Made by a program: the position numbers and the translations under genes. From NCBI GenBank assembly GCA_023262855.1, contig JALQYQ010000062.1, positions 1 through 64,000 on the forward strand: a DNA stretch of 64,000 nt. Reading direction: 5' to 3'. The notes beneath the pieces were generated by a model that worked only from the letters and a program-made list of their open reading frames with translations, made no database searches and had not been told where the DNA came from. Positions within the stretch are counted from its first letter, which is position 1; every line of letters starts with the position of its first letter. The stretch is from Crocinitomicaceae bacterium (GTDB taxonomy: Bacteria > Bacteroidota > Bacteroidia > Flavobacteriales_D > Crocinitomicaceae). Shown here piece by piece: positions 1 through 64,000 of this stretch.

Positions 1-1295
1 GTACCTCGTTATCTGGCACTTTTGCAGTAGCTTCTATTCCAGCGAATCCTTCAGCGCCTTTAATCGGGACAATTACGCAACCAACATGTTTATTGCCTGA
101 TGGTTCTGTTGTATTGAATGGCTTACCTGCAAGTGGAGCGTGGACCCTAAATTCAATTCCAGCAACAATCGCTTTAAACGGCAGTGGAACATCAGTTTCT
201 TATACTGAGTTATCCGCTAGTACAACATATACATTTACAGTAGTTGATGCCAACGGTTGTCAATCTGCTAATTCAGCTACGGTTGTGATTAATGCATTAC
301 CGGCAACACCAGCAGCGCCTGTTGCAGCTGTATCTGTTCAACCGACATGTGTTTTGCAAACTGGAACGATAGATGTTTCCAATCCACTTGGGTCTAATTA
401 TACGTATAGCATTGATGGAATAAACTATCAAGCAAATCCACAATTTACTGGATTACAGCCAGGTAATTACACACTTACCTTGACAGATGGAACAACAGGA
501 TGTGTTTCAATAGGAACACAGTTAGTTGTAGATGCAATTCCTTCACTTCCTGCAGCACCTGTAGTGAATATTGTTGATCAACCTACTTGTACAAACCCGT
601 TTGCCTCAGTAGTTATTGTTTCACCAATTGGTGCTAATTATTCGTATTCGTATGAACAAAATGGTGTTTTATATCCATTAACTACAACAACGCTTTCAAA
701 CTTAGATCCGAATCAAACCTATTCGTTCTATGTTGAAGACAATACAACATCATGTGTTTCAACTGCGTTCGATGTGACAACCAATACAATTCCAACGCCG
801 GAGCCTGTTGATGCAGGTCAAGATCAAACAATTAATGAAGGTCAAGTGGCAGTGCTTTCTGCAACCGGAAATGGATTAATGATTTGGGAGAATGGTGACA
901 CAACACAAACATCTGTAAGTCCACAAGTTACTGAAAGCTATACAGTGACATTGACAGATTCAAACGGATGTGTAAGTACCGATGAGGTGATCGTATTTTT
1001 AGCTGTAAGTTGTGGAGATTTGTTTATACCAACCGCTTTTTCACCAAACAATGATGCTGTCAATTCGGCTTTTAGAATTAAAATTAATCCAACTTGTATA
1101 CAAGCAATGCAGTTGCAGGTATTCGATCGTTGGGGAGAAATCATGTTTGAAACCACGAATCCATCAGATGCTTGGGATGGAAAATACAAAGGGAAGGAGT
1201 TGGATCCAGCTGTCTTTGTATATGTATTAGATATTCAACTGCTTGGAGAACAAGAAAGTCAACGTTACAAAGGAAATTTAACACTCATTAAATAA
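1..1295 (+). CDS. Exported adhesin-like protein with SprB-type repeats and T9SS type B (CHU_C) tail, 5' partial
   Basis: The frame is open from base 3 to the stop at 1293-1295 with no start needed, so the N-terminus lies outside the window; about 430 residues are seen. It carries at least three roughly 80-residue repeats, each opening with a QPTC motif followed by a YTYSIDG-like strand, as in the SprB repeat family of gliding adhesins. The last 90 residues (from CGDLFIPTAFSPNND through VFDRWGE, WDGKYKG and YKGNLTLIK) are the gliding-motility CHU_C domain that targets proteins to the type IX secretion system without conventional tail cleavage (type B). The PorP/SprF gene follows 8 bases later, the usual arrangement for type B substrates. 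Role inferred: large cell-surface adhesin or motility protein. Confidence 0.85.
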   Translation, partial: TSLSGTFAVASIPANPSAPLIGTITQPTCLLPDGSVVLNGLPASGAWTLNSIPATIALNGSGTSVSYTELSASTTYTFTVVDANGCQSANSATVVINALPATPAAPVAAVSVQPTCVLQTGTIDVSNPLGSNYTYSIDGINYQANPQFTGLQPGNYTLTLTDGTTGCVSIGTQLVVDAIPSLPAAPVVNIVDQPTCTNPFASVVIVSPIGANYSYSYEQNGVLYPLTTTTLSNLDPNQTYSFYVEDNTTSCVSTAFDVTTNTIPTPEPVDAGQDQTINEGQVAVLSATGNGLMIWENGDTTQTSVSPQVTESYTVTLTDSNGCVSTDEVIVFLAVSCGDLFIPTAFSPNNDAVNSAFRIKINPTCIQAMQLQVFDRWGEIMFETTNPSDAWDGKYKGKELDPAVFVYVLDIQLLGEQESQRYKGNLTLIK

Positions 1296-1303
1296 TTCGA
1301 CCG

Positions 1304-2332
1304 ATGAAGAATATTATTATACTTTTTGTAAGTGTTATTGCAACGTATGCTGTTGCACAAGATGCTCATTTTTCACAATACAACAATTCACCGTTGCTGT
1401 TAAATCCAGCGAATGCAGGCTTGAACAATAATCTACGAGCGATTATCAATTATCGCCAACAGTGGAGAAGTGTTGCGAATCCATTCAAAACAGGTGGTTT
1501 TTCTTTTGATGCAAATGTTACAAAGGACAAATACCGAAAAGCGAGTTTAGGAATTGGAGTTCAATTGATCAATGATCAATCAGGTGACGCACGATTAACA
1601 ATGAATCAAGGAAATCTGAATATTTCAAGTGTGTTACAATTGGACCAAAACAGTAAGTTGAGTGTTGGTTTAATGGGAGGTTTCGGAACACGTTCAGTTA
1701 ATTATTCAGCATTGAGATGGGAAAATCAATATCAAAATGGTTCCTACAATGCGGCAAATAGCACCGGTGAGAATTTGAGTTCTTCAAGTTTTTCATACAT
1801 GGATGCAGGTGCTGGTCTTGCTTGGTCATATGGTAAAGATCAAGGTTACATCACTCAAAACAATGGTATGAAATTAACGATTGGGTTATCGGCATTTCAT
1901 TTTGGACTACCTAAAACATCGTTTATTGGTTCAGCCGATGAAAAGTTAACAACAAAGTATGTTTTTCATGGACGAGGAGAATTTGGTAAACAAAATACAA
2001 ATTTGACTTTTATACCTGAACTGGTATTCGTTCAACAGGGAAGTTTAAGAGAGATTGTTTTAGGAAATACATTCCGATATTTATTGAGTGAAGGTTCCCA
2101 TTTTACTGGTTTCACGAAAAGTTCTGCCGTTTCATTAGGCGTCAATTACAGGGTAAAAGACGCTTTGATTGCATCTTTTGGAATTGATTATGGAAATTTT
2201 TCAGTTTACATGGGTTATGATATTACCATGTCAAAATTATCCGCAGCGAACAAGTCTAGAGGTGGTTTTGAATTGGCCTTAAAATTTGTAACACCAAATC
2301 CATTTTCAAAAGGATATCGTTCAAGAATTTAA
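1304..2332 (+). CDS. PorP/SprF family type IX secretion membrane protein
   Basis: 342 residues with a signal peptide (residues 1-18, ending AVAQ) and the family opening DAHFSQYNNSPLLLNPANAG, then beta-strand-rich outer-membrane sequence to the C-terminus. PorP/SprF proteins assist export or surface attachment of their neighbouring CHU_C-tailed substrate (known for SprF and SprB in Flavobacterium). It starts 8 bases after the stop of the type B substrate upstream, so the two are almost certainly co-transcribed and functionally paired. A hairpin follows the gene. No catalytic residues are expected. The length is normal for the family. Confidence 0.92.
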   Translation: MKNIIILFVSVIATYAVAQDAHFSQYNNSPLLLNPANAGLNNNLRAIINYRQQWRSVANPFKTGGFSFDANVTKDKYRKASLGIGVQLINDQSGDARLTMNQGNLNISSVLQLDQNSKLSVGLMGGFGTRSVNYSALRWENQYQNGSYNAANSTGENLSSSSFSYMDAGAGLAWSYGKDQGYITQNNGMKLTIGLSAFHFGLPKTSFIGSADEKLTTKYVFHGRGEFGKQNTNLTFIPELVFVQQGSLREIVLGNTFRYLLSEGSHFTGFTKSSAVSLGVNYRVKDALIASFGIDYGNFSVYMGYDITMSKLSAANKSRGGFELALKFVTPNPFSKGYRSRI

Positions 2333-2337
2333 GGGTT

Positions 2338-2376
2338 AAACGCTCCGCAAAAAAAATAGTTTGACGAGCGTTTTAG
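2338..2376 (+). terminator. Candidate terminator after the porP/sprF-like gene
   Basis: AAACGCTC (2338-2345) is exactly complementary to GAGCGTTT (2366-2373), with a 20-base loop and a short T run. It ends the adhesin/PorP unit. The long loop makes it a moderate call; the promoter of the next gene may lie in the loop and just beyond. Confidence 0.5.
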
Positions 2377-2403
2377 AAAAAAATTGTTACTTTGTGTTTA
2401 ACT

Positions 2404-3531
2404 ATGCGATTAACAATTGTTTTTTTACTCTTCATTTTTCTGTCGGATTATACCGTTTTAGCGCAGGATAAGGACAATTCTGAGCTGGAAAAATTGGATG
2501 CAATCGCATTTTCTTCCTTAGAGAATAATTCACCAAATACGCAACGAGATGCTGAAAATTTGCTTTCGGCAAGCTTAAAAGTAAAACCTTCTGTCTATCG
2601 CGTTAATGCATACACCATTCTTGGAATTATAAACAAGGATAAAGGATTTTATTTGTCGGCTTTGGATTATTATTTGAAGGCGTTGAATGCTTCTGATTTA
2701 ATTCATGACCAAGGCCGAAAATCTGCATGTTACAATAACATTGGAATGGTTTTTCAATTGCAAGAGAAGCATCAACAAGCGATTAATTACTTTAATCAAA
2801 GTCTTGACATTGAAAAAAAATTAAAAAATCCTCTGCAACAATCCATTCGTTATTACAATATTGGAGAATCTTACAAAGCGCTGAACAAGTTCGATTTAGC
2901 CTTGACTTATTTCAATAATTCGTTGTTGATTGAACAAAAGGCAAAGAACATCGAAGGAATTGTTTACGCTGAATTAGGAATTTCAGACGTTTACATTCAT
3001 ATTAAACGTTTCACGGACGCTTTAATAACGTTAGAAAGAGTTCAGCCAAAAATTTCCCCAAATGCCATAGAGGAAACAATCATGTATGCAAAATTGATGG
3101 GTGAATTGAAACTGAATCAAGGTGATTTAGATGGTGCGATGAATTCATTTGCTAGTGCTGAAAGAATAGCTGAAAATACGGGAGTTAAGACACAATTGCT
3201 TGCACTATACAAGGCTGAAATTAAGGTCTTAAAAGCAAAACAAGACTGGAAAGGAGCAACGTTGAAATACGAGGAATATGTGCGCTTAAATGATCAAATC
3301 AACAGTTTGCATATACGAAATCAATTGGATGATTTGAGTTTTAGGAATGAGATTACGAAGAAAGATCTTGAATTAGAATTAGTCCAGGAAGAACGTGATT
3401 TAGCGAAGCAAAATGAAAATTCCGAAAAGCAATTACGCGTCTATTCACAAAAAATTATTTGGTTTGTAATCAGCTTAATTGTCATTTTCATTGGTTTGAT
3501 GATTGTTGGGATTAAAAAATTGACAAAATAA
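2404..3531 (+). CDS. TPR-repeat protein with signal peptide and C-terminal membrane anchor
   Basis: About 375 residues from the ATG at 2404; a TTG four codons earlier is in frame but would add residues before the signal peptide MRLTIVFLLFIFLSDYTVLAQ. Tetratricopeptide repeats fill residues 60-270 (A..YNNIG, YYNIGESYKALNKFDLALTYF and similar). Then comes a charged coiled coil (about 290-345) and one transmembrane helix (350-370) close to the C-terminus. This resembles the sensor half of Bacteroidota TPR kinases, but the kinase is missing and a LytTR protein follows 4 bases downstream. I infer that the pair forms one signalling unit: periplasmic TPR sensing and DNA-binding output. The ligand is unknown. 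Confidence 0.8.
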   Translation: MRLTIVFLLFIFLSDYTVLAQDKDNSELEKLDAIAFSSLENNSPNTQRDAENLLSASLKVKPSVYRVNAYTILGIINKDKGFYLSALDYYLKALNASDLIHDQGRKSACYNNIGMVFQLQEKHQQAINYFNQSLDIEKKLKNPLQQSIRYYNIGESYKALNKFDLALTYFNNSLLIEQKAKNIEGIVYAELGISDVYIHIKRFTDALITLERVQPKISPNAIEETIMYAKLMGELKLNQGDLDGAMNSFASAERIAENTGVKTQLLALYKAEIKVLKAKQDWKGATLKYEEYVRLNDQINSLHIRNQLDDLSFRNEITKKDLELELVQEERDLAKQNENSEKQLRVYSQKIIWFVISLIVIFIGLMIVGIKKLTK

Positions 3532-3535
3532 CTAC

Positions 3536-4336
3536 ATGTTAGGAACACTGAAAAATCGAAGTTTAATCGCTGTCAGTTATGGCATCTATTCGGCGTTGAT
3601 TGTATTTTTCTTTGATTCCTTTTCGTTCGTAAATCCTGCACCTGCATCAGTTGTTGGATATATTTCCTTAATCGGATTCGTAAGTTTAGTTGAATTTGTG
3701 CTCCTTGAATTAGTGAGGGTTCAAATGCTCAATGGCAAGAATTTTAGAGGTTTATTCGTTAGTTCTTTTCACATTTCAGGATTGGTAGCAAGCTGCTGTT
3801 GTTGGCTCATTTTTCATGGGGAAGAAAGTTCATTATTTCTTTTCATAACAACATTTTTGGTCAGTGCGCTTCTTCCTACGATGGTTGTGGTGCTTTATTT
3901 TATCTTCAACGAAGCCAAACTAAAAATATCGACTAAAGAAATCATTGAAGAAGAAAAATCAGAAATAGAGTATGTTCCGCTCTTTTGTTTGGAAAGCGAA
4001 ACGGGTAAAACACTTTTAAAGCTGCCGATTGATCAACTTATTTGTTTTGAAGCGAATGATAATTATGTTATTATTTACTACTTCGATAAAAGCAATAATG
4101 TAAAGAAAATGATGGAGCGATTCTCTTTAAAAAAAATGGAAGAAATTTTATCGCTTGAAAATACGAAGTTTGAACGCGTTCATAAGTCGTTTTTAATCAA
4201 TCCGTCTCGTTTAATTGCGATTTCTGGTAAAGCTCAGGCTTATAAATTGGAATTACAAGGCTTGGAAAGTCTAATTCCAGTATCTCGCTCGTATTCCATT
4301 AATTTGTTGGAACAGAAGCTGATTGAAAAGAACTAA
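3536..4336 (+). CDS. Membrane-bound LytTR-domain transcriptional regulator
   Basis: 266 residues. The N-terminal half has about four hydrophobic helices (roughly residues 10-30, 38-60, 72-92 and 98-125). The C-terminal 110 residues form a LytTR DNA-binding domain (PIDQLICFEANDNYVIIYY, then FERVHKSFLINPSRL and an IPVSRSY-like end). No receiver domain is present, so control is not by a classical phosphorelay; regulation through the membrane part or through the upstream TPR protein is inferred. It starts 4 bases after the TPR gene and is presumably co-transcribed. Targets cannot be told; the beta-helix protein gene starts 151 bases downstream. Confidence 0.82.
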   Translation: MLGTLKNRSLIAVSYGIYSALIVFFFDSFSFVNPAPASVVGYISLIGFVSLVEFVLLELVRVQMLNGKNFRGLFVSSFHISGLVASCCCWLIFHGEESSLFLFITTFLVSALLPTMVVVLYFIFNEAKLKISTKEIIEEEKSEIEYVPLFCLESETGKTLLKLPIDQLICFEANDNYVIIYYFDKSNNVKKMMERFSLKKMEEILSLENTKFERVHKSFLINPSRLIAISGKAQAYKLELQGLESLIPVSRSYSINLLEQKLIEKN

Positions 4337-4487
4337 GTCTAACCATTTATCTTTTTAAGCTAACCATTCACCCCAAATCTTTGCATTTCACTGCGTATGT
4401 TAACCATATGCGTAGTTAATTTTAACAGTACTTTAAGAGCTTGTATGTTTGCTTCAAGAATGCTAACAGTTACAAACCTTAAAAATT

Positions 4488-6467
4488 ATGTTGAAACCAC
4501 TCTTCAATAAATTTTCGAAAAAAGTTTCGACCAAGTTAAACTTGGCAGCTTTTGTTGTATTGTTTTCTTGTACATTTTCAATTTACGCTACTGCTACTAA
4601 CTACTACGTAAATGATGCAAGTACTACAAATGATACGTACTGCTCTGTTGTTGGGAGTAATTCCAACAACGGACTTAGTGCTTCAACTCCAAAGTTAACA
4701 TTGAAAAATTTATGGGTGACCTATGGTCCATCAGGAACGAATGTGCTAACAAGTGGCGATGTTATATACATTGATGCGGGAACCTATAGCGCAACTGGCG
4801 GAGCCAGCATTGACGAAGCAGGGTTCAATATTACAGTTGCTGGACTAACATTCATGGGGTCGAACATGAACACAACTATTTTTGATCACAATCACCACGG
4901 AACACCAACTGAATACTTCATGTATATCAACGCGAGCAATGTCGTTTTAAAGAACATGACTATTCGCGAATTTGATAACAATGGAACTCAAACTCCAGGG
5001 CATAGCGGACAAGCAATAACGATTGGCGGAGCAGGGGTTTTGCGTTCAGGAATTTTGCTGGAGAATGTCAATTTTTTGGAAAATGGTTTTTCGGGTGGTA
5101 ATCCTGCTCTTTCAGTTTTGTCCAATTCATCGGTTACCGTTAAAGGAGGTGGAAGTTTTTGTAATACGAATGGAACAGCTTACACAGGTGGAATCGAAGC
5201 GTATGGTACAAACATTAACTTGCTTATTGAAAATTCTATTCTTTCAAACAATTACAAAGTTGGTTCATTTGATGGGGGTGGATTGCGAATTGAAGGAGAT
5301 GCAACTACGAATGTAACAGTAAAAAATTGCAGAATATCTAACAATATGGCTTCGTATGGCGGAGCGATTTCTCAGACGAATGGTGTGCTCAATGTATCAA
5401 ATTGTATCATCCAAGGAAATACAGCGGGACAAACTTCAACAACAATTTATGGAGGAGGTTTCTTTATGAATGCAGGAACTGCTCGTTTTACAAAATGTCG
5501 TTTTGAAAGTAATGCCAAATCAGCTGGTACTTTAAGAGGTGGCGCAATTGCATGTCGCTATTTGGGTACAACAGGAGCATTCTCATCTGCTAAAACAATC
5601 AATTTAACTGTTGATTCAACTGTTTTTTTAAATAACGCGGGAGATTTAGGATTTGACATTTATGCGGCGAATGGTTCAAGTAATGCATGCAACGTTTTGG
5701 TGCGTGACTGTCAATTTTTAACAAGTGGGAGTACAAATATTGTGAGCGATGCAACGTCACCAGCATCGAGTATTTCCGTTACCTATTTTGGAACAGTGCC
5801 ATCAAGCAGTGGATCAGGAATCACAAAAACGCTAAGTTCAAATGCGCTGTATACGCCAACTCTTACGCCACCAAGTTTTACAGGATCATGCGGGTCGATT
5901 GTCGTATTGCCAATCGAATTAATTGACTTTAAAGGGTTTTGCAATGAGAACTTCAATAATCTTATTTGGGAAACAGCAACTGAGCATAACAATGCTTTTT
6001 TTACCATTGAAAAGGCCAACGCTGATGGTCAATTCGCTGAGTTGACAACAGTACAAGGTCGAATCAATTCAACGGAATATTCAGATTATTCGTTCCAAGA
6101 TTATTCTGTGAACAGAGGTGTAAGTTATTACCGCTTGTCACAAACAGATTTAGATGGAACAACACGTCAGCTAAAAACTATTTCGGTTGATAATTTATGC
6201 AACAAAGAAAATGAGATCACGGCGAATTATAACCAAGAGAACAATGTGTTAAATATTTATTATTCGTTCCCTAAATCGGAGGAATTAAACGTACAATTAA
6301 TCAATTCAACTGGACAAGCAATTGCATCAGAAAACGTAAAATTTGATGCGAATGACAACAAGGTTGATGTGTTTTTAAAAGAGAATCTCGCAACAGGTGT
6401 GTACTTTGTAAAGTTGACGAATGCTTCGGTATCGTTCACAAACAAATTCATAGTAGTTAACAGATAG
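4488..6467 (+). CDS. Exported right-handed beta-helix protein with T9SS type A sorting domain
   Basis: 659 residues. A signal peptide (about 1-37, ending IYATA) is followed by parallel beta-helix sequence (40-430) with polymorphic outer-membrane-like turns such as GGGLRIEGD, GGAIS and GGGFFMN. A linker of the type VLPIELIDFKGF...NLIWETATEHNNAFFTIEKA (about 470-570) is typical of Bacteroidota exported proteins. The last 80 residues end in VYFVKLTN...FTNKFIVVNR, a Por secretion tail (type A). Predicted to be secreted or surface attached through T9SS; no catalytic motif is recognised, so substrate and function are unknown. It stands alone, 151 bases after the LytTR gene and just before the ilv leader. 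Confidence 0.85.
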   Translation: MLKPLFNKFSKKVSTKLNLAAFVVLFSCTFSIYATATNYYVNDASTTNDTYCSVVGSNSNNGLSASTPKLTLKNLWVTYGPSGTNVLTSGDVIYIDAGTYSATGGASIDEAGFNITVAGLTFMGSNMNTTIFDHNHHGTPTEYFMYINASNVVLKNMTIREFDNNGTQTPGHSGQAITIGGAGVLRSGILLENVNFLENGFSGGNPALSVLSNSSVTVKGGGSFCNTNGTAYTGGIEAYGTNINLLIENSILSNNYKVGSFDGGGLRIEGDATTNVTVKNCRISNNMASYGGAISQTNGVLNVSNCIIQGNTAGQTSTTIYGGGFFMNAGTARFTKCRFESNAKSAGTLRGGAIACRYLGTTGAFSSAKTINLTVDSTVFLNNAGDLGFDIYAANGSSNACNVLVRDCQFLTSGSTNIVSDATSPASSISVTYFGTVPSSSGSGITKTLSSNALYTPTLTPPSFTGSCGSIVVLPIELIDFKGFCNENFNNLIWETATEHNNAFFTIEKANADGQFAELTTVQGRINSTEYSDYSFQDYSVNRGVSYYRLSQTDLDGTTRQLKTISVDNLCNKENEITANYNQENNVLNIYYSFPKSEELNVQLINSTGQAIASENVKFDANDNKVDVFLKENLATGVYFVKLTNASVSFTNKFIVVNR

Positions 6468-6493
6468 TAGTGTTTTTTAAGTTACAGTTAGGT

Positions 6494-6544
6494 ATGAAGC
6501 AAGCAATTATTATCCCAATCATTATTATCATTCCGATGGAGTGA
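6494..6544 (+). CDS. ilv operon leader peptide (isoleucine-rich)
   Basis: A 16-codon open frame, ATG at 6494 to TGA at 6542-6544, reading MKQAIIIPIIIIIPME: eight of sixteen codons are isoleucine, none is valine or leucine. It sits 77 bases before ilvE and just ahead of a rho-independent hairpin. Attenuation leaders of amino-acid operons have this design: ribosomes stall on the run of cognate codons when charged tRNA is scarce. The stop codon lies inside the predicted antiterminator arm (6539-6547). Too short for usual gene finding. The only doubt is that no clear ribosome site precedes it, which is common in this phylum. Confidence 0.85.
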   Translation: MKQAIIIPIIIIIPME

Positions 6545-6603
6545 GAATTGCTTGTGTTCAAAAAAGTCAGCCTTTCTCATTCATTTGGGGAAGGCTTTTT
6601 TAG
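6500..6603 (+). promoter_or_regulatory. Transcription attenuator of the ilvEDBNCA operon
   Basis: Three pairings can be read. (1) A pause stem: CAAGCAATT (6500-6508) with AATTGCTTG (6546-6554), 9 perfect pairs. (2) An antiterminator: GAGTGAGAA (6539-6547) with TTCTCATTC (6574-6582), 9 pairs with one G-U. (3) A terminator: AGCCTT (6569-6574) with AAGGCT (6591-6596), extendable inward by two or three pairs, followed by TTTTTT. Pairings 1 and 2 compete, as do 2 and 3. A ribosome stalled on the Ile codons (6506-6532) would block 1 and favour 2, giving read-through. A ribosome reaching the stop would cover 6539-6547 and favour 3. The structure is seen; the mechanism is inferred. Confidence 0.8.
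6569..6603 (+). terminator. Attenuator terminator hairpin
   Basis: Stem AGCCTT/AAGGCT (6569-6574/6591-6596) extended inward by T-G, C-G and T-G pairs, 10-12 base loop, then TTTTTTAGTTT. It lies between the leader peptide and ilvE, so it should end transcription before the structural genes unless the antiterminator forms. Confidence 0.8.
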
Positions 6604-6620
6604 TTTATGTAAATTTTTAA

Positions 6621-7511
6621 ATGATGTATTACACAGATGAAACAATCGTTTTTTTAAACGGTGAGTATGTTAAAGCAAAAGATGCGAAAGTTGGATTGTT
6701 CAACCAAACAATGCACTATGGAAATGGTGTGTTTGAAGGAATTCGTTCCTATGAAACGCCTGATGGAACGCGAATTTTTAAGGCAAAGGAACATTATGAT
6801 CGTTTGCATTATTCTGCAGAGAAAATGCATATTTCATTGAATTATTCTTCTGAAGAACTTGAGCAAATTACCTACCGTTTGTTGGAATTGAACAGTTTGA
6901 GTGATGCCTACATTCGTCCATTGGTTTTTCTTGGCGAGAACATGTCGCTAACACCTACAGATGATGTAAATGTGGTTATCATGGTCTGGGAATGGGGAAA
7001 ATACCTGGGTGATAAAATGCTGAAAGTGATGCTCTCATCTTATCAACGCCCAAATCCGAAAGCATGTCACGTGCAAGCAAAAGTCGTGGGACATTACACC
7101 AACAGTATTTTAGCAACGACTGAAGCAAAACAAAATGGATTCGACGAAGCTTTATTGACCGATATCAATGGAAACATCGCTGAAGGACCTGGTGCGAATT
7201 TCTTTTTTGAAAAAGAAGGGAAATTGGTTACAGCACCTTTAGGAAATATTCTATCTGGAATTACGCGTGCAACTGTATTTGAATTAGCACAAGAACTAGG
7301 AGTGGAAATCGAGGAACGTTTCTTTAAACCGGAGGAATTGTTATCAGCCGATGCAGCATTTTTCTGCGGAACAGCAGCTGAAGTAATTGGAATAGAATTA
7401 TTCAATGATTATGAATTTCCAATGAAATGGGAAGATACCAATGGTTATTTGATTCAACGAATGTATAAACGTCGTGTTTCAACAAATGAATACAAACATG
7501 TCTATCTGTAA
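6621..7511 (+). CDS. ilvE: Branched-chain amino acid aminotransferase
   Basis: 296 residues, class IV PLP aminotransferase fold. It interconverts Ile, Val and Leu with their 2-oxo acids in the cytosol, the last step of branched-chain synthesis. Visible motifs: [18 protein letters not shown] near the N-terminus, the PLP lysine at about K154 in [11 protein letters not shown], the EGPGANFFF signature around E188, and LSGITR for cofactor phosphate binding. The first gene of the ilv operon, directly behind the attenuator. Two adjacent ATG codons (6621, 6624) are possible starts; either gives a normal N-terminus. The next gene, ilvD, starts 4 bases after the stop. D-amino-acid transaminases share the fold, but the operon settles the call. 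Confidence 0.95.
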
Positions 7512-7515
7512 TAGT

Positions 7516-9189
7516 ATGGAATTAAATAAATACAGTAAAACGATTACGCAAGACGAAACGCAACCGGCTGCGCAAGCAATGTTGTATGGAATTGGTTTCT
7601 CAGATGAAGATTTTGACAAAGCACAGGTTGGAATTGTAAGTACAGGTTATGAAGGCAATACGTGCAACATGCATCTGAATGATCTTGCTAAAAACGTGAA
7701 AAAGGCGGTTGTTGATCAAGAGTTGGTTGGATTGATTTTTAATACAATTGGCGTGAGCGACGGAATTTCAAACGGAACAGAAGGGATGAAGTATTCGCTG
7801 ATTTCACGTGATGTAATTGCGGATTCAATTGAAACGGTTGTGAACGCTCAATGGTATGATGGCTTGATCGCTGTTGTCGGTTGTGATAAGAATATGCCAG
7901 GATCCATTATAGCAATGGGAAGGTTGAATCGCCCAGCAATAATGGTTTATGGTGGAACAATTCATTCAGGAAATTGGAAAGGCGAATCATTGAACATCGT
8001 TTCCGCTTTTGAAGCCCTTGGTAAAAAGTTCAACAATACGATTACCCCGGAAGATTTCAAAGGTGTGATTAAAAATGCGTGTCCTGGTGCTGGTGCTTGC
8101 GGCGGAATGTACACTGCGAATACAATGTCATCGGCAATCGAAGCATTGGGAATGAGTTTGCCTTATAGTTCTTCGAATCCTGCGCTAAGCGATGAAAAAC
8201 AAAAAGAATGTGAAGCAGCTGGAAAAGCCATGCGTTTGTTGCTTGAAAAAGATATCAAACCGCGCGACATCATGACCATGAAAGCATTTGAAAATGCAAT
8301 AACGATGACATTAGTGCTAGGTGGTTCAACAAATGCGGTGCTTCATTTGATTGCAATGGCACATTCGGTTGGTTTGAAATTAACGGTGGATGACGTCCAA
8401 CGCTTTAGCGATAAAACACCCGTATTAGCTGATTTGAAACCGAGTGGAAATTACCTGATGGAAGATCTTCATCGAGTAGGAGGTGTGCCAGCTGTAATGA
8501 AATATTTACTGAAAATGAATTTGCTTCATGGCGATTGCCTCACTGTAACTGGAAAAACAGTGGCAGAAAATCTTGAAACCGTTCCCGATTTGATGGATGG
8601 ACAACAAGTCTTCCATGAAATCAGTAATCCAATTAAGGAAACAGGCCATTTGCAAGTGCTTTACGGAAACTTGGCGAAAGAAGGTTCTGTTGCAAAAATT
8701 AGTGGTAAAGAAGGTGAATATTTTGAAGGAACGGCTGTGGTGTTCGAAGATGAATATACTGTAATTGATGGCGTGAAAGATGGACGAATAAAAGAAGGTT
8801 CTGTGGTTGTCATTCGCTATTGTGGACCAAAAGGCGGACCTGGAATGCCAGAAATGTTGAAACCGACTTCTGCAATTATGGGAGCTGGATTGGGAGCATC
8901 GGTAGCATTGATTACAGATGGTCGTTTTTCGGGCGGAACACATGGATTTGTCGTTGGACATATCACACCTGAAGCATTTGATGGAGGAACAATTGCACTC
9001 GTAGAAAATGGCGATAAAATTTCCATCGATGCAAAGAAAAACACCTTAACCCTTCACGTTTCAGATGAAGTCTTGGCAGAAAGAAAAAGAAATTGGATCC
9101 AACCGGAAATGAAAGTAAAACAAGGCGTTTTGTACCGTTATGCAAAATGTGTGGCCAGTGCTTCTGAAGGTTGTATAACAGATAAATAA
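7516..9189 (+). CDS. ilvD: Dihydroxy-acid dehydratase
   Basis: 557 residues from the ATG at 7516, the standard length; the frame is open back to a GTG inside ilvE, but ATG 7516, 4 bases after the ilvE stop, fits the family. It dehydrates 2,3-dihydroxy-isovalerate and -methylvalerate to the 2-oxo acids using an Fe-S cluster and Mg. Cluster cysteines are visible at C50 ([10 protein letters not shown]), C123 (GCDKNMPG) and C195 ([16 protein letters not shown]). The C-terminal signature [11 protein letters not shown] and the [16 protein letters not shown] motif are intact. Second gene of the operon; ilvB follows after 6 bases. Edd, its relative, is excluded by the neighbours. Confidence 0.96.
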
Positions 9190-9195
9190 GTAAAG

Positions 9196-10881
9196 ATGAA
9201 AATTAGAGGTGCAGAAGCAGTGATGCGCTGCTTAGAAAAGGAAGGAGTTACAACCTTATTTGGTTATCCTGGCGGGGCAATTATGCCAATTTATGATGCC
9301 TTGTACGATTTTAAAGATACGATTCAACATGTATTGGTTCGACACGAACAGGGTGCAATTCATGCTGCGCAAGGTTTTGCGCGAACTTCAGGTAAAGTAG
9401 GTGTGTGCTTTGCAACTTCAGGACCTGGAGCAACGAATTTAATCACGGGATTGGCCGATGCAATGATTGATTCAACACCAGTCGTTTGTGTTACAGGACA
9501 AGTTGCTTCGCATTTATTGGGAACAGATGCTTTTCAGGAAACGGATGTGATTGGAATTTCAATGCCAGTAACCAAATGGAATATTCAGGTAACAAAAGCG
9601 GAAGATATTGCACCAGCCTTGGCAAAAGCATTTTACATCGCACGAACTGGTCGTCCAGGACCAGTTTTGGTGGATATCACAAAGGATGCACAATTTGGAA
9701 TGGTGGATTTTATTTACGAACCATGTGTTTCGATTCGTAGTTACAGCATCAAGCCAACGATCAATCAGGCATTAATTGAAGAAGCGGCAGAATTAATCAA
9801 CCAAGCAAAAAAGCCTTATTTATTGATAGGACAAGGAATCTTCTTGTCCAATGCGGAAAAAGAACTCTTGGCTTTTGCCGAAAAAAGTGGAATTCCAGTG
9901 GCTGCAACTTTGCTTGGATTGGGAGCGTTTCCAACCGTTCATGAACAATATGTTGGTTATTTAGGAATGCATGGAAATTATGCGCCGAACGTTTTGACCA
10001 ATGAATGCGATGTGTTAATTGCTGTTGGTATGCGCTTCGATGATCGTGTAACGGGTGATGTTTCACGTTATGCAAAACAAGCGAAAGTGATTCACATCGA
10101 CATCGATAAAGCTGAATTGAATAAAATTATTCCAGCCGAAGTTGCCATTCATGCAGATGCGAAAGAGGCTTTGCTTTTGTTAACGGAGGCTGTCCAACCA
10201 AGAACACATGGACAATGGTTACAGCAATTCAAAGATTTGGAAGCGGTTGAAGCAAATGAAATTGTTGAATCGGCGATTCATCCAGAAAGTGAAGAATTGA
10301 AAATGGCTGAAGTCGTGCACCAACTTTCTGAATTAACAGATGGAAAAGCAATTGTTGTGACGGATGTGGGACAACATCAAATGGTTACTGCGCGCTATTA
10401 CAAATACACAGGTCAGCGCAACAATGTAACCTCAGGAGGCTTGGGAACAATGGGTTTCGGTTTGCCAGCTGCTATTGGGGCAAAATTGGGAAATCCAAGT
10501 CAAACAGTTGTTGCTATTATTGGAGATGGTGGTTTCCAAATGACCTTGCAAGAATTGGGAACGATTTTACAGGCACAAGTCGATGTGAAAATTATGGTGT
10601 TAAACAATAACTTTTTAGGAATGGTGCGCCAATGGCAACAATTGTTCTTCGATCGTCGCTATTCGTTTACCGAAATTGTGAACCCAGATTTTTGCGCCAT
10701 TGCAAAAGCATTTTCGATTGAAACTTTAAAAATTACTGAACGCAATGAATTGCAAAATGGCTTAGAATCAATGCTTCAATCCAAAGGTGCATTTTTCTTG
10801 GAAGTAGTCGTTCAGCAAGAAGAAAATGTCTTCCCAATGATTGAAACAGGCGCTTCAGTTTCAGAAATCCGATTAAACTAA
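9196..10881 (+). CDS. ilvB: Acetolactate synthase, large (catalytic) subunit
   Basis: 561 residues of the ThDP enzyme family. It condenses pyruvate with pyruvate or 2-oxobutyrate to give acetolactate or acetohydroxybutyrate. The N-terminal domain has [15 protein letters not shown] and the catalytic glutamate at about E51 in [16 protein letters not shown]; the middle FAD/NAD-like domain spans roughly 190-320; the C-terminal domain has the ThDP-Mg motif GDGGFQMT...NNN (about 438-468). The directly following ilvN supplies the regulatory subunit, 4 bases downstream, so this is the biosynthetic form and not catabolic AlsS. Confidence 0.96.
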
Positions 10882-10885
10882 TAAC

Positions 10886-11404
10886 ATGGAAAAGATCTTT
10901 AATATATCAGTGTTCACTGAAAATCGAATAGGAATATTGAATCGAATCACGATCATTTTTACGCGTCGTCATTTGAACATTGAAAGCATCACGGCATCCG
11001 AGTCGGAAGTGAAAGGTGTTTACCGGTACACGATTGTTGTGAAAACGGACGAAGAACAAGTGAAAAAAGTGGTTGGACAAATTGAGAAGCAGGTGGAAGT
11101 GTTGAAAGCATTTTATCATGCCGATGAAGATGTTGTTCATCAAGAAATTGCCTTGTATAAAATCCCAACACAAGCATTTTTAAAAGGAGAAACAGAAAGT
11201 GTGATTCGCGAACACAACGCACGAATTTTAGCCGTTGAAGAGGCCTTCATCATCATTGAAAAAACAGGACAGCCGAAAGAATTGGATCAATTGTTTGAAG
11301 ATCTAGATCAGTTCGATGTGCTTGAATTTGTGCGCTCAGGACGCGTTGCAATCTCAAAACCAATGAAAACACTCAAAACATACTTACACGAATTAGAACA
11401 TTAA
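10886..11404 (+). CDS. ilvN: Acetolactate synthase, small (regulatory) subunit
   Basis: 172 residues. An N-terminal ACT domain ([31 protein letters not shown], roughly residues 4-75) would bind the feedback effector, usually valine. A C-terminal domain (about 85-160) includes [23 protein letters not shown] and stimulates the catalytic subunit. The length is normal for the full-size IlvN/IlvH type. It lies 4 bases after ilvB and 10 before ilvC. The symbol ilvN is used rather than ilvH only by convention, since there is a single set here. Confidence 0.95.
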
Positions 11405-11414
11405 GAACTACAAA

Positions 11415-12884
11415 ATGAAAAATTACTTTAATAGCTTACCGTTTAGAAAACAAGTAGAACAATTGGGTAAATGCGATTTCCTACCAAAATCAGAATTTGA
11501 AAATGGCGTTAATGCTTTGTTGAACAAGAAAATTGTCATTGTTGGGTGTGGTGCTCAAGGATTGAATCAGGGATTGAACATGCGCGATTCTGGACTGGAC
11601 ATTTCATACGCATTGCGCAAAGAGGCCATCGAACAACAAAACACGTCCTATAAAAATGCCGTTCAAAATGGGTTTGTTGTTGGAACCTACCAACAATTGA
11701 TTCCAGAAGCCGATTTGGTATTGAATTTAACTCCTGACAAGCAACACACAAAAGTTGTTTCGAATATAATGCCACTCATGAAAAAAGGCGCGACCTTGTC
11801 CTATTCTCACGGGTTTAATATTGTGGAAGAAGGCATGCAAATCCGAGAAGATATCACCGTTATTATGGTTGCTCCAAAATGTCCAGGAACAGAAGTGCGT
11901 GAAGAATACAAACGTGGTTTTGGTGTTCCAACGTTGATCGCAGTTCATCCAGAAAATGATCCGCAAGGAAAAGGGTATGAGCAAGCGAAAGCGTATGCAG
12001 TTGCAACGGGTGGACACAAAGCAGGTGTTTTATTGTCCTCGTTTGTGGCGGAGGTGAAATCAGATTTGATGGGTGAACAAACGATGTTGTGCGGTTTATT
12101 GCAAACTGCTTCTGTTTTGTGTTTTGATAAAATGGTTGAAAACAGGGTGGAACCGACGTATGCGGCCCATTTGATTCAATATGGTTGGGAAGAAATTACA
12201 GAAGCATTGAAACAAGGTGGAATTACCCACATGATGGATCGCTTGTCAAATCCCGCTAAAATTGAAGCGTTTGAATTAGCTGTTGAACTGAAATTCATCC
12301 TTCGTCCACTGTTTACTAAACACATGGATGATATTTTAAGTGGCGAATTTGCAAATCGTATGATGAGCGATTGGGAAAAGGGTGATGCTGAATTGCTTGA
12401 ATGGCGAAGTCAAACAGGAGAAACAGCGTTTGAAAAAACAACCGCGAGCAATGAAAAATTCAAAGACCAACGCTACTTTGACCATGGAACTTTGTTGGTG
12501 GCGTTTGTAAAGGCAGGTGTTGAATTGGCTTATGAAACTATGACGAAATCAGGAATTAAAGCTGAATCAGCCTATTACGAATCCTTGCATGAAGTTCCGT
12601 TAATCGCCAATACCATCGCACGAAAAAAGTTGTTCGAAATGAATCGCATAATTTCTGACACAGCGGAATACGGTTGTTATTTATTCTACCATTCCTGTGT
12701 TCCCTTACTTGAAAATTTCATGGCGAAATGTCCAGATAATGTATTGGGAACAGAATTCTCCGCTTCAAATGAAGTAGACAATTTGGAATTAATTGCCGTC
12801 AACAAATCCATTCGATCGCATGAGATTGAACACGTGGGAGATTCTTTGCGCCAAGCAATGACCGATATGAAAACGCTCAAGTAA
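11415..12884 (+). CDS. ilvC: Ketol-acid reductoisomerase (class II, long form)
   Basis: 489 residues, the long E. coli-like class with a duplicated knotted C-terminal domain rather than the roughly 330-residue class I. The N-terminal Rossmann motif [22 protein letters not shown] binds NADPH; the basic residue in SYALRKEAI fits phosphate recognition. The catalytic Mg site is suggested by [20 protein letters not shown]. It converts acetolactate or acetohydroxybutyrate to the dihydroxy acids, feeding IlvD. The ilvA ATG begins one base after its TAA, so translation is probably coupled. Confidence 0.96.
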
Positions 12885-12885
12885 G

Positions 12886-14130
12886 ATGGAATTAGTTGAT
12901 CAAATCAATACGGCTTTCACAACACTTCAATCGGTTGTCACGGAAACTCCTTGTAGTTGGAACATGAACTTATCGGAACATTTAGGGGCAAAGATCTATT
13001 TAAAACGGGAAGATTTACAAGTGGTACGCTCCTACAAAATTCGAGGAGCGTACAATAAAATTCACTCATTGAATGGAACACAAAAATCGCAGGGAATTGT
13101 CTGCGCAAGTGCTGGAAATCACGCACAAGGCGTGGCCTATTCCTGTAATTTATTGCAGATCAATGGAACGATTTTCATGCCCACCACAACGCCAAAACAA
13201 AAAATCAAACAAGTTGAATTGTTTGGAAAAGGAAATGTGACTATCGTTTTAGCAGGCGATACCTTTGACGATGCATACAGGGAAGCAATCGTGTTTTGTG
13301 AAAAGAATAACAATGTTTTCGTTCACCCATTCGATGATGAGAAGGTGATTGCAGGACAAGGAACAATTGGGTTAGAATTATTAAAACAGGTGAAAGAACC
13401 AATCGATTATTTACTTCTTCCAATTGGCGGTGGCGGATTGGCAGCGGGTGTTTCAATGGTTTTTAAGCACTTGAGTCCAACTACTAAAATCATTGGAGTT
13501 GAACCAGCTGGAGCTGCTTCAATGAAAACGGCAATAGAAGCGGGTGAAAATTTGGGCTTAGAAGAAATCGACAAGTTTGTGGACGGTGCAGCGGTAAAAC
13601 GTGTGGGCGATTTAAATTTTCAACTTTGTCGCGATCGCTTGGATCGTGTCATCACAGTGGATGAAGGAAAAGTGTGTAGCACCATTCTGAAATTGTACAA
13701 CGAAGAAGCAATGGTGGTTGAGCCAGCTGGAGCTTTGAGTATCGCTGCTTTGGATCAGTTAAAGGATGAACTTCACGGAAAAACAGTCGTTTGTATTGTG
13801 AGTGGAAGCAACAACGATATTACGCGAACGGAAGAAATCAAGGAACGATCGCTGTTTTATGAAGGACTCAAACATTACTTCTTAATTCAATTTCCGCAAC
13901 GTCCAGGTGCCTTGAAAGATTTTGTGAGCAAAGTGTTGGGACCGTCAGACGATATTACGTTTTTCCAATTTTCGAAGAAGAATAACAGAGAAAGTGGTCC
14001 TGCAGTTGTTGGCTTGGAGTTAAAAAACAAAACAGATCTTGACGCAATTGTGCAGAACTTAGAACGTTTGCAATTTCATTTCGAGTACTTAAATCAAAAT
14101 CCGAGCTTGTTTACACAATTAATTGGTTGA
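12886..14130 (+). CDS. ilvA: Threonine dehydratase (deaminase)
   Basis: 414 residues. The PLP domain has the Schiff-base lysine in RSYKIRGAYNKI (about residue 48), the serine-rich loop SAGNHAQGVAYS, and the glycine loop PIGGGGLAAG. A single C-terminal regulatory ACT-like domain (about 325-410, HYFLIQFPQRPGALKDF) suggests allosteric control by isoleucine. It makes 2-oxobutyrate from threonine, the step specific to isoleucine. As the last gene of an operon behind an Ile-only leader peptide, it makes regulatory sense. Shorter than the two-domain E. coli enzyme (514), but normal for Bacteroidota. Confidence 0.95.
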   Translation: MELVDQINTAFTTLQSVVTETPCSWNMNLSEHLGAKIYLKREDLQVVRSYKIRGAYNKIHSLNGTQKSQGIVCASAGNHAQGVAYSCNLLQINGTIFMPTTTPKQKIKQVELFGKGNVTIVLAGDTFDDAYREAIVFCEKNNNVFVHPFDDEKVIAGQGTIGLELLKQVKEPIDYLLLPIGGGGLAAGVSMVFKHLSPTTKIIGVEPAGAASMKTAIEAGENLGLEEIDKFVDGAAVKRVGDLNFQLCRDRLDRVITVDEGKVCSTILKLYNEEAMVVEPAGALSIAALDQLKDELHGKTVVCIVSGSNNDITRTEEIKERSLFYEGLKHYFLIQFPQRPGALKDFVSKVLGPSDDITFFQFSKKNNRESGPAVVGLELKNKTDLDAIVQNLERLQFHFEYLNQNPSLFTQLIG

Positions 14131-14155
14131 ATTTCTCAACCATTAAAAGAAAACG

Positions 14156-14163
14156 TACGTTTG
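14156..14163 (+). promoter_or_regulatory. Candidate -7 element (TACGTTTG)
   Basis: An exact match to the Bacteroidota -7 consensus TAnnTTTG, 13 bases before the ATG at 14177. The only upstream TTG triplets lie 26-30 bases away, so the -33 part is weak. It would transcribe the exported protein separately from the ilv operon. Confidence 0.45.
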
Positions 14164-14176
14164 TAGAGTTAAAAGT

Positions 14177-15106
14177 ATGTTCATGAAATCAATTGCTCTA
14201 TTCGTTATTCTGCTGTTTTTCTCTGGGAAAATGGTTTTTGGTCAAACACCTAATTATTTGGCAGATGGTTCAAAATGGCGCATTAATTCAATGGGAATTT
14301 CGTTCACAACTCCCTGTTGGACGTATGGGAAATATGTAGTTGAAAGTGTTGGAGATTCTGTCATCGGTGGTTTAACCTACAAGCATTTAATTTATCATGG
14401 CGTAATGTCTGAAAATCCGATAAACCCTCAGCCTGGAGTGATTTGCAATCCTGATTACACGTTTTCTTATACCTATGGTTTTGTGAGACAAGCGGGTAAA
14501 AAAATCTATTCCTTTGATTTAATGAATTCAGTAGATACCTTGTTGTATGATTTTGATTTGCAAGTGGGAGATACTTTGCCGCTGACAATTATTAATTCAG
14601 ACACAGCAATAACGGTTACGGCAATTACCAATTTTCAAGTTGGAAATGAAACGCGCTCCATTTTTGATTTGAGTTTAAACTCTGGAGGTTCTGTGAAATT
14701 GATTGAAGGAATTGGTCATGACAAAGGTTTTTTAGGAACCATGCAGCCTTTTGAGTTTGCAGAAGTCGGTTTGATTTGTTACTCCAGAAATGACACGACG
14801 TATTATGATAATGGAATTGATGTTTGTGACCTGAATGTTGGTTTAAATGATATTCAATCACAGATTGAGGTAACCATTTTTCCTAATCCAACAGGAGATT
14901 ACATGACAATTACGTCAGCTCAAATGGGAGAAATAGAATCGTTTGAAGTGCTTGATTTATTGAGTGCAAAATGCAATGTTTCGATAGAAACTTCATCGAA
15001 TGACAAAGCCACTTTTAAACTTGAATCCTTAGCAAGTGGCAACTACATTCTGCAGTTTCATCAAAGAAATGGAGAAGTTTATCGCTTAAAAATCGTGAAA
15101 GAATAA
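14177..15106 (+). CDS. Exported protein of unknown function with T9SS type A sorting domain
   Basis: 309 residues. Signal peptide MFMKSIALFVILLFFSGKMVFG (a second Met at residue 3, 14183, could be the start). The middle (25-225) is beta-rich with no family I recognise. From about residue 230 comes a typical Por secretion tail: IEVTIFPNPTGDYMTI, FEVLDLLSAK, LESLASGNYILQF, ending RLKIVKE. Predicted cargo of the type IX system. It ends 3 bases before the stop of the convergent barrel-protein gene. Function unknown. Confidence 0.8.
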   Translation: MFMKSIALFVILLFFSGKMVFGQTPNYLADGSKWRINSMGISFTTPCWTYGKYVVESVGDSVIGGLTYKHLIYHGVMSENPINPQPGVICNPDYTFSYTYGFVRQAGKKIYSFDLMNSVDTLLYDFDLQVGDTLPLTIINSDTAITVTAITNFQVGNETRSIFDLSLNSGGSVKLIEGIGHDKGFLGTMQPFEFAEVGLICYSRNDTTYYDNGIDVCDLNVGLNDIQSQIEVTIFPNPTGDYMTITSAQMGEIESFEVLDLLSAKCNVSIETSSNDKATFKLESLASGNYILQFHQRNGEVYRLKIVKE

Positions 15107-15109
15107 AGT

Positions 15110-15427
15110 TTAGTTAATTAGCTTTTTTGCTTTTCTCCAGTTTAATAATTCAGTTCCTTCGATGCGAATTGCTTTGAGATTCGTAGAGAAATTGGCTGCT
15201 TCTTGCATCGCTTTTGCATGCGTTCCATTGCGGTAAAATGCCAATAAATCTGCTTCCGTTTCCCACAAAGTCATTGTGTACCAGGTTCTGAAACTCCAAT
15301 TGGGGGAAACTTTAAACGCTTTGCACTTGGACCTTTGTAATTCAGCAATAATTTTTCGATTGAAACCAAAAAAGGCCTTGAACTTTGTATACGATGATAA
15401 TTCGAGTTTGGTGATGGATACGATCAT
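15110..15427 (-). CDS. Small dimeric alpha/beta-barrel protein (DUF3291-like)
   Basis: 105 residues. FRTWYTMTLWETEADLLAFYRNGTHAKAMQEA resembles the DUF3291/monooxygenase-like ferredoxin-fold proteins, in which the W-E-x(5)-F-x(5)-H spacing is characteristic. I place it there by pattern only. No catalytic role is assignable; such folds include heme-degrading and quinone-oxidising enzymes. Its ATG overlaps the stop of the upstream exported protein by four bases (ATGA), so the two are translationally coupled. Confidence 0.6.
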   Translation of the reverse strand: MIVSITKLELSSYTKFKAFFGFNRKIIAELQRSKCKAFKVSPNWSFRTWYTMTLWETEADLLAFYRNGTHAKAMQEAANFSTNLKAIRIEGTELLNWRKAKKLIN

Positions 15428-16083
15428 TCGTGAATACAGATTTTTTGAAATGTTCGTCCTTGCTTCGATGAAACTTGAATGAAATAGATTCCTTCCTTTT
15501 CCAAGTGAAAGCTTGCTTTTCCATTTTTCAATTCAGTGCTATGAATTATTCTTCCGAATTGATCAATCACAACAATTGTTCCTTCATCATCAGCCGATTG
15601 TAGGTGAACGAATCCGGAAGATGGATTTGGGAAAATGTTCAACTGATTTCCTGAAAGTTCAGTTAACGAAGCAAGTTGGTCGCCATAGAGAAAACTGAAG
15701 GGTAATCCGCATAAAAAAGTTGAATCATTGGGGTCTTGGATCATCAGCATTCCAGTGAATAAGGTGTTTTGTGGCACTTGCGAAGCCGGAGTGAGGTTGA
15801 TATTGAAATAATTCCCACTTGTAAAACCTGCGTTGGCATCACTTGGCGTACTCAAAAATGACGGAACCATCATGTTGTTGACGAACGAAATGTATGGATT
15901 CGCATCAAGCAAGATGCTGAAAAATGGATAAACAATAAAATGCTCACTACTATTGTAAACCGTAATATTGAACGAGTTGGCATCAACGTAAACTGTATCA
16001 ACTGTCAACGAATCACAAACCGTTTGTGCTTGGCCAAAATGCACGCTCGATATCAAGCTCAAAATAAAAACAAACTTTTTCAT
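15424..16083 (-). CDS. Exported protein with T9SS type A sorting domain
   Basis: 219 residues starting at MKKFVFILSLISSVHFGQAQ; the frame extends 8 codons further (16107), but that would bury the signal peptide. Residues 20-140 are beta-rich and unrecognised, with a pair of cysteines (VCDSL and FLCGL). Residues from about 150 form a Por secretion tail (LNIFPNPSSGFVHLQS, VVIDQFGRIIHS, GIYFIQVSS). Expected to be exported by T9SS. It is the first gene of a two-gene unit with the small barrel protein, overlapping it by 4 bases. Confidence 0.8.
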   Translation of the reverse strand: MKKFVFILSLISSVHFGQAQTVCDSLTVDTVYVDANSFNITVYNSSEHFIVYPFFSILLDANPYISFVNNMMVPSFLSTPSDANAGFTSGNYFNINLTPASQVPQNTLFTGMLMIQDPNDSTFLCGLPFSFLYGDQLASLTELSGNQLNIFPNPSSGFVHLQSADDEGTIVVIDQFGRIIHSTELKNGKASFHLEKEGIYFIQVSSKQGRTFQKICIHE

Positions 16084-16181
16084 AGACCCTAAATTACTAA
16101 AATTCATTGATCATTAAATTTTCTAGAATTAACTGACCTTAACTGAGTTGATGCATTCAGGTCACTGCAATTATTGATTGA

Positions 16182-16206
16182 GGTCACTGAGCCTGTCGAA
16201 GTGCCG
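16182..16206 (-). repeat. Dispersed 'CTTCGACAGGCTCAGTG' repeat, copy 1
   Basis: On the minus strand it reads GCACTTCGACAGGCTCAGTGACC. Related copies lie at 48823-48872, 48992-49016 and 51951-51976. It is intergenic, between the HxlR gene and the exported protein. Confidence 0.6.
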
Positions 16207-16234
16207 AAATGTCTTCCAAGGTCAATTCAAACAA

Positions 16235-16609
16235 TTATTTCACACAGGTTCCTTCAACTTTACGCAAATGTTCAGGCATATGTTCTCGCGCCCATTGTGA
16301 CATACTGTCAATGATAGGAAACAAGGTCATTCCATAAGGAGTTATCGAATATTCAACTCTTGGAGGAATTTCAGCAAAAACAGTCCGTTCGATTATGCCA
16401 TCTATTTCCAATTCACGCAATTGATTCGTCAAGGTTTGCTTGCTGATGTCGTGCATATCCTTCAGCATTAAACTGTAGCGATTGCGACCTGTTCGAATCA
16501 TGCGTATGATACTCGGTTTCCATTTTCCACCAATTAGATTCATTGTAAATGAAACTGGACAATTGCCCGGCATAAAGTCTTTTGTCTTTCTAACTACCGC
16601 ATTTCCCAT
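16235..16609 (-). CDS. HxlR-family winged-helix transcriptional regulator
   Basis: 124 residues. The family's opening cysteine-containing stretch (NCPVSFTMNLIGGKWKPSIIRMI) is followed by the winged helix: LKDMHDISKQTLTNQLRELEIDGIIERTVF and PPRVEYSITPYGMTL. HxlR proteins are dimeric DNA-binding regulators that often respond to aldehydes or oxidants through the cysteine. It is divergent from a small barrel protein at 16737, with a 127-base shared promoter region, so control of that gene and itself is likely. I see no unambiguous operator palindrome. Confidence 0.9.
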   Translation of the reverse strand: MGNAVVRKTKDFMPGNCPVSFTMNLIGGKWKPSIIRMIRTGRNRYSLMLKDMHDISKQTLTNQLRELEIDGIIERTVFAEIPPRVEYSITPYGMTLFPIIDSMSQWAREHMPEHLRKVEGTCVK

Positions 16610-16736
16610 TGGTCTAAAATTTTAGGCTATAAACAATCTTAATTGACATTGACAACAAGTAGTCCAAGTTAGTAATTTCGTTTGAAACGGATAGCAATTA
16701 TCCCAAAAGCACTACGAATTAATAAAAGAACCAATC

Positions 16737-17009
16737 ATGAACAGAGTTTTAGCCATTTTGACAATCGACACAGAGAATTTACCAAGTAACTTTCAGGAAA
16801 TCATCCAACATGAAAGAGAAGTAGTAGCGGATTGGAAAGCAGAAGGATTTTTGGAACAATTGTATTTGCGTCCTACAAGAGATGGAGCAGTATTGATTTT
16901 TAAAGACTTGGATGAAGAGAAAGTGGAATTATTGATGACAAGACTTCCGCTGTATCAGTTGAAAAAGTCCTTGGAAATTTTACCATTGATTAAAGATTCA
17001 GCGATTTAA
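16737..17009 (+). CDS. Small MIase/YciI-like ferredoxin-fold protein
   Basis: 90 residues beginning MNRVLAILTIDTE. Pattern of a muconolactone-isomerase-like or YciI-related dimeric alpha/beta barrel: a first strand, a helix with EVVADWKAEGFLEQLYLRP, and a strand-helix with GAVLIFKDLDEEKVELLMTRLPL. Enzymatic function is not implied. Divergent from the HxlR regulator, which probably controls it; such pairs are often part of electrophile or oxidant responses (inference). Convergent with the YkgJ-like gene 4 bases downstream. Confidence 0.65.
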   Translation: MNRVLAILTIDTENLPSNFQEIIQHEREVVADWKAEGFLEQLYLRPTRDGAVLIFKDLDEEKVELLMTRLPLYQLKKSLEILPLIKDSAI

Positions 17010-17013
17010 ACGC

Positions 17014-17880
17014 TTACTCATGAGCGCCGTTTTCCTTCGCTACTTCAATCCACATTTCAGCTAATGCGTTTGAATCGGCTCCTAATGAACGGGCCAAGAA
17101 CAAGGCCATACGCATCATTAGAACAGCAGCTTCATGGAAATCGTTCATGCGCGACAAGCCATTGACATGCAATTGTGCGTGTTCCTGCAAAAGTTCGTTG
17201 TGCGCTTCGATAAAGGATTGAACATCCATTTTGTCGAGTGAAATTTGTGGTGTAATCAACGCCTCTTGCCATTCAATTGGCAGTAAGAGTGCAAGTTGTT
17301 CACCATTTAGCAATCCACTTTTGCGCCATTGTTTTAAGGTTGCTGTGTCTCCCGATTCCGACAAACCTGTTTCCAAAAGTAGGGTGAAAGCGATATCAGC
17401 CAAGTTTTGCATGATTTCCAAATAAGCATCTTGCGCCAATTCGAAATCGGCTGTTTCTTGTCCCTCTAAATAATCTGCTACGGTGATTTTTGGTAATTCA
17501 AGCACTTCTGAACAGCCATTCAAACAAGGAAAAGTCGTTCCTTGGAAAATGTATTCTGCTTTTTCATGTTGCACTTGTCGGCCCAAAGGAAACAAACGAC
17601 AAGCAAGCGGGCGCCCATTATGAACGCTGCAACCAAAGTTCTCAGTGTACAATCCGCAAGCTGCTTTTCCACGTTGATCTTTTTCACCATTGAACTGTAA
17701 AACACTGCCTCCTTGAATACAAAACGCTAAACGAAATTCAACTACTGATATGTTCTTCTCATGCGCCAAACGGGCCAATTCCCATGGATTCAACAATACT
17801 TGATTTCCATGACAACAGGTTCCTTTGCGTGAACACGTTAGCGGTAATGATTCGTTTAGACTGAGTTTTGTAACTTTCAT
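17014..17880 (-). CDS. YkgJ-family cysteine-cluster protein
   Basis: 288 residues. The N-terminal half has the CxxxCC-type metal-binding pattern: C16 and C22-C23 (TCSRKGTCCHG), then CGLYTENFGCSVHNGRPLACRLFPLG and FPCLNGC, as in the zinc/iron-chelating YkgJ family. The C-terminal half (150-288) is helical and not recognised. The family's role is unsettled; Fe-S or zinc binding is likely. It stands alone, convergent with the small barrel gene. The MKVTKLSLNE start at 17880 agrees with homologues as I know them. Confidence 0.8.
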   Translation of the reverse strand: MKVTKLSLNESLPLTCSRKGTCCHGNQVLLNPWELARLAHEKNISVVEFRLAFCIQGGSVLQFNGEKDQRGKAACGLYTENFGCSVHNGRPLACRLFPLGRQVQHEKAEYIFQGTTFPCLNGCSEVLELPKITVADYLEGQETADFELAQDAYLEIMQNLADIAFTLLLETGLSESGDTATLKQWRKSGLLNGEQLALLLPIEWQEALITPQISLDKMDVQSFIEAHNELLQEHAQLHVNGLSRMNDFHEAAVLMMRMALFLARSLGADSNALAEMWIEVAKENGAHE

Positions 17881-17963
17881 TTAAGCGTCAATTTAACTGA
17901 ATAGCGAAGGTAGGAATTGTGAAAACAAAACAAACAAGGTTTTAAATCTTACGAATTCATTTT

Positions 17964-18599
17964 CTACTTTTTAGTCGGATTTGTTTCGATCAAAGGACTT
18001 AAACCATTAATACTATCTATATAAGTCATTTCAAAATGTTGATTAAACCAATTTGCTTGTAACAGTTCATTTTTCAAACTGTCAACCTGAATTGGAATGG
18101 AATTTAAACCATTATAAATAGTATCAATTTTTAAGTTGGCAACAAAAAGTTGGTAATTCATTGGTTTTCCTGACTTATCGAATTGAATGTTCAGTCGTTT
18201 ACTTGGATAATCATACCCAAATTCAATTAAACTGTCTTGTTTAAAAGAAAAATACCGATTCCCAATTTCACGTCCGTTTACATAATCGGTAATATTAAAA
18301 TATTCCACTTTCTCTCCAATCGTACCGTATCTAAAAACGTAGGATTTAAATGTCTTGATAGTTGGGCCTTGATAAGGCTTTTTATGATAGAATTTAACAA
18401 TTGAATCATAGCTAGTACCTCCGCCAGAAGATAATGTTATTCCTAAAAATTCAGATGCTTTGTACCCATCTTTATGATCACCGTAATAGGTTGTTTCCAA
18501 TTTTCTATCAGGTAAGTAGCCATAGGTTTTTGAGAAATGATATTCCTTACAACTGCAAACTACATTGAACAAAAATGAAATAGCTATTATGTGCTTCAT
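17964..18599 (-). CDS. Putative lipoprotein of unknown function (possible last cassette gene)
   Basis: 211 residues; the N-terminus MKHIIAISFLFNVVCSCKEYH looks like a lipoprotein signal with a lipobox-like VVCSC. The rest is polar and beta-rich (SKTYGYLPDRK, GGGTSYDSIVKFYHKKPY) and I recognise no family. It begins one base after a sequence (18600-18612) that resembles the R' end of an attC site, so it may be the fourth cassette of the integron-like array described here; this is a weak inference. Confidence 0.6.
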   Translation of the reverse strand: MKHIIAISFLFNVVCSCKEYHFSKTYGYLPDRKLETTYYGDHKDGYKASEFLGITLSSGGGTSYDSIVKFYHKKPYQGPTIKTFKSYVFRYGTIGEKVEYFNITDYVNGREIGNRYFSFKQDSLIEFGYDYPSKRLNIQFDKSGKPMNYQLFVANLKIDTIYNGLNSIPIQVDSLKNELLQANWFNQHFEMTYIDSINGLSPLIETNPTKK

Positions 18600-18724
18600 C
18601 GATTAACTTTTTATCGAAGGTATTAGAAAAAAATCACCTGATACAATTGAATTAAGTAAGACAAAATTTCCAGTTGTGATATTCGCAAAAAACAAATGGT
18701 CTGATAAGCTTGAATCAACGTTAA
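18600..18724 (-). other. Possible degenerate attC site
   Basis: On the minus strand, GTTTAAC (an RYYYAAC core, overlapping the stop of the DUF1905 remnant) lies about 120 bases before AAAAAGTTAATC. The 1-base and 5-base spacers resemble the two good attC sites nearby, but the inner arms (GATTCAAG versus ATCGAAGG) match at only about five of seven positions. A decayed site is plausible, not proven. Confidence 0.3.
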
Positions 18725-19018
18725 ACCAAAAGCGTAATCTGAACCGATTGATTTACTTCAATTCCTTCCTTTTTGCGAATGGCAGTTTTCAAAGGAAGTA
18801 AATAACTGGAGCGTTTTGTGTCGAACCAAATAGCCGTTTCCCATTCGCTTGCACCAATTTTAGCAAGTACTTTTAAGCGTCCCAGCCTTCTTCTTGCCAT
18901 TTAAAATGCGCACGAATCTCTGTAGAAACTTCAACAGGAAGGTCACAAAATACCAACCACCAGGAGCAGCATGTTGCCATGTTAGCGCTGAAAATTCGTA
19001 TGGGATTTTGCTGAGCAT
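18721..19018 (-). pseudogene. DUF1905-family gene broken by two frameshifts
   Basis: Reading the minus strand from the ATG at 19018: MLSKIPYEFSALTWQHAAPGGWYFV, then a one-base loss near 18943 shifts to DLPVEVSTEIRAHFKWQEEGW. A second one-base loss in a G run near 18882 shifts again to RLKVLAKIGASEWETAIWF, ending ...NQSVQITLLV and TAA at 18721-18723. Joined, this is about 99 residues, the normal size of a DUF1905 protein, and includes the family's WGRLKV-like and WFD.KR..YLLPLK motifs. Both lesions are single-G losses in or beside G runs, so sequencing error must be considered. It sits directly after attC2 and would be the third cassette's gene. Confidence 0.75.
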
Positions 19019-19034
19019 TGGTTAAAAGTATTTA

Positions 19035-19111
19035 TTTCAACGTTTTCCAAATAGGCAAAGGCGCTTAACAAGTATAGTGAATTTTGCGCTTTTGATTATT
19101 TGGTGTTAGGT
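19035..19111 (-). other. attC recombination site (attC2)
   Basis: Minus-strand layout: R'' ACCTAAC (19111-19105), one-base spacer, L'' CCAAATA (19103-19097), central part, L' TATTTGG (19053-19047), five-base spacer AAAAC, R' GTTGAAA (19041-19035). R'' fits RYYYAAC exactly; R' fits GTTRRRY except the last base. L''/L' are perfectly complementary, and the 1 versus 5 spacer asymmetry is that of integron attC hairpins. It begins 7 bases after the stop of the XkdF-like gene, as expected for a cassette. R'' is the exact complement of this cassette's own first bases (GTTAGGT at 20460). Confidence 0.75.
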
Positions 19112-19118
19112 GTATTTT

Positions 19119-19889
19119 TCAAATTTGAATTGTTCGATTATTATATTTATTTGATTCATTCCATACCTTGTGACAATGCTTAAGGTTTTCATTACCATTT
19201 AATTCTAACCATCTAACCATAGCAGTTTTTTCTTTCTTGGATAGCGATGGCCCATTATTGACAGTAAACATATCTAATTTCTCATCTGAACTTGACTTAA
19301 TCCAATTTTCCATATTTGGCATAAAAATTTTGCCTAATGATTTCCTTGTATTTTTTTCTTTTAACTCAAAGTGTGCTTCACCATGTTCGTTTCTTCCAGC
19401 ACCATCTGTAGATCCGCCAAACACAAATACATCGAATGGAAGTAGATCAGACAGCTTGTTCATACGTTTAAAATTCTCGTAAACAGTATATTTGTTACCG
19501 TTTTTATCTTCAATTAAGAACCTACCTTCAACACTAAAACCAGTAATTCCTTCATCTTCAAATCTTCGAAGCAGTTCAATGGATTCGAATGTATATTCAA
19601 TCATCCAAGTACCGTCAGGTAAATCTTTGAAAGATTGAGGCAGGTTTGCTCGGTTATCATCTGAAATCAGGAATGAATCAGTTATTTGTACACCATCATT
19701 AATCTTTTCTAAATGGTTTATATTTAGATTTCCTTCTTTGCCATCTTTATGAAACTTATCTCTGTAAAATTCAATTGCATCTTTAGGAATAGACAACTCA
19801 TAAAAACCAATTTCGTCATGATATCTAAGCATTTTCTTGTTAGGTATCATAACAGGACCAAGAATTTTGTTTCGTATTGACAGTGACAC
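19119..19889 (-). CDS. Cassette gene: XkdF-like (phage serine protease-type) domain fused to a DUF4160-like domain
   Basis: 256 residues. Residues 8-130 (GPVMIPNKKMLRYHDE, a helix, NHLEKINDGVQITDSFLI, LPDGTWMIEYTFES, GITGFSVEGRF) match the pattern of the XkdF/Peptidase_S78-like prohead-protease domain, including the NH and GFSVEG elements. Residues 150-245 (FDVFVFGG, GRNEHGEAHFELKEK, then a helix ending NENLKHCHKVWNE) look like a DUF4160-type domain, which carries a similar HxxPHFH-like motif. Both assignments are by eye. No other phage gene is near. It is the second gene of a two-gene cassette, 1 base after the DUF4304-like gene, and is followed directly by attC2. Function unknown. Confidence 0.6.
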   Translation of the reverse strand: MSLSIRNKILGPVMIPNKKMLRYHDEIGFYELSIPKDAIEFYRDKFHKDGKEGNLNINHLEKINDGVQITDSFLISDDNRANLPQSFKDLPDGTWMIEYTFESIELLRRFEDEGITGFSVEGRFLIEDKNGNKYTVYENFKRMNKLSDLLPFDVFVFGGSTDGAGRNEHGEAHFELKEKNTRKSLGKIFMPNMENWIKSSSDEKLDMFTVNNGPSLSKKEKTAMVRWLELNGNENLKHCHKVWNESNKYNNRTIQI

Positions 19890-19890
19890 T

Positions 19891-20433
19891 TTATTTTTTG
19901 GGTTTTGTATTTTTCAATTTATCTAATCTAAATATTTCATTAGATAGCTCAATGTTTTTTTTATTTGAATTTCCATTTATCATTTCAATCAAACTAGCTT
20001 TTTCTTCGTTTCCTAATGGACTATACTTATTGGTTAATAATTCTTTGTCGTCAGCAAACATTGAAAACCAAGGCAATCCAATTGTTTTAGCGTAGTCAAT
20101 AATACTTTGAGTACAAGTGGTAATTGAAGGTTCTTGTTCATCAAACGCCAATTGTCGTTTATTGTTGAATAATTTACCGTTCTTCCACCAACCATCGAAA
20201 CTTGAAGGACCATTTAACGATGCTGCAACAAACGAATCATTTTTAACCCTTATTCCTAAATGAATTCGGAATGAATAATCAAATGAAAAAGTATGTATGT
20301 GAATAAATTGAATAGTATTTGAAAGTTCTTTAACCCAAAAAGTAGATTTTGTTCTATGGAATTCAAGGTCAGCCAAACTAACAGTTATGGCCTTAAAAAT
20401 TCTTTCTTTTTGCTTATTCTTTATCTTGTCCAT
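19891..20433 (-). CDS. Cassette gene: DUF4304-like protein
   Basis: 180 residues. The first 110 residues (FKAITVSLADLEFHRTKSTFWVKELSNTIQFIHIH, then FRIHLGIRV) have the layout of DUF4304-type proteins: a short helix, a 'gf.k....f.r' strand pair and an aromatic-rich sheet. The C-terminus is charged and helical. It begins 27 bases inside the cassette bounded by attC1, and the XkdF-like gene starts 1 base after its stop, so they form a bicistronic cassette. Function unknown; the family is often found in accessory and toxin-immunity-like contexts, but nothing here proves that. Confidence 0.55.
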   Translation of the reverse strand: MDKIKNKQKERIFKAITVSLADLEFHRTKSTFWVKELSNTIQFIHIHTFSFDYSFRIHLGIRVKNDSFVAASLNGPSSFDGWWKNGKLFNNKRQLAFDEQEPSITTCTQSIIDYAKTIGLPWFSMFADDKELLTNKYSPLGNEEKASLIEMINGNSNKKNIELSNEIFRLDKLKNTKPKK

Positions 20434-20453
20434 TCGAGGGTTAATGTCATTAC

Positions 20454-20588
20454 ACCTAACGTTTTGCGCCTATGCGCTCGGCCCAACTTTTAAAGTAAAC
20501 CGTTGCACCGAAGTTAAAGTTTTTTGTTTCTAATTTATTGTTGTTGCGAAGAAAGATCTTGGGCTGGCGCATGAGGCGCTGTTATAGC
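20454..20588 (-). other. attC recombination site (attC1)
   Basis: Minus strand: R'' GCTATAAC (20588-20581), spacer A, L'' arm GCGCCTCATGCGC (20579-20567), GCCCAA (20564-20559), about 70-base loop, TTGGGC (20486-20481), L' arm GCGCATAGGCGC (20477-20466), spacer AAAAC, R' GTTAGGT (20460-20454). The arms pair perfectly apart from one bulged C, the extrahelical-base signature of attC hairpins. The total of 135 bases resembles Vibrio cholerae VCR-size sites. The spacer AAAAC-GTT is identical in attC2. R'' is the exact complement of GTTATAGC at 21246-21239, where the same cassette starts. It lies 24 bases after the stop of the lipoprotein gene. Confidence 0.8.
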
Positions 20589-20612
20589 ACGTTTAATCTT
20601 CTTGTGAATATA

Positions 20613-21209
20613 TTATTTAACAGTACCATCCGTTTTTAAAATACGGAATAGGTTCTTTCTTGTGGCAATTTTCTTTAAAGTTTCAAAAGTCATTTGACCA
20701 GAATAAGTTGCACTATTTAATTTGTAAGAATATCCAAAATCTGGATTCAATGTTTGAACAGTTGTATCTTTTTCATCTATTGTGAAATTGGCATTTTCGA
20801 ACCTTAGACTTTTATCTCTTGAGAATATTTCTGTGTCAGTACTTCCATAGACAAATATATTCCCGCTTCTTTTCTTTTCAATTATTGCTATTTCCCAAGG
20901 GCTATTTTTTTCTCTGTAATTCAATACAAATAGGTTATTAATTTTATATAATTGTACCGTATCACTTAATATTAACTTTTCATACAAAGTATCAAGTCTA
21001 TTCGTTATGGTATCACGATGGCGAGTTTTATAAACAATTATCCCTTTACTTTCGATTATCATTTCAGAATTATCCATATGCCAACTACCTTGTAGCTCTT
21101 TTGGCATTTCACTTAATAAAATGCCTTCTTTCGGTTGTGGTTCAGTGAAATAAATAATCACACAAGAAGATAATATTAAAACTAATATTGTAAACAGGGC
21201 TAGTTTCAT
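20613..21209 (-). CDS. Cassette gene: small lipoprotein of unknown function
   Basis: 198 residues. N-terminal signal with lipobox LSSC (cysteine at residue 16: MKLALFTILVLILSSCVIIY), predicting attachment to the outer or inner membrane. The rest alternates short beta strands (LQGSWHMDNSEMIIESKGIIVYKT and onwards), a lipocalin-like look that I cannot confirm. It is the sole gene of the first recognisable cassette (21246 to 20460) and is followed by attC1. Its AT content and lack of relatives among the neighbours fit acquired cassette DNA. Confidence 0.65.
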   Translation of the reverse strand: MKLALFTILVLILSSCVIIYFTEPQPKEGILLSEMPKELQGSWHMDNSEMIIESKGIIVYKTRHRDTITNRLDTLYEKLILSDTVQLYKINNLFVLNYREKNSPWEIAIIEKKRSGNIFVYGSTDTEIFSRDKSLRFENANFTIDEKDTTVQTLNPDFGYSYKLNSATYSGQMTFETLKKIATRKNLFRILKTDGTVK

Positions 21210-21238
21210 ATGTGTGTAAATTGGGTACTGTACAATGT

Positions 21239-21246
21239 GCTATAAC
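21239..21246 (-). other. Left boundary of the cassette array (R'-like core)
   Basis: GTTATAGC on the minus strand, the exact complement of the R'' end (GCTATAAC) of attC1. In integrons the first bases of a cassette pair with the R'' of its own attC, so this marks the cassette's start. Upstream (21250-21335) AAGTCC/GGACTT form one more inverted repeat, but I find no proper second core. It could be a decayed attC or an attI-like site. The remaining bases to 21505 hold no gene I can support. Confidence 0.5.
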
Positions 21247-21505
21247 TCATATATAAGTCCCACTTCATGATCCTTTTTCGACAAACGCTTGTTGAATAGG
21301 TCTCATTTGGTAGGACTTTTTCGAAAGTACAAATTATTCTTTTAAGTGAAAAGTTGAAAGATTAATTAGAAGATACAGCATGCATTCTTAAGTTTCCTTC
21401 CTCTTCCCAACGCCTTCTTTTCCCCGTAAACTTCCCTATTCAAAAAAAACTGTTAGACACAGCAACTTTTTCGCCCTTATGTCACCACTTTCCTGCGATT
21501 TCCAC

Positions 21506-21513
21506 TACCTTTG
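21506..21513 (+). promoter_or_regulatory. Candidate -7 element (TACCTTTG)
   Basis: An exact TAnnTTTG match 19 bases before the ATG at 21533. No clear TTG at the -33 spacing. It supports the start at 21533 rather than 21479. Confidence 0.45.
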
Positions 21514-21532
21514 TACTCCTAAATTTGAACCG

Positions 21533-21883
21533 ATGAGTGATAAAGTTCTTGTGTACCATAACGCACGCTGCTCAAAAAGCCGTTGCGCCCTCGATTTCTT
21601 GAACGAAAAAGGAATTGAATTCGACGTGGTGGAATACCTTAAAGATGTTCCTACAAAGGCTGAACTCACAGAAATCATTCAAAAATTAGGCATTCGCCCC
21701 GAAGAATTAATCCGTAAAGGGGAAGAGGAATACAAAACCTTGTTCAAAGGAAAAAACCTCTCAGATAGCGAATGGATCGACGCAATGTTGGCGTATCCGA
21801 AACTTATTGAGCGTCCTATCGTACTAAAGAATGCAAAAGCGGTTGTAGCGCGTCCAACTGAACGAATTTTGGAAGTGCTGTAA
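21533..21883 (+). CDS. arsC: ArsC/Spx-type reductase (arsenate reductase, glutaredoxin-dependent family)
   Basis: 116 residues from the ATG at 21533; the frame stays open to 21479 but those residues cross the promoter-like element. Thioredoxin-like ArsC fold: YHNARCSKSRCALDFL with the catalytic cysteine at about C13, then IEFDVVEYLKDVPTKAEL and the conserved IERPIVLKNAKAVVARPTERILEVL end. It would reduce arsenate with glutathione/glutaredoxin, but many chromosomal members have other or unknown substrates, and no ars genes are near. Single gene, arginine decarboxylase 57 bases downstream. Confidence 0.85.
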   Translation: MSDKVLVYHNARCSKSRCALDFLNEKGIEFDVVEYLKDVPTKAELTEIIQKLGIRPEELIRKGEEEYKTLFKGKNLSDSEWIDAMLAYPKLIERPIVLKNAKAVVARPTERILEVL

Positions 21884-21940
21884 CACAAACTATCAAGTAA
21901 TATTAATGTTTAAGGGAACTTTGCCTCCCAACTGAATGAA

Positions 21941-23332
21941 ATGAGAACGAAGTATTTTGATTTGATTGACCAAACATTTGATTTTCCACAAAATGAATTC
22001 CATTTGCGTGAAGACCATTTGTTTTTTCATGGTATTGATTTAATGCGCTTGATCGAAACATACGGTACGCCATTGAAGTTTAATTATTTACCGCAAATCT
22101 CAAACAACATTCAGAGGGCGAAAGGTTGGTTCCGTGAGGCAATCAGTAACCTTGGTTATTCTGGGAATTACTATTATTCCTACTGTACAAAAAGTAATCA
22201 CTTCTCATTCGTATTGGATGAGGTGCTGAAAAACGATGTGCACATTGAAACGTCTTCAGCTTTCGATATCGACATTGTGCGCAACTTGTACAACTCAGGT
22301 AAATTAACGCAAGGAAAATACGTCATCTGCAACGGTTACAAACCACAGAAATACATTGACAATATTGCTGGCTTGATCAACGAAGGGAATTTAAATGTGA
22401 TTCCAGTGGTTGACAACACGCAAGAACTACAAGATATTTTAGCGAAAACAGATCGTGACATCAAAATCGGGATTCGTATTGCATCGGAAGAGGAACCGAA
22501 GTTCGAGTTCTATACTTCGCGCTTGGGAATTCGTTACCGCGAAATTGTGCCGTTCTACAAAGCAATGTTGAAAGACAATCCACGTGTGGAAGTGAAAATG
22601 TTGCATTTCTTCATCAATACTGGAATCAACGATACATCGTATTACTGGAATGAGTTGACAAAATGTTTGCGTATTTACAGTGATTTGAAAAAAGTGTGTC
22701 CTTCGTTGGATTCGTTGAACATCGGCGGTGGTTTCCCAATCAAAAAATCGCTGGCTTTTGATTTCGATTATGCGTACATGGTGCGTGAGATTTTGACACA
22801 AGTACAACGCGTTTGTACAGACAACGATATTCCAGAGCCGAACATTTTTACTGAATTTGGTTCATTTACAGTTGGTGAAAGTGGAGGAGCAATCTTCAGC
22901 GTTTTACACCAGAAACAACAAAATGACCGTGAGAAATGGAACATGATTGATTCATCTTTCATGACCAACTTGCCGGATACGTGGGCGATCAACCAACGTT
23001 TTATTATGTTGCCAATTAATCGTTGGAACGATGATTACGAGCGCGTTTTGTTGGGCGGATTGACCTGTGATAGCGATGATTATTACAATTCTGAGCAACA
23101 TTCAAATGCCATTTATTTGCCGAAATACGATCGTAATAAGAAATTGTACTTGGGCTTCTTCAATACGGGTGCTTACCAAGAAACCATTGGTGGATTCGGT
23201 GGATTGAAACACTGTTTGATTCCAGAACCGAAGCACATATTGATTCAGCGCGACGAAAATGGAAAACTTCAAACGGAGTTGTTCAGTGAAGAGCAAACCG
23301 CGGCGGATTATTTGAGAATACTTGGATATTAG
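21941..23332 (+). CDS. speA: Arginine decarboxylase-like PLP enzyme (alanine-racemase fold)
   Basis: 463 residues. The PLP-lysine motif YYYSYCTKSNHF (about K84), SSAFDIDIVRNL, CNGYKPQKYI, the glycine loop LNIGGGFPIKKS and FTEFGSFTVGESG match the Bacteroidota 'arginine decarboxylase' group. That group is shorter than E. coli SpeA (about 630) and lacks its insertion. It would make agmatine for polyamine synthesis; other amine acids remain possible because the short group is little studied. Several residues, such as the C-terminal GLTCDSDDYY stretch, fit the DABA/DAP-decarboxylase-like active site. Preceded by a near -7 motif (GAACTTTG at 21916-21923). Confidence 0.75.
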   Translation: MRTKYFDLIDQTFDFPQNEFHLREDHLFFHGIDLMRLIETYGTPLKFNYLPQISNNIQRAKGWFREAISNLGYSGNYYYSYCTKSNHFSFVLDEVLKNDVHIETSSAFDIDIVRNLYNSGKLTQGKYVICNGYKPQKYIDNIAGLINEGNLNVIPVVDNTQELQDILAKTDRDIKIGIRIASEEEPKFEFYTSRLGIRYREIVPFYKAMLKDNPRVEVKMLHFFINTGINDTSYYWNELTKCLRIYSDLKKVCPSLDSLNIGGGFPIKKSLAFDFDYAYMVREILTQVQRVCTDNDIPEPNIFTEFGSFTVGESGGAIFSVLHQKQQNDREKWNMIDSSFMTNLPDTWAINQRFIMLPINRWNDDYERVLLGGLTCDSDDYYNSEQHSNAIYLPKYDRNKKLYLGFFNTGAYQETIGGFGGLKHCLIPEPKHILIQRDENGKLQTELFSEEQTAADYLRILGY

Positions 23333-23390
23333 GACTTCAAGACCTTAGGATATCAGGACTTTAGGATATTAGGACATTAAGACTAGTAGA
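23331..23390 (+). repeat. AGGACTTTAAGAC-type degenerate repeat, copy A
   Basis: After the decarboxylase stop comes AGGACTTCAAGACC, TTAGGATATC, AGGACTTTAGG, ATATTAGGAC, ATTAAGAC. The same word family recurs at 48870-48962 and 51935-52060. The remainder of the gap to 23560 holds only AT-rich sequence with no gene I can support. Confidence 0.55.
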
Positions 23391-23560
23391 CAATGGACAA
23401 GAGAAGTTCTGACTTAAAGTAATTTCTTCTCCCAATAATAGTTTGGTATAAATTCCATGTTCTATGCTCCATGTTCTAATAATGAGTGCAGATATTATCC
23501 AGTAGAATCGTTTTATTAAAAATATGTAAACTTTACTTCAGTTTATTGAAAGGAAAGTGT

Positions 23561-23568
23561 TACTTTTG
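23561..23568 (+). promoter_or_regulatory. Candidate -7 element (TACTTTTG)
   Basis: An exact TAnnTTTG match 36 bases before the ATG at 23605; the frame's earlier in-frame codon at 23557 would lie on the promoter, so 23605 is preferred. No good -33 TTG is visible. Confidence 0.4.
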
Positions 23569-23604
23569 CAGCCTTATTTAGAAGAGAGAGGTCTACCTGT
23601 GAGC

Positions 23605-23976
23605 ATGAAATTAGATGCAATTTATTTAAAAAGTAATTCGAAGTTTTCCCAATTATTAACGGTTTGGGCGAATGAACGTAACTATACAATTCTTGAATTT
23701 TCAGACAAAAATGATGATGCTGATGCTGGCATTGACGGTCTTGTGATTTTCAATGAAAACCAAGAAGTAGATCGCGATTTACTTGAAATTCGTGAGATGT
23801 TTGACAACAAGCAAAAACCAGTTCACAAAATCGATATCAACGGAACATTAATGGTTGGTATTTCCAATTTAGATTTATGGATTGAGCGCAACCGTTGCAA
23901 AAAAGTGTTGTTTATCGGAGCGGATTCATTATTGGGCAACGTGAATTTAGAGCGTTACCTTCAAAACTTGAACTAA
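23605..23976 (+). CDS. Conserved protein of unknown function
   Basis: About 123 residues from MKLDAIYLKSNSKFSQLL. Mixed alpha/beta: DADAGIDGLVIFNENQEVDRDLLEIREMF, then KPVHKIDINGTLMVGISNLDLWIERNRCKKVLFIGADS. The pattern LVIFNE...KKVLFIG suggests a Rossmann-like or nucleotide-sugar-like small domain, but I recognise no named family. I believe short relatives occur in other Flavobacteriales. Convergent with the glyoxalase-fold gene 9 bases away. Confidence 0.6.
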   Translation: MKLDAIYLKSNSKFSQLLTVWANERNYTILEFSDKNDDADAGIDGLVIFNENQEVDRDLLEIREMFDNKQKPVHKIDINGTLMVGISNLDLWIERNRCKKVLFIGADSLLGNVNLERYLQNLN

Positions 23977-23985
23977 GCGTTTCTT

Positions 23986-24408
23986 CTAGCGCATTTCTGT
24001 TACTTTTTCTTGGTCGAAAGCAGTGTCAATTGCTTCCCATAATTCAATTCGGTTTCCTTCTGGATCGCTGATGTGAAGAAATTTTCCGTATTCATATGTT
24101 TGAACTTCGTTTAAAATAGGAACCTTAAAATGATTCAATCGCTCTAGCATTTTCTCCATGTCGTTCACACGAAAATTCAGCATTACGCGTTGTTCTGTAG
24201 CGCCAAAATAGTCTGAATCGCTTGGAAAGGTTCCCAATTGTAAATAACCGCGTTGTGAGGACGTGTTAAACGCAAATAAAACACCATAATCGTTTGGTGT
24301 CATGCCTAACACTTCTTCGTACCAACGATTCATCTTACTCGGATCTTCAAATTTCAAGAAGATTCCACCAAGTCCAACAACTTTTCCTTCCATCGCAATT
24401 ATTTTCAT
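23986..24408 (-). CDS. VOC (glyoxalase-fold) family protein
   Basis: 140 residues; start at 24408 or at Met6 (24393, MEGKVVGLGGIFLKFED), the latter agreeing better with family members. One VOC domain: VGLGGIFLKFEDPSKMNRWYEEVLGM, then VMLNFRVNDMEKMLERL and FLHISDPEGNRIELWE, whose last glutamate is the usual metal ligand. Probably a glyoxalase/dioxygenase-like enzyme; the substrate is not predictable. Divergent from the carotenoid desaturase gene. Confidence 0.85.
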   Translation of the reverse strand: MKIIAMEGKVVGLGGIFLKFEDPSKMNRWYEEVLGMTPNDYGVLFAFNTSSQRGYLQLGTFPSDSDYFGATEQRVMLNFRVNDMEKMLERLNHFKVPILNEVQTYEYGKFLHISDPEGNRIELWEAIDTAFDQEKVTEMR

Positions 24409-24464
24409 TAAAAGTAAAACAATTTTCCATTTTGTTTTTTAGTACTATTGTTCTTCAAATGCAA

Positions 24465-25940
24465 ATGGATAAAAATCAAAAAGTAGCGGTTGTTGTTGGT
24501 TCTGGAATTGCTGGAATCGCATCGGCAGTTCGTTTAGCTTGTAAAGGCTATAAAGTTCAGGTTTTTGAAGCGAATTCCTATATTGGTGGCAAATTGTCCT
24601 TGTTGCAATTGGGTGATTATCGTTTTGACGCCGGCCCTTCCTTGTTTACCATGCCGGAATACGTGGAAGAATTGTTCAAATTGGCAGGTAAAAATCCAAC
24701 GGATTATTTTGAATATGAACGTTGCGCAACAGCTTGTCATTATTTCTACAACGATGGAACGTTTCTTCCGTTTTACGCAGACAATCAAAAACTAAAAGAA
24801 ACAGTTGAAAGCGTATTGAACGTGAGTGCTGAACCGATGTTCGAACATTTAAAACGCAGTGAGTTTATTTACAAGCGAACAAAACGTACGTTTTTAGAAC
24901 AATCCTTGCACCGATTCAAGAATTACATTTCTACAGATATTTTAAAAACGGTTGTGGCCATTCCAAAGTTGCAATTGTTCACCACGATGCACAAAGCGAA
25001 TGAACGCAGGTTGAACCATCCGAAATTGGTGCAATTGTTTAATCGTTATGCGACTTATAATGGTTCAAATCCATACAAAGCTCCTGGAATTCTGACAATT
25101 ATTCCGCATTTGGAACACGGAATTGGAACGTTTTTCCCGAAAAAAGGAATGCACAGTATCACAACGAGTTTGGTGAAATTGGCGGAAGAATTGGGAGTGA
25201 CTTTTCATGTTTCTTCGAAAGTCACAGAAATTGTGGAAGATGGAACAGTAGTGAAAGGTGTAAAAGTGAATGATGCCTTTGTTGAAGCGGATGTTGTTGT
25301 GTGCAATTCGGATATTAAGCCAGCATACAAACACTTACTGAAAAACACAAAAGCCAAAAAGAAAACTTTGGCGCAAGAACCATCGAGCTCAGCGATGATC
25401 TTTTATTGGGGAATAAAAAAGTCCTTTTCGAATCTGGATTTACACAATATCTTCTTCACGGATGATTATGAAGCTGAATTTGATGCTTTGTTCAGCACTA
25501 AACCAATAAGTTCCGACCCAACTGTTTATGTGCATATCAGCTCGAAATATGTAAAAGCGGATGCACCAGAAGGCAAAGAAAACTGGTTTGTCATGGTGAA
25601 TGTTCCAAGTAACGCAGGACAAGACTGGGAATCAATCCGTACAACCATTCGCCAAGATGTGATTGAGAAACTTTCAAAAGCCTTGAATGAAGACATTGAA
25701 TCCTTAATTGAAGTAGAAGATTACTTGGACCCAATTCGCATTGAACAACGCACATCAAGTTTTGCTGGTGCGCTTTATGGAGCAAGTTCAAATGATCGCA
25801 TGGCAGCATTCTTCAGACATCCTAATTTCTCAAAGGTGAGAGGTTTGTATTTCGTTGGAGGAAGTGTTCATCCTGGTGGAGGAATTCCCTTATGTTTACT
25901 TTCAGCGAAAATTGCGTGTAGTGAGATTAAACAGGCTTAA
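24465..25940 (+). CDS. crtD: Carotenoid desaturase of the CrtI/CrtD family
   Basis: About 491 residues from MDKNQKVAVVVGSGIAGIAS (ATG 24465; ATG 24459 is also possible). The reading frame runs further upstream across the start of the VOC gene, but homologues begin at the dinucleotide-binding motif. Features: GSGIAGIASAVRLACKGYKVQVFEA (FAD binding), YIGGKL, FDAGPSLFTMPE, and the C-terminal GLYFVGGSVHPGGGIPLCLLSAK signature. The latter, with SSFAGALYGASSNDRMAAFFRHP, favours the 1-hydroxycarotenoid 3,4-desaturase (CrtD) branch over phytoene desaturase; this is an inference. Its end overlaps the convergent lysA by 14 bases. Confidence 0.75.
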   Translation: MDKNQKVAVVVGSGIAGIASAVRLACKGYKVQVFEANSYIGGKLSLLQLGDYRFDAGPSLFTMPEYVEELFKLAGKNPTDYFEYERCATACHYFYNDGTFLPFYADNQKLKETVESVLNVSAEPMFEHLKRSEFIYKRTKRTFLEQSLHRFKNYISTDILKTVVAIPKLQLFTTMHKANERRLNHPKLVQLFNRYATYNGSNPYKAPGILTIIPHLEHGIGTFFPKKGMHSITTSLVKLAEELGVTFHVSSKVTEIVEDGTVVKGVKVNDAFVEADVVVCNSDIKPAYKHLLKNTKAKKKTLAQEPSSSAMIFYWGIKKSFSNLDLHNIFFTDDYEAEFDALFSTKPISSDPTVYVHISSKYVKADAPEGKENWFVMVNVPSNAGQDWESIRTTIRQDVIEKLSKALNEDIESLIEVEDYLDPIRIEQRTSSFAGALYGASSNDRMAAFFRHPNFSKVRGLYFVGGSVHPGGGIPLCLLSAKIACSEIKQA

Positions 25941-27141
25941 GCGCATCAAGTTCAACTTCATTTCGGTAAACATCTTCGAGCACTTCACGCTTGCGAATTA
26001 AATGTGCTTGTCCATCCAAAATCAACACTTCAGCTGGACGCAAACGCGCATTGTAATGATTGCTCATCGAAAAACCATAGGCTCCAGCGTTTGAAATCGC
26101 TAAAACATCTCCTTCACGTACTTCGTTCAACAAACGGTCGTAGCCAAACGTGTCGCTTTCACAAATATAGCCAACAACAGAATATAGTTTTTCATCACCT
26201 GACGGATTGGAAATATTTTGAATGTGATGATACGCATTGTAAAACATTGGTCGAATAAGGTGATTTTGTCCACTATTAACACCTGCAAAAACAGTTGAAG
26301 TGGTTTGCTTAACGACATTTACTTCAACCAATAATTTCCCCGCTTCGCTAACAATGTATTTTCCAGGTTCAAACCATAATTCTAAGTCACGACCATAGGA
26401 TTCACAAAATTTCGCAAAGGATACTGCAATCTTTTTTCCAATTTTATCAATGTTGGTAACGATATCACCTTCTTTGTAAGCGACTTTAAATCCACTTCCG
26501 AAATCCATGAATTCCAAATCCGGAAAATAGCCGGCTGCTTCGTACAACAATTCAGCTCCACGCAAAAACACATCCGCATCAATGATATCACTTCCCGTAT
26601 GCATGTGTAAACCATTCACGCGAATTTTGTAATGTTCCATAATACGCTGAACGTGGCGCAATTGATGAATCGAAATACCAAATTTTGAATCAATGTGTCC
26701 AACAGAAATATTCGAATTTCCGCCCGCCATGATGTGCGGATTCAAACGAATGCAACAAGGAATGTTAGAACCAAATTCATTTCCGAATTTTTCGAGAATG
26801 GTTAGATTATCAATGTTTAGGTGAACGCCCAATGCAATACCTTCTTTAATTTCTTCAAAGGAAACACAATTGGGTGTGTACATAATTTCTTGAGCTTCAA
26901 ATCCTGCGCGTAAACCCAAATAGATTTCTTCAATTGAAACAGCATCCAAACCCGCTCCTTCTGCTTTCAAAATGCGCAAAATGTTGACATTGTTCAAGGC
27001 TTTCAATGCGTAGTGCAACTTCACGTCCTTCCCGTTAAATGCCGATTTAAGTTTGGCATATTGTTCTTTGATTTTGTTCGCGTCATATACGTAAACGGGC
27101 GTTTGAAATTGTGCTGCTATTGAAAGTAATTCATTTGACAT
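25927..27141 (-). CDS. lysA: Diaminopimelate decarboxylase
   Basis: 404 residues from MSNELLSIAAQFQTPVYVYD (27141); the frame continues nine codons upstream but no promoter would fit. Alanine-racemase-fold PLP enzyme: lysine K47 in HYALKALNNVNIL, MHTGSDIID, the glycine loop FGSGFKVAY, EPGKYIVSEAG, and near the C-terminus ICESDTFGYDR with the catalytic cysteine and YGFSMSNHYNARLRPAE. It makes L-lysine from meso-diaminopimelate. It is transcribed alone from a canonical promoter 25 bases upstream. Convergent, overlapping the carotenoid gene by 14 bases. Confidence 0.95.
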   Translation of the reverse strand: MSNELLSIAAQFQTPVYVYDANKIKEQYAKLKSAFNGKDVKLHYALKALNNVNILRILKAEGAGLDAVSIEEIYLGLRAGFEAQEIMYTPNCVSFEEIKEGIALGVHLNIDNLTILEKFGNEFGSNIPCCIRLNPHIMAGGNSNISVGHIDSKFGISIHQLRHVQRIMEHYKIRVNGLHMHTGSDIIDADVFLRGAELLYEAAGYFPDLEFMDFGSGFKVAYKEGDIVTNIDKIGKKIAVSFAKFCESYGRDLELWFEPGKYIVSEAGKLLVEVNVVKQTTSTVFAGVNSGQNHLIRPMFYNAYHHIQNISNPSGDEKLYSVVGYICESDTFGYDRLLNEVREGDVLAISNAGAYGFSMSNHYNARLRPAEVLILDGQAHLIRKREVLEDVYRNEVELDALKPV

Positions 27142-27165
27142 TTTGTAAATTTTAATTTGGGAGTG

Positions 27166-27195
27166 CAAAGATAGATATTTAATAAACTAACACAA
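27166..27195 (-). promoter_or_regulatory. lysA promoter (Bacteroidota type)
   Basis: On the minus strand TTG (27195-27193), 19 bases, then TATCTTTG (27173-27166): both halves of the consensus TTG-N17-23-TAnnTTTG match exactly. It lies 25 bases before the lysA start. The clearest promoter in the window. Confidence 0.8.
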
Positions 27196-27310
27196 TGTTA
27201 AAAAATAGACTAAAGTGTTAAATAAAACCATGTAACTTTCTAGTGAACGAAATTGTTCTAGTACTGTATCTAAAACAAAAATTAAAATTTACCCATCTAA
27301 TTCATCACAA

Positions 27311-29041
27311 ATGAAAAAACTTTTTCTCGCATTTTCAATGCTGTTTTCAGTTGCTTTGACTGCACAAACATCTACCGTACAAACCTTAAAATCAGAGATA
27401 AAGAAAGTGAGGCTTTTCTTGACGTCAGGTGAATTTCAACATGAACAAACGATCAAATTTGTAAAAGGAAGAAACAAATTGATTTTCTCAGGAATTTCCG
27501 CGTATGCTGATCCTCAATCGATCCAATTTGTTGGTGATGGAAAATACCGCATCGTTTCGGTTTCAACGGAAATGGATTTTTTAGCAGCTGAGCAATTCAA
27601 TCCACGCATTAAAGTTTTGCAAGATTCGTTGGAAAGTTTGAAGGATAAACACCAATTCAATTTGGATCAGATGGATGCTTTAAACATGGAAAGCCAATTG
27701 ATGAAAGCGAATATGAAATTAGGTGGACAAGGACAAAATCTAACCACAGCCCAAATAAAAGAAGCCGGTGAATATTACAGAACCAGAACGTTGGAAATTA
27801 ATAAATCGCTTTCGAAATTGAAGAAAGAACAGCAAAAATATGATGCGATGATTGAAAATACGCGTTATCAATTGGTAGAATTGAATTTTCATGAAAATCA
27901 ACGTAGCAATCAAGTAGTTGTTTTAATTGATTGTGATGAGGCAACAACAATGAAAACCAATTTAAAATACTTAGTATCGGATTGTGGTTGGGCTGCGAGT
28001 TATGATTTATCAGCTGCAGATATTAATCAGAAAATCAATTTGAAATACAAGGCGCAAGTGTACAACAATACAGGAAGTGATTGGAACAATGTTGATTTGG
28101 TTTTATCCACAGGAGATCCACGTTTATCCGCTTCTCATCCAGAACTTTCACCTTGGTATTTGAATTATTATGAAGTAACCAAGTTGAGTAAGAAATCCTA
28201 TTATGCGCCACAAGTCGTACAAGAAGATTATCGACAAGAAGCATTGTTTAATATCAATGTTGCGAACCAACGAGCCTACGACAATTATGTGTTGGATAAA
28301 GATTTGGATGATTACAAGGCTGATAAATTGAAAGAACAAACTGTGCTTTCTCCAAAACAAGTACAACAAGCGGTTGTGAATATGCGTCAAATTGAAATTT
28401 CAGAATTGACTGCTGAATTCATTATTCCGGATAAATTTTCGTGTCCTTCTGACGCAAAACCTTATATGGTGAATGTGAAGGAAATGAATTTAGACGCAAC
28501 ATTCTCGCACATAACTGTACCGAAATTAGACAACGCTGCCTTTTTGATGGCACACATTGTTGGGTGGCAAGAATTAGAATTGATTCCAGGACCAACAAAC
28601 GTATATTTCGGTGGTGAATTTGTAGGGGTGTCACAGATCGAAACGCGCAATGTTTCTGATACCTTGTCATTGTCATTTGGTCGCGATTCAAAAGTGGTGG
28701 TGATGCGCAAGTTGAAACAAGAAATGAGTACGAAAAAAGTGATTGGTGGAAGTAAAAAAGAAGCGTATTTGTACGAATTAGTTGTGCGAAATAACCGTTC
28801 TGTTCCAATTCGAATTGATGTTTACGACCAGATTCCAATTTCAAAAAGTAGCGATATTACCGTTACAGTGGACGAAGTTTCAGAAGGGAAAACGAACGCG
28901 GAAACAGGTGAGGTTAGTTGGCAATATGTCATTCAACCTGCTGAAGTGAAATCAACTTTGATTGGTTATACCGTGAAATATCCAAAAGATGCAAACATCA
29001 CCATACAGCGATTTAGAACCGTTTCTTGTCCTTCCTTTTAA
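27311..29041 (+). CDS. MuiA-type DUF4140/DUF4139 protein (exported)
   Basis: 576 residues with a signal peptide (MKKLFLAFSMLFSVALTAQ). The N-terminal DUF4140 part (about 28-130: IKKVRLFLTSGEFQHEQTIKFVKGRNKLIFSGISAYADPQSIQF) is followed by a coiled coil (100-200). A DUF4139 part (about 205-576) contains LKYLVSDCGWAASYDL and YKAQVYNNTGSDWNNVDLVLSTGDPRLS. These proteins are annotated as mucoidy inhibitor A-like; their biochemical role is unknown. It is followed by a strong terminator and stands alone. Confidence 0.88.
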   Translation: MKKLFLAFSMLFSVALTAQTSTVQTLKSEIKKVRLFLTSGEFQHEQTIKFVKGRNKLIFSGISAYADPQSIQFVGDGKYRIVSVSTEMDFLAAEQFNPRIKVLQDSLESLKDKHQFNLDQMDALNMESQLMKANMKLGGQGQNLTTAQIKEAGEYYRTRTLEINKSLSKLKKEQQKYDAMIENTRYQLVELNFHENQRSNQVVVLIDCDEATTMKTNLKYLVSDCGWAASYDLSAADINQKINLKYKAQVYNNTGSDWNNVDLVLSTGDPRLSASHPELSPWYLNYYEVTKLSKKSYYAPQVVQEDYRQEALFNINVANQRAYDNYVLDKDLDDYKADKLKEQTVLSPKQVQQAVVNMRQIEISELTAEFIIPDKFSCPSDAKPYMVNVKEMNLDATFSHITVPKLDNAAFLMAHIVGWQELELIPGPTNVYFGGEFVGVSQIETRNVSDTLSLSFGRDSKVVVMRKLKQEMSTKKVIGGSKKEAYLYELVVRNNRSVPIRIDVYDQIPISKSSDITVTVDEVSEGKTNAETGEVSWQYVIQPAEVKSTLIGYTVKYPKDANITIQRFRTVSCPSF

Positions 29042-29061
29042 CCGATAAATTTTAAAATTGA

Positions 29062-29099
29062 GAAGGCAAATAATGAAACGTTTGCCTTTTCTTTTTTTA
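29062..29099 (+). terminator. Terminator after the MuiA-like gene
   Basis: AAGGCAAA (29063-29070) pairs with TTTGCCTT (29081-29088), with outer G-U/A-U extension, 10-base loop, then a T-rich tail to 29099. A typical rho-independent signal. Confidence 0.8.
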
Positions 29100-29145
29100 G
29101 AATATAATTTTCTCCGTAAATTGGCGTTCTCTAAGAAGAAATTGA

Positions 29146-29961
29146 ATGAAAAAATTCCTTTTAATAATAGCTTTTGTTCCCTTGTTTGTCTACGGACAAC
29201 AAGCCAATGGTCGATCTAAATCCGAATTAGGATTTATGGTTGGAGGATCAAGCTATTTGGGAGATTTGAATCAGTTCAATCCGATTCGCAACACGCAATT
29301 GGCCGCTGGATTGGTTTATCGTTACAACGTTCATTCACGTTTAAGTGTTCGAGGAAATTTCTTTTATGGAACAGTAAAAGGAGCAGATTCTGATGCTTCA
29401 CGTTCTATTTTGGTGAATCGCAATTTAAGTTTTGAATCGAAAATTTATGAATTAGCTGGTGGAGTGGAATTCAATTATTTTCCTTTTAAATTGGGACACG
29501 ATCGTTACAAAGGAACGGCTTATGTGTTGGCTGAAATAGGTTTATTCCGCATGAATCCGACAACCGAATACAATGGCGATCAAATCGAGTTGCAACCGCT
29601 TGGAACAGAAGGGCAGGGAAGTAGTTTGAATTCAAAGAATCATTATAGTTTAACGCAATTGACCGTTCCGCTTGGTGTTGGTTGTAAATTGTCCTTAGGC
29701 AAGAAAGCATCAATGACTTTTGAAACTGGAATCAGAAAAACCTTCACTGATTATTTAGATGATGTTCACAGCGAATCGTATGTTGATTTAGATGTGTTGG
29801 CTGCTGAAAATGGTCCAATGGCCGCTGCTTTAGCGAATCGCAGTTTGAACGGAAATCGTTATGGTAAACGAGGAACAGCAGCTACAAAAGATTGGTATTT
29901 CTTTTCTGGAATGATGTTGACTTTCCGTTTGGGAGCGCCGAACAAATGCTACAATCACTAA
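29146..29961 (+). CDS. DUF6089-like outer-membrane beta-barrel protein
   Basis: 271 residues with a signal peptide ending VYGQQ. The sequence KSELGFMVGGSSYLGDLNQFNPIRNTQLAAGLVYRYNVHSRLSVRGNFFYG and many alternating aromatic strands (YKGTAYVLAEIGLFRMNP, LTVPLGVGCKLSLG, WYFFSGMMLTFRLGAP) predict an 8-strand-type barrel of the DUF6089 family common in Bacteroidota. Some members bear outer-membrane lattice or T9SS-linked functions, but this one's role is unknown. It lies between the terminator and the RluA gene. Confidence 0.8.
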   Translation: MKKFLLIIAFVPLFVYGQQANGRSKSELGFMVGGSSYLGDLNQFNPIRNTQLAAGLVYRYNVHSRLSVRGNFFYGTVKGADSDASRSILVNRNLSFESKIYELAGGVEFNYFPFKLGHDRYKGTAYVLAEIGLFRMNPTTEYNGDQIELQPLGTEGQGSSLNSKNHYSLTQLTVPLGVGCKLSLGKKASMTFETGIRKTFTDYLDDVHSESYVDLDVLAAENGPMAAALANRSLNGNRYGKRGTAATKDWYFFSGMMLTFRLGAPNKCYNH

Positions 29962-30036
29962 TTCACTAAATTTTCCGACCTTTGTCTTGATTGAGATGAA
30001 TTCAAATCATTTGATCTCTTATTCTATTCAAAAAAC

Positions 30037-30747
30037 ATGACAGAAGCGAACAAAGCGGGAAAAGCGCCAAAACCCTCAAAATTTCAACCTAAAGGAATTT
30101 CAATTCTACACGAAGATCAAGATATTCTTGTGGTTGATAAAGCTGCTGGCTTGTTGACAGTTGGAACAGACCGTGAACGCGAACGCACTGTGCATTACCT
30201 GTTGAATGAATACGTGAAAAAAGGAAACATTCGCTCGAAAAATCGCGTGTATGTGGTTCACCGCTTGGATCGTGAGACTTCCGGCGTTCTAGTATTTGCC
30301 AAAAATGAAAAAACAAAAGCTTTTTTGCAAGAAAACTGGGCCGATTTCAGCAAATCGTATTTGACCATTGTTCAAGGTAAACTGAAAGAAAAAGAGGGTG
30401 TAATCACAAGTTATCTTGCTGAAAACAAAGTGTTCCGTGTATATTCTGTAAATGATGAAACGAAAGGAAAATTGGCAAGAACAGGCTACAAAGTCTTAAA
30501 AGAAACTGCTGATTTCAGTTTGTTGAACATCGATTTATTCACCGGTCGCAAACACCAAATCCGTGTACATCTTTCAGAAAAAGGACATCCAGTTTTGGGT
30601 GACAAAATGTATAGCAAAGATGCTAAAGGTGTTCGCCGTTTGGCTTTGCATTCTTCTTCGTTGACAATTGTTCATCCCTTCTCTAAAAAAGAAATGACTT
30701 TTAATGCACCAGCGCCACTTGATTTCAATCGTTTGGTGAAATTCTAA
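30037..30747 (+). CDS. RluA-family pseudouridine synthase
   Basis: 236 residues. Catalytic aspartate about D78 in VVHRLDRETSGVLVFAK, the family hallmark; also DQDILVVDKAAGLLTVG, RKHQIRVHLSEKGHPVLGD and LALHSSSLTIVHP. It isomerises specific uridines in rRNA or tRNA in the cytosol. No S4 domain is seen, so it is a short RluA-type; the target site is not predictable. The basic N-terminus (about residues 1-20) is typical of Bacteroidota members. Bounded by a bidirectional terminator at 30763-30797. Confidence 0.92.
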   Translation: MTEANKAGKAPKPSKFQPKGISILHEDQDILVVDKAAGLLTVGTDRERERTVHYLLNEYVKKGNIRSKNRVYVVHRLDRETSGVLVFAKNEKTKAFLQENWADFSKSYLTIVQGKLKEKEGVITSYLAENKVFRVYSVNDETKGKLARTGYKVLKETADFSLLNIDLFTGRKHQIRVHLSEKGHPVLGDKMYSKDAKGVRRLALHSSSLTIVHPFSKKEMTFNAPAPLDFNRLVKF

Positions 30748-30762
30748 GGTTCAGATTAGAGC

Positions 30763-30797
30763 AAAAAAAAGACCTCCATCGAAATGGAAGTCTTTTA
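30763..30797. terminator. Bidirectional terminator
   Basis: GACCTCCAT (30771-30779) pairs with ATGGAAGTC (30784-30792) around a CGAA tetraloop, with one C-A mismatch. An eight-base A run stands left of it and TTTT right of it. It serves the convergent rluA-like and PPIase genes and is stronger for the minus strand. Confidence 0.8.
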
Positions 30798-30814
30798 TTA
30801 AACTCGTTATTTTT

Positions 30815-31939
30815 TTAGTGTTTGTGTCCGTCACCTTCTGAATGTTGGTGTCCGTGTCCGTCGTCTGCTTTTGGAGCAGCGTCACCAGGTGTTAAGTTGA
30901 CAATTTCCACATCAAATACTAAATCTGAATATGGAGGAATTGCTCCTGGACGACCATTTTTTCCGTAAGCAGCAAAGTAAGGAATGATGAATTTTCCTTT
31001 TCCACCTTTTCCAAGCATCGCTAATCCTTCTTCGAATCCTGGAATCATTTTGTTATCAATGTATGTGAAATCCATTGGTTGATTTCTGTCATATGAAGAA
31101 TCGAATTGTTTTCCATCTGCACGGAATGTTCCTTTGTAGTGAACAGATAATTTCGTTCCTTGTACAGGTTTCACTTTTCCACCTTTTTTCTCAATCACGT
31201 AAACCAGTCCGCTTTTTGTCATTTTGGCTTTCTTGTATTGCTTTTTAACTTCAGCAAACATGTACGTTTTGTATTCTTCCTCAGACATCGCTGCGATTTT
31301 TGCTAAACGCTCTTGCTCCACTTTTTCACCTTCGTGTCTTGGCCCATAGATTTTATTGAAAACGTCAATTGCATTGAAATTTTTGGCAGCATCACCAACA
31401 CGAATGATTTTTACTTCAGACATTACATCATCTTGTTGAATTGCATCCACAACGTCTTGTCCAGAAACAACATGTCCGAATACAGTGTGTTTTCCGTCCA
31501 ACCATGGCGTTGCTTTGTGCGTGATGAAGAATTGACTTCCGTTTGTGTTTGGACCAGAGTTTGCCATTGACAAAATTCCAGGACCTGAGTGTTTCAATTC
31601 AGGAGTCGTTTCATCGTAAAATTTGTAACCAGGATCTCCAGTTCCATTACCAAGTGGACATCCACCTTGAATCATAAAATCTTTGATCACACGGTGAAAT
31701 TTCAATCCATTGTAATATGGTTTTGAAATCGTTACGTTATCAACTTTGAAATTTCCTTCAGCTAAACCAACAAAGTTAGCTACTGTCATTGGTGTTTTTT
31801 CAAATTCTAATGCACAAATAATCACACCTTTTGTAGTTGTGAATTGCGCATACATCCCAGGAGCTAATTCTCCTTCTCCTTGTCCAAACGACAAAAGACT
31901 TGTAAATACGGTAAAAAGTGCAAATGCTACTGCTCTCAT
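30815..31939 (-). CDS. Dual-family peptidyl-prolyl isomerase: cyclophilin fused to FKBP
   Basis: About 374 residues from [20 protein letters not shown] (a signal peptide, so periplasmic or outer membrane). Cyclophilin domain about 35-190: [42 protein letters not shown] and [14 protein letters not shown]. Then a linker helix and an FKBP domain about 235-355: [54 protein letters not shown]. The tail is histidine-rich ([16 protein letters not shown]), a possible metal-binding end. Such cyclophilin-FKBP fusions have been described in Flavobacterium and in Toxoplasma. Likely a chaperone for secreted proteins. Downstream of nadK in one unit. Confidence 0.9.
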
Positions 31940-31966
31940 AGTTTTTCTTTTAGTTTTAAAATACAA

Positions 31967-32845
31967 TTAATTGCGTTTGTCAATGCCCCAAAGCATTTTA
32001 TTTCGAATAGTATCCAAAAAGTTATTGTCCTCAAATTTAATGACATTAATCATAAATTCGGCTTTTGTGATAACAACTTCTTCTCCTTGACGGATGTTTT
32101 TGGAATTCCCATCCAAGCTGATTAAATATTTTCGTTCTCTTCCTTCTAGGCTGAGTTTGATTGGCATGTGATCTGGAACCACCATTGGGCGCACATTTAA
32201 GTTGTGCGGTGCGATGGGTGTTAAAATGTGCACTTGGCATCCAGGTGTTATAATTGGTCCACCACAGCTCAAGCTGTAGGCAGTAGAACCAGTTGGTGTA
32301 GCAACGATTAATCCGTCGGCCCAATATGAATTCAAGTATTTATCATCCAAAGAAGCGTGAACTGTTATCATTGAAGCTGTATCTTTCTTGTGGAATGTAA
32401 CTTCGTTTAAGGCGAAATTGTCATCGCCAAATAAATTCTCCTCCGTATGAATGCGTAATAAGGAACGTTTTTGAAATTCAAATTGTTTGCGCTTAATTAA
32501 ATCCATCGTTTGGGCAATTTGATCTTTCGAAATGTTTGCCAAGAATCCCAAACGTCCTGTGTTAATCCCGACAATTGGAACACCAGAATTGCGAATAAAA
32601 CCAACAGATTTGATGAAGGTTCCGTCACCACCCATTGAAAGCGTTAAATCGATTCCATGATGAAAATCAAGGTGTGAAGAAAATTCATCTGTCATTGGTG
32701 ATAAACCAATTTTACTCACCAAGTGCTTTTTCAATTCTTTTTCAATCACAGGATTCCAACCGAAATCTTTCAGAATTGCCAAAACCTCACTAAAATGCGC
32801 GAGACTTTGCTTGTTTATTTTCTTCCCGTATATCGCAACGTTCAT
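31967..32845 (-). CDS. nadK: NAD kinase
   Basis: 292 residues. GGDG motif at about 72-75 (SMGGDGTFIKSVGF), NTGRLGFLANI, FALNEVTFHKK, and the NE/D-dependent site YWADGLIVATPTGSTAYSLSCGGPI. It phosphorylates NAD+ to NADP+. It lies between the CBS gene (1 base gap) and the PPIase gene (27 bases), in one transcriptional unit from the promoter region shared with pdxJ. The length and all main motifs are normal. Confidence 0.95.
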   Translation of the reverse strand: MNVAIYGKKINKQSLAHFSEVLAILKDFGWNPVIEKELKKHLVSKIGLSPMTDEFSSHLDFHHGIDLTLSMGGDGTFIKSVGFIRNSGVPIVGINTGRLGFLANISKDQIAQTMDLIKRKQFEFQKRSLLRIHTEENLFGDDNFALNEVTFHKKDTASMITVHASLDDKYLNSYWADGLIVATPTGSTAYSLSCGGPIITPGCQVHILTPIAPHNLNVRPMVVPDHMPIKLSLEGRERKYLISLDGNSKNIRQGEEVVITKAEFMINVIKFEDNNFLDTIRNKMLWGIDKRN

Positions 32846-32846
32846 A

Positions 32847-33509
32847 CTAAAATTTCAAAAAGTTCATTAATGATTCGTAGCGTTGCTGAATATCGTCGTC
32901 GCCTTCACTTTTCTGATACGATGCCTTGATGACATAGTCGTAACGTTCGAAGGTACGCATGATGCGCGTTAATTCAATTTGATTGATTTTAAGCGTCACT
33001 TCCAATTTTGTTGAATCGGGCGAAGACATGATATAGGAACTCAAAATCTTAGCGTTATTGCTTTCAACAATTTGTGCAATTTGCGCCATAGAGTAATCGT
33101 TGTTATTCACTTCAATCACGATGATTCCACCAGTTTCTTTGATACTTCCGGTATTCGCAATTACTGTCAACAAATGATAAACTGTGGTACAACCCAAGTA
33201 TTTTTCCGTTTCATCAAGAATTGGTAAAACACTTACGCGGTGTTCTGATATTTTCGCAAGTACTTCATAAATATGCGCATTTGCAAAAACGTAGGGACGA
33301 GGAAGATGATCGAACAACTTATCCAAGTTCTCTACCAAGTCCAATTTATCAAGAATATCAGATTCTGAGAGCACGCCAACAAAGTTCCCATGCTTCAAGA
33401 CCGGAAGGTGTGAAACTTTAAATTCATCCATCCAACGCAGTGCTTTCTCACCAGAATCGGTATGCGTTAGTGGTGGTATTTCGTCTGTTATTAATTCTAT
33501 TGCTCTCAT
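32847..33509 (-). CDS. CBS-domain protein with ACT-like C-terminus
   Basis: About 220 residues from [20 protein letters not shown] (33509); the frame is open to 33563 but that reaches into the divergent promoter. Two CBS motifs (about 5-60 and 75-135: [49 protein letters not shown]) form a Bateman module that probably binds adenosyl nucleotides. The rest ([34 protein letters not shown]) resembles an ACT-like fold. A sensor of cell energy or amino acids by inference. Followed by nadK after 1 base. Confidence 0.85.
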
Positions 33510-33546
33510 TCTTGTTGCCAAAATAGTAAATATGTTCCGAACTTTG

Positions 33547-33554
33547 TATTTTTG
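33547..33554 (+). promoter_or_regulatory. Candidate -7 element (TATTTTTG)
   Basis: An exact TAnnTTTG match, 24 bases before the pdxJ ATG at 33579. The -33 TTG is not at a good distance (29 bases). Confidence 0.4.
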
Positions 33555-33578
33555 GCTTGTCAAAAATTGTACCGTATC

Positions 33579-34292
33579 ATGACCAAATTAAGCGTTAACA
33601 TAAATAAAATAGCAACAATTCGAAATGCCCGAGGAGGAGATGTTCCAAGTGTTGTGCAAGTTGCCATTGATTGTGAGCGTTTTGGAGCTGACGGAATCAC
33701 TGTTCATCCGCGACCAGACGAGCGTCACATTACGACAAAAGATGTCTATGATTTGAAGGAAGTTGTGAAGACGGAATTTAATATTGAAGGCTATCCAGAT
33801 GCGCGTTACATGCGATTGATTACTGACATTTTGCCAGCACAAGCGACTTTGGTGCCAGATCCGCCGCACGTTTTGACCTCAAATGCAGGTTGGGAAACAA
33901 AAAAACACCAAGATTTACTGGTTGATTTGGTGCAACAGTTCAGAAGTTTAGGCGTTAGAAGCTCGATCTTTGTTGATACGAATTTGGAAAACATTGAATA
34001 TGCGGCAAAATCAGGTGTCGATCGCATTGAATTGTACACAGGACCCTATGCTGAAGATTATCCAAAGAACCCGGCAGAAGCGGTGAAAGCTTACGTTGCT
34101 GCAGCGCAATTGGCGAAAGACTTGGGATTGGAAATCAATGCAGGTCATGATTTGAGCTTAGACAATTTGAACTATTTCAAGCAATCTTTGGTGCAACTGG
34201 ATGAAGTTTCCATTGGGCACGCTTTGATTTCAGATGCCTTGTACTTCGGTTTAGAAAATACGATTCAACGTTACAAGTTGCTGTTGCAGTGA
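33579..34292 (+). CDS. pdxJ: Pyridoxine 5'-phosphate synthase
   Basis: 237 residues from [20 protein letters not shown]; the frame is open to 33552 but the start at 33579 gives the family N-terminus. TIM-barrel with [43 protein letters not shown], and [15 protein letters not shown]. It condenses 3-amino-1-hydroxyacetone phosphate with DXP to pyridoxine phosphate in the DXP-dependent vitamin B6 route. The 3' end is followed directly by an 8-base tandem repeat. Divergent from the CBS/nadK unit. Confidence 0.95.
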
Positions 34293-34404
34293 TTCAATAA
34301 TTCAATAATTCAATAATTTGATAATTCGATAATTCGATAATTCGATAATTCGATAATTCGATAATTCGATAATTCGATAATTCGATAATTCGATAATTCG
34401 ATAA
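34293..34404 (+). repeat. 14 tandem copies of an 8-base unit (TTCGATAA)
   Basis: The array starts right after the pdxJ stop: three TTCAATAA, one TTTGATAA and ten TTCGATAA, 112 bases exactly. The unit changes stepwise (C-A, T-G, C-G), so the array probably grew by duplication of the ten identical copies. It lies between convergent pdxJ and the mechanosensitive channel gene; it is not in a reading frame. Confidence 0.95.
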
Positions 34405-34486
34405 TTTTCTTTTTATCGGCTGACAATGGAAATTCATAGATTCTAATATTCAAATTTTTGAATCCATCAAATCTTTCAAATTTTCA

Positions 34487-35491
34487 TCAGTGCGCTGGCT
34501 TTCCCATGTGAACTGTCGTTTGTGGGAATGGAATCGCGACTTTATGTTCTCTGAATAAACGATCAATCTCGAAGCGAATTTCGGATTTGTAGTTGTTGAT
34601 GTCCCAACTTTGATCCGCCCAGAAAATTAATTCTAAATCCAATCCATTGTTGCCGAAATGGGATAAACGAACATCAACTGGATGATTTTTTCGCACTTTA
34701 GGATGCGCAAATGCCGCTTGTTTGAGTAAGCGTATGATTAATTCCGTGTCACTACCATATTCTACGGTCAACGTAATTCTAAAGCGCGAAAGTTCTGAAC
34801 CATGACTCCAGTTTTCAACGTATTCTTGTGTCAACTTGGCATTTGGAATGATCAATACGTTTCCTTCTCGCGTTTCAATTTGGGTTGTTCGCACATTGAT
34901 TTTTAGAATCTTCGCAACTATTGGTTCTGTTTTACCACCGTTTGAAATTTCCACAATGTCACCAACTCGCACATTTCCTTCAAACAATAGAACCAAACCA
35001 GAGAACATGTCTTTGAAAACATCTTGCAATCCAAGTCCAATACCAACCAACAAGGCTGCTGAACCTGTTAAAAGAATCGTTATATCGATGTCAATAGCCT
35101 TTAAAGCGAAAATGATTGCAAATAAATAGATGACATATTTGGCAATTTGGATGTACACAAATTCTGTTGCCTTGTTGTAATCTTCCTTGGCTCTGAATTT
35201 TTTACGAATATTGATTTTGACAATCTTCAACACCATTTTAGCTGCAATGAAAATTACAACAAGCGCGATGATGTCGTACAGACTCACATCAAATTTATCG
35301 GTATCGATCAATTTGAAATCAAGGAAATCAAAGAATGAAGAAGTGTCTTCTTCAGTTGGAGCGGGTAATTGAGGTGCTTGGTTAAAACTTTCCTGACTGA
35401 AGGGAACGAATGGGTTGTTATTCATAAATCCAGTTGAGAAAACTGATTTTTCATAAAGTGATAAAAAGAAAGAAATGAAACTACTCATCAT
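34487..35491 (-). CDS. Mechanosensitive ion channel (MscS family)
   Basis: 334 residues. N-terminal region (1-60) polar, then transmembrane helices (about 65-85, 110-130, 135-160). The pore helix contains ALLVGIGLGLQDVFKDMFSGLVLLFEG, the alanine/glycine-rich TM3 with the typical FSG. The following beta domain has VRVGDIVEI and TTQIETREGNVLIIPNAKL, and the C-terminal alpha/beta domain ends PFPQTTVHMG. It releases solutes on osmotic downshock. It follows dnaG by 4 bases, so co-transcription is likely. Start at Met1 or Met2. Confidence 0.92.
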   Translation of the reverse strand: MMSSFISFFLSLYEKSVFSTGFMNNNPFVPFSQESFNQAPQLPAPTEEDTSSFFDFLDFKLIDTDKFDVSLYDIIALVVIFIAAKMVLKIVKINIRKKFRAKEDYNKATEFVYIQIAKYVIYLFAIIFALKAIDIDITILLTGSAALLVGIGLGLQDVFKDMFSGLVLLFEGNVRVGDIVEISNGGKTEPIVAKILKINVRTTQIETREGNVLIIPNAKLTQEYVENWSHGSELSRFRITLTVEYGSDTELIIRLLKQAAFAHPKVRKNHPVDVRLSHFGNNGLDLELIFWADQSWDINNYKSEIRFEIDRLFREHKVAIPFPQTTVHMGKPAH

Positions 35492-35495
35492 AATT

Positions 35496-37463
35496 TTATC
35501 GTAAGATTATTCGACCTAATTTTTCTGCAAACACCAATTTAACACGTTCGAAAGCCATTTGTTCAGCCAATAAACTCATCATTTCTTCTTCTGGAAGTTC
35601 TGGCTCTTGCAATTTTTCACGAATTTCGTTGATGCGTTTTTCAACTTTCGCTCCTTTGAAACTATAAATTGCATTCATAATTGCTTCATTCAAGCGATCG
35701 GATTCGGAACGTGTAATGATACTGTAGTGGCTGAACCAACCGGAACTCAATTCATGTTCATTTGATTCAATATCGGAAACAAAACGTACAATTTCTTGAT
35801 CTTCTAAGCGCTTGAAATAGCTCGATTGAAACAATTGTTTGTCATTCAATCCTTTGATGAAAACATCATAAATCTTTGCGCACAATGGATGCGTAAACGT
35901 CAATTCATCACGATCTAATTCGGTATGTACCAATTCGATGACGGTTGTTTCTGCTTTGTGCGCTTGACCGTTCTCATCCACTTGTTCAATTTCAATTACA
36001 CGCGTTCCATATTTTACCATGAGATTGATTAAAATCAATTCATCGTGAAGGGAAGCTTCTTGTTTGCTTGTTCCCGTTTCTGGGATGTATGGTTCAATTT
36101 GCTTTTCAACCGGTAAATCAAGAATTTCAGGTTCTTGTAACTGTTTTGCAACAACACCTTTACGCAACTTTATCAATTCACTCGAAATGATTTGCTCGCT
36201 GATATCGAATTGAGAAGCAATCTGTTGTAGATATACTTGACGCGTAATTTGATCAGGAATCAAGGCAACCGAATGCACGATTTCACGAATTAATTCCGCT
36301 CGTTTGATTGGATCCGCTTCACCATCTTTCAAAAGAATATCGGCCTTAAACGAAATGAAATCTTGCGTGTGTTCTTTGATGTAATTTTCTAATTCCGTTG
36401 TTGAAGCCTTTTTCGAGTATGAGTCAGGATCTTCCCCTTCCGGAAACAAAACCACTTTCACATTCATTCCTTCTTCAAGAATCAAATCGATTCCACGGAA
36501 AGAAGCTTTAATCCCAGCTGCATCACCATCGTACAGAATAGTAATGTTTTGGGTGTAACGGCGAATTAATTTTATTTGATCCTTCGTTAATGACGTTCCT
36601 GATGACGAAACCACATTTTGAATTCCCGCTTGAAACATGGAAATTACATCGGTGTAGCCTTCGCACAAGAAGCAATTGTCGTATTTGATTATATCACCTT
36701 TCGAAAAATGTAATCCATATAAGATTTCACTTTTGTTGTAAATGATACTTTCAGGCGAATTGAAGTATTTCGCAATTTTTTTATCGGTAATGAGTGTGCG
36801 CCCACCAAATCCTAGAACGCGTCCAGAAACACTGTGGATTGGGAACATTACTCTCCCGCGGAAGAAATCGAAGTGGCGATCATCTTTTGATTTGACCAAG
36901 CCGACTTTTTCTAAATATTCTAATTTGTAGCCTTTCTTTTGAGCGGCTTTAGTGAAATCATCGCTAACATTTAAGCAATAACCCAATTGAAATTTTTGAA
37001 TGATGTCTTTTCTGAAACCACGTTCTTCGAAATAGGAAAGTCCAACAGCGGCACCTTCTTCCGTTTCATGGAGATTGTGCATGAAATGCGTTTTCGCAAA
37101 TTCATTGATGATGTGTAAACTTTCACGTTCGGTGATTGCCGCTAATTCTTCAGCGCTTGCAGGCTCATCTTCTGGGATTTGAATTCCGTATTTATCTGCA
37201 AGCCAACGCAATGCTTCTGGATACGAAAAATGTTCTTTTTCCATTAAGAAGGTCACCACTGAACCACCTTTACTCGTTGAGAAGCATTTAAAGATTTGTT
37301 TGGCAGGAGACACCACAAATGATGGTGTTTTCTCGTCGGTAAAAGGACTTAAACCTTTTAAATTAGATCCAGCACGTTTCAAATTGACGAATTCACCAAT
37401 CACCTCCTCAATACGAGCAGTTTGCATGATGTCATCAATGATATGTGGTGGAATTTTAGACAT
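35496..37463 (-). CDS. dnaG: DNA primase
   Basis: 655 residues. Order: N-terminal CHC2-like domain (about 30-100), catalytic core (120-300), TOPRIM (260-350; LCEGYTDVISMFQAG with its Glu and ILYDGDAAGIKAS with the DxD), and C-terminal DnaB-binding helices. It makes RNA primers at the fork. The zinc-finger positions expected as C-P-F-H and C-F-x-C read S39-P-F-T42 and C60-F-S-T63, so three of the four ligands are lost. I recall similar losses in other Flavobacteria. Its ATG shares one base with the lipoprotein stop (TAATG). The operon is ispB, lipoprotein, dnaG, mscS. Confidence 0.93.
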   Translation of the reverse strand: MSKIPPHIIDDIMQTARIEEVIGEFVNLKRAGSNLKGLSPFTDEKTPSFVVSPAKQIFKCFSTSKGGSVVTFLMEKEHFSYPEALRWLADKYGIQIPEDEPASAEELAAITERESLHIINEFAKTHFMHNLHETEEGAAVGLSYFEERGFRKDIIQKFQLGYCLNVSDDFTKAAQKKGYKLEYLEKVGLVKSKDDRHFDFFRGRVMFPIHSVSGRVLGFGGRTLITDKKIAKYFNSPESIIYNKSEILYGLHFSKGDIIKYDNCFLCEGYTDVISMFQAGIQNVVSSSGTSLTKDQIKLIRRYTQNITILYDGDAAGIKASFRGIDLILEEGMNVKVVLFPEGEDPDSYSKKASTTELENYIKEHTQDFISFKADILLKDGEADPIKRAELIREIVHSVALIPDQITRQVYLQQIASQFDISEQIISSELIKLRKGVVAKQLQEPEILDLPVEKQIEPYIPETGTSKQEASLHDELILINLMVKYGTRVIEIEQVDENGQAHKAETTVIELVHTELDRDELTFTHPLCAKIYDVFIKGLNDKQLFQSSYFKRLEDQEIVRFVSDIESNEHELSSGWFSHYSIITRSESDRLNEAIMNAIYSFKGAKVEKRINEIREKLQEPELPEEEMMSLLAEQMAFERVKLVFAEKLGRIILR

Positions 37464-37870
37464 TATTCAGCTGGATAACCCCAATCTTTTTCAGATTCAA
37501 CTTTTCCTTTTGGATCGAAGGTTGTCCAAACACCAACCATTTGGTCTTTGTGGTATTCACCGCGGTAATGTACAACTCCAGAAGGGTATTTTACGACTGT
37601 AAATCCTTCGCGTGAGCCGTGTTCATATACTGTAACCGATAATTCATCTCCTGTTTCTGAGTAAAAGGTCCAAACACCATCTCGTTTTTTGTCTTTGTCC
37701 TGTCCACCTTTGTATTTCAATTGTTTTTTACCAGGATACCATTCGTAGTAAATTCCATCTTTTACTTCAACAAGCACCTCTTCTTTTACAGGTTTTGTCT
37801 CTTCTTTTGGTTCTTCACTAGCGCAGCTGACCAAAAATGCCAGCATTAAAAATGCAAGGATTTGTTTCAT
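37463..37870 (-). CDS. Lipoprotein with MORN-variant repeats
   Basis: 135 residues: signal with lipobox LVSC (Cys16: MKQILAFLMLAFLVSCASEEPK), a Lys/Glu-rich spacer, then antitoxin-like MORN-variant repeats of the form GVWTFYSETGDELSV, GFTVVKYPSGVVHYRGEYHKDQMVGVWTTFDPKGKVE. Predicted membrane-anchored; the role is unknown. It starts 10 bases after the ispB stop and its TAA overlaps the dnaG ATG by one base, so translation is coupled. Confidence 0.8.
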   Translation of the reverse strand: MKQILAFLMLAFLVSCASEEPKEETKPVKEEVLVEVKDGIYYEWYPGKKQLKYKGGQDKDKKRDGVWTFYSETGDELSVTVYEHGSREGFTVVKYPSGVVHYRGEYHKDQMVGVWTTFDPKGKVESEKDWGYPAE

Positions 37871-37880
37871 AGATGTTTAC

Positions 37881-38852
37881 TTATTTTTCGCGTAATGTTG
37901 TGTATTCCACAAGACCAATTATAGATCTTTTTGCTTCTGAATCAGGAATTTCAGCCAACATATTTAAGGCTTCTTCTTTCAATTCCATCATTTTTTTGTG
38001 TGCGTATTCAATTCCTCCGTACTGGTGAACCAATTCGATGGCACGTTGCACTTTTTTTGGATTTTCATTGTGGTTTTTCACAATGTTGATGAGTTCCTTT
38101 TTAATCTCTTTCGGTGCTGTGTTCAGCGTGTAAATCAGTGGAAGCGTCATTTTGCGTTCTCGAATGTCAATTCCTGTTGGCTTACCGATGTTTCCGGGAG
38201 TACCATAATCAAAAATATCATCTTTCACTTGAAATGCCAAACCGACCAATTCACCAAACTTGCGCATTTTCGGAGCCATGTCTTCACGGTCAACAGCAAC
38301 AGCGCCAGATTCGCAGCAAGTAGCAATCAAAGAAGCTGTTTTTTGACGAATGACATCAAAATATATTTCTTCTGTAATGTCTAGTCGTCTTGCTTTTTCG
38401 ATTTGTAATAATTCTCCTTCGCTCATTTCACGCACTGCTCGAGCGACGATTTCCAGTAAGCGGACATTGTTTTTTTCGATTGACAGCAACAAGACACGGG
38501 ACAACATGAAATCACCAACAAGAACGGCAATTTTGTTTTTCCAAAGTGCATTGACGGAGAAAAAGCCACGGCGTTCATTTGCGTCATCCACGACATCGTC
38601 GTGAACAAGCGAAGCAGTGTGCAACAATTCAACTAAGGAAGCGGCGTCGTAGGCTTTGTCATTCATTTCACCCAACATTTTCGCAGTAAGGAAAATGAAC
38701 ATTGGACGCATTTGTTTGCCTTTTCGGCGAATGATGTAGTGCGTGATTTTATCGAGTAGGGGAACTTTCGATTTCATACTTTGACGAAAACGTACTTCGA
38801 ATTCGTTCATTTCTGAATCGATTGGCGCCATTATCTCCTTTACACTCAACAT
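37881..38852 (-). CDS. ispB: Polyprenyl diphosphate synthase
   Basis: 323 residues. Aspartate-rich motifs: HDDVVDDANERRG (about D85-D90) and KDDIFDYGTPGNIGKPTG; both bind Mg-diphosphate. All-helical isoprenyl synthase fold. Product chain length, probably an octaprenyl- or heptaprenyl-type for menaquinone, is inferred from family and not from the sequence. The MLSVKEIMAPIDSEM start at 38852 is only 4 bases after a -7-like TATATTTG, so the transcript may be nearly leaderless. First gene of ispB-lipoprotein-dnaG-mscS. Confidence 0.9.
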   Translation of the reverse strand: MLSVKEIMAPIDSEMNEFEVRFRQSMKSKVPLLDKITHYIIRRKGKQMRPMFIFLTAKMLGEMNDKAYDAASLVELLHTASLVHDDVVDDANERRGFFSVNALWKNKIAVLVGDFMLSRVLLLSIEKNNVRLLEIVARAVREMSEGELLQIEKARRLDITEEIYFDVIRQKTASLIATCCESGAVAVDREDMAPKMRKFGELVGLAFQVKDDIFDYGTPGNIGKPTGIDIRERKMTLPLIYTLNTAPKEIKKELINIVKNHNENPKKVQRAIELVHQYGGIEYAHKKMMELKEEALNMLAEIPDSEAKRSIIGLVEYTTLREK

Positions 38853-38856
38853 GACA

Positions 38857-38864
38857 CAAATATA
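38857..38864 (-). promoter_or_regulatory. Candidate -7 element of the ispB-dnaG operon (TATATTTG)
   Basis: An exact TAnnTTTG match on the minus strand, 4 bases before the ispB ATG, implying a leaderless or almost leaderless mRNA if used. No TTG at the right -33 distance. Confidence 0.4.
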
Positions 38865-38910
38865 CGAGATAGATTACTTTTTTCGCTAATTAAAACGTGT
38901 TAATTGCAAT

Positions 38911-39990
38911 TTATTTTGCCTTTAAAACGCGTTCCTCTTTTAAAATCGCTTTGTTCTTATTAGCCAACTGTCCACATGCGGCGTCAATGTCCTTTCCACG
39001 GCTTCTGCGTACATTTACAACCAAGTTTTTGGATTCCAAATAAGCGGCGAAACTGTCAACATTGGCGCGGTCAGCTTGTTGGAATTCACTGTCATCAATT
39101 GGGTTGTATTCGATGATGTTGATTTTGCACGGAACGCATTTCGCAAATTCAGCCAATTCTTGTGCATCCTCGATTTTATCATTGAAATCTTTGAAAATGA
39201 TGTATTCAAAGGTTACTCGCGAGTCTGTTTTTTGGTGGAAATAACGCAAGGCATCGGCTAGTTCTGCCAAGTTGTTCGAATCATTGATTTCCATGATGTG
39301 GCTTCGTTTCTTGTCATTGGCAGCATGCAAGGAAAGCGCAAGATTGAATTTCACTTCATCATCGCCCAATTTGCGGATCATTTTTGCAATTCCAGCAGTG
39401 GAAACAGTAATGCGTTTTGGTGACATTCCCAATCCATCTTCCGAAGTAATCATTTCAATCGAACGCAGCACATTTTTGTAGTTCAACAAGGGTTCACCCA
39501 TTCCCATGTAAACAATGTTTGTTAATGGCGTTTTGTAGCGGTTTTCGGCTTGATCTTTCAAATAAACGACTTGATCCACAATTTCTCCAGCTGTTAAATT
39601 TCGCATCAGCTTTAAGCGGCCAGTTGCACAAAACGTACACGCCAAACTGCATCCAACTTGAGAAGAAATACATGCTGTCGTGCGAGAACTTGTTGGAATT
39701 AATACACCTTCAACTACTTTGTTTTCTTCAACTGAAAAGGCACATTTAATTGTTTTGTCTGAACTGATTTGTTGATCGTCTAATTTAATGTGATCAATGA
39801 AATAATGCTCCTCTAATTTTGCACGAAGTTCTTTGCCGAGATTGGTCATTTCTTCGAATGATGCCGCATTTTTCTTCCAAAGCCATTCATAAACTTGTTT
39901 CGAGCGAAAGGATTTTTCACCCAAGACTTCCATCGAGGCTTTAAGTTCCTCAAAGGAAAAATTACGAATATTTACTTTGTTTTGACTCAT
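38911..39990 (-). CDS. rlmN: 23S rRNA (adenine-2503-C2)-methyltransferase
   Basis: 359 residues, a radical SAM enzyme that methylates A2503 of 23S rRNA and usually A37 of some tRNAs. The cluster motif CxxxCxxC is C114-C118-C121 (GCSLACTFCATG). Also seen: YMGMGEPLLNYKNV, a conserved methyl-carrier cysteine near the C-terminus (RGKDIDAACGQL) and SLHAANDKKRSHI. Length is normal. Own promoter at 39998-40005; the ispB gene lies 58 bases after its stop. Confidence 0.95.
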   Translation of the reverse strand: MSQNKVNIRNFSFEELKASMEVLGEKSFRSKQVYEWLWKKNAASFEEMTNLGKELRAKLEEHYFIDHIKLDDQQISSDKTIKCAFSVEENKVVEGVLIPTSSRTTACISSQVGCSLACTFCATGRLKLMRNLTAGEIVDQVVYLKDQAENRYKTPLTNIVYMGMGEPLLNYKNVLRSIEMITSEDGLGMSPKRITVSTAGIAKMIRKLGDDEVKFNLALSLHAANDKKRSHIMEINDSNNLAELADALRYFHQKTDSRVTFEYIIFKDFNDKIEDAQELAEFAKCVPCKINIIEYNPIDDSEFQQADRANVDSFAAYLESKNLVVNVRRSRGKDIDAACGQLANKNKAILKEERVLKAK

Positions 39991-39997
39991 TGAAGTG

Positions 39998-40005
39998 CAA
40001 AGGTA
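39998..40005 (-). promoter_or_regulatory. Candidate -7 element of rlmN (TACCTTTG)
   Basis: An exact TAnnTTTG match 7 bases before the rlmN ATG (39990) on the minus strand. It would give a very short leader. No clear -33 TTG. Confidence 0.45.
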
Positions 40006-40036
40006 AAGAATTACGGGCGAATAATCTTGTTTGAAA

Positions 40037-40768
40037 TTAGATGATGCGCAAATCCTTTTTGGAGATGAAGACTTTTCTGCCTTCTACTAATTCCACTTCA
40101 ACGCGGTTTTCCTTTTCAGAAATGATGCGCACTTTAGCTCCTTCGTTCACTGCGAAATCGGCAGTTGTGGTTTTTTCCGTTGTGAAGCAAGGACTTGATT
40201 TCGTAATAATGACGCCATAATCTCGGTTTGCGGGGTAATTAGCCGTGCTTGTAGCTGCAATTAAGCAAGCAATGAATACGACTGATTCGCCAAGAAGAGC
40301 CATCACGTGAAAGCGTTTCCAAGGGGTGTTTTTGTTTCTCAATAAGGAAAATAGGGCGTAAGCAATTAAGCAACTTACTAAAAAAGCCAAAACTGCCCAT
40401 GTTGTTGATCCAATGCTGTAAATCATGCGCTGTAAACCACTAATGCTTGGTTGCCATGCATTGCCATTTGTAAGTTCGCGGTAACACAACTCAATGTTAA
40501 CTGGAGCTTCACTGTTTTTAGGATTCAACTTGATTGCCGATTCATAGGCCCATATCGCTTTGCCAAATTCGTGGTTTTTGTAATAGGCGTTGCCTAAGTT
40601 ATAAAAAGCAGCGCTGTTTAGAGGTTGTTCGACAATGACTTCTTCAAATTCATGAATTGCTTGTTTGAAGTTTTTTGCCTCCGCAGCTTTTAAACCATCA
40701 TCAAATGAAGAAGCGAGAACAAGCGATTTACTGCCCAAAATTGCTAGTATCAATAGCCACTTTTTCAT
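40037..40768 (-). CDS. batE: BatE-like protein: TPR, membrane helices and SH3-like end
   Basis: 243 residues with a signal peptide (to about 19). Two or three TPR motifs (NFKQAIHEFEEVIVEQPLNSAAFYNLGNAYYKNHEFGKAIWAYESAIKLNPKN) are followed by two transmembrane helices (about 128-150 and 160-180) and a C-terminal SH3-like domain (AVNEGAKVRIISEKENRVEVELVEGRKVFISKKDLRII). This is the BatE arrangement of the Bacteroides aerotolerance cluster. It overlaps batD by four bases (ATGA). Last gene of the operon. Confidence 0.85.
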   Translation of the reverse strand: MKKWLLILAILGSKSLVLASSFDDGLKAAEAKNFKQAIHEFEEVIVEQPLNSAAFYNLGNAYYKNHEFGKAIWAYESAIKLNPKNSEAPVNIELCYRELTNGNAWQPSISGLQRMIYSIGSTTWAVLAFLVSCLIAYALFSLLRNKNTPWKRFHVMALLGESVVFIACLIAATSTANYPANRDYGVIITKSSPCFTTEKTTTADFAVNEGAKVRIISEKENRVEVELVEGRKVFISKKDLRII

Positions 40769-42486
40769 GCGTTCAAAATTGATTGTGAGATTTGTTTTGC
40801 TGAAACAATCATGGCATCGCGATTTTCAGAACTACTTCCAAAACCGTAACGCGCCTCTTCACATGCGGTAAATAATTGTTGCAAAGCGTTGATTTTTGAA
40901 GCGTCAACGTTTTGTTGTTTCAGTTCTTCGATGATTGTCGATTTACTCAGTATCAAACTATCGTCGTTGCGCAAGTACAAAGCCATTGAACGTTGCAATC
41001 CTTTTTCAATCAACCCGTAATAATTTGCGTAATCTTGATTGCTTAAGGCTGTTTCTGCTTCACTAAACAGGTTTTGAATTCCTACTTTTGCTTGTTGCTT
41101 TTCTTGTTTTTGAACGACATGGATTTCATTTTCCTCGCGTTTACGCCAGAAAAGGCCTAAGAAAATTCCACACAAAATTGGTAAGGTAACAACTGGCCAA
41201 AAAAGTAACGAATGCACAAACGAATCGTGTTCGGTTGAGATTTCATCTCCATTTTTAAACGGAAAAATGTCTTGTCCTTTGCTTTCAACAAGTGTGGTTG
41301 TAGCCTTGTCAGAGATTTTGAAACCAGCATTTTTAGACACAGAAAGTTTTGTTTCTTCGGAGCTGATTTGCACATATTTTTCCTTGATTGGATCAAAGTA
41401 AGAAAGCGTGGTTGCGGGAAACGTTAAGTCACCAAATTTCGTTACTTGAATGTTGTATTCATAGGTTATTTTTCCTTCAGCTCCGCGACTTCCGAATGAG
41501 ATGTCTTCTTTTACAATCGGATCTCCATAAATGACAAAACCTTTTGGAAGGTTCAATTTTGGTTCGCTGATGTTTTGCAAATTTCCATAGCCTTCCACTT
41601 CCACAATTAAGGTAATTACATCGCCTTGCTTCAGTGTTTTTCTGTCAATGGAACTTTTCATGGTGAAGGAACCAACGCCTCCGATGAAATCACTTGGTGC
41701 ATTTGCAGGCAAGGGTTTTACCTCGATTGCGGTGCTTGAAGATGTAATTGGAACGCCTTCAATTCCACGACGCAACATTAGTTTGAAGGGTTCAATGGTA
41801 AACTTTCCTGTACCAATCGGGAAGATGACTTTTTTATCGTGCTCGAAGGCATAATAAGAGGTGCGTTTGATTTTTTCTTCTCTTACTGTAATGCGAGAAC
41901 TTGTAGTAATATCGTGTTTGTCGAGTGCGCCATCTAACTTGTATTCTTGGTAATCTTCCAAGTGTGAAGGATCGAATATGGAATAGACTTTCGCGTTTAA
42001 AATCAAGGGTTCACCTTCGTAAATAACGGATTTCGATTTTTCGATGATTCCGAAAGCTGGTTGGCGCAACTGTTTAGCCGTGATTTCATTTCCATTTGTA
42101 ATAGGTGCCGTGTTTTCTTTGCGAATGGTCACCGTAACAGTGTTCGATCTGTACACCTTGTTGCCTTTTTTTACATATGCTGGTCCGAACTTAAACGTTC
42201 CTGCCTTTGGCATTGCACCATTTTGTGATAAATAGAAGTAATTGATGACTTTTCCAGTATTGTAATCAATTTCTTGGTTCATTCCGTTCATGATTTCGTA
42301 ACCATGCACAAAACCACTCGGTAAATCCACGTCAATTTCTCCTTGTACGTTTGCGCGTACTGTAATGGTCAGCATTTCGCCTACTTCCGCTTCTTTTGGT
42401 TCAACCTCTAAAATAACAATCGGTTTTTGCCCGAAGGAGCAAAGCGCAACGAATAAAAATACACTATGTATAATTAGCTGTCTCAT
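40765..42486 (-). CDS. batD: BatD-type protein (oxygen tolerance)
   Basis: About 573 residues from MRQLIIHSVFLFVALCSFG (signal peptide); the frame extends two codons further, but the ATG at 42486 shares the A of the preceding TAA (TAATG). Tandem beta-sandwich (immunoglobulin-like) repeats such as IVILEVEPKEAEVGEMLTITVRANVQGEIDV and KTLKQGDVITLIVEVEGYGNLQNISEPKLNLPKGF, then one transmembrane helix (about 425-445) and a cytosolic helical tail (460-573). Periplasmic scaffold of the Bat system. It overlaps batE by 4 bases. Confidence 0.88.
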   Translation of the reverse strand: MRQLIIHSVFLFVALCSFGQKPIVILEVEPKEAEVGEMLTITVRANVQGEIDVDLPSGFVHGYEIMNGMNQEIDYNTGKVINYFYLSQNGAMPKAGTFKFGPAYVKKGNKVYRSNTVTVTIRKENTAPITNGNEITAKQLRQPAFGIIEKSKSVIYEGEPLILNAKVYSIFDPSHLEDYQEYKLDGALDKHDITTSSRITVREEKIKRTSYYAFEHDKKVIFPIGTGKFTIEPFKLMLRRGIEGVPITSSSTAIEVKPLPANAPSDFIGGVGSFTMKSSIDRKTLKQGDVITLIVEVEGYGNLQNISEPKLNLPKGFVIYGDPIVKEDISFGSRGAEGKITYEYNIQVTKFGDLTFPATTLSYFDPIKEKYVQISSEETKLSVSKNAGFKISDKATTTLVESKGQDIFPFKNGDEISTEHDSFVHSLLFWPVVTLPILCGIFLGLFWRKREENEIHVVQKQEKQQAKVGIQNLFSEAETALSNQDYANYYGLIEKGLQRSMALYLRNDDSLILSKSTIIEELKQQNVDASKINALQQLFTACEEARYGFGSSSENRDAMIVSAKQISQSILNA

Positions 42487-43247
42487 TACCAATCTTTGCC
42501 TGAAGTTGTTGAACTTGCACCGGAGCCATTGCCATTCATTTTGCGTTTTGTGGCTGCTTCGGCTTTCATTAAATTATCTAACATGCGTTCAACCGTTTTG
42601 TTTGGCAGTTTGGATTGATTGCCATTTCCAGGTTGTTCGTTACCACCTCCTTTTGAGGATTGTCCTTGTGACTGTTGCTTTTGTTTTTTTTGTCCTTGAC
42701 CACCAGCAGATTGGTTGTTTTGTTGGTTTTGATTGTTTTTGTTATTCTGGTTGTTCTGTTTGTTTTGATTCTTCTGATTTTGTTGGTTCTGCTGATTGTT
42801 GTCTTTTTGATTTTTTTGTTGCTCATCCTTCAAACGACGAATTGCTTCTGACAGGTTGTAACGTGTTTGTTCATCGTTCGGATTGTTGCGCAGCGCTTCT
42901 TTGTAGGCGTCAATTGCGCCATTGTAATCTTTCGATTTTAAGCGGCTATTACCCATGTTGTGGTAAGACTTCGCTTTCGACAAGGCATCTTTTTTAGACG
43001 CGGCACTTTGTTGGTAGATTCTCTCTGCTTTTTCGAACTCACGTGCTTTGTATGCCGATTGCCCCATCTCGTCGGATAGGTCGACCTCGGACGGCGCTTT
43101 TTTCTGTGCTGCTTGGTAGTATTTTAATGCTTTGGTATATTCCTGTTTTTTGTAAGCATCACGTGCAACTTTTAAGGAATCACGCCATTCTTGTGAGAAG
43201 GCTGTGCAACTCACTAAAAGAACTAATATGACTACTAACTGTTTCAT
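42486..43247 (-). CDS. batC: BatC-type TPR protein with Gln/Asn-rich region
   Basis: 253 residues, signal peptide to about 19. Three TPR units (residues 20-140: AYKKQEYTKALKYYQAAQKKAPSEVDL, KSYHNMGNSRLKSKDYNGAIDAYKEALRNNPND) precede a low-complexity Gln/Asn/Lys-rich stretch (about residues 140-185, then a Gly/Ser/Gln-rich part to 215) and a short conserved C-terminus (KTVERMLDNLMKAEAATKRKMNGNG). BatC is part of the Bat complex; a flexible linker function for the Q/N tract is inferred. Starts with a 4-base ATGA overlap with batB and ends TAATG into batD. Confidence 0.85.
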   Translation of the reverse strand: MKQLVVILVLLVSCTAFSQEWRDSLKVARDAYKKQEYTKALKYYQAAQKKAPSEVDLSDEMGQSAYKAREFEKAERIYQQSAASKKDALSKAKSYHNMGNSRLKSKDYNGAIDAYKEALRNNPNDEQTRYNLSEAIRRLKDEQQKNQKDNNQQNQQNQKNQNKQNNQNNKNNQNQQNNQSAGGQGQKKQKQQSQGQSSKGGGNEQPGNGNQSKLPNKTVERMLDNLMKAEAATKRKMNGNGSGASSTTSGKDW

Positions 43248-44398
43248 TGTTCTACTTTTTTAAACTGTTTTGGAAGCTTCGTCCAGATTAAAAACAAACA
43301 CCATAAAATCAACGATGCAAATAACGGAATTTGATAGCGATTCTCCTGCACATCAAACTCTAAATCTTGCACCTCGGCACGCTTCATTTGGTTAATTTGT
43401 GTTAATAATTCCGATAAATCTGGAAATTCGTCTGCACTGAGCGTTGCAAAGCCTCCAGCTTTGGCTGCAATGGTTTTTATAAAATCCGGATTGACACGCG
43501 AAATAACCGTTCTTCCAGTTGCTGTTGTTTTGTTCCCTAATTCGGGTCTCAGCGGATCGATTGGCACTGGACCGCCTTGTGTTGTTCCGATGCCCAAGAT
43601 GCTTAGCTGTATTTTGTTTTCTTTCAGTTTTTGAAGGATTTCATTTGGATTGCTTTCGTGATTTTCTCCATCGGTTACAAGGATGATTCCTTTTGTGGTT
43701 TTTGCTTCTGAAAACATGTCGCTTGAAACTGTTAAGGCTTCAGAAATGTTGGTTCCTTGATTGGAAACCATGTTTGTTTCTATTTCAGAAATGAACATTT
43801 TCGCGGCAGCATAATCGCCTGTTAAAGGCAATTGTACAAAAGCTCCACCTGCAAAAACACTGATTCCAATTTTTTCTCCATGCAATTTGTTGACCAATTC
43901 ATTCAAGGCTCTTTTCGCTATTTCCAAACGTGTCATATCGGAGGAAATGTCTTTTGTATTCATTGAATTGGACACGTCTAAACACACTACCAACTCCAGG
44001 CTTTCAGTCGTTCCTTTCACTTTTTTTGTTCCAAATACGGGTTGCGCCATTGCAAAAATCAAGAGTACAATCGCGTTGCGGAAAAAGAAGAAGGTCAGGA
44101 AACTGTTGAAGGAGGAAACGGGTTGAAGAATGAATTTCCGGACAGTTGGATGTGCGGCATCAGCAAAGCGATTGAGGTTGGAGATGTTGAATAAATACAC
44201 GCCAATTATTGGAACTAAAAATACCAATAACCAGAATTGCCCTGGGAATTTAAACCCAATTTGTTGACCTGTGGCAGAAGGGTCGAGGTAACCGATTAAG
44301 AACAGTACGACACCAGACAAGGACCAGAAAATGGCCTCCCAAATGATGACCCCAGCCAAAATCAACTTAATGCGGTATGTATAGCTCAGGTTATTCAT
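43244..44398 (-). CDS. batB: BatB: vWA-domain membrane protein
   Basis: 384 residues. Transmembrane helices near the N-terminus (about 15-38 and 52-70), one near 105-120, the vWA domain (about 130-330) with MIDAS motif DVSNS (LELVVCLDVSNSMNTKDI), then a helix and a final transmembrane segment (355-372). Most likely displayed in the periplasm for metal-dependent binding of partners. It overlaps batA by eight bases and batC by four. The wide 5' and 3' overlaps show a translationally coupled operon. Confidence 0.9.
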   Translation of the reverse strand: MNNLSYTYRIKLILAGVIIWEAIFWSLSGVVLFLIGYLDPSATGQQIGFKFPGQFWLLVFLVPIIGVYLFNISNLNRFADAAHPTVRKFILQPVSSFNSFLTFFFFRNAIVLLIFAMAQPVFGTKKVKGTTESLELVVCLDVSNSMNTKDISSDMTRLEIAKRALNELVNKLHGEKIGISVFAGGAFVQLPLTGDYAAAKMFISEIETNMVSNQGTNISEALTVSSDMFSEAKTTKGIILVTDGENHESNPNEILQKLKENKIQLSILGIGTTQGGPVPIDPLRPELGNKTTATGRTVISRVNPDFIKTIAAKAGGFATLSADEFPDLSELLTQINQMKRAEVQDLEFDVQENRYQIPLFASLILWCLFLIWTKLPKQFKKVEQ

Positions 44399-45422
44399 TT
44401 GTTTTGAATAAGAAACGGTTTGAAATGAAGGAAATCAACGCCACTAATAAGGCCCAATTCATAAACGCCATTGGTGTTGCTGGCGGTTCTGATTTGTAAT
44501 GCTGATCGAGCATTTTTCGTTTTTCTAGCTTTTCAATTTGTTGGTAAATCTCTTTTAATCCTTCTTTATCGGTTGCTCTGAAGTATTGACCATTCGTTAT
44601 TTCAGCGATTTTCATCAAGGTAATTTCATCAATTTCAACTATTTGATTTTCGTAGCGAATTCCAAAAGGTGTTGCAACTGGAGTAGGTGCCTCACCATTG
44701 CTTCCAACACCAATTGTATAAACGCGGATGTTTTTAGCGCGCGCTAATTCTGCTGCTGTTAAAGGATCAATTTCACCGGCATTGTTACTTCCATCTGTCA
44801 ATAGAATGATGACTTTGGATTGTAAACTATCGCTGCGTAAACGTGTTACGGCAGTTCCTAAACCTGTACCAATGGCGGTTCCACCATCAATGTTTTCTTG
44901 ACCGATTTTATCGATTTGTTGTTTGAGAATACTGTAATCCAAGGTTGCGGGACAAGCAGTATATGCTTCTCCAGCGTAAACAACCAAGCCAATGCGGTCG
45001 CCACGTCTGCCATCGACAAATTCTTTGGCGACTTCTTTCGATGCTTCCAGTCGGTTTGGCTCAAAATCCATTGCCAACATGGAACCAGACACGTCCATGG
45101 TGATGATGATGTCAATTCCTTTTTTGTAGTTTTCATCGAAATCATCGAAGCTGGACCAATGGAATGGTTTGGCCATAGCCATGATTAATAAGGCTGCAAC
45201 AAGGCTTTGAAGAAGGATGTTTGTGCGTCTAACAAGAACAATCCATCGTGTTGAAAATTTGCGTTGCGTTTCTGAATTGCCTGAGAATTTCCAATCTCCT
45301 TGGCGTTTGGCTTCGCGCGTCCACAAGATCCAAAAAATGACCGGTACAAGCAAGAGTAACCACAACCAATACGGTGATTGAAAGTCGTATTCCCAAAAAC
45401 GGATGTTCCAATTATTCAGCAT
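44391..45422 (-). CDS. batA: BatA: vWA-domain membrane protein
   Basis: About 343 residues from MLNNWNIRFWEYDFQSPYWLW (45422); another in-frame Met lies 4 codons earlier. Two N-terminal transmembrane segments (about 18-36 and 62-85), the vWA domain with the MIDAS DVSGS (IIITMDVSGSMLAMDFEPNRLEASKEVAKEFV), GGTAIGTGLGTAVTRL and ILLTDGSNNAG, and a C-terminal helix. It overlaps the preceding gene by 11 bases. Paralogue of BatB; together they probably form a periplasmic binding unit driven by the MoxR ATPase. Confidence 0.9.
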   Translation of the reverse strand: MLNNWNIRFWEYDFQSPYWLWLLLLVPVIFWILWTREAKRQGDWKFSGNSETQRKFSTRWIVLVRRTNILLQSLVAALLIMAMAKPFHWSSFDDFDENYKKGIDIIITMDVSGSMLAMDFEPNRLEASKEVAKEFVDGRRGDRIGLVVYAGEAYTACPATLDYSILKQQIDKIGQENIDGGTAIGTGLGTAVTRLRSDSLQSKVIILLTDGSNNAGEIDPLTAAELARAKNIRVYTIGVGSNGEAPTPVATPFGIRYENQIVEIDEITLMKIAEITNGQYFRATDKEGLKEIYQQIEKLEKRKMLDQHYKSEPPATPMAFMNWALLVALISFISNRFLFKTNE

Positions 45423-46374
45423 GATCAAATTCAATTGGACTCGTTTCAGCGACCACTTGGCGGGCTAATTGAGCGTGTTTGTAAATAGCGATTTCATCGG
45501 GGTGTGATTTGGCAAATTTCACCATATCCGCTTCGTTGAGAATGGCACTGATCACTTGGATTGTTTCCGGATGCAAACCGCGTTGCGTCAAAAGTAATTT
45601 TGTTTCGTAGGATGTTTTCTCAAGTAAATTGATGTTGTACCGAGCGGATAAATACGAACGCAGAATGAAGGTCAATTCACTAAAGTGTTCTTTTACTTGG
45701 TTTTTCTCCCACAACTTGCTTTTTTCGAGGGCGTCAATTGCCAATAAGGTTTTCTCTTTTAGCGAAATCTCGTTTATTTTTTGAGGCTTTGTCTCCGCTT
45801 TTTTAAGCTTGCGCACCGCCCAAACAATGAGAGGAATGAGGATCAATGGAATGAGCCACCACCAGTTTTCGGAAACGAAACGCTTTACTGAGAAGGGTTC
45901 ATCTGGTATTTCTGCGAAGGATTCTTTGATGTCGTAAATGTCTTGACCTTTTTTTGCACTGACTAATTTTACGTTTAATTCAGTATCGGGAAAGTAGCAG
46001 GTAGAATCATTGATGCTGATGGACGGACCAGTAATTAGGTAAGATCCTTCATCCCATGCTGTGATTTCATAGGTTCCTTGCCAAATTGTTCCTTTTTTGC
46101 TTTTAACTAGTGTGTCTTTGAAAGGTGATTCAATTTCAATGTTGTCTGAAATGGCGTTTGACAAGCTACCTGTTTTTGCCATTAAGCGACTGGGTAACAC
46201 ACCGACAGCTGGTCGAAAAAGTGGTTTTTCACCATTTGCTACGGGAATGGTATACGTAATCGTAATTTTCTCACCAATTAAAATGGCGTTTTTGGAAATG
46301 CTTGTTTTCGCTGATTGGGCAAGGCTTGTCAGTGAAAGACTCAAAACGATGATATGTAGTAAGCGCATTCTCAT
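45412..46374 (-). CDS. Bat-operon membrane protein, BatD/DUF4381-like
   Basis: 320 residues. Signal peptide (to about 20), a beta-sandwich domain (20-170), one transmembrane helix (about 178-196, WWWLIPLILIPLIVWAV), and a cytosolic helical part (200-320) with LYSAR-like motifs (FILRSYLSARYNINLLEKTSYE). This type sits between the DUF58 and batA genes in many Bacteroidota. A role in the complex is inferred from position only. The start overlaps the DUF58 stop by four bases, and its end overlaps batA. Confidence 0.78.
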   Translation of the reverse strand: MRMRLLHIIVLSLSLTSLAQSAKTSISKNAILIGEKITITYTIPVANGEKPLFRPAVGVLPSRLMAKTGSLSNAISDNIEIESPFKDTLVKSKKGTIWQGTYEITAWDEGSYLITGPSISINDSTCYFPDTELNVKLVSAKKGQDIYDIKESFAEIPDEPFSVKRFVSENWWWLIPLILIPLIVWAVRKLKKAETKPQKINEISLKEKTLLAIDALEKSKLWEKNQVKEHFSELTFILRSYLSARYNINLLEKTSYETKLLLTQRGLHPETIQVISAILNEADMVKFAKSHPDEIAIYKHAQLARQVVAETSPIEFDHAE

Positions 46375-47240
46375 CCTCGCTGTTTGAATAAAGCTACTAA
46401 GGGTTTGATTAAGTCATCCTCTGTTGTACACGAAACACTATCGATGCCTGCTTTTTTGAAGGCTTTTAAAATTTCCTCTTCTTCGTCGAGGAAGTTTTGC
46501 TTGAATTTCTCTCGTACTTCTGGCGCACTCGAATTGACCCAAGTTGTTTCTCCTGTTTCGGCATTGTAGAGTTGTATGAAGCCCATGTTTGGCAATTCGT
46601 GCTCAGCTCTATCGGACAACTTGATGGCAATGGTGTCGTGGCGTTTTTTGGTCAAGCGCATGCCTTCCATGAAGTTGTTTTGGTCTACAAAATCACTTAA
46701 TACGAAGGTAATTGCTCGTTTCTTTTGGGTATTTCGCAGGAATTTCAATCCTTGGTTGAGGTTTGTTCCTTTGCTTTTTGGTTTAAATTCGATGAGTTCA
46801 CGCAAAATCATCAAGGCGTGTTTCTTTCCTTTTTCCGGTGCAATGAAGCGTTCCACTTGATCTGACACTAAGATTGCTCCGACTTTGTCGTTGTTGCTAA
46901 TTGCTGAAAATGCAAGTACAGCTGCGATTTCCAAGGCCACATCTTTTTTCGTTTTGTCTGTTGTTCCAAATTCTTCAGAGCCAGACACGTCAATGACAAG
47001 CATGACTGTGAGTTCACGTTCTTCTTCGAATACTTTTACATACGGGTCATTGTAGCGCGCCGTTACGTTCCAATCAATCGTGCGGACTTCGTCACCAAAA
47101 TGGTAGTTTCGAACTTCACTAAAGGCCATACCTCTTCCTTTGAATGCCGAATGGTATTCGCCCGAAAAGATGTGTTTGGTCAAGCCTTTTGTCTTGATTT
47201 CCAAACGGTGGATTTTTTTAATGAGTTCTTTTGTTTCCAA
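46371..47240 (-). CDS. DUF58-domain protein
   Basis: 289 residues. The DUF58 segment (about 40-125: FSEVRNYHFGDEVRTIDWNVTARYNDPYVKVFEEERELTVMLVIDVSGSEEFG) leads into a vWA-like domain with DVSGS. These proteins accompany MoxR AAA+ ATPases. No transmembrane helix, so cytosolic. Eleven bases after the moxR stop; its own stop overlaps the next gene by four bases. Confidence 0.9.
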   Translation of the reverse strand: METKELIKKIHRLEIKTKGLTKHIFSGEYHSAFKGRGMAFSEVRNYHFGDEVRTIDWNVTARYNDPYVKVFEEERELTVMLVIDVSGSEEFGTTDKTKKDVALEIAAVLAFSAISNNDKVGAILVSDQVERFIAPEKGKKHALMILRELIEFKPKSKGTNLNQGLKFLRNTQKKRAITFVLSDFVDQNNFMEGMRLTKKRHDTIAIKLSDRAEHELPNMGFIQLYNAETGETTWVNSSAPEVREKFKQNFLDEEEEILKAFKKAGIDSVSCTTEDDLIKPLVALFKQRG

Positions 47241-47251
47241 GGAAATTGCGC

Positions 47252-48274
47252 TTAAGGAACTTCTACTTTGTTGATGATTTTGTTGACGATGTCGGTTGCT
47301 GAGATGTTTTCCGCTTCTGCTTCATAAGTCAAGCCCATTCTGTGGCGCATGACATCAGGTGCTATTGCACGTACATCTTCTGGTACAACGAAGGCTCTAC
47401 CTTGCAGGAAGGCGAAGGCTTTTGCCGCTAAGGCCAAGTTGATGCTAGCACGTGGAGAACAGCCGAAGCCGATCATTGGTTCTAGGTTTGCTAAGCCGTA
47501 TTTCGCTGGTGTTCGCGTTGCATAGACTAAATCCACGATGTATTGTTCTACCTTTTCATCCAAGTAAATTTCGCGAACAAGCTCTCTTGCGCGCAGAATA
47601 TCGCTGGATGAAAGTACTTTTCCGCAGGAAGGGATCCCACCTTTTTGCACGTTTGTGCGTATGATTTGTTTTTCTTCTTCGATTGTTGGGTAGCCGAGGA
47701 ACACTTTCAACATGAAACGATCGACTTGAGCTTCTGGCAGGGGATAGGTTCCTTCTTGTTCGATTGGGTTTTGTGTAGCTAGCACAAGGAAAGGCGCCGG
47801 CAATTTATAGGTTTCATCTCCGATGGTAATTTGGCGCTCTTGCATGGCTTCCAACAGGGCACTTTGTACTTTTGCTGGGGCACGGTTGATTTCATCTGCA
47901 AGGATGAAATTTGCGAAGATAGGTCCTTTTTTTACTGTGAATTGTTCACTTTTCTGGTTGTAAATAAGCGTTCCAGTGACATCGGCAGGTAATAAATCAG
48001 GTGTGAATTGAATACGACTAAAGTCAACATCAATTGCCTCTGCTAATGTTTTAATTGCTAGTGTTTTTGCTAAGCCGGGAACTCCTTCAAGTAATACGTG
48101 ACCATCCGCCAAGAGTGCAATGAGTAGTCGATCAATCATGTATGTTTGACCAACAATTACTTTGCCTACTTCTTCGCGCAGGCGTTGCATGATGACTGTT
48201 TCGAGTTTAATTTTCTCACTGAGAATGCGCAATGCTTCCGCAGGATTTATCGGATTGATTGTATTATCTGTCAT
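47252..48274 (-). CDS. moxR: MoxR-family AAA+ ATPase
   Basis: 340 residues from MTDNTINPINPAEALRIL (48274); an in-frame Met lies eight codons upstream but is less likely. AAA+ core: Walker A GVPGLAKT, LLPADVTGTLIYN, Walker B FILADEINRAPAKVQSALLEAMQERQ, sensor region ATQNPIEQEGTYPLPEAQVDRFML, lid with GCSPRASINL. A chaperone-like ATPase that assembles the vWA partners. First gene of the moxR-DUF58-(BatD-like)-batA-B-C-D-E operon. Just upstream is a -7-like CACCTTTG (48297-48304, one mismatch). Confidence 0.93.
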   Translation of the reverse strand: MTDNTINPINPAEALRILSEKIKLETVIMQRLREEVGKVIVGQTYMIDRLLIALLADGHVLLEGVPGLAKTLAIKTLAEAIDVDFSRIQFTPDLLPADVTGTLIYNQKSEQFTVKKGPIFANFILADEINRAPAKVQSALLEAMQERQITIGDETYKLPAPFLVLATQNPIEQEGTYPLPEAQVDRFMLKVFLGYPTIEEEKQIIRTNVQKGGIPSCGKVLSSSDILRARELVREIYLDEKVEQYIVDLVYATRTPAKYGLANLEPMIGFGCSPRASINLALAAKAFAFLQGRAFVVPEDVRAIAPDVMRHRMGLTYEAEAENISATDIVNKIINKVEVP

Positions 48275-48384
48275 AAATCGAATAAGATGAATATACAAAG
48301 GTGTTAAAGTTAAGCTCTAAAACACTTGATTTTGCTGTTAAATATTGTTAACATTGTTTTGCATAAACTACCAAACCAGCACGA

Positions 48385-48747
48385 ATGGAAACACGCGTAT
48401 GTAAAGAATGTGGTCAGAAATTATCAGGGAGAAAAGATCAGAAGTTTTGTTCGGATTATTGTCGCAATACCTTCAATAATCGACAGAATGAAGACGCGAC
48501 TGCCTATATGCGCAGAATCAATACTATCTTGCGAAAAAACCGTCGTATATTGAGTGCAATGAATCCGTCTGGGAAGAAGACTGTTGATGGGATTCGTTTG
48601 GCTGAGGAAGGATTTAATTTTCATTATTTTACGAATATTTATACGACACAGAAAGGCGCGACGTATTATTTCTGTTATGATCAGGGTTATGTGAAGTTGG
48701 AGGGTGATCAGTATGTGTTGGTGCATAAGCAGGATTATGTGAAGTAG
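48385..48747 (+). CDS. Small zinc-ribbon protein of unknown function
   Basis: 120 residues. The N-terminus METRVCKECGQKLSGRKDQKFCSDYCRNTFNN has a CxxC...CxxxC zinc ribbon (cysteines about 6, 9, 22 and 26), as in small nucleic-acid-binding or ribbon-helix proteins. The rest is basic then beta-rich (NFHYFTNIYTTQKGATYYFCYDQGYVKL). DNA or RNA binding is suggested by the basic middle, but the function is unknown. Divergent from moxR. Followed by 380 bases of repeats. Confidence 0.8.
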   Translation: METRVCKECGQKLSGRKDQKFCSDYCRNTFNNRQNEDATAYMRRINTILRKNRRILSAMNPSGKKTVDGIRLAEEGFNFHYFTNIYTTQKGATYYFCYDQGYVKLEGDQYVLVHKQDYVK

Positions 48748-48822
48748 GAAGTTGGAGAGTTGTGGTAGGGTTTGATAAAGATGTATAGATGGCGCTTTGC
48801 TTGGGTCGCTTTGCTTGATTTG

Positions 48823-48872
48823 GCCACCCTTCGACCCATCGAGAACCTCAGGGTAAACAGGCTCAGTGCAAG
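48823..48872 (+). repeat. Dispersed 'CTTCGACAGGCTCAGTG' repeat, copy 2
   Basis: CCCTTCGACCCATCGAGAACCTCAGG followed by GTAAACAGGCTCAGTGCAAGGCGC; shares the CTTCGA and GGCTCAGTGC parts with the copies at 16182, 48992 and 51951. Confidence 0.55.
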
Positions 48873-48962
48873 GCGCTGAAGGACATTAAGACAAAGGACC
48901 GCTGCGCTAAAGGACATTAAGACAAAGGATCGCTGCGCTGAAGGACTAACAGACAAAAAAAC
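48870..48962 (+). repeat. AGGACATTAAGACAAAGGAC tandem-like repeat, copy B
   Basis: Two near copies of the 32-base pattern 'gaaggacattaagacaaaggaccgctgcgct', then a third shortened copy with gaaggactaacagacaaa. Intergenic. Same word family as 23331-23390 and 51935-52060. Confidence 0.7.
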
Positions 48963-48991
48963 GCTGCGCATATATTTTGAACCACATAAGG

Positions 48992-49016
48992 CACACTTCG
49001 GCAGGCTCAGTGCAGG
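48992..49016 (+). repeat. Dispersed 'CTTCGGCAGGCTCAGTG' repeat, copy 3
   Basis: CACACTTCGGCAGGCTCAGTGCAGG; nearly identical to the copy at 16182-16206 read on the other strand. Two further short units (gaaccacataaggcac and gaaccatataaggcacataag) flank it at 48979 and 49056. I find no gene in 48748-49132. Confidence 0.65.
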
Positions 49017-49132
49017 TATAAGGGCACATAATGGAAGGTTCGTTGCGCTCAGGTTTTGAACCATATAAGGCACATAAGGTGAGGAAGTTTCATAAATTTT
49101 GATGAGAATTGATGTGATTTGTTGGGGTTTGG

Positions 49133-49324
49133 TTAAATGTTGATTTTGTGTTCGAATTCGGAATGTTTGATGCCCATGAAGTTACAGAACTCGTCTACAG
49201 TGACAATTTGGTGTTTGTCTTTTCCGTAATGTGTTTTGATTTTCTTTAGAATTTCCCGGGCGGATCGTTCGCTTTTGCCAGTAATAATCATAATGTCTTT
49301 TGGGTAAATAGCAATTCGTTTCAT
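49133..49324 (-). CDS. Small HTH-like protein, conserved in Bacteroidota
   Basis: 63 residues: MKRIAIYPKDIMIITGKSERSAREILKKIKTHYGKDKHQIVTVDEFCNFMGIKHSE. Helices suggest an excisionase- or transposon-encoded-type helix-turn-helix (DIMIITGKSERSAREILKKI then EFCNFMGI). I recall very similar short proteins in many Flavobacteria; no function is known to me. It is divergent from the 249-residue gene and may regulate it. Confidence 0.6.
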   Translation of the reverse strand: MKRIAIYPKDIMIITGKSERSAREILKKIKTHYGKDKHQIVTVDEFCNFMGIKHSEFEHKINI

Positions 49325-49388
49325 TTTCTGTTTCGTGGTTTCAGTTTTACTTTAAAATTCTTTTTCATGCATTAAGCACGCTCTTGCA

Positions 49389-49449
49389 TGCTTTAACTAT
49401 GCTTTATCCATGCTTTATCTATTCTTTATCTATTCTTTATCCATTCTTC
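49389..49449 (+). repeat. 11-base tandem repeat (TGCTTTATCCA / TTCTTTATCTA)
   Basis: Five full units and one partial: TGCTTTAACTA, TGCTTTATCCA, TGCTTTATCTA, TTCTTTATCTA, TTCTTTATCCA, TTCTTC. It lies in the 436-base gap between the HTH-like gene and the next gene; otherwise I see no coding sequence there. The spacing (11 bases, one helical turn) could place protein-binding sites on one DNA face. Confidence 0.85.
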
Positions 49450-49759
49450 AAGTAGCTAATACAGTTCTTCTTGTTGCTCTGAATTTTCCTGTATTGTTTT
49501 TCTAAATGATTTAAGTGGGACAAAAATAAGTTGAAATGAACGTACGAAAAACTGCAAAAACGGTATAAAACGGCATAAAGTTTATGATTCGGAAGTGCTG
49601 AGTATCAAGTGGCTAGTGTTGCATTTACTTTTGAATTGTTCAAAGCGAAATCAATTTTTGGAGGGCCCACAAAAATGAAGTGTTCTGACGAGGATAATTC
49701 TGATTCGCAATGAATACTCGAGGGAAAGTCCCTTGATTTCAACTATTAAAAAAAGAAAA

Positions 49760-50509
49760 ATGGCAAGACAAAAAGGGATAATAAAAATCCAAGGTAAAAT
49801 TGGGGAGTTGTCTTTTTACACAACAAAAGATGGTAGCCTGGTTAGAGAGAAAGGAGGGTTAGATGCGAAACGCATTGCCACAGATCCGGCGTTCAAGCGA
49901 ACGCGAGAAAATGGTGCTGAGTTTGGATCTTCGGCATCCGCTGGTAAATTGATTCGAGATGCTTTTCGTCCGTTGATTCATCATGCAAGTGATCGACGTG
50001 TTACAGCACGGATGATGAAAATTATGACAGACATTAAGAACATGGATACGGTAAGTACTCGTGGAAGTCGAAATGTAGGTATTGGAATCACGAATCCGAT
50101 GGCGATGAATTTATTGAAGGGATTTAACTTCAATATTCAAAGTGTTTTGGTTAGTGTAATGTATAAACCATATACTATAAACACAGCAACTGGAGAAATT
50201 TCGATTCCAGAATTGAGTCCGATCAATGATTTGAGTTATCCAGAGGGAGCAACGCATATGACGATTCAATCGGCTTGGGCAAAAATCGATTTTGTTGCTA
50301 AAGAAAAAAGTGTTGAGGTGTCAAACGAATACAATGGACCAATAGATGCAAATACGGTGGATATTTTGTTAACACCTCCACAAGCTCCAGTGGGTAACGG
50401 AACAAATTTTCTATTACTGATGATAGAATTTTTACAGGAAGTTAATGGTGTTCAATACACCTTGAACAATGGGGCATTCAATTCGGCAAGTATCATCGAT
50501 GTTTATTAG
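49760..50509 (+). CDS. Conserved protein of unknown function (first gene of a small cluster)
   Basis: 249 residues from MARQKGIIKIQGKIGELSFYTTKDGSLVREKGG (a preceding in-frame codon at 49733 would add nine residues). The N-terminal motif GxIGELSFY..KDG.L.REKGG and the stretch ATDPAFKRTRENGAEFGSSASAGKLIRDAFRP are striking and, in my memory, shared by many Bacteroidota proteins without assigned function. The middle is basic (RRVTARMMKIM) and the C-terminal half is beta-rich. The three small genes at 50561-51244 follow closely. Could be a structural or phage-like protein, but there is no phage gene around. Confidence 0.65.
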   Translation: MARQKGIIKIQGKIGELSFYTTKDGSLVREKGGLDAKRIATDPAFKRTRENGAEFGSSASAGKLIRDAFRPLIHHASDRRVTARMMKIMTDIKNMDTVSTRGSRNVGIGITNPMAMNLLKGFNFNIQSVLVSVMYKPYTINTATGEISIPELSPINDLSYPEGATHMTIQSAWAKIDFVAKEKSVEVSNEYNGPIDANTVDILLTPPQAPVGNGTNFLLLMIEFLQEVNGVQYTLNNGAFNSASIIDVY

Positions 50510-50560
50510 GAATTGAATTATCACACTATTGAAAACAAATTAATTTAAAAAAGTTTTAAA

Positions 50561-50770
50561 ATGAATTTAAGAGAAAGAGTCATGGCAAAAACGCCAAAAT
50601 TTTACCGAACAATTCGAAAAATTGGATTGGGTTTGGTTGCAGCAGGAGGTGTTTTGGTATCTGCTCCAGTAGCAATTCCAAGTGGATTGGTTGTATTGGG
50701 TGGATATCTAATTGTTGCAGGAACAGTTGCAACAGCAGTTGCTCAAACGACGGTAGAAAGTGAAAAGTAA
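50561..50770 (+). CDS. Small two-helix membrane protein (unknown)
   Basis: 69 residues. Start at 50561 (MNLRERVMAKTPKFYRTIRKIG) or Met8 (50582). A basic amphipathic N-terminus is followed by two hydrophobic segments (about 24-40 and 44-62: LGLVAAGGVLVSAPVAIPSG and LVVLGGYLIVAGTVATAVA). The glycine/alanine-rich helices are holin- or pore-like in look, but nothing else supports lysis. Second gene of the cluster. Confidence 0.55.
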   Translation: MNLRERVMAKTPKFYRTIRKIGLGLVAAGGVLVSAPVAIPSGLVVLGGYLIVAGTVATAVAQTTVESEK

Positions 50771-50783
50771 AGTTAAACGTTTA

Positions 50784-51038
50784 ATGCATCCTTTGAAAAA
50801 ATTATTAGAAGGATTAAAACAAAGAAAAATGGAAATCAAACCAATTGTAAATGTAACAGAGGACTTGGAAGTCCAAGTGAAAATTAATAAGCCTACCCGT
50901 TTCAAGGCGGGAGCGGAGTTATCTGGTAAAGTTAACCGTGTTGGTGTTCAAGTGAATGAAGATTTAATTGAGAACAAGGAAGTGTTCGAATTGAAGATGG
51001 TTATTTCACGTGAGGCAATGGTAAATTCAACCATTTAA
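50784..51038 (+). CDS. Small basic/charged protein (unknown)
   Basis: About 84 residues from ATG 50784 (MHPLKKLLEGLKQRKMEIKPIVN). An alternative GTG start at 50760 would overlap the preceding gene, and an ATG at 50829 would give 69 residues. After a basic helix comes a beta-rich part (VTEDLEVQVKINKPTRFKAGAELSGKVNRVGVQVNEDLI and so on). No family recognised. Third gene of the cluster, 18 bases before the next. Confidence 0.45.
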   Translation: MHPLKKLLEGLKQRKMEIKPIVNVTEDLEVQVKINKPTRFKAGAELSGKVNRVGVQVNEDLIENKEVFELKMVISREAMVNSTI

Positions 51039-51055
51039 AAATCAATTAACTCAAA

Positions 51056-51244
51056 ATGGAACACCATGAACACACGACAGCTATTGGTACTCTTTCGGGG
51101 ACTTTACTTACAGTACTCGCCACGATCGATACTGAGGATGTTTTAAAAACCATTTTTTTAGCTGGTATTGGTGCTATTGTAAGTTTTACAATGAGTAAGT
51201 TTTTAACATGGATTTGGCAGTTTTTTCGTAAGAAAGATTGCTAA
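51056..51244 (+). CDS. Small membrane protein (unknown)
   Basis: 62 residues: MEHHEHTTAIGTLSGTLLTVLATIDTEDVLKTIFLAGIGAIVSFTMSKFLTWIWQFFRKKDC. One or two hydrophobic segments (about 10-28 and 32-55) with a short basic tail. Fourth gene of the cluster. I have seen closely similar short proteins beside the same 250-residue type in other Flavobacteriales, again without function. A terminator follows at 51275-51311. Confidence 0.55.
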   Translation: MEHHEHTTAIGTLSGTLLTVLATIDTEDVLKTIFLAGIGAIVSFTMSKFLTWIWQFFRKKDC

Positions 51245-51274
51245 AACTTCAATAATTCTTAACTAAATTTCAAG

Positions 51275-51311
51275 CGTCACCTTTCATTATTGGAGGGTGA
51301 CGTGTTTTTTG
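51275..51311 (+). terminator. Terminator after the small-protein cluster
   Basis: CGTCACC (51275-51281) pairs with GGTGACG (51296-51302), 14-base loop, then TGTTTTTTG. It overlaps the 3' end of the minus-strand pseudo-receiver gene, so it could act in both directions. Confidence 0.75.
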
Positions 51312-51636
51312 TAAATCGATTGATGGTTTGAATTAGCTCATCTAGTTCGCAAGCTTGATTTAGATAGATAATGTTGTCTTTAATGGTTATTCTTTTGTAT
51401 TCTGTTGATAGGCAAATTACATGAATATTCTGAAAGGATTGTTGCTTGGATAGCGTTTGAAGCTCTAGTTCGTTGATAATTAGAACATCTATTTGAATGG
51501 ATGAAAATCCTAAGGAATTTTGAGAGTAGTATACAATTGAAAAATTATTGATCCTTTCCAATATCAATTTTAACGTTTGAAGGAGGACGGGATGTTTTTC
51601 TATGATAGCGATGTGTATTTTCTCTTCTGGCTTCAT
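51277..51636 (-). CDS. Stand-alone receiver-like protein lacking the phospho-aspartate
   Basis: About 119 residues from MKPEEKIHIAIIEKHPVLLQ (51636). Receiver-domain-like fold: IAIIEKHPVLLQTLKLILERI matches the first helix of NarL-type receivers, but the acidic pocket reads EK, and the phospho-acceptor aspartate expected in 'DVLLxD' is Asn (DVLIINELELQ, about N55). No output domain. It is divergent from an XRE gene 79 bases away. It may act as a phosphorylation-independent partner or inhibitor; this is inference. Confidence 0.6.
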   Translation of the reverse strand: MKPEEKIHIAIIEKHPVLLQTLKLILERINNFSIVYYSQNSLGFSSIQIDVLIINELELQTLSKQQSFQNIHVICLSTEYKRITIKDNIIYLNQACELDELIQTINRFTKNTSPSNNER

Positions 51637-51715
51637 GAAATCAAAGTTAATTATTTTGCGCAAACAGGGCATATATGCTCTGTTTATTTTTTTGATTCCG
51701 TCCTACTTTCACCAC

Positions 51716-51931
51716 ATGGACGAAGAAGCATTTATGAAGCTATTGAGTGAACGAATACGTCAATTGCGAATCGAAAAGGGTTTGACTCAGATTGATGTAG
51801 CCTCAAAAATGGGTATTGATGATTCGTCGTATCGAAAAATTGAATCTGGACGCACTAATCCGACCTCCCGAACACTCTATAAATTGGCGGTAGCTTTGGA
51901 TGTTTCTGTATCGGATTTATTTCCAGAGTAG
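51716..51931 (+). CDS. XRE-family helix-turn-helix regulator
   Basis: About 71 residues from MDEEAFMKLLSERIRQLRIEKGL (51716; the frame stays open to 51602 but the longer form would run into the divergent gene). HTH: GLTQIDVASKMGIDDSSYRKIESGRTNPTSRTLYKLAVALDVSVSDLFPE, a typical short Cro/C1-type. Dimeric DNA binding is expected. Divergent from the pseudo-receiver gene across 79 bases, where auto-regulation is likely. Stand-alone after that; repeats follow. Confidence 0.9.
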   Translation: MDEEAFMKLLSERIRQLRIEKGLTQIDVASKMGIDDSSYRKIESGRTNPTSRTLYKLAVALDVSVSDLFPE

Positions 51932-51934
51932 TTA

Positions 51935-52060
51935 TTGGACTTTAGGACCGCTCACTTCGATAAACTCAGTGCAAGGCGCTGAAGGACTTTAAGACTTTAA
52001 GACAAAAGACTACAAGACAAAGGACTTTAAGACAAAGGACAAAAGACGAAGGACTTGAAA
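51935..52060 (+). repeat. AGGACTTTAAGAC repeat cluster, copy C
   Basis: Many near copies of AAGACAAAGGAC / AGGACTTTAAGAC in tandem (51935-52060), with a CTTCGATAAACTCAGTGCAAGG unit (51951-51976) inside, as at 48823. Intergenic. Confidence 0.75.
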
Positions 52061-52071
52061 ATTAAATAAAA

Positions 52072-52118
52072 CCGAAAGCATTTATCAACTTTGAAGTAGT
52101 CAAACGCTTTCGGGATTT
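52072..52118 (+). terminator. Candidate terminator
   Basis: CCGAAAGC (52072-52079) pairs exactly with GCTTTCGG (52106-52113); the 26-base loop has a weaker inner pairing; GATTTTAG follows. It lies after the XRE/repeat stretch. Confidence 0.45.
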
Positions 52119-52164
52119 TAGTTTGCAATAAATCATGAATTGATCATTCCATTATCTCTATTGC

Positions 52165-52368
52165 TTAAGTTGTGTGGCAGGGTTTGCTACAGGTTTTACA
52201 GCCGTTTGATTGTTCAAAGTGATTTTTTGCTTCTGTTACAGCTGTAGAGCAATTTTGATGTTCTCCTAAGTCGATTCTATTTAAAGGACTTGGTAAGTAA
52301 AAACAAGATTCTTTGTGCACCTCATGATCTCCATTTGATTGTGCTTTTTTGTTTACATAATATCGCAT
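52165..52368 (-). CDS. Small Cys-rich protein, conserved in Bacteroidota
   Basis: 67 residues: MRYYVNKKAQSNGDHEVHKESCFYLP...EHQNCSTAVTEAKNHFEQSNGCKTCSKPCHTT. Four to five cysteines; the C-terminal CxxCxxxCH suggests metal binding or disulfides. I recall the MxYYVNKxAQSNGDHEVH...C....NRI.LG pattern from many Gram-negative genomes, without assigned function. It is alone, preceded by a terminator-like hairpin on the plus strand. Confidence 0.65.
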   Translation of the reverse strand: MRYYVNKKAQSNGDHEVHKESCFYLPSPLNRIDLGEHQNCSTAVTEAKNHFEQSNGCKTCSKPCHTT

Positions 52369-52630
52369 AGTGGTATAATTTACTCAAAGTTCGATGATTT
52401 TGAATAAGGAAACAAGCGTGGAAACCCCTAATTTGACGAATAGTATTCATACTTAAAAAGAAGAGTAGAAATACGTCTGTTTAGAACTGGAGGATAGTAG
52501 AGATTTATTGTAAGTGTTTGTAAAACAGAATAATGTGTTTGAGTTGTGTAAAATGGAACAGCTGATCGGCTGTACTTAAAATTAGGTGAAAAATAGCTTT
52601 GAAGTATTAATCATTTAAAACTTTTAAAGT

Positions 52631-52945
52631 ATGTCATTTAATGGAACAGAAGGGTCATTTGTAACCCTAAGAGAAGCGTCTGGCTGGACAGCAAATTACA
52701 GAGCGACAATAAGTAGTGGGGATATTATTGCGCATTTTGTTGGCAGTGAAAAAGTAAAAGCAATTTTAGATCAGGAAGATTGTGTGGGAATACGAATTTA
52801 CTATGGAATTGACGATGATGGGAAAAAAAACCTAATTTTGGTGGGGGCATCGGCAGACGAGAATGATATGGTAGATGGGGTGATTGTTGAGAAACTGACC
52901 ACTTGTCCGCCGAAATGCTCTAGCGTCAATAGTTTAAATAGTTGA
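52631..52945 (+). CDS. Small conserved protein of unknown function
   Basis: 104 residues. MSFNGTEGSFVTLREASGWTANYRATISSGDIIAHFVGSEKVKAILDQEDCVGIRIYYGIDDDGKKNLILVGASADENDMVDGVIVEKLTTCPPKC. I recall many Bacteroidota proteins with this same opening (MSFNG.EG..ITL.EA..WT..YR) and the same CMGIRIYY..D.xG..LVLVG core, but no function. No signal peptide. It starts a probable transcript with the membrane protein and kinase downstream (4-base gap). Confidence 0.65.
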   Translation: MSFNGTEGSFVTLREASGWTANYRATISSGDIIAHFVGSEKVKAILDQEDCVGIRIYYGIDDDGKKNLILVGASADENDMVDGVIVEKLTTCPPKCSSVNSLNS

Positions 52946-52949
52946 TAAA

Positions 52950-53603
52950 ATGTTAATTTGGTACGAAGTTATTTATTGGATTTCATTTTCTTCGTACTTG
53001 TTACCAATAATTGTATTTATACCCAAAAAAGGTATATTTAAAACAGAAGATAATTTATCTTCTGTTTTACTTTTCTATCAAATTATTTGCATCTCAACTG
53101 AGTTGTTTAATATTTTTTACATGCAATTTTTTAGAAATAATAACCCTGTTATTCACATTTACACTATTGTCATTTTTGTTTTAGTGTCATTTTTTTACTT
53201 TAAAATTTTTAAAAACTTCAATTATAAAAAATTGTTGTTTCCAATGACAATTTTTTTTATTATCTATTCATTTTATGAGTTTTTCAATAATCAAGGTTAT
53301 CTTAATGTAAATACTAAGCCATATTTGATTCTTACCATTTACACTATAATATTATCATCAATTTATTTTTATAAAGTCTACAGCGAAATGAAAATTGCCA
53401 ATTTGTTTCAGGATGGTTTGTTTTGGGTTAATTCGGCTTTTTTAATTTATTTTAGTTCTACTTTTTATGTTTCTCTTTTCGAAGATTATATTCGTTCTGA
53501 AGATTCAAATTTGCTTTACTATACTTGGCCGATTCAGTTGGTTTCAACGATTATTTTTAATGTAATACTTTCAAGGGGGATATGGTTAATGAGAAAACAA
53601 TAA
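52950..53603 (+). CDS. Multi-pass membrane protein of unknown function
   Basis: 217 residues with about six hydrophobic segments (around 8-24, 38-58, 70-88, 93-111, 123-141, 157-178 and 190-210), very rich in Phe, Ile and Tyr and very AT-rich in codon use. No motif is recognised. It overlaps the following histidine kinase by 22 bases, so translation is coupled; I infer a sensory partner for that kinase. A seven-helix receptor-like layout is possible. Confidence 0.65.
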   Translation: MLIWYEVIYWISFSSYLLPIIVFIPKKGIFKTEDNLSSVLLFYQIICISTELFNIFYMQFFRNNNPVIHIYTIVIFVLVSFFYFKIFKNFNYKKLLFPMTIFFIIYSFYEFFNNQGYLNVNTKPYLILTIYTIILSSIYFYKVYSEMKIANLFQDGLFWVNSAFLIYFSSTFYVSLFEDYIRSEDSNLLYYTWPIQLVSTIIFNVILSRGIWLMRKQ

Positions 53604-54379
53604 TTCTGACTGTACTTGCGGGGAGTTTATTTATCGTGGTGATCATCATATTCATTTTTGTTGTTGGGATCAATTATCGAAAGAAGGTTATTGAGCGAGA
53701 GAGTGATTATCAGCTTCAAATAAAGAACAAGGAGTTGGAGATGTTGAAGCGCGTAATAGATACGCAGGAGACGGAGCGGCAGAAGATTGCGTCTAATTTG
53801 CATGATGAGATTAATCCTTTGTTGGTGTCGATTAAGCATGTTTTGACTTCACAGTCGAAGGAATTGACGGCGATGGGAATTGATTCAACGCGGATTAGTA
53901 ATCAGAATGAGGTTATTAATTCGGTGATAGAGAATATTCAGTCGTCGACACGCGATTTGTCGCCACGAATTTTGTACACATTTGGTTTACCTAGAGCGAT
54001 AAAAAGCTTTTTGAATGATATAGAAGGGGTGGATGTGAGTTATGATTTTATAGGTGAGTCTTTTATAGAAAAAACTGAAACTATCAATCTAAATATTTAT
54101 CGTATTACCCTGGAATTGATCAATAACATTCGAAAATATGAGCAAATTAAAAAATTACATGTTTCATTAGTGGGTTCTGAGAAATCGGTTGTTCTACGGA
54201 TTGTACACGACGGAGAAGGAATTACGAATGAAGTGTTTCATGATTATGCAGCTCATTCTAAAGGAATTGGATTAAATTCTATTTTATCTAGGGTAAAACT
54301 ACTTGAAGCCACGCTTGATTTCACAAAGGGAAAGGATTCTGAAATTGTTTTAGAGGTACCTTTGTTTCATGCGAGGTAA
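53582..54379 (+). CDS. Sensor histidine kinase (HisKA_3/NarX-like type)
   Basis: 265 residues: one transmembrane helix (about 8-30), a coiled coil (35-65), the phospho-acceptor His at about H74 in IASNLHDEINPLLVSIKH, and an HATPase_c domain (about 150-262) with an N-box LELINNIRKYEQ and G-box SKGIGLNSILSRVKLL. Almost no extracytoplasmic part, so the overlapping membrane protein may be its sensor. It overlaps the downstream response regulator by 11 bases. Likely couple: this kinase plus the regulator at 54369. Confidence 0.9.
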   Translation: MVNEKTIILTVLAGSLFIVVIIIFIFVVGINYRKKVIERESDYQLQIKNKELEMLKRVIDTQETERQKIASNLHDEINPLLVSIKHVLTSQSKELTAMGIDSTRISNQNEVINSVIENIQSSTRDLSPRILYTFGLPRAIKSFLNDIEGVDVSYDFIGESFIEKTETINLNIYRITLELINNIRKYEQIKKLHVSLVGSEKSVVLRIVHDGEGITNEVFHDYAAHSKGIGLNSILSRVKLLEATLDFTKGKDSEIVLEVPLFHAR

Positions 54380-55028
54380 GATTAGAATTGGATTGGTGGA
54401 AGACCATGAAATGGTTCGTCAAGGGCTAACAGCTTTAATAGATGATGAACCAAGTTTAAAGGTAGTTTTTGATGTTGCTAACGGAGCAGAATTGTTGGAA
54501 ATTATCAAATTTAAAAAAGCAGATGTTGTTTTGTTGGACATTGAGATGCCCTATGTTGATGGAAAAACAGCACTTAAAAAATTAAGCACACACTATCCGG
54601 ATTTATCAGTTGTTATGCTCACTGCTCATTCTACCATTGATGATGTGGTTGATTGTATCGCTTTGGGAGCGAAAGGTTTTTTGCCGAAGCATTCGGATTT
54701 TGATAAGGTGGTTGATGCTATTTTCTCCGTTTATGAAAAAGGGTTTTATTTTGATGAGTTTGTAACGAAAGCGCTTGTTAAAGAAATCGTTTCGAATCGT
54801 GATAAATTGCTTGAACATTATCGCCAGCCACTGAAACTGCAAGAAATTGAGATTGTTAAGTTGGTATGCGCAGGATATACGAACAAGGAAATTGCTGAAA
54901 AGTTATTTTTAAGTAAACGAACAATTGAAGGTTATCGTTTGAAAATTGCAGAAAAAACGAATACCAATAATATTGTTGAGTTGGTATTGTATGCTATACG
55001 GACTGGAATAATTTCTCAACCAAATTAG
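54369..55028 (+). CDS. NarL/FixJ-family response regulator
   Basis: 219 residues: receiver (acidic E11-D12, phospho-acceptor D57 in DVVLLDIEMP, conserved Lys in GAKGFLPKHSDF), and a GerE/LuxR-type HTH (about 153-215: LQEIEIVKLVCAGYTNKEIAEKLFLSKRTIEGYRLKI). The partner is the kinase directly upstream (11-base overlap). Targets unknown. The gene ends 4 bases into the convergent response regulator gene. Confidence 0.93.
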   Translation: MRGKIRIGLVEDHEMVRQGLTALIDDEPSLKVVFDVANGAELLEIIKFKKADVVLLDIEMPYVDGKTALKKLSTHYPDLSVVMLTAHSTIDDVVDCIALGAKGFLPKHSDFDKVVDAIFSVYEKGFYFDEFVTKALVKEIVSNRDKLLEHYRQPLKLQEIEIVKLVCAGYTNKEIAEKLFLSKRTIEGYRLKIAEKTNTNNIVELVLYAIRTGIISQPN

Positions 55029-55690
55029 GTAAGTTTGATTAAACCGTTTTTAATGGCATAAATTACCAGGCCGTAGGCATTTTTGGATTTTGTTTTGATG
55101 AACAAATTTTTTCGATGATTTTCGACGGTACGTTCAGAAATGAATAGTTGCTCTGCAATTTCTTTGTTTTTCATTCCTTGACAAATAAGAGGGAGAATTT
55201 CTAATTCACGGTTGCTTAGTGTGTCTAGTTCGAAAGGAGGGAAGATGATTCCGTTTTTGGTTAACATCGAAATTAATTTTGGTGTTACTTTATCATCAAA
55301 GTAATAGCCTTCCAACATAACTTTGTTTAGGGCATCAATTACAACCTCAATTTCTGCATGTTTTGGAAGGAATCCTTTCGCTCCATCTGAAATTGCTTGA
55401 TAAATCATTTCGTTTTCGTAATATGAACTGAGCATTATTACTTTAATTTCAGGATACTTTGATGAGATGATTTTAAGCGCATCAAGGCCATTTAATATTG
55501 GCATTTCAATGTCTAGAATTATAATATCAACTTTTTTCTGATTGAGCGCCTCGATTAATTCTGCTCCATTGGAAACGTCAAAAGTCATTTCTAAATCTTC
55601 TTCTGTTGACAGCATAGCCATCATACCTTGTCTTAATATTTGATGGTCTTCGGCTAGTGCAACGCGAATTTTTGATTCATTCATATTCAA
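55025..55690 (-). CDS. NarL/FixJ-family response regulator
   Basis: 221 residues (Met1 55690 or Met3 55684): receiver with D15-like acidic pair (EDHQILR), phospho-acceptor D60 (DIIILDIEMP) and Lys in GAKGFLPKHAE, plus GerE HTH (LSNRELEILPLICQGMKNKEIAEQLFISERTVENHRKNL). It is about the same length and pattern as the one at 54369 and probably a duplicate. No kinase is directly attached on this strand; it may take phosphate from either of the two neighbouring kinases. It has its own promoter at 55710. Confidence 0.92.
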   Translation of the reverse strand: MNMNESKIRVALAEDHQILRQGMMAMLSTEEDLEMTFDVSNGAELIEALNQKKVDIIILDIEMPILNGLDALKIISSKYPEIKVIMLSSYYENEMIYQAISDGAKGFLPKHAEIEVVIDALNKVMLEGYYFDDKVTPKLISMLTKNGIIFPPFELDTLSNRELEILPLICQGMKNKEIAEQLFISERTVENHRKNLFIKTKSKNAYGLVIYAIKNGLIKLT

Positions 55691-55709
55691 GTGGATTTCT
55701 GTCAGGTTT

Positions 55710-55717
55710 CAAAGATA
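55710..55717 (-). promoter_or_regulatory. Candidate -7 element (TATCTTTG)
   Basis: An exact TAnnTTTG match 19 bases before the 55690 start on the minus strand. No -33 TTG at proper spacing. The following divergent stretch (55718-55984) holds no gene I can support. Confidence 0.45.
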
Positions 55718-55984
55718 TATTGATAAATGTAATTCTATCCGTAAAATTTCTTATTACAACTTTAAATAGGTGGAAATACGGATTGTATTTAACAATAGAT
55801 TGACGTTAAATTTGAAAGATAGTTTGATTATTTAAATGATTTGTCGTTATGTTAATTTAAAATTAAAACGATTTACTAAAGGGAATTGAAGTTTTTTTAT
55901 TTTCTTTGGTTTGTTAAGTCATTACTACCGCCACTCTATTTACTAAGGAAACAGCAGTAGTATGAACGATTTAATTATTTTATG

Positions 55985-56746
55985 ATGAAGCCGCCGATAA
56001 TGAATTACAACGACCAAATTCAGTTCAATTTTGAAATTGAATTATTCAAAGAATTGACCAATCATTCTCGCTCATTATTAGCGAATATTGATACCTCAGA
56101 GTTAATAGCGACGACCAAGTATTTAGCTTATGAAGAGGAACGTGCCAGATTTTCTATGGAATTACATGATCATTTTGGTCAAGAGTTAAATGTTTTAAAG
56201 GGTTTAATCGATTTATTAGGTTTTGATATGATTGGCAAGGATCAAAAAGATCAACTTTTGAATGAGATACACCTGATAATAAAATCTTTAATAACAGAAA
56301 CACGTACACTAGCATTTAATTTAAGTCCATCTACTTTTTTGGAATCGGATCTGAATAGTTTGTTAGTTCAATTATTTAAACGGATAAACCTGAGTTTACC
56401 CAATTGTATACAATTCGAACTTCCTAATACCTCTCATTTGGAATTGAACCAAGTTCAAAAACAATTTGTCTACCGGGTCATTCAAGAGTTTATAAGTAAT
56501 TCAATAAAACATTCAGGTTCCAAAGTGATAATAGTAAAGGTAGCGGAAATGAATAATTTACTAACCGTAGTTCTAAAAGACGAGGGATGTGGATTTAATT
56601 TAAAAAAACAGCGGACCGGTTCTGGAGTTTCAAACATTTATAAGCGTTTAGAACTTTTGAAGGCAGACTATTTTTGGCAATCCTCTAGGAAAAATGGAAC
56701 ACAATTAACTTTTACAATCTATGCAAATACAATCCATGCAAAGTGA
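55985..56746 (+). CDS. Soluble sensor histidine kinase (HisKA_3 type)
   Basis: About 253 residues (Met1 at 55982 or Met2 at 55985; no transmembrane segment). Phospho-acceptor His about H61-62 in FSMELHDHFGQELNVLKGLIDLL; HATPase_c from about 150 (RVIQEFISNSIKHSGSKVIIVKV, DEGCGFNLKKQRTGSGVSNIYKRLELL, RKNGTQLTFTI). A cytosolic kinase with an N-terminal about 50-residue unknown sensor part. It overlaps the downstream regulator by up to 26 bases. Confidence 0.88.
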   Translation: MKPPIMNYNDQIQFNFEIELFKELTNHSRSLLANIDTSELIATTKYLAYEEERARFSMELHDHFGQELNVLKGLIDLLGFDMIGKDQKDQLLNEIHLIIKSLITETRTLAFNLSPSTFLESDLNSLLVQLFKRINLSLPNCIQFELPNTSHLELNQVQKQFVYRVIQEFISNSIKHSGSKVIIVKVAEMNNLLTVVLKDEGCGFNLKKQRTGSGVSNIYKRLELLKADYFWQSSRKNGTQLTFTIYANTIHAK

Positions 56747-57380
56747 ACTTAAAATTTTAATGGCGGAAAATCATAAAATGTTTCGCAAAGGAATCAAGCT
56801 GATGTTAGAATTCAGTCAGTTTAAGAATACCAAAGTTATTGAAGTTGATAATGGTATTGATGCATTGGCAGCTCTTAAACAACAGCGTTTTGATGTAACA
56901 CTTTTAGATCTTAATATGCCTAAAATGGATGGAATGACTTTGCTTCGAAAATTAAAGTCAGAAAACATAGATGCAAATGTGTTGGTGTTAAGTTCCCATT
57001 GTGAGAACAATATGATTCGTCAAACCTTAGACAATGGAGCTTTGGGATATTTATTAAAAGATTCTGGACCCGAAGAATTGTTTAAGGCAATTGATACCGT
57101 TCGAAAAGGACAAAAGTATTATTCCAATGAAGTAACGCAATTAATTTTAGGCGCTCGCGAAAAAAAACAAGACAACGGTATTTATGACGAAGTATTGACG
57201 GTACGAGAAATTCAAATTTTAAAGTTAATTGTTAAAGATATGTCGAATGAACAAATCGCTGATACCTTGAATATCAGTAAGCGAACTGTTGAAGGACATC
57301 GTAGAAACATTCGTACAAAACTGAAAATTAAAACTACTACCGGCTTACTAAAATTTGGTTTAGAAAATGGCTTTTTGTAG
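56721..57380 (+). CDS. NarL/FixJ-family response regulator
   Basis: 219 residues (Met1 56721 or Met6 56736): receiver with AENHKMF (the first acidic residue pair is E16-N17, so one acidic position is altered), phospho-acceptor D63 (DVTLLDLNMPKMDG), Lys in GALGYLLKDSGPEEL, GerE HTH (LTVREIQILKLIVKDMSNEQIADTLNISKRTVEGHRRN). Probable partner of the soluble kinase it overlaps. The direct repeats at 57401 and 57433 lie 20 bases beyond its stop, close to the secreted locus. Confidence 0.92.
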   Translation: MQIQSMQSELKILMAENHKMFRKGIKLMLEFSQFKNTKVIEVDNGIDALAALKQQRFDVTLLDLNMPKMDGMTLLRKLKSENIDANVLVLSSHCENNMIRQTLDNGALGYLLKDSGPEELFKAIDTVRKGQKYYSNEVTQLILGAREKKQDNGIYDEVLTVREIQILKLIVKDMSNEQIADTLNISKRTVEGHRRNIRTKLKIKTTTGLLKFGLENGFL

Positions 57381-57400
57381 TCGTTATAACTAAGGGTTAG

Positions 57401-57440
57401 TACGTGAATCTATCCGTGTTGCTACCCGTTCTTACGTGAA
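57401..57440 (+). promoter_or_regulatory. Direct repeats TACGTGAA, 32 bases apart
   Basis: TACGTGAA at 57401-57408 and 57433-57440, roughly three helical turns apart, flanked by TTATAAC at 57384-57390 and 57442-57448. Placed between the third response regulator and the exported-protein genes, they look like binding sites for a dimeric regulator; the direct evidence is only the repetition. Confidence 0.35.
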
Positions 57441-57529
57441 ATTATAACAGAATCTTTTTCAATTTTCTACTTTTCGTTGGTTATAGCCTTTGGTATGTGA
57501 AGGTGTCAATTAAATCAATTAGAAGAAGT

Positions 57530-57931
57530 ATGAAAAAGTTGTTTTTATCTATTGTTGTTTTTTGTTTCAGTTTTCTAGCGAATTGTCAGTTGGATTCGGT
57601 TAATGTCGATGTGATTTTTGAATTACCGGTAAACGCTGTTTACGAAGATTCAAATGCTCAAGTTTTGAAAGTGAAAGTTTGGGTGAATGATATCGATTTT
57701 CTCGGTGAGTTAATAATAGATGTCCTTGACACTGACACAGAAAGTCCATTAGCTAAAGTAAAACTATCAAAACAGGAAATTTTATATCAAAATTTGTTAG
57801 AAAATAATTGGATTGTTATTGCTGTTGGAGTATTGGATTCGAGTCAAAATTACACCTTAAAGACTCTTGTGAGAAACTTTCAATTTCTAGACCTTCCTCA
57901 GGTAACTACTTTATACTCTAACTCTAATTAA
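57530..57931 (+). CDS. Small exported protein of unknown function
   Basis: About 133 residues from MKKLFLSIVVFCFSFLANCQ (57530; the frame is open to 57497). After the signal the protein is beta-rich and acidic (LDSVNVDVIFELPVNAVYEDSNAQVLKVKVWVNDIDFLGELIIDVLDTD). No family recognised. Six bases before the DNRLRE gene, so co-transcribed with it; I place it as an accessory of the large surface protein. Confidence 0.65.
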   Translation: MKKLFLSIVVFCFSFLANCQLDSVNVDVIFELPVNAVYEDSNAQVLKVKVWVNDIDFLGELIIDVLDTDTESPLAKVKLSKQEILYQNLLENNWIVIAVGVLDSSQNYTLKTLVRNFQFLDLPQVTTLYSNSN

Positions 57932-57937
57932 GTAAAA

Positions 57938-59719
57938 ATGAAGATGAGGTTTTTTGTTTTAGTGACACTAGTTTATTTTCAAATAAACTCTTTAGCCCAG
58001 TCAGTCACAACCGTTACTTTGAATCCCCAATACGATGCATTTGTTGATAATATAAATATTAACACAAATTATGGAAGTCAAAACTTCTTAGAAATGGGTG
58101 TGAAAGTTAGTGGTTCAGTTACAACCGTTAGAAGGTCTTATTTGCGCTTTAACATGCTCAGTATACCAAGTAATGCCGTTATTTTAAGTGCAAATCTTAA
58201 ATTGAATAAAAATACTGAAGGAACGGATGTAACTAATTCAAGTTTTAAAATTGAGAGAGTTGATCCGGTTAGTCCTTCTCAATGGGTTGAAACTGGGATA
58301 ACATGGAATAATCAACCAGCTTCAGCTACCTCTGATGCCATATCAACTACTACCTCAAATACAACGCATAGAATTTTCAATGTTACTACCCATGTAACTA
58401 AGATGTTTTCCAATTTAGTTACTAATTATGGTTGGGTAATAAAACGTTCAAGCGAAACTGTGGCGACATTGGGAAGTACTTACAAGGCTAAAGATGGAAA
58501 CGTAGTTGCAAATCAACCACAATTGGAAATTCAATATTACGTACCGTTCACTATTAGCGCAGCTGCAATTACACATGCAAGTTCAAGTGTTGCTCTTAAT
58601 GGTGAAATTAGTGCTACTGTTACTAATGGACCAAGTTCTCCAATATATCAATGGTACAATGGGCAAACAGGCCTTGCAATTTCGGGAGCAACAAGTGCAA
58701 CATTGTCAAATGTGGGAAGTGGTTGGTATGGTTTAAAGGTAACGGGAACACAAGGGGCTCCCGTTTTTATGGCATTTATTGTTGGCGTAAAGTGTCAACC
58801 TTTTACCATAAATTTTAATCCGGGACCTGATTATATAGATGATGTAACATTGATTGAATCAAGACCTTCTGTTAACTATGGAACTAATGCAACTCTTGTT
58901 AGTTCTTATGCACCTAATCTTTCTGTATGGTCAACCCAAAGATTTTGTTTAAAGTTTAGACTTTGGTTAAGCCCTGACTTTACAATTACTCAGGGAGATA
59001 TGAAATTATCTGGTAGCAACCATATTTTCGCTAATAGGTCAAATGAATCTAAGCTTAGCGCTATAACTGCGAATTGGAATGAACAAAATGTTTGTTGGAC
59101 AAATGCACCTTCTATCACAACAACTAATCAAATTACTGTACCAGCAACTTCTAATTCTACTGAAGATAGAACGCTTTCAATAATTAATCATTTAAATTCA
59201 TGGAAGTCGAATAATTTACAAAATTTCGGTGTTATGTTGGATTTGAGCTCAATAACGCAGCCAGCTGCTTCCATGAATTTTCACTCCTCGGATGCGACGG
59301 TTTTTGCAAAACGACCCCAATTAGATTTAGTTTTAGATTTATCGAATTATTCTGGTTGTCAACCAGGATCGATTGATGAATTATCTTATTCTGAATTGAA
59401 ATCAGATTTAGATGGAGGATATGCAAGAACGTTTCAAGGGAAGTTTAAATTTCATTTTAAAGAAGAGGAAACAATAAGTTCAGGAAAATACATTCCATTT
59501 GAAATTTACGATGAAAATCACCTATTAGTTGCTTCTTCTGATATAAACGGTAATGTTTTCGGTAGTATTGCTGCCATTCCTAATTATTCTTCCAATGCAA
59601 ATTATCATGTATTAGATATTTCAGGACTCTCAACAATTACCCAGGGAAGTTATTTTACGTTTGTTGTTAAAACTTCAAATGGAGTAACAAAGTATTTAAA
59701 AATATTAAAAAACAACTAA
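57938..59719 (+). CDS. Exported DNRLRE-domain protein
   Basis: 593 residues; signal peptide to about 21. Two DNRLRE-type regions (about 25-190: LNPQYDAFVDNININTNYGSQNFLEMG then YLRFNMLSIPSNAVILSANLKLNK; and about 285-470: DDVTLIESRPSVNYGTN) flank an immunoglobulin-like/PKD-like segment (about 200-280, YQWYNGQTGLAISGATSATLSNVGSGWYGLKVTG). The end (about 490-593) is unrecognised and lacks a clear T9SS tail. DNRLRE domains are found in large surface or toxin-type proteins. It lies 12 bases before the giant RHS-like gene; they are probably one operon. Confidence 0.8.
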   Translation: MKMRFFVLVTLVYFQINSLAQSVTTVTLNPQYDAFVDNININTNYGSQNFLEMGVKVSGSVTTVRRSYLRFNMLSIPSNAVILSANLKLNKNTEGTDVTNSSFKIERVDPVSPSQWVETGITWNNQPASATSDAISTTTSNTTHRIFNVTTHVTKMFSNLVTNYGWVIKRSSETVATLGSTYKAKDGNVVANQPQLEIQYYVPFTISAAAITHASSSVALNGEISATVTNGPSSPIYQWYNGQTGLAISGATSATLSNVGSGWYGLKVTGTQGAPVFMAFIVGVKCQPFTINFNPGPDYIDDVTLIESRPSVNYGTNATLVSSYAPNLSVWSTQRFCLKFRLWLSPDFTITQGDMKLSGSNHIFANRSNESKLSAITANWNEQNVCWTNAPSITTTNQITVPATSNSTEDRTLSIINHLNSWKSNNLQNFGVMLDLSSITQPAASMNFHSSDATVFAKRPQLDLVLDLSNYSGCQPGSIDELSYSELKSDLDGGYARTFQGKFKFHFKEEETISSGKYIPFEIYDENHLLVASSDINGNVFGSIAAIPNYSSNANYHVLDISGLSTITQGSYFTFVVKTSNGVTKYLKILKNN

Positions 59720-59731
59720 AAAATCTCCGTC

Positions 59732-62700
59732 ATGTATAGAAGTGATAGATTGAAGCGTATAACTAGTGTTATATTAATTTATATTCTTTTTATTCAAGAA
59801 TTAATTCCTTTTGCAAGGGCTATTGAAAATTATAGAAATACAATTTTAACTGTTGAAGGAAATTTCTTATCTCAGGAAAAGATGGTGCAGTTTGATGGGG
59901 ATAAAGTCAATGCTAACAAAGAATTAGATAGTCCTAAAGTTTATGAAGAATTAAAGGAAGTCCTCCAAAATCAGACTAAAGCAGATGACATTATTTTGTC
60001 TACTGGGACAGAACAGGTTTTAAAAGCATTAACCAATGCTGGACAAACGGAAAATTCAGGTTACACTGTGAGTTCAACGGACGGTTTAGTAGATAAATTT
60101 ACAGGTGATTTTAATTATTCAATTCCTTTATTGGATGTTGAAGGATTTCCAATTACAATAACTTATAATTCCAATGTAGGAATGAATACCGAGGCGTCTT
60201 GGGTTGGTTTAGGTTGGGATTTAAGCGTTGGTTCTGTTTCTCGTCAAATGAGAGGTGTTCCAGACGATTTTAATGGTGAACAAGAAATAGAACGTATACA
60301 TAAGCAAAAGGATGATAATACGGAAAATGGTTGGAAGACTGGTGTATTTGGAGGAATAGGTTATTCCCCTAATATCCACCAATTAGGAGCACAAATAACT
60401 TTAATGGGTGGTGGTTACAAAAATTCTTATGTCGGGAATGGAAAAACGTTCGATTTTGGAGTTCAAGCTTCGTATTCAATCGGAGACCCTTTTTATGTGG
60501 GTCCAAATTTTGGTTTTGGATTTTCTGTAGATTCAAAAAATGGAATCGGAAAGAATAGTTCGATTGGATTAAATGCGGGTTATGCAAAAAGTAATGTTGC
60601 GTTCAATTTAGAAGCAAATCTAAATTTTAATAAAAGTTTTAATTCACGTGCCGGTGCAACAGAGAAAAGTCTTTCAATTAGTTTAGATAGATCTGGACGA
60701 AAAGGCTTTTCTGTTGGAACTTCTACTTATGCATCTTATGGAACAGCCACATCAGTCCCAAGAATCATTTACGATGAAAGGGGTAGTTCAAATTTAAATG
60801 CTTTATCCGCTTATTATGCATCGGGAATGAACAATTTTTATTGGCTAGCTGGAATAAAACAAGAATTTTATTCTTCTACCAGACAAATTGTTAAGAATAC
60901 CCAAAATTTACCTGTTCTTGGATATTTGCATTTGGGAAAAAAATCTAATTTGTCAAATGAAGATGTCTTATTGGATTACAATCGAACAGGGGAGTATGCA
61001 TTTTCGGAGCGTATGAAGAATTTACCTTTTTCGTTTGTTACATATGATTTGTTTATGTGTAATGCTTTGGGAATAAGTCAGGTTTTTAGGGGTAATCGTG
61101 AAGATTATGGCAATTTTGAAAATATAAACTCGAAATCTCAATTTGAAGGAGATATTCAAGATTTTTCTGCAGGTTTCAAACAAGGAATTGGGAATCAAAC
61201 TATAACTGTTGGAGCCGTATTTGGTAATCAAGATTCAGAAATTGAATCTGGTGAATGGACTGTTGGACTTAATAGTAACTTGGAATTTGTAGCAGAACCA
61301 CTTTCTGATCATATTGATAAGGCTGTTTATTTTAAAGCGATTGGTGAAAATACACCTAAATCAATGAATGCCTTAATGATGGTAGGTGGGGATCAGGCTA
61401 GTAAATTTTCTATAAACAGTGATGAACCGAACCGAGAAATTGATTTAACGAACAATTTAATAACGAATTCTAATTCAACAACAATCAGTTCTAATTCATT
61501 AAATAATTTAAATGAAGAAGTAGTCATTGGCACCAAATTTATTCCTTCCACTGCAGCTGATTTAATTGGGGCAGACTTATTTTATTATTCAAAACCTGAA
61601 AATGGATTTGTTAATACCGGCGAACTTCAATTTAACCGAAATAGTGTTATCAGAGAATCTAATCATTTAAGTCAAATCAAAACCGTAACCACCAATGGAA
61701 CAACTCATGTATTTGGAATACCAGCGTATTCATTGAATTCATCTGAAGTTAGTTTTAGTACTAATGAAAATCAATCAAATTCAAATGGGGTGATAGAGTA
61801 TGATTCTTGGGACAACTCTTTGTCAAATGATAAAGGATTGTATCAGTTTTATGACAAAACTACAATTCCGGCATATGCACATTCTTTTCTTTTAACGGAA
61901 ATTTTAAGTTCAGATTACATTGATAGAACCAACAACGGTCCGAGTAACGATGATATGGGTAATTTTTACAAATTTAATTATACCCAGATTTACGGAGAAA
62001 AGAACACAAATGTTGGAGCATTTAAATGGAAATATCCTATGGATGCCATTGGCAATGTTGCACTATTGAACAAAGGATTTGAAGGAACAGATACAGACAA
62101 CACAGCATATTATACTTATGGTGAAAAAGAAGTGTGGTATGTACATACGGTTGAAAGTAAAAATTTCATTGCTGAGTTTTATTTGGAAAATAGAGAAGAC
62201 GCCTATGGGGTGATAAATGAGAATGGTGGATTAGATACAAATCAGCCATTGAAATTGTTAAGAAAAATAGTAATGTATAATAAATCAGAACGATTAAGCC
62301 AGGGTGTCAATGCTATTCCTATTCAGACTGTTGAATTTGAGTATGACTATTCTCTTTGTAAAAAGAATCCATCTAATAAATTCACATATACCTCAAGTGC
62401 AGATGAATTTAAATCAGGAAAATTAACACTTAAAAAAATTAGAATCCAAACTGGTAAGTCAGTAGAAAATAAATTACAAGCTTATGATTTTACATATAGT
62501 CCAAATGATCAGAATTTCAATTATGCGAATGTTGATGGCTGGGGAAATTATAAATTAAATGACCCAATTAAACCAAATGATGTAAATCCTTATGCAAATC
62601 AAAATTCTAACGATGTTAATTTAAATGCTTCAACTTGGAAATTAGTTAAAATTGGTATGCCTTCAGGAGGTGAATTGGAGATTGATTATGAGGCAGACAA

Positions 62701-64000
62701 TTATCAATATGTTCAAAACAAAAGAGCTATGGAACATTTTGACTTGTATAGGATGACTAACATGATGCAGTTTCTTTATCTCCAATCGCAAAACACATGG
62801 AATGGGGTAGATTATTGCTATGAAACTTTTACTTGTGATATGAGTGATGATGGTTTTCAGGATTTTTTAACATCCGTGTCACCATCGACCAATAGCAATG
62901 AAGTTCAGGATATTTATAAAGATAATTTTAGCAAAAAATCTCAAAAAAAAGGTTCAAAATATGCTCAAAAACATGGACAATTTGTTGATGAATTGGTTCC
63001 AAATAATGTTATTATTTTTAAATTAAATAAAGCCTATAATAATAGCCTAACTAAAACTGAAGCTGATAAACAAGTTTTGGAGGATTATTTCAAAGATACC
63101 ACTGGCTACTTAAAGGAGCTTTTTTTTAGAACTCACGTAAACGTTGATTTGGCTGGCCAGAATAAGGAATTAATACCAAGCTTTGCACTTATTTCGGATG
63201 ATATGGTAAACCCATTTGATGGAGCACTGCCTTATGAAGATGATTTTAAGGCAATTGGGGTAATGCCCAAAAGTTCTGATAATGATCCATATTTATATGG
63301 TTATGTTGTTTTAAATCCAATAAATTCAGGTGAGTTTGAAGGTAATAAAGGGCAAGATGAGAATCTTGGTGATGCTTTATTAATGAATCCATTACAGCGA
63401 ACGGCGATTGAATTTGTACGTCAAAATTTGCCAGATAAAATATACGGGAGTTGTGATGGTTGTGATACTCAAGATGGAAATTCAATAGATTGGAAATCGT
63501 TTTTTGGAAAGGACATTTACAAATTCATGATTCAGAAAAAAGGTTACGTTAATAAAATACTTACAGATTATTCAACGGTAAGATTGTATGATGAAGACAA
63601 CGTAAAATATGCAAGTACCGCAAGAGTTAAGAAGTTGACATATAAGGATAATTGGAATGCAATTTCTGGAGAAGCATTATCGACTTATTCTTGGACATAT
63701 TTGTATCAACCAAGGTCAAAGACATTTGGTGTTGCTTCATTTGAACCAAGGGCTTGTTTAGATGAAAATCCTTTTTATCTGTGGAAAACATATGTGAATG
63801 TTGCAAAACAATATCCGGATGAAACTAAATTTAGTGCTGCACCTATTGCAGAAAGCTTATTTCCTTCACCAATTGTTGGATATAGTGAGGTTAATGTTGA
63901 ATTTGCAAATAGTACTCAAAGGGGTTCTTTAGTCTCCACTTTTTACACGGCATATGATTTCCCTACAATTGAAAAAGAAACAGCCCTTGGTACTCCTGAG
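59732..64000 (+). CDS. Giant RHS/SpvB-like surface protein, 3' partial
   Basis: At least 1423 codons without a stop to the window end. Start MYRSDRLKRITSVILIYILFIQEL (a signal-anchor-like N-terminus). From about 110 residues on, the protein has the opening typical of Bacteroidota RHS-type giants: VDKFTGDFNYSIPLLDVEGFPITITYNSNVGMNTEASWVGLGWDLSVGSVSRQMRGVPDDF. Later comes KIGMPSGGELEIDYEADNYQYVQNKRAMEHFDL (about 970-1005). YD repeats and any C-terminal toxin would lie beyond the window. I infer a polymorphic-toxin-type or giant surface protein, exported with the help of the two preceding genes. Confidence 0.8.
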   Translation, partial: MYRSDRLKRITSVILIYILFIQELIPFARAIENYRNTILTVEGNFLSQEKMVQFDGDKVNANKELDSPKVYEELKEVLQNQTKADDIILSTGTEQVLKALTNAGQTENSGYTVSSTDGLVDKFTGDFNYSIPLLDVEGFPITITYNSNVGMNTEASWVGLGWDLSVGSVSRQMRGVPDDFNGEQEIERIHKQKDDNTENGWKTGVFGGIGYSPNIHQLGAQITLMGGGYKNSYVGNGKTFDFGVQASYSIGDPFYVGPNFGFGFSVDSKNGIGKNSSIGLNAGYAKSNVAFNLEANLNFNKSFNSRAGATEKSLSISLDRSGRKGFSVGTSTYASYGTATSVPRIIYDERGSSNLNALSAYYASGMNNFYWLAGIKQEFYSSTRQIVKNTQNLPVLGYLHLGKKSNLSNEDVLLDYNRTGEYAFSERMKNLPFSFVTYDLFMCNALGISQVFRGNREDYGNFENINSKSQFEGDIQDFSAGFKQGIGNQTITVGAVFGNQDSEIESGEWTVGLNSNLEFVAEPLSDHIDKAVYFKAIGENTPKSMNALMMVGGDQASKFSINSDEPNREIDLTNNLITNSNSTTISSNSLNNLNEEVVIGTKFIPSTAADLIGADLFYYSKPENGFVNTGELQFNRNSVIRESNHLSQIKTVTTNGTTHVFGIPAYSLNSSEVSFSTNENQSNSNGVIEYDSWDNSLSNDKGLYQFYDKTTIPAYAHSFLLTEILSSDYIDRTNNGPSNDDMGNFYKFNYTQIYGEKNTNVGAFKWKYPMDAIGNVALLNKGFEGTDTDNTAYYTYGEKEVWYVHTVESKNFIAEFYLENREDAYGVINENGGLDTNQPLKLLRKIVMYNKSERLSQGVNAIPIQTVEFEYDYSLCKKNPSNKFTYTSSADEFKSGKLTLKKIRIQTGKSVENKLQAYDFTYSPNDQNFNYANVDGWGNYKLNDPIKPNDVNPYANQNSNDVNLNASTWKLVKIGMPSGGELEIDYEADNYQYVQNKRAMEHFDLYRMTNMMQFLYLQSQNTWNGVDYCYETFTCDMSDDGFQDFLTSVSPSTNSNEVQDIYKDNFSKKSQKKGSKYAQKHGQFVDELVPNNVIIFKLNKAYNNSLTKTEADKQVLEDYFKDTTGYLKELFFRTHVNVDLAGQNKELIPSFALISDDMVNPFDGALPYEDDFKAIGVMPKSSDNDPYLYGYVVLNPINSGEFEGNKGQDENLGDALLMNPLQRTAIEFVRQNLPDKIYGSCDGCDTQDGNSIDWKSFFGKDIYKFMIQKKGYVNKILTDYSTVRLYDEDNVKYASTARVKKLTYKDNWNAISGEALSTYSWTYLYQPRSKTFGVASFEPRACLDENPFYLWKTYVNVAKQYPDETKFSAAPIAESLFPSPIVGYSEVNVEFANSTQRGSLVSTFYTAYDFPTIEKETALGTPE

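Follow-up and report, generated by a model that had tools for sequence, protein, structure and literature searches.

The window, that is, the whole stretch of 64,000 nucleotides analysed, carries on its minus strand an array of two cassettes (19041-21245), which is very probably a satellite integron array. Read along that strand, a leader with an attI-like site (21247-21350) is followed by cassette 1 (20460-21245, 786 bp), which lies between the attI-like junction and the crossover of attC1, and by cassette 2 (19041-20459, 1419 bp), at whose 3' end homology to the nearest relative, G051, sets in. Cassette 1 contains one gene, for a putative lipoprotein of 198 aa (20613-21209), ahead of attC1 (20590-20451). 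Cassette 2 contains two, for proteins of 180 aa (19891-20433) and 256 aa (19119-19889), ahead of a single attC2 of the short type (19114-19032). Directly 3' of the array lies an ancestral DUF1905 gene with a broken frame (18715-19039), on the same strand. The first-pass annotation had let the array begin at 18600, which is corrected here, and had placed an attC after each gene, which is the case for cassette 1 and not for cassette 2.

Both attC sites had been proposed from the letters alone, and a search with R1, an attC covariance model from whose training the window sites were left out, bore them out. Over the window, attC1 scored 59.8 bits (E = 1e-10) and attC2 40.9 bits (E = 1.1e-6); no other site in the 64 kb was above background, the third match reaching 13.1 bits (E = 0.98). 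In the computed fold of attC1, a C is bulged in L'' and the bulged form is preferred (11 pairs versus 6), giving this stem an extrahelical base; attC2 is ambiguous in this respect. The short site attC2 is similar to short sites at three other loci (L136 11208-11290, L168 1590-1673 and L097 5429-5515). The further claim, that each cassette starts with the complement of its own attC R'', proved exact in both cassettes: the start of cassette 1, GTTATAGCAC (G at 21246), has its complement GTGCTATAAC in attC1 (10 of 10 positions), and the start of cassette 2, GTTAGGTGTA (G at 20460), has its complement TACACCTAAC in attC2 (10 of 10, and 7 of 7 beyond the core). The motif AAAACGTT was dropped as evidence by itself because its count is at chance level (10 observed versus 8.95 expected). 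An Rfam scan of the window gave zero matches.

At the head of the array, a 14-bp core, GGACTTATATATGA, adjoins the GTT of the first cassette. When the 2859 GTT sites of the window were ranked for attI likeness, this junction came first; the weight matrix was built from 20 other loci, the window site being excluded. These 20 were picked by eye from 31 located loci, 11 being left out, and 4 of them come from the same genome or genus; a locus was considered located when its best GTT had at least 7 of 10 matches, three of them supplied by the core. The segment 21250-21359 has a 74% copy in the relative (G051:C93). A script search of the leader found neither TAnnTTTG nor TAnnTTTC.

The cassette 1 gene and the first gene of cassette 2 have no Pfam match at E 0.1, and the second gene of cassette 2 matches Peptidase_S78_2 (XkdF-like; PF14550, 28.5 bits, E = 1.7e-6, cut-off 24). 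Among 100 genomes searched in the family, four others have homologues of the cassette 1 gene (E ≤ 0.001); a scanner search around these four gave weak attC hits, none of them convincing. In the 2.29 Mb searched, the cassette genes matched the window and G051 own copies, the four known cassette 1 relatives and nothing else, and no homologue lay inside another cassette.

Homology to G051 starts inside the attC2 core, directly after GT, that is, at the attC2 crossover. The DUF1905 gene aligns there at 90.8% with L063 8743-8417, with two single-base gaps, and the piece 18724-18900 matches PF08922; in G051 the gene is intact, contiguous and in one open frame. The alignment rules out the broken gene at 18721-19018 as a third cassette, since it is an old chromosomal gene. 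A further gene, at 17964-18599, was inserted separately, and no attC was seen with it. A region invariant in all relatives, which by the first-pass annotation would have spoken against the array, was not what we found: at the same place, the arsC-DUF1905 locus of this sister species holds some 10.5 kb of different DNA, with other genes and with attC matches of 47.6 and 35.0 bits.

The absence of an integrase beside the array, noted earlier, was confirmed, as was its integron-type organization. To these we add the attI-like head and a candidate integrase on another contig. Contig C18 encodes a tyrosine recombinase of 375 aa. Immediately 3' of its gene come an attI-like site and a cassette, and R'' of this cassette matches its own start at 10 of 10 positions. 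The recombinase scores 202.4 bits with the IntI model TIGR02249, below the cut-off of 265, and 222.4 with an XerA-like NCBIfam model, above the cut-off of 220. The proposed search for an IntI elsewhere gave this I2-less candidate and, in the same genome (94.7% complete), no IntI over the cut-off, all four matches being on C18 and C27. XerD is a separate gene, on C27. Repeats upstream of the C18 recombinase were at first taken for attC and discarded once they had been read; other intergenic repeats are also present in this genome. Over the whole genome, R1 yielded at least nine attC matches (E ≤ 1), which lie on five contigs, and the short sites on C73 resemble short sites downstream of an I2-less recombinase gene elsewhere. 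The two attC of the window are 1.4 kb apart, and the definition of a CALIN asks for two or more attC no farther apart than 4 kb (sites called here by R1, not IntegronFinder). Since the same genome has both an attI-like head and a candidate integrase, the CALIN label alone would overlook both.

We then considered attC sites across the Bacteroidia. The training set of R1 covaries: 94.4% of its cells are paired, compared to 62.4% when shuffled, and 15 of 18 pairs have changed on both sides; between alignments A1 and A2, 5 of the 20 sites were dropped (two with a shifted stem, three that were divergent or had misaligned loops). The numbers of R1 candidates scored per genome were 150 (own genome), 32 (G059) and 14 (class), and attC counts are therefore lower bounds. 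The layout R''-1 base-L''...L'-5 bases-R' with a G^TT core is present in the Bacteroidia sites. The own-start rule was evaluated on 64 sites (63 from R1 and one from the scanner, six unparsed): of 38 pairs of neighbouring attC, 28 agree at 6 or 7 of 7 positions beyond the core, compared to 2.6% of random pairings. Among 48 Bacteroidia stems, mostly chosen from R1 matches and three of them unparsed, the extrahelical base, which is the feature read by I2, is absent from 30, present in 2 and ambiguous in 13 of the 45 scored. For attC of IntI arrays, the base is present in 21 and ambiguous in 5 of 26 sites, chosen from scanner matches with about five plausible ones left out. R1 responds weakly to these sites too (best 34.6 bits).

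Relatives of the recombinase with 3' arrays were found in several Bacteroidia families. Of 30 recombinase genes, 7 have an attC no more than 1.5 kb away, each time on the 3' side and on the same strand; the figure for control loci is 1 of 33. Another set, of 80 loci, gave 30 attC matches, 28 of which are 3' on the recombinase strand. In 19 of the 31 located loci, the first cassette begins 81 to 131 bp past the final matched codon. In G059, at least 13 attC are spread over 4213904-4319512, the array ending just 3' of the recombinase. No attC was found beside some recombinases of the family, such as L132 with its 15 kb of 3' flank. Near the recombinase stop, TAnnTTTG occurs at 11 of 22 loci and the full TTTG-N17-23-TAnnTTTG, which we take to be a promoter consensus, at 6 of 22; the motif is only suggestive of a promoter at this place.

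The two elements also co-occur. Within a sample of 225 genomes of the class, attC was found in at least 160 and the recombinase in 119: 109 genomes have both, 10 the recombinase only, 51 attC only and 55 neither (best 14 attC candidates per genome). The association is strong (Fisher P = 2.4e-13, a value inflated by shared ancestry), and at least 30 same-contig pairs are among the matches listed. Genomes with attC and no recombinase match at E ≤ 1e-60, of which the class sample has 51, amount to 33 of 42 in the family, a point against our reading. From the 51 in the class it could be argued that cassettes are moved by another enzyme, such as XerC/D or a phage integrase, and that the I2-less recombinase is merely carried along or acts as a Xer-type resolvase, the more so as the C18 protein narrowly passes the XerA-like cut-off and has XerA 4a8e and 5hxy as its nearest solved relatives. 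We hold this to be very unlikely. Against it stand the near-constant distance to the first cassette, the linkage on one side and one strand, the co-occurrence (inflated as it is) and the XerD of the genome itself, around which no attC match was found in the 10 kb examined.

The alignment columns of I2, the patch insertion of IntI, are empty in four of four recombinases and filled in six of six IntI; the catalytic residues R, K, H, R, H and Y are retained in the I2-less proteins. In both trees computed, XerA being without a named row in either, a fully supported branch parts the recombinases from XerC/D. IntI was nested inside the recombinase family in the 36-row tree only (95/94). In the 73-row tree (L212, L225 and L226 left out), IntI branches with proteins from other phyla (97), apart from a group made up of most Bacteroidia rows (86). 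As the nesting did not hold in this larger tree, descent is not claimed.

An IntI over the cut-off was found in none of 399 genomes of the order (at most the best five candidates per genome were scored, and an IntI could be missed). With the same scoring, at least one of 395 genomes of the class had one (G438), and the search across the phylum gave matches in at least 105 of 395 genomes. The presence in G438 shows that a canonical IntI is possible in the class; attC1, with an extrahelical base that is missing from most of the scored Bacteroidia sites, could derive from a canonical integron; and CALINs are numerous in other groups, according to the literature passages available. The window might then be a classical CALIN, whose cassettes were placed by a transient canonical I2-bearing IntI, the C18 recombinase being unrelated. 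This is very improbable in our judgement: IntI is rare in the order and class (at most five candidates per genome), compared to attC in at least 160 of 225 genomes, and attC are located 3' of the I2-less gene. Likewise, attC2 and the C73 short sites resemble sites downstream of such a gene elsewhere, and the array head fits the Bacteroidia attI-like core. Finally, it is hardly credible that we are dealing with ordinary repeats between genes, or with terminators, rather than with recombination sites, for even if several attC have much sequence in common and the genome has other intergenic repeats, such a reading leaves the own-start rule and the exact G051 junction unexplained, and the same pairing is kept by different sequences.

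The reading we retain, that of a satellite integron array, is that the window array was most likely built by the tyrosine recombinase encoded on C18, a member of a Bacteroidia family of I2-less integron integrases, acting in trans. The bottom strand of the attC of a circular cassette would fold into a hairpin, which the recombinase would join to the attI-like site at G^TT; the incoming cassette would take the first place, behind the leader, where a promoter may lie. The usual order at full loci is the recombinase, the attI-like site about 100 bp on, and the cassettes, all in one direction. Whereas the sequences themselves show the sites, the junctions, the linkage and the loss of I2 columns, we infer catalysis, strand choice, the promoter and the service of the window array in trans.

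Such loci share with canonical chromosomal integrons the attC architecture, the own-start rule, the G^TT junctions, an attI-like first site by the integrase gene (attI-like by position and sequence) and long arrays in one orientation. They differ in having an integrase without I2, under the IntI cut-off and outside the IntI clade in the larger tree, an array 3' of the recombinase gene and in the same direction, and stems of which 30 of the 45 scored are without an extrahelical base. The window has two attC within 4 kb and no integrase beside them, as a CALIN does, but it is headed by an attI-like site and a candidate integrase exists elsewhere in the genome. With Xer proteins (XerA, XerC/D) the Bacteroidia recombinase has in common a two-domain tyrosine recombinase core without I2; it differs from them by an N-terminal extension of about 100 residues and by its linkage to attC arrays.

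It seems rather probable that the Bacteroidia have a class-wide integron system of their own, in which an I2-less integrase recombines attC hairpins mostly without an extrahelical base. This system could be either a survivor of the state that preceded the co-evolution of I2 and extrahelical bases or a second, independent adoption of attC-type sites by a Xer-like recombinase. We found no report of Bacteroidia integrons with an I2-less integrase in the literature searched. An integron-like subgroup of tyrosine recombinases has been described by Smyshlyaev et al. 2021 (PMC8138268). In the available passages of that paper, the subgroup includes members with the insertion incompletely conserved, and the Bacteroidia recombinases may already be among them; the insertion is, however, called essential to the working of integrons there, and these passages mention no attC arrays for members lacking it. 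I2 is termed necessary or essential in other passages seen as well, and its co-evolution with the extrahelical base is called a chicken-egg paradox in an extract of PMC4792948. One survey, in the part available, counts a single complete integron in Bacteroidetes proper (PMC9024848).

Integron integrases are defined by I2, and the Bacteroidia enzyme therefore bears on integron evolution. If our interpretation is true, an I2-less enzyme heading arrays of attC that mostly lack the base would make the co-evolution question directly testable. Tools that require the IntI-specific domain would label such arrays CALINs or miss them. Integrons would then be present in much of a major bacterial class, and their cassettes would form a large pool that is still unexplored.

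The first-pass annotation had proposed an integrase-less, integron-like array (a CALIN) with two minus-strand attC sites, and the full attC architecture was indeed found at both, attC1 (20590-20451) and attC2 (19114-19032). The first reads GCTATAAC-A-GCGCCT(C)ATGCGC...GCGCATAGGCGC-AAAAC-GTT, with a single bulged base, and the second ACACCTAAC-A-CCAAATA...TATTTGG-AAAAC-GTT. The claim that each cassette begins with the complement of its own attC R'' also held: cassette 1 starts with GTTATAGCAC, exactly complementary to GTGCTATAAC of attC1, and cassette 2 with GTTAGGTGTA, exactly complementary to TACACCTAAC of attC2. The AAAACGTT motif alone occurs in the window at chance level (10 observed, 8.95 expected). 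The second gene of cassette 2 (19119-19889) matches the phage XkdF-like protease family, apparently an unusual cassette cargo.

A covariance model of attC (R1) was built from 15 sites located near a tyrosine recombinase, taken from other genomes and from contig C18 of the same genome, with the window sites excluded. Covariation in this alignment is strong: 94.4% of cells are paired, versus 62.4% in shuffles, both-side changes affect 72 cells, versus 20.9 in shuffles, and 32 to 41% of cells are paired when partners are slid. At E up to 5, the model matched the window four times in all. The covariance check thus placed attC1 (59.8 bits, E = 1e-10) and attC2 (40.9 bits, E = 1.1e-6) far over the other two matches (13.1 and 10 bits), which are background. 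R1 also responds weakly to canonical attC, since 20 canonical IntI loci yielded 11 matches with E no higher than 0.1, the best reaching 34.6 bits. Across the own genome, nine matches were obtained at E up to 1: one on C18, two on C32 (the window contig), four on C73, and one each on C59 and C35; the weakest two (E = 0.014 and 0.37) are both on C73. On the latter contig, three attC or more form a short array in which the cassette starts are chained; it includes a two-ORF stretch that by its look is a putative acetyltransferase.

The relation between cassette start and attC was then examined across the family on 64 sites, six of which could not be parsed. Among consecutive attC pairs, 28 of 38 match at 6 or 7 of the 7 bases beyond the core, the figure for random pairings being 2.6%; all ten exceptions have gaps above 2.2 kb, long enough for a site to have perhaps escaped detection. 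This pattern is the footprint of circular cassettes inserted in succession. The first cassette start could be located at 31 of 32 recombinase loci (10/10 match at 21 of them), and at 19 of these 31 it lies 81 to 131 bp past the last matched recombinase codon, often preceded by TATAAATAA or similar bases. A 14-bp attI-like matrix, drawn from 20 of these loci chosen by eye with the window site left out (leave-one-out scores of training rows, -3.8 to 14.6), gave its top score among the 2859 GTT sites of the window, 10.1, to the junction at 21246. The same matrix ranked the arsC junction of G051, a genome of the same genus, second of 690. A copy of the window attI-like leader (74%) is present elsewhere in G051, on contig C93 (L098, 559-673); no recognisable cassette was seen there, and R1 had no match in 5 kb of this locus.

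G051 is the closest relative compared, with 91% identity in a flank protein. On the attC2 side of the array, its alignment with the window reaches 19039, and the first bases in common, TGAAAT, directly follow the GT of the attC2 core; the array end therefore falls at the predicted crossover, within one base. The DUF1905 gene below the array, a single open frame in G051 with two single-base gaps in the window, is old chromosomal DNA. On the arsC side, homology resumes at 21398. Between the two flanks, G051 holds about 10.5 kb of different DNA with two attC matches in unchanged array orientation (L097, 5429-5515, 47.6 bits; and 7483-7617, 35.0 bits, with a decayed R' end). In both species the arsC locus is thus a cassette site of variable content, and the invariance among relatives that the first-pass annotation had named as contrary evidence was not observed. 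The window feature is a small integron array that comprises an attI-like head and two cassettes; its insertion is precise, and it varies between species. A second insertion relative to G051 (17892-18714) places a 211-aa gene (17964-18599) between the DUF1905 and CxxCxxCC genes; its edge, GGTTTAAC-GTTGATTC, is junction-like, yet an attC search there found none.

No protein of the own genome exceeded the cut-off of the IntI model TIGR02249. Its best match was a 375-aa tyrosine recombinase on C18 (202.4 bits versus a cut-off of 265), which retains the catalytic residues R232, K257, H322, R325, H348 and Y357. This protein passes the XerA-like model NF040815 (222.4 bits versus 220), described as 'site-specific tyrosine recombinase/integron integrase', and among solved structures is closest by sequence to XerA, then IntI4, then XerD. 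A stretch of about 30 alignment columns, filled in 6 of 6 IntI and empty in the C18 protein, is interpreted as the I2 (patch) insertion. Two trees both set the C18 recombinase and IntI apart from XerC/D with full support; they conflict on whether IntI lies inside or outside the recombinase group. On C18, a cassette start, GTTATGGGCA, lies 94 bases beyond the last recombinase codon, and the attC of this cassette, itself an R1 training site (131.5 bits), holds the exact complement, TGCCCATAAC. Intergenic blocks that recur upstream of this locus (L005, 1168-1860) and are visible as repeated pseudo-ORFs were considered as attC and rejected.

An attC was present within 1.5 kb of 7 of 30 recombinase genes, always 3' on the same strand, and at 1 of 33 control loci, the G051 arsC array; several of these loci were shortened by contig ends. 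In the best 80 loci from a scan of named genomes, 18 loci had 30 attC hits: 28 (16 loci) lie 3' of the recombinase gene and on its strand, the other 2 (2 loci) 5' on the opposite strand. These loci include Algoriphagus ornithinivorans, Flavobacterium aciduliphilum, Algibacter onchidii, Zunongwangia mangrovi, Winogradskyella ursingii, Aquiflexum and Pontibacter. For 30 same-contig pairs, hand-picked among the matches listed for attC and recombinase in the class sample, 27 were 3' on the same strand, two 5' on the other strand, and one more than 1 Mb apart. In G059, a single contig of 4,633,577 bases, at least 13 attC spread over 4213904-4319512, a run that stops just 3' of a recombinase gene (4320330-4321373). 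The array-side contig end lay within 3.2 kb at 10 of 20 recombinase loci, as expected if arrays break assemblies. At L135, L144 and L145, a gene starting MNTIKLFES or similar separates recombinase and first cassette, the attI-like site being about 940 bp away; L134 has a matching gene start.

In a sample of 100 genomes of the family, the recombinase was found in 58 (E = 1e-60) and attC in 81 (E = 1e-4). attC was present in 25 of 26 genomes whose recombinase scored 360 bits or more, in 23 of 32 with a weaker one, and in 33 of the 42 with none at that threshold; attC thus also occurs where no recombinase is detected, perhaps owing to draft assemblies, divergence, loss or spread. Among 225 genomes of the class, 160 (100 of 128 genera) had attC and 119 the recombinase: both in 109, recombinase alone in 10, attC alone in 51 and neither in 55 (Fisher P = 2.4e-13, inflated by shared ancestry). 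Searches for canonical IntI, which scored no more than five candidates per genome, gave matches above the cut-off in none of the 399 order genomes, one of the 395 class genomes and 105 of the 395 phylum genomes. At the sole class locus (L032, 20 kb, on contig C40 of G438), our scanner found no site at the first threshold and weak ones only at a lower one, and R1 none at E = 0.1. Sequence evidence shows the anatomy of the sites and their junctions, as well as linkage and distribution.

According to PMC4792948, recognition of the extrahelical attC bases in canonical integrons is the task of the I2 domain. Applying one test to both groups, based on pair counts only and on sites from our scanner or R1, we found such a base in 21 of 26 attC of IntI-bearing phylum members (5 unclear, none clearly lacking it). 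Among 45 scored Bacteroidia attC, it was absent in 30, unclear in 13 and present in 2, one of them attC1 of the window. Absence of I2 and of the extrahelical base therefore largely coincide, attC1 excepted.

PMC9024848 reports In0 alone for Bacteroidetes, followed by a single complete integron, that of Salinibacter ruber; Bacteroidota are named among integron-bearing phyla in parts of PMC8618304 and PMC9668308. Passages of PMC9668308 make the IntI-specific domain the defining trait and the target of IntegronFinder, and a portion of PMC8138268 mentions an integron-like recombinase subgroup whose insertion is not fully conserved. Among the papers listed in searches of an open-licence library, we recognised none that describes attC arrays coupled to an integrase without I2; an earlier description may exist in subscription papers or preprints. 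We infer that the I2-less recombinase is catalytic and that, encoded elsewhere in the genome, it would act in trans on the window array. Beyond this array, the broader and more surprising outcome is an integron variant that is common in Bacteroidia and whose presumptive integrase lacks I2.
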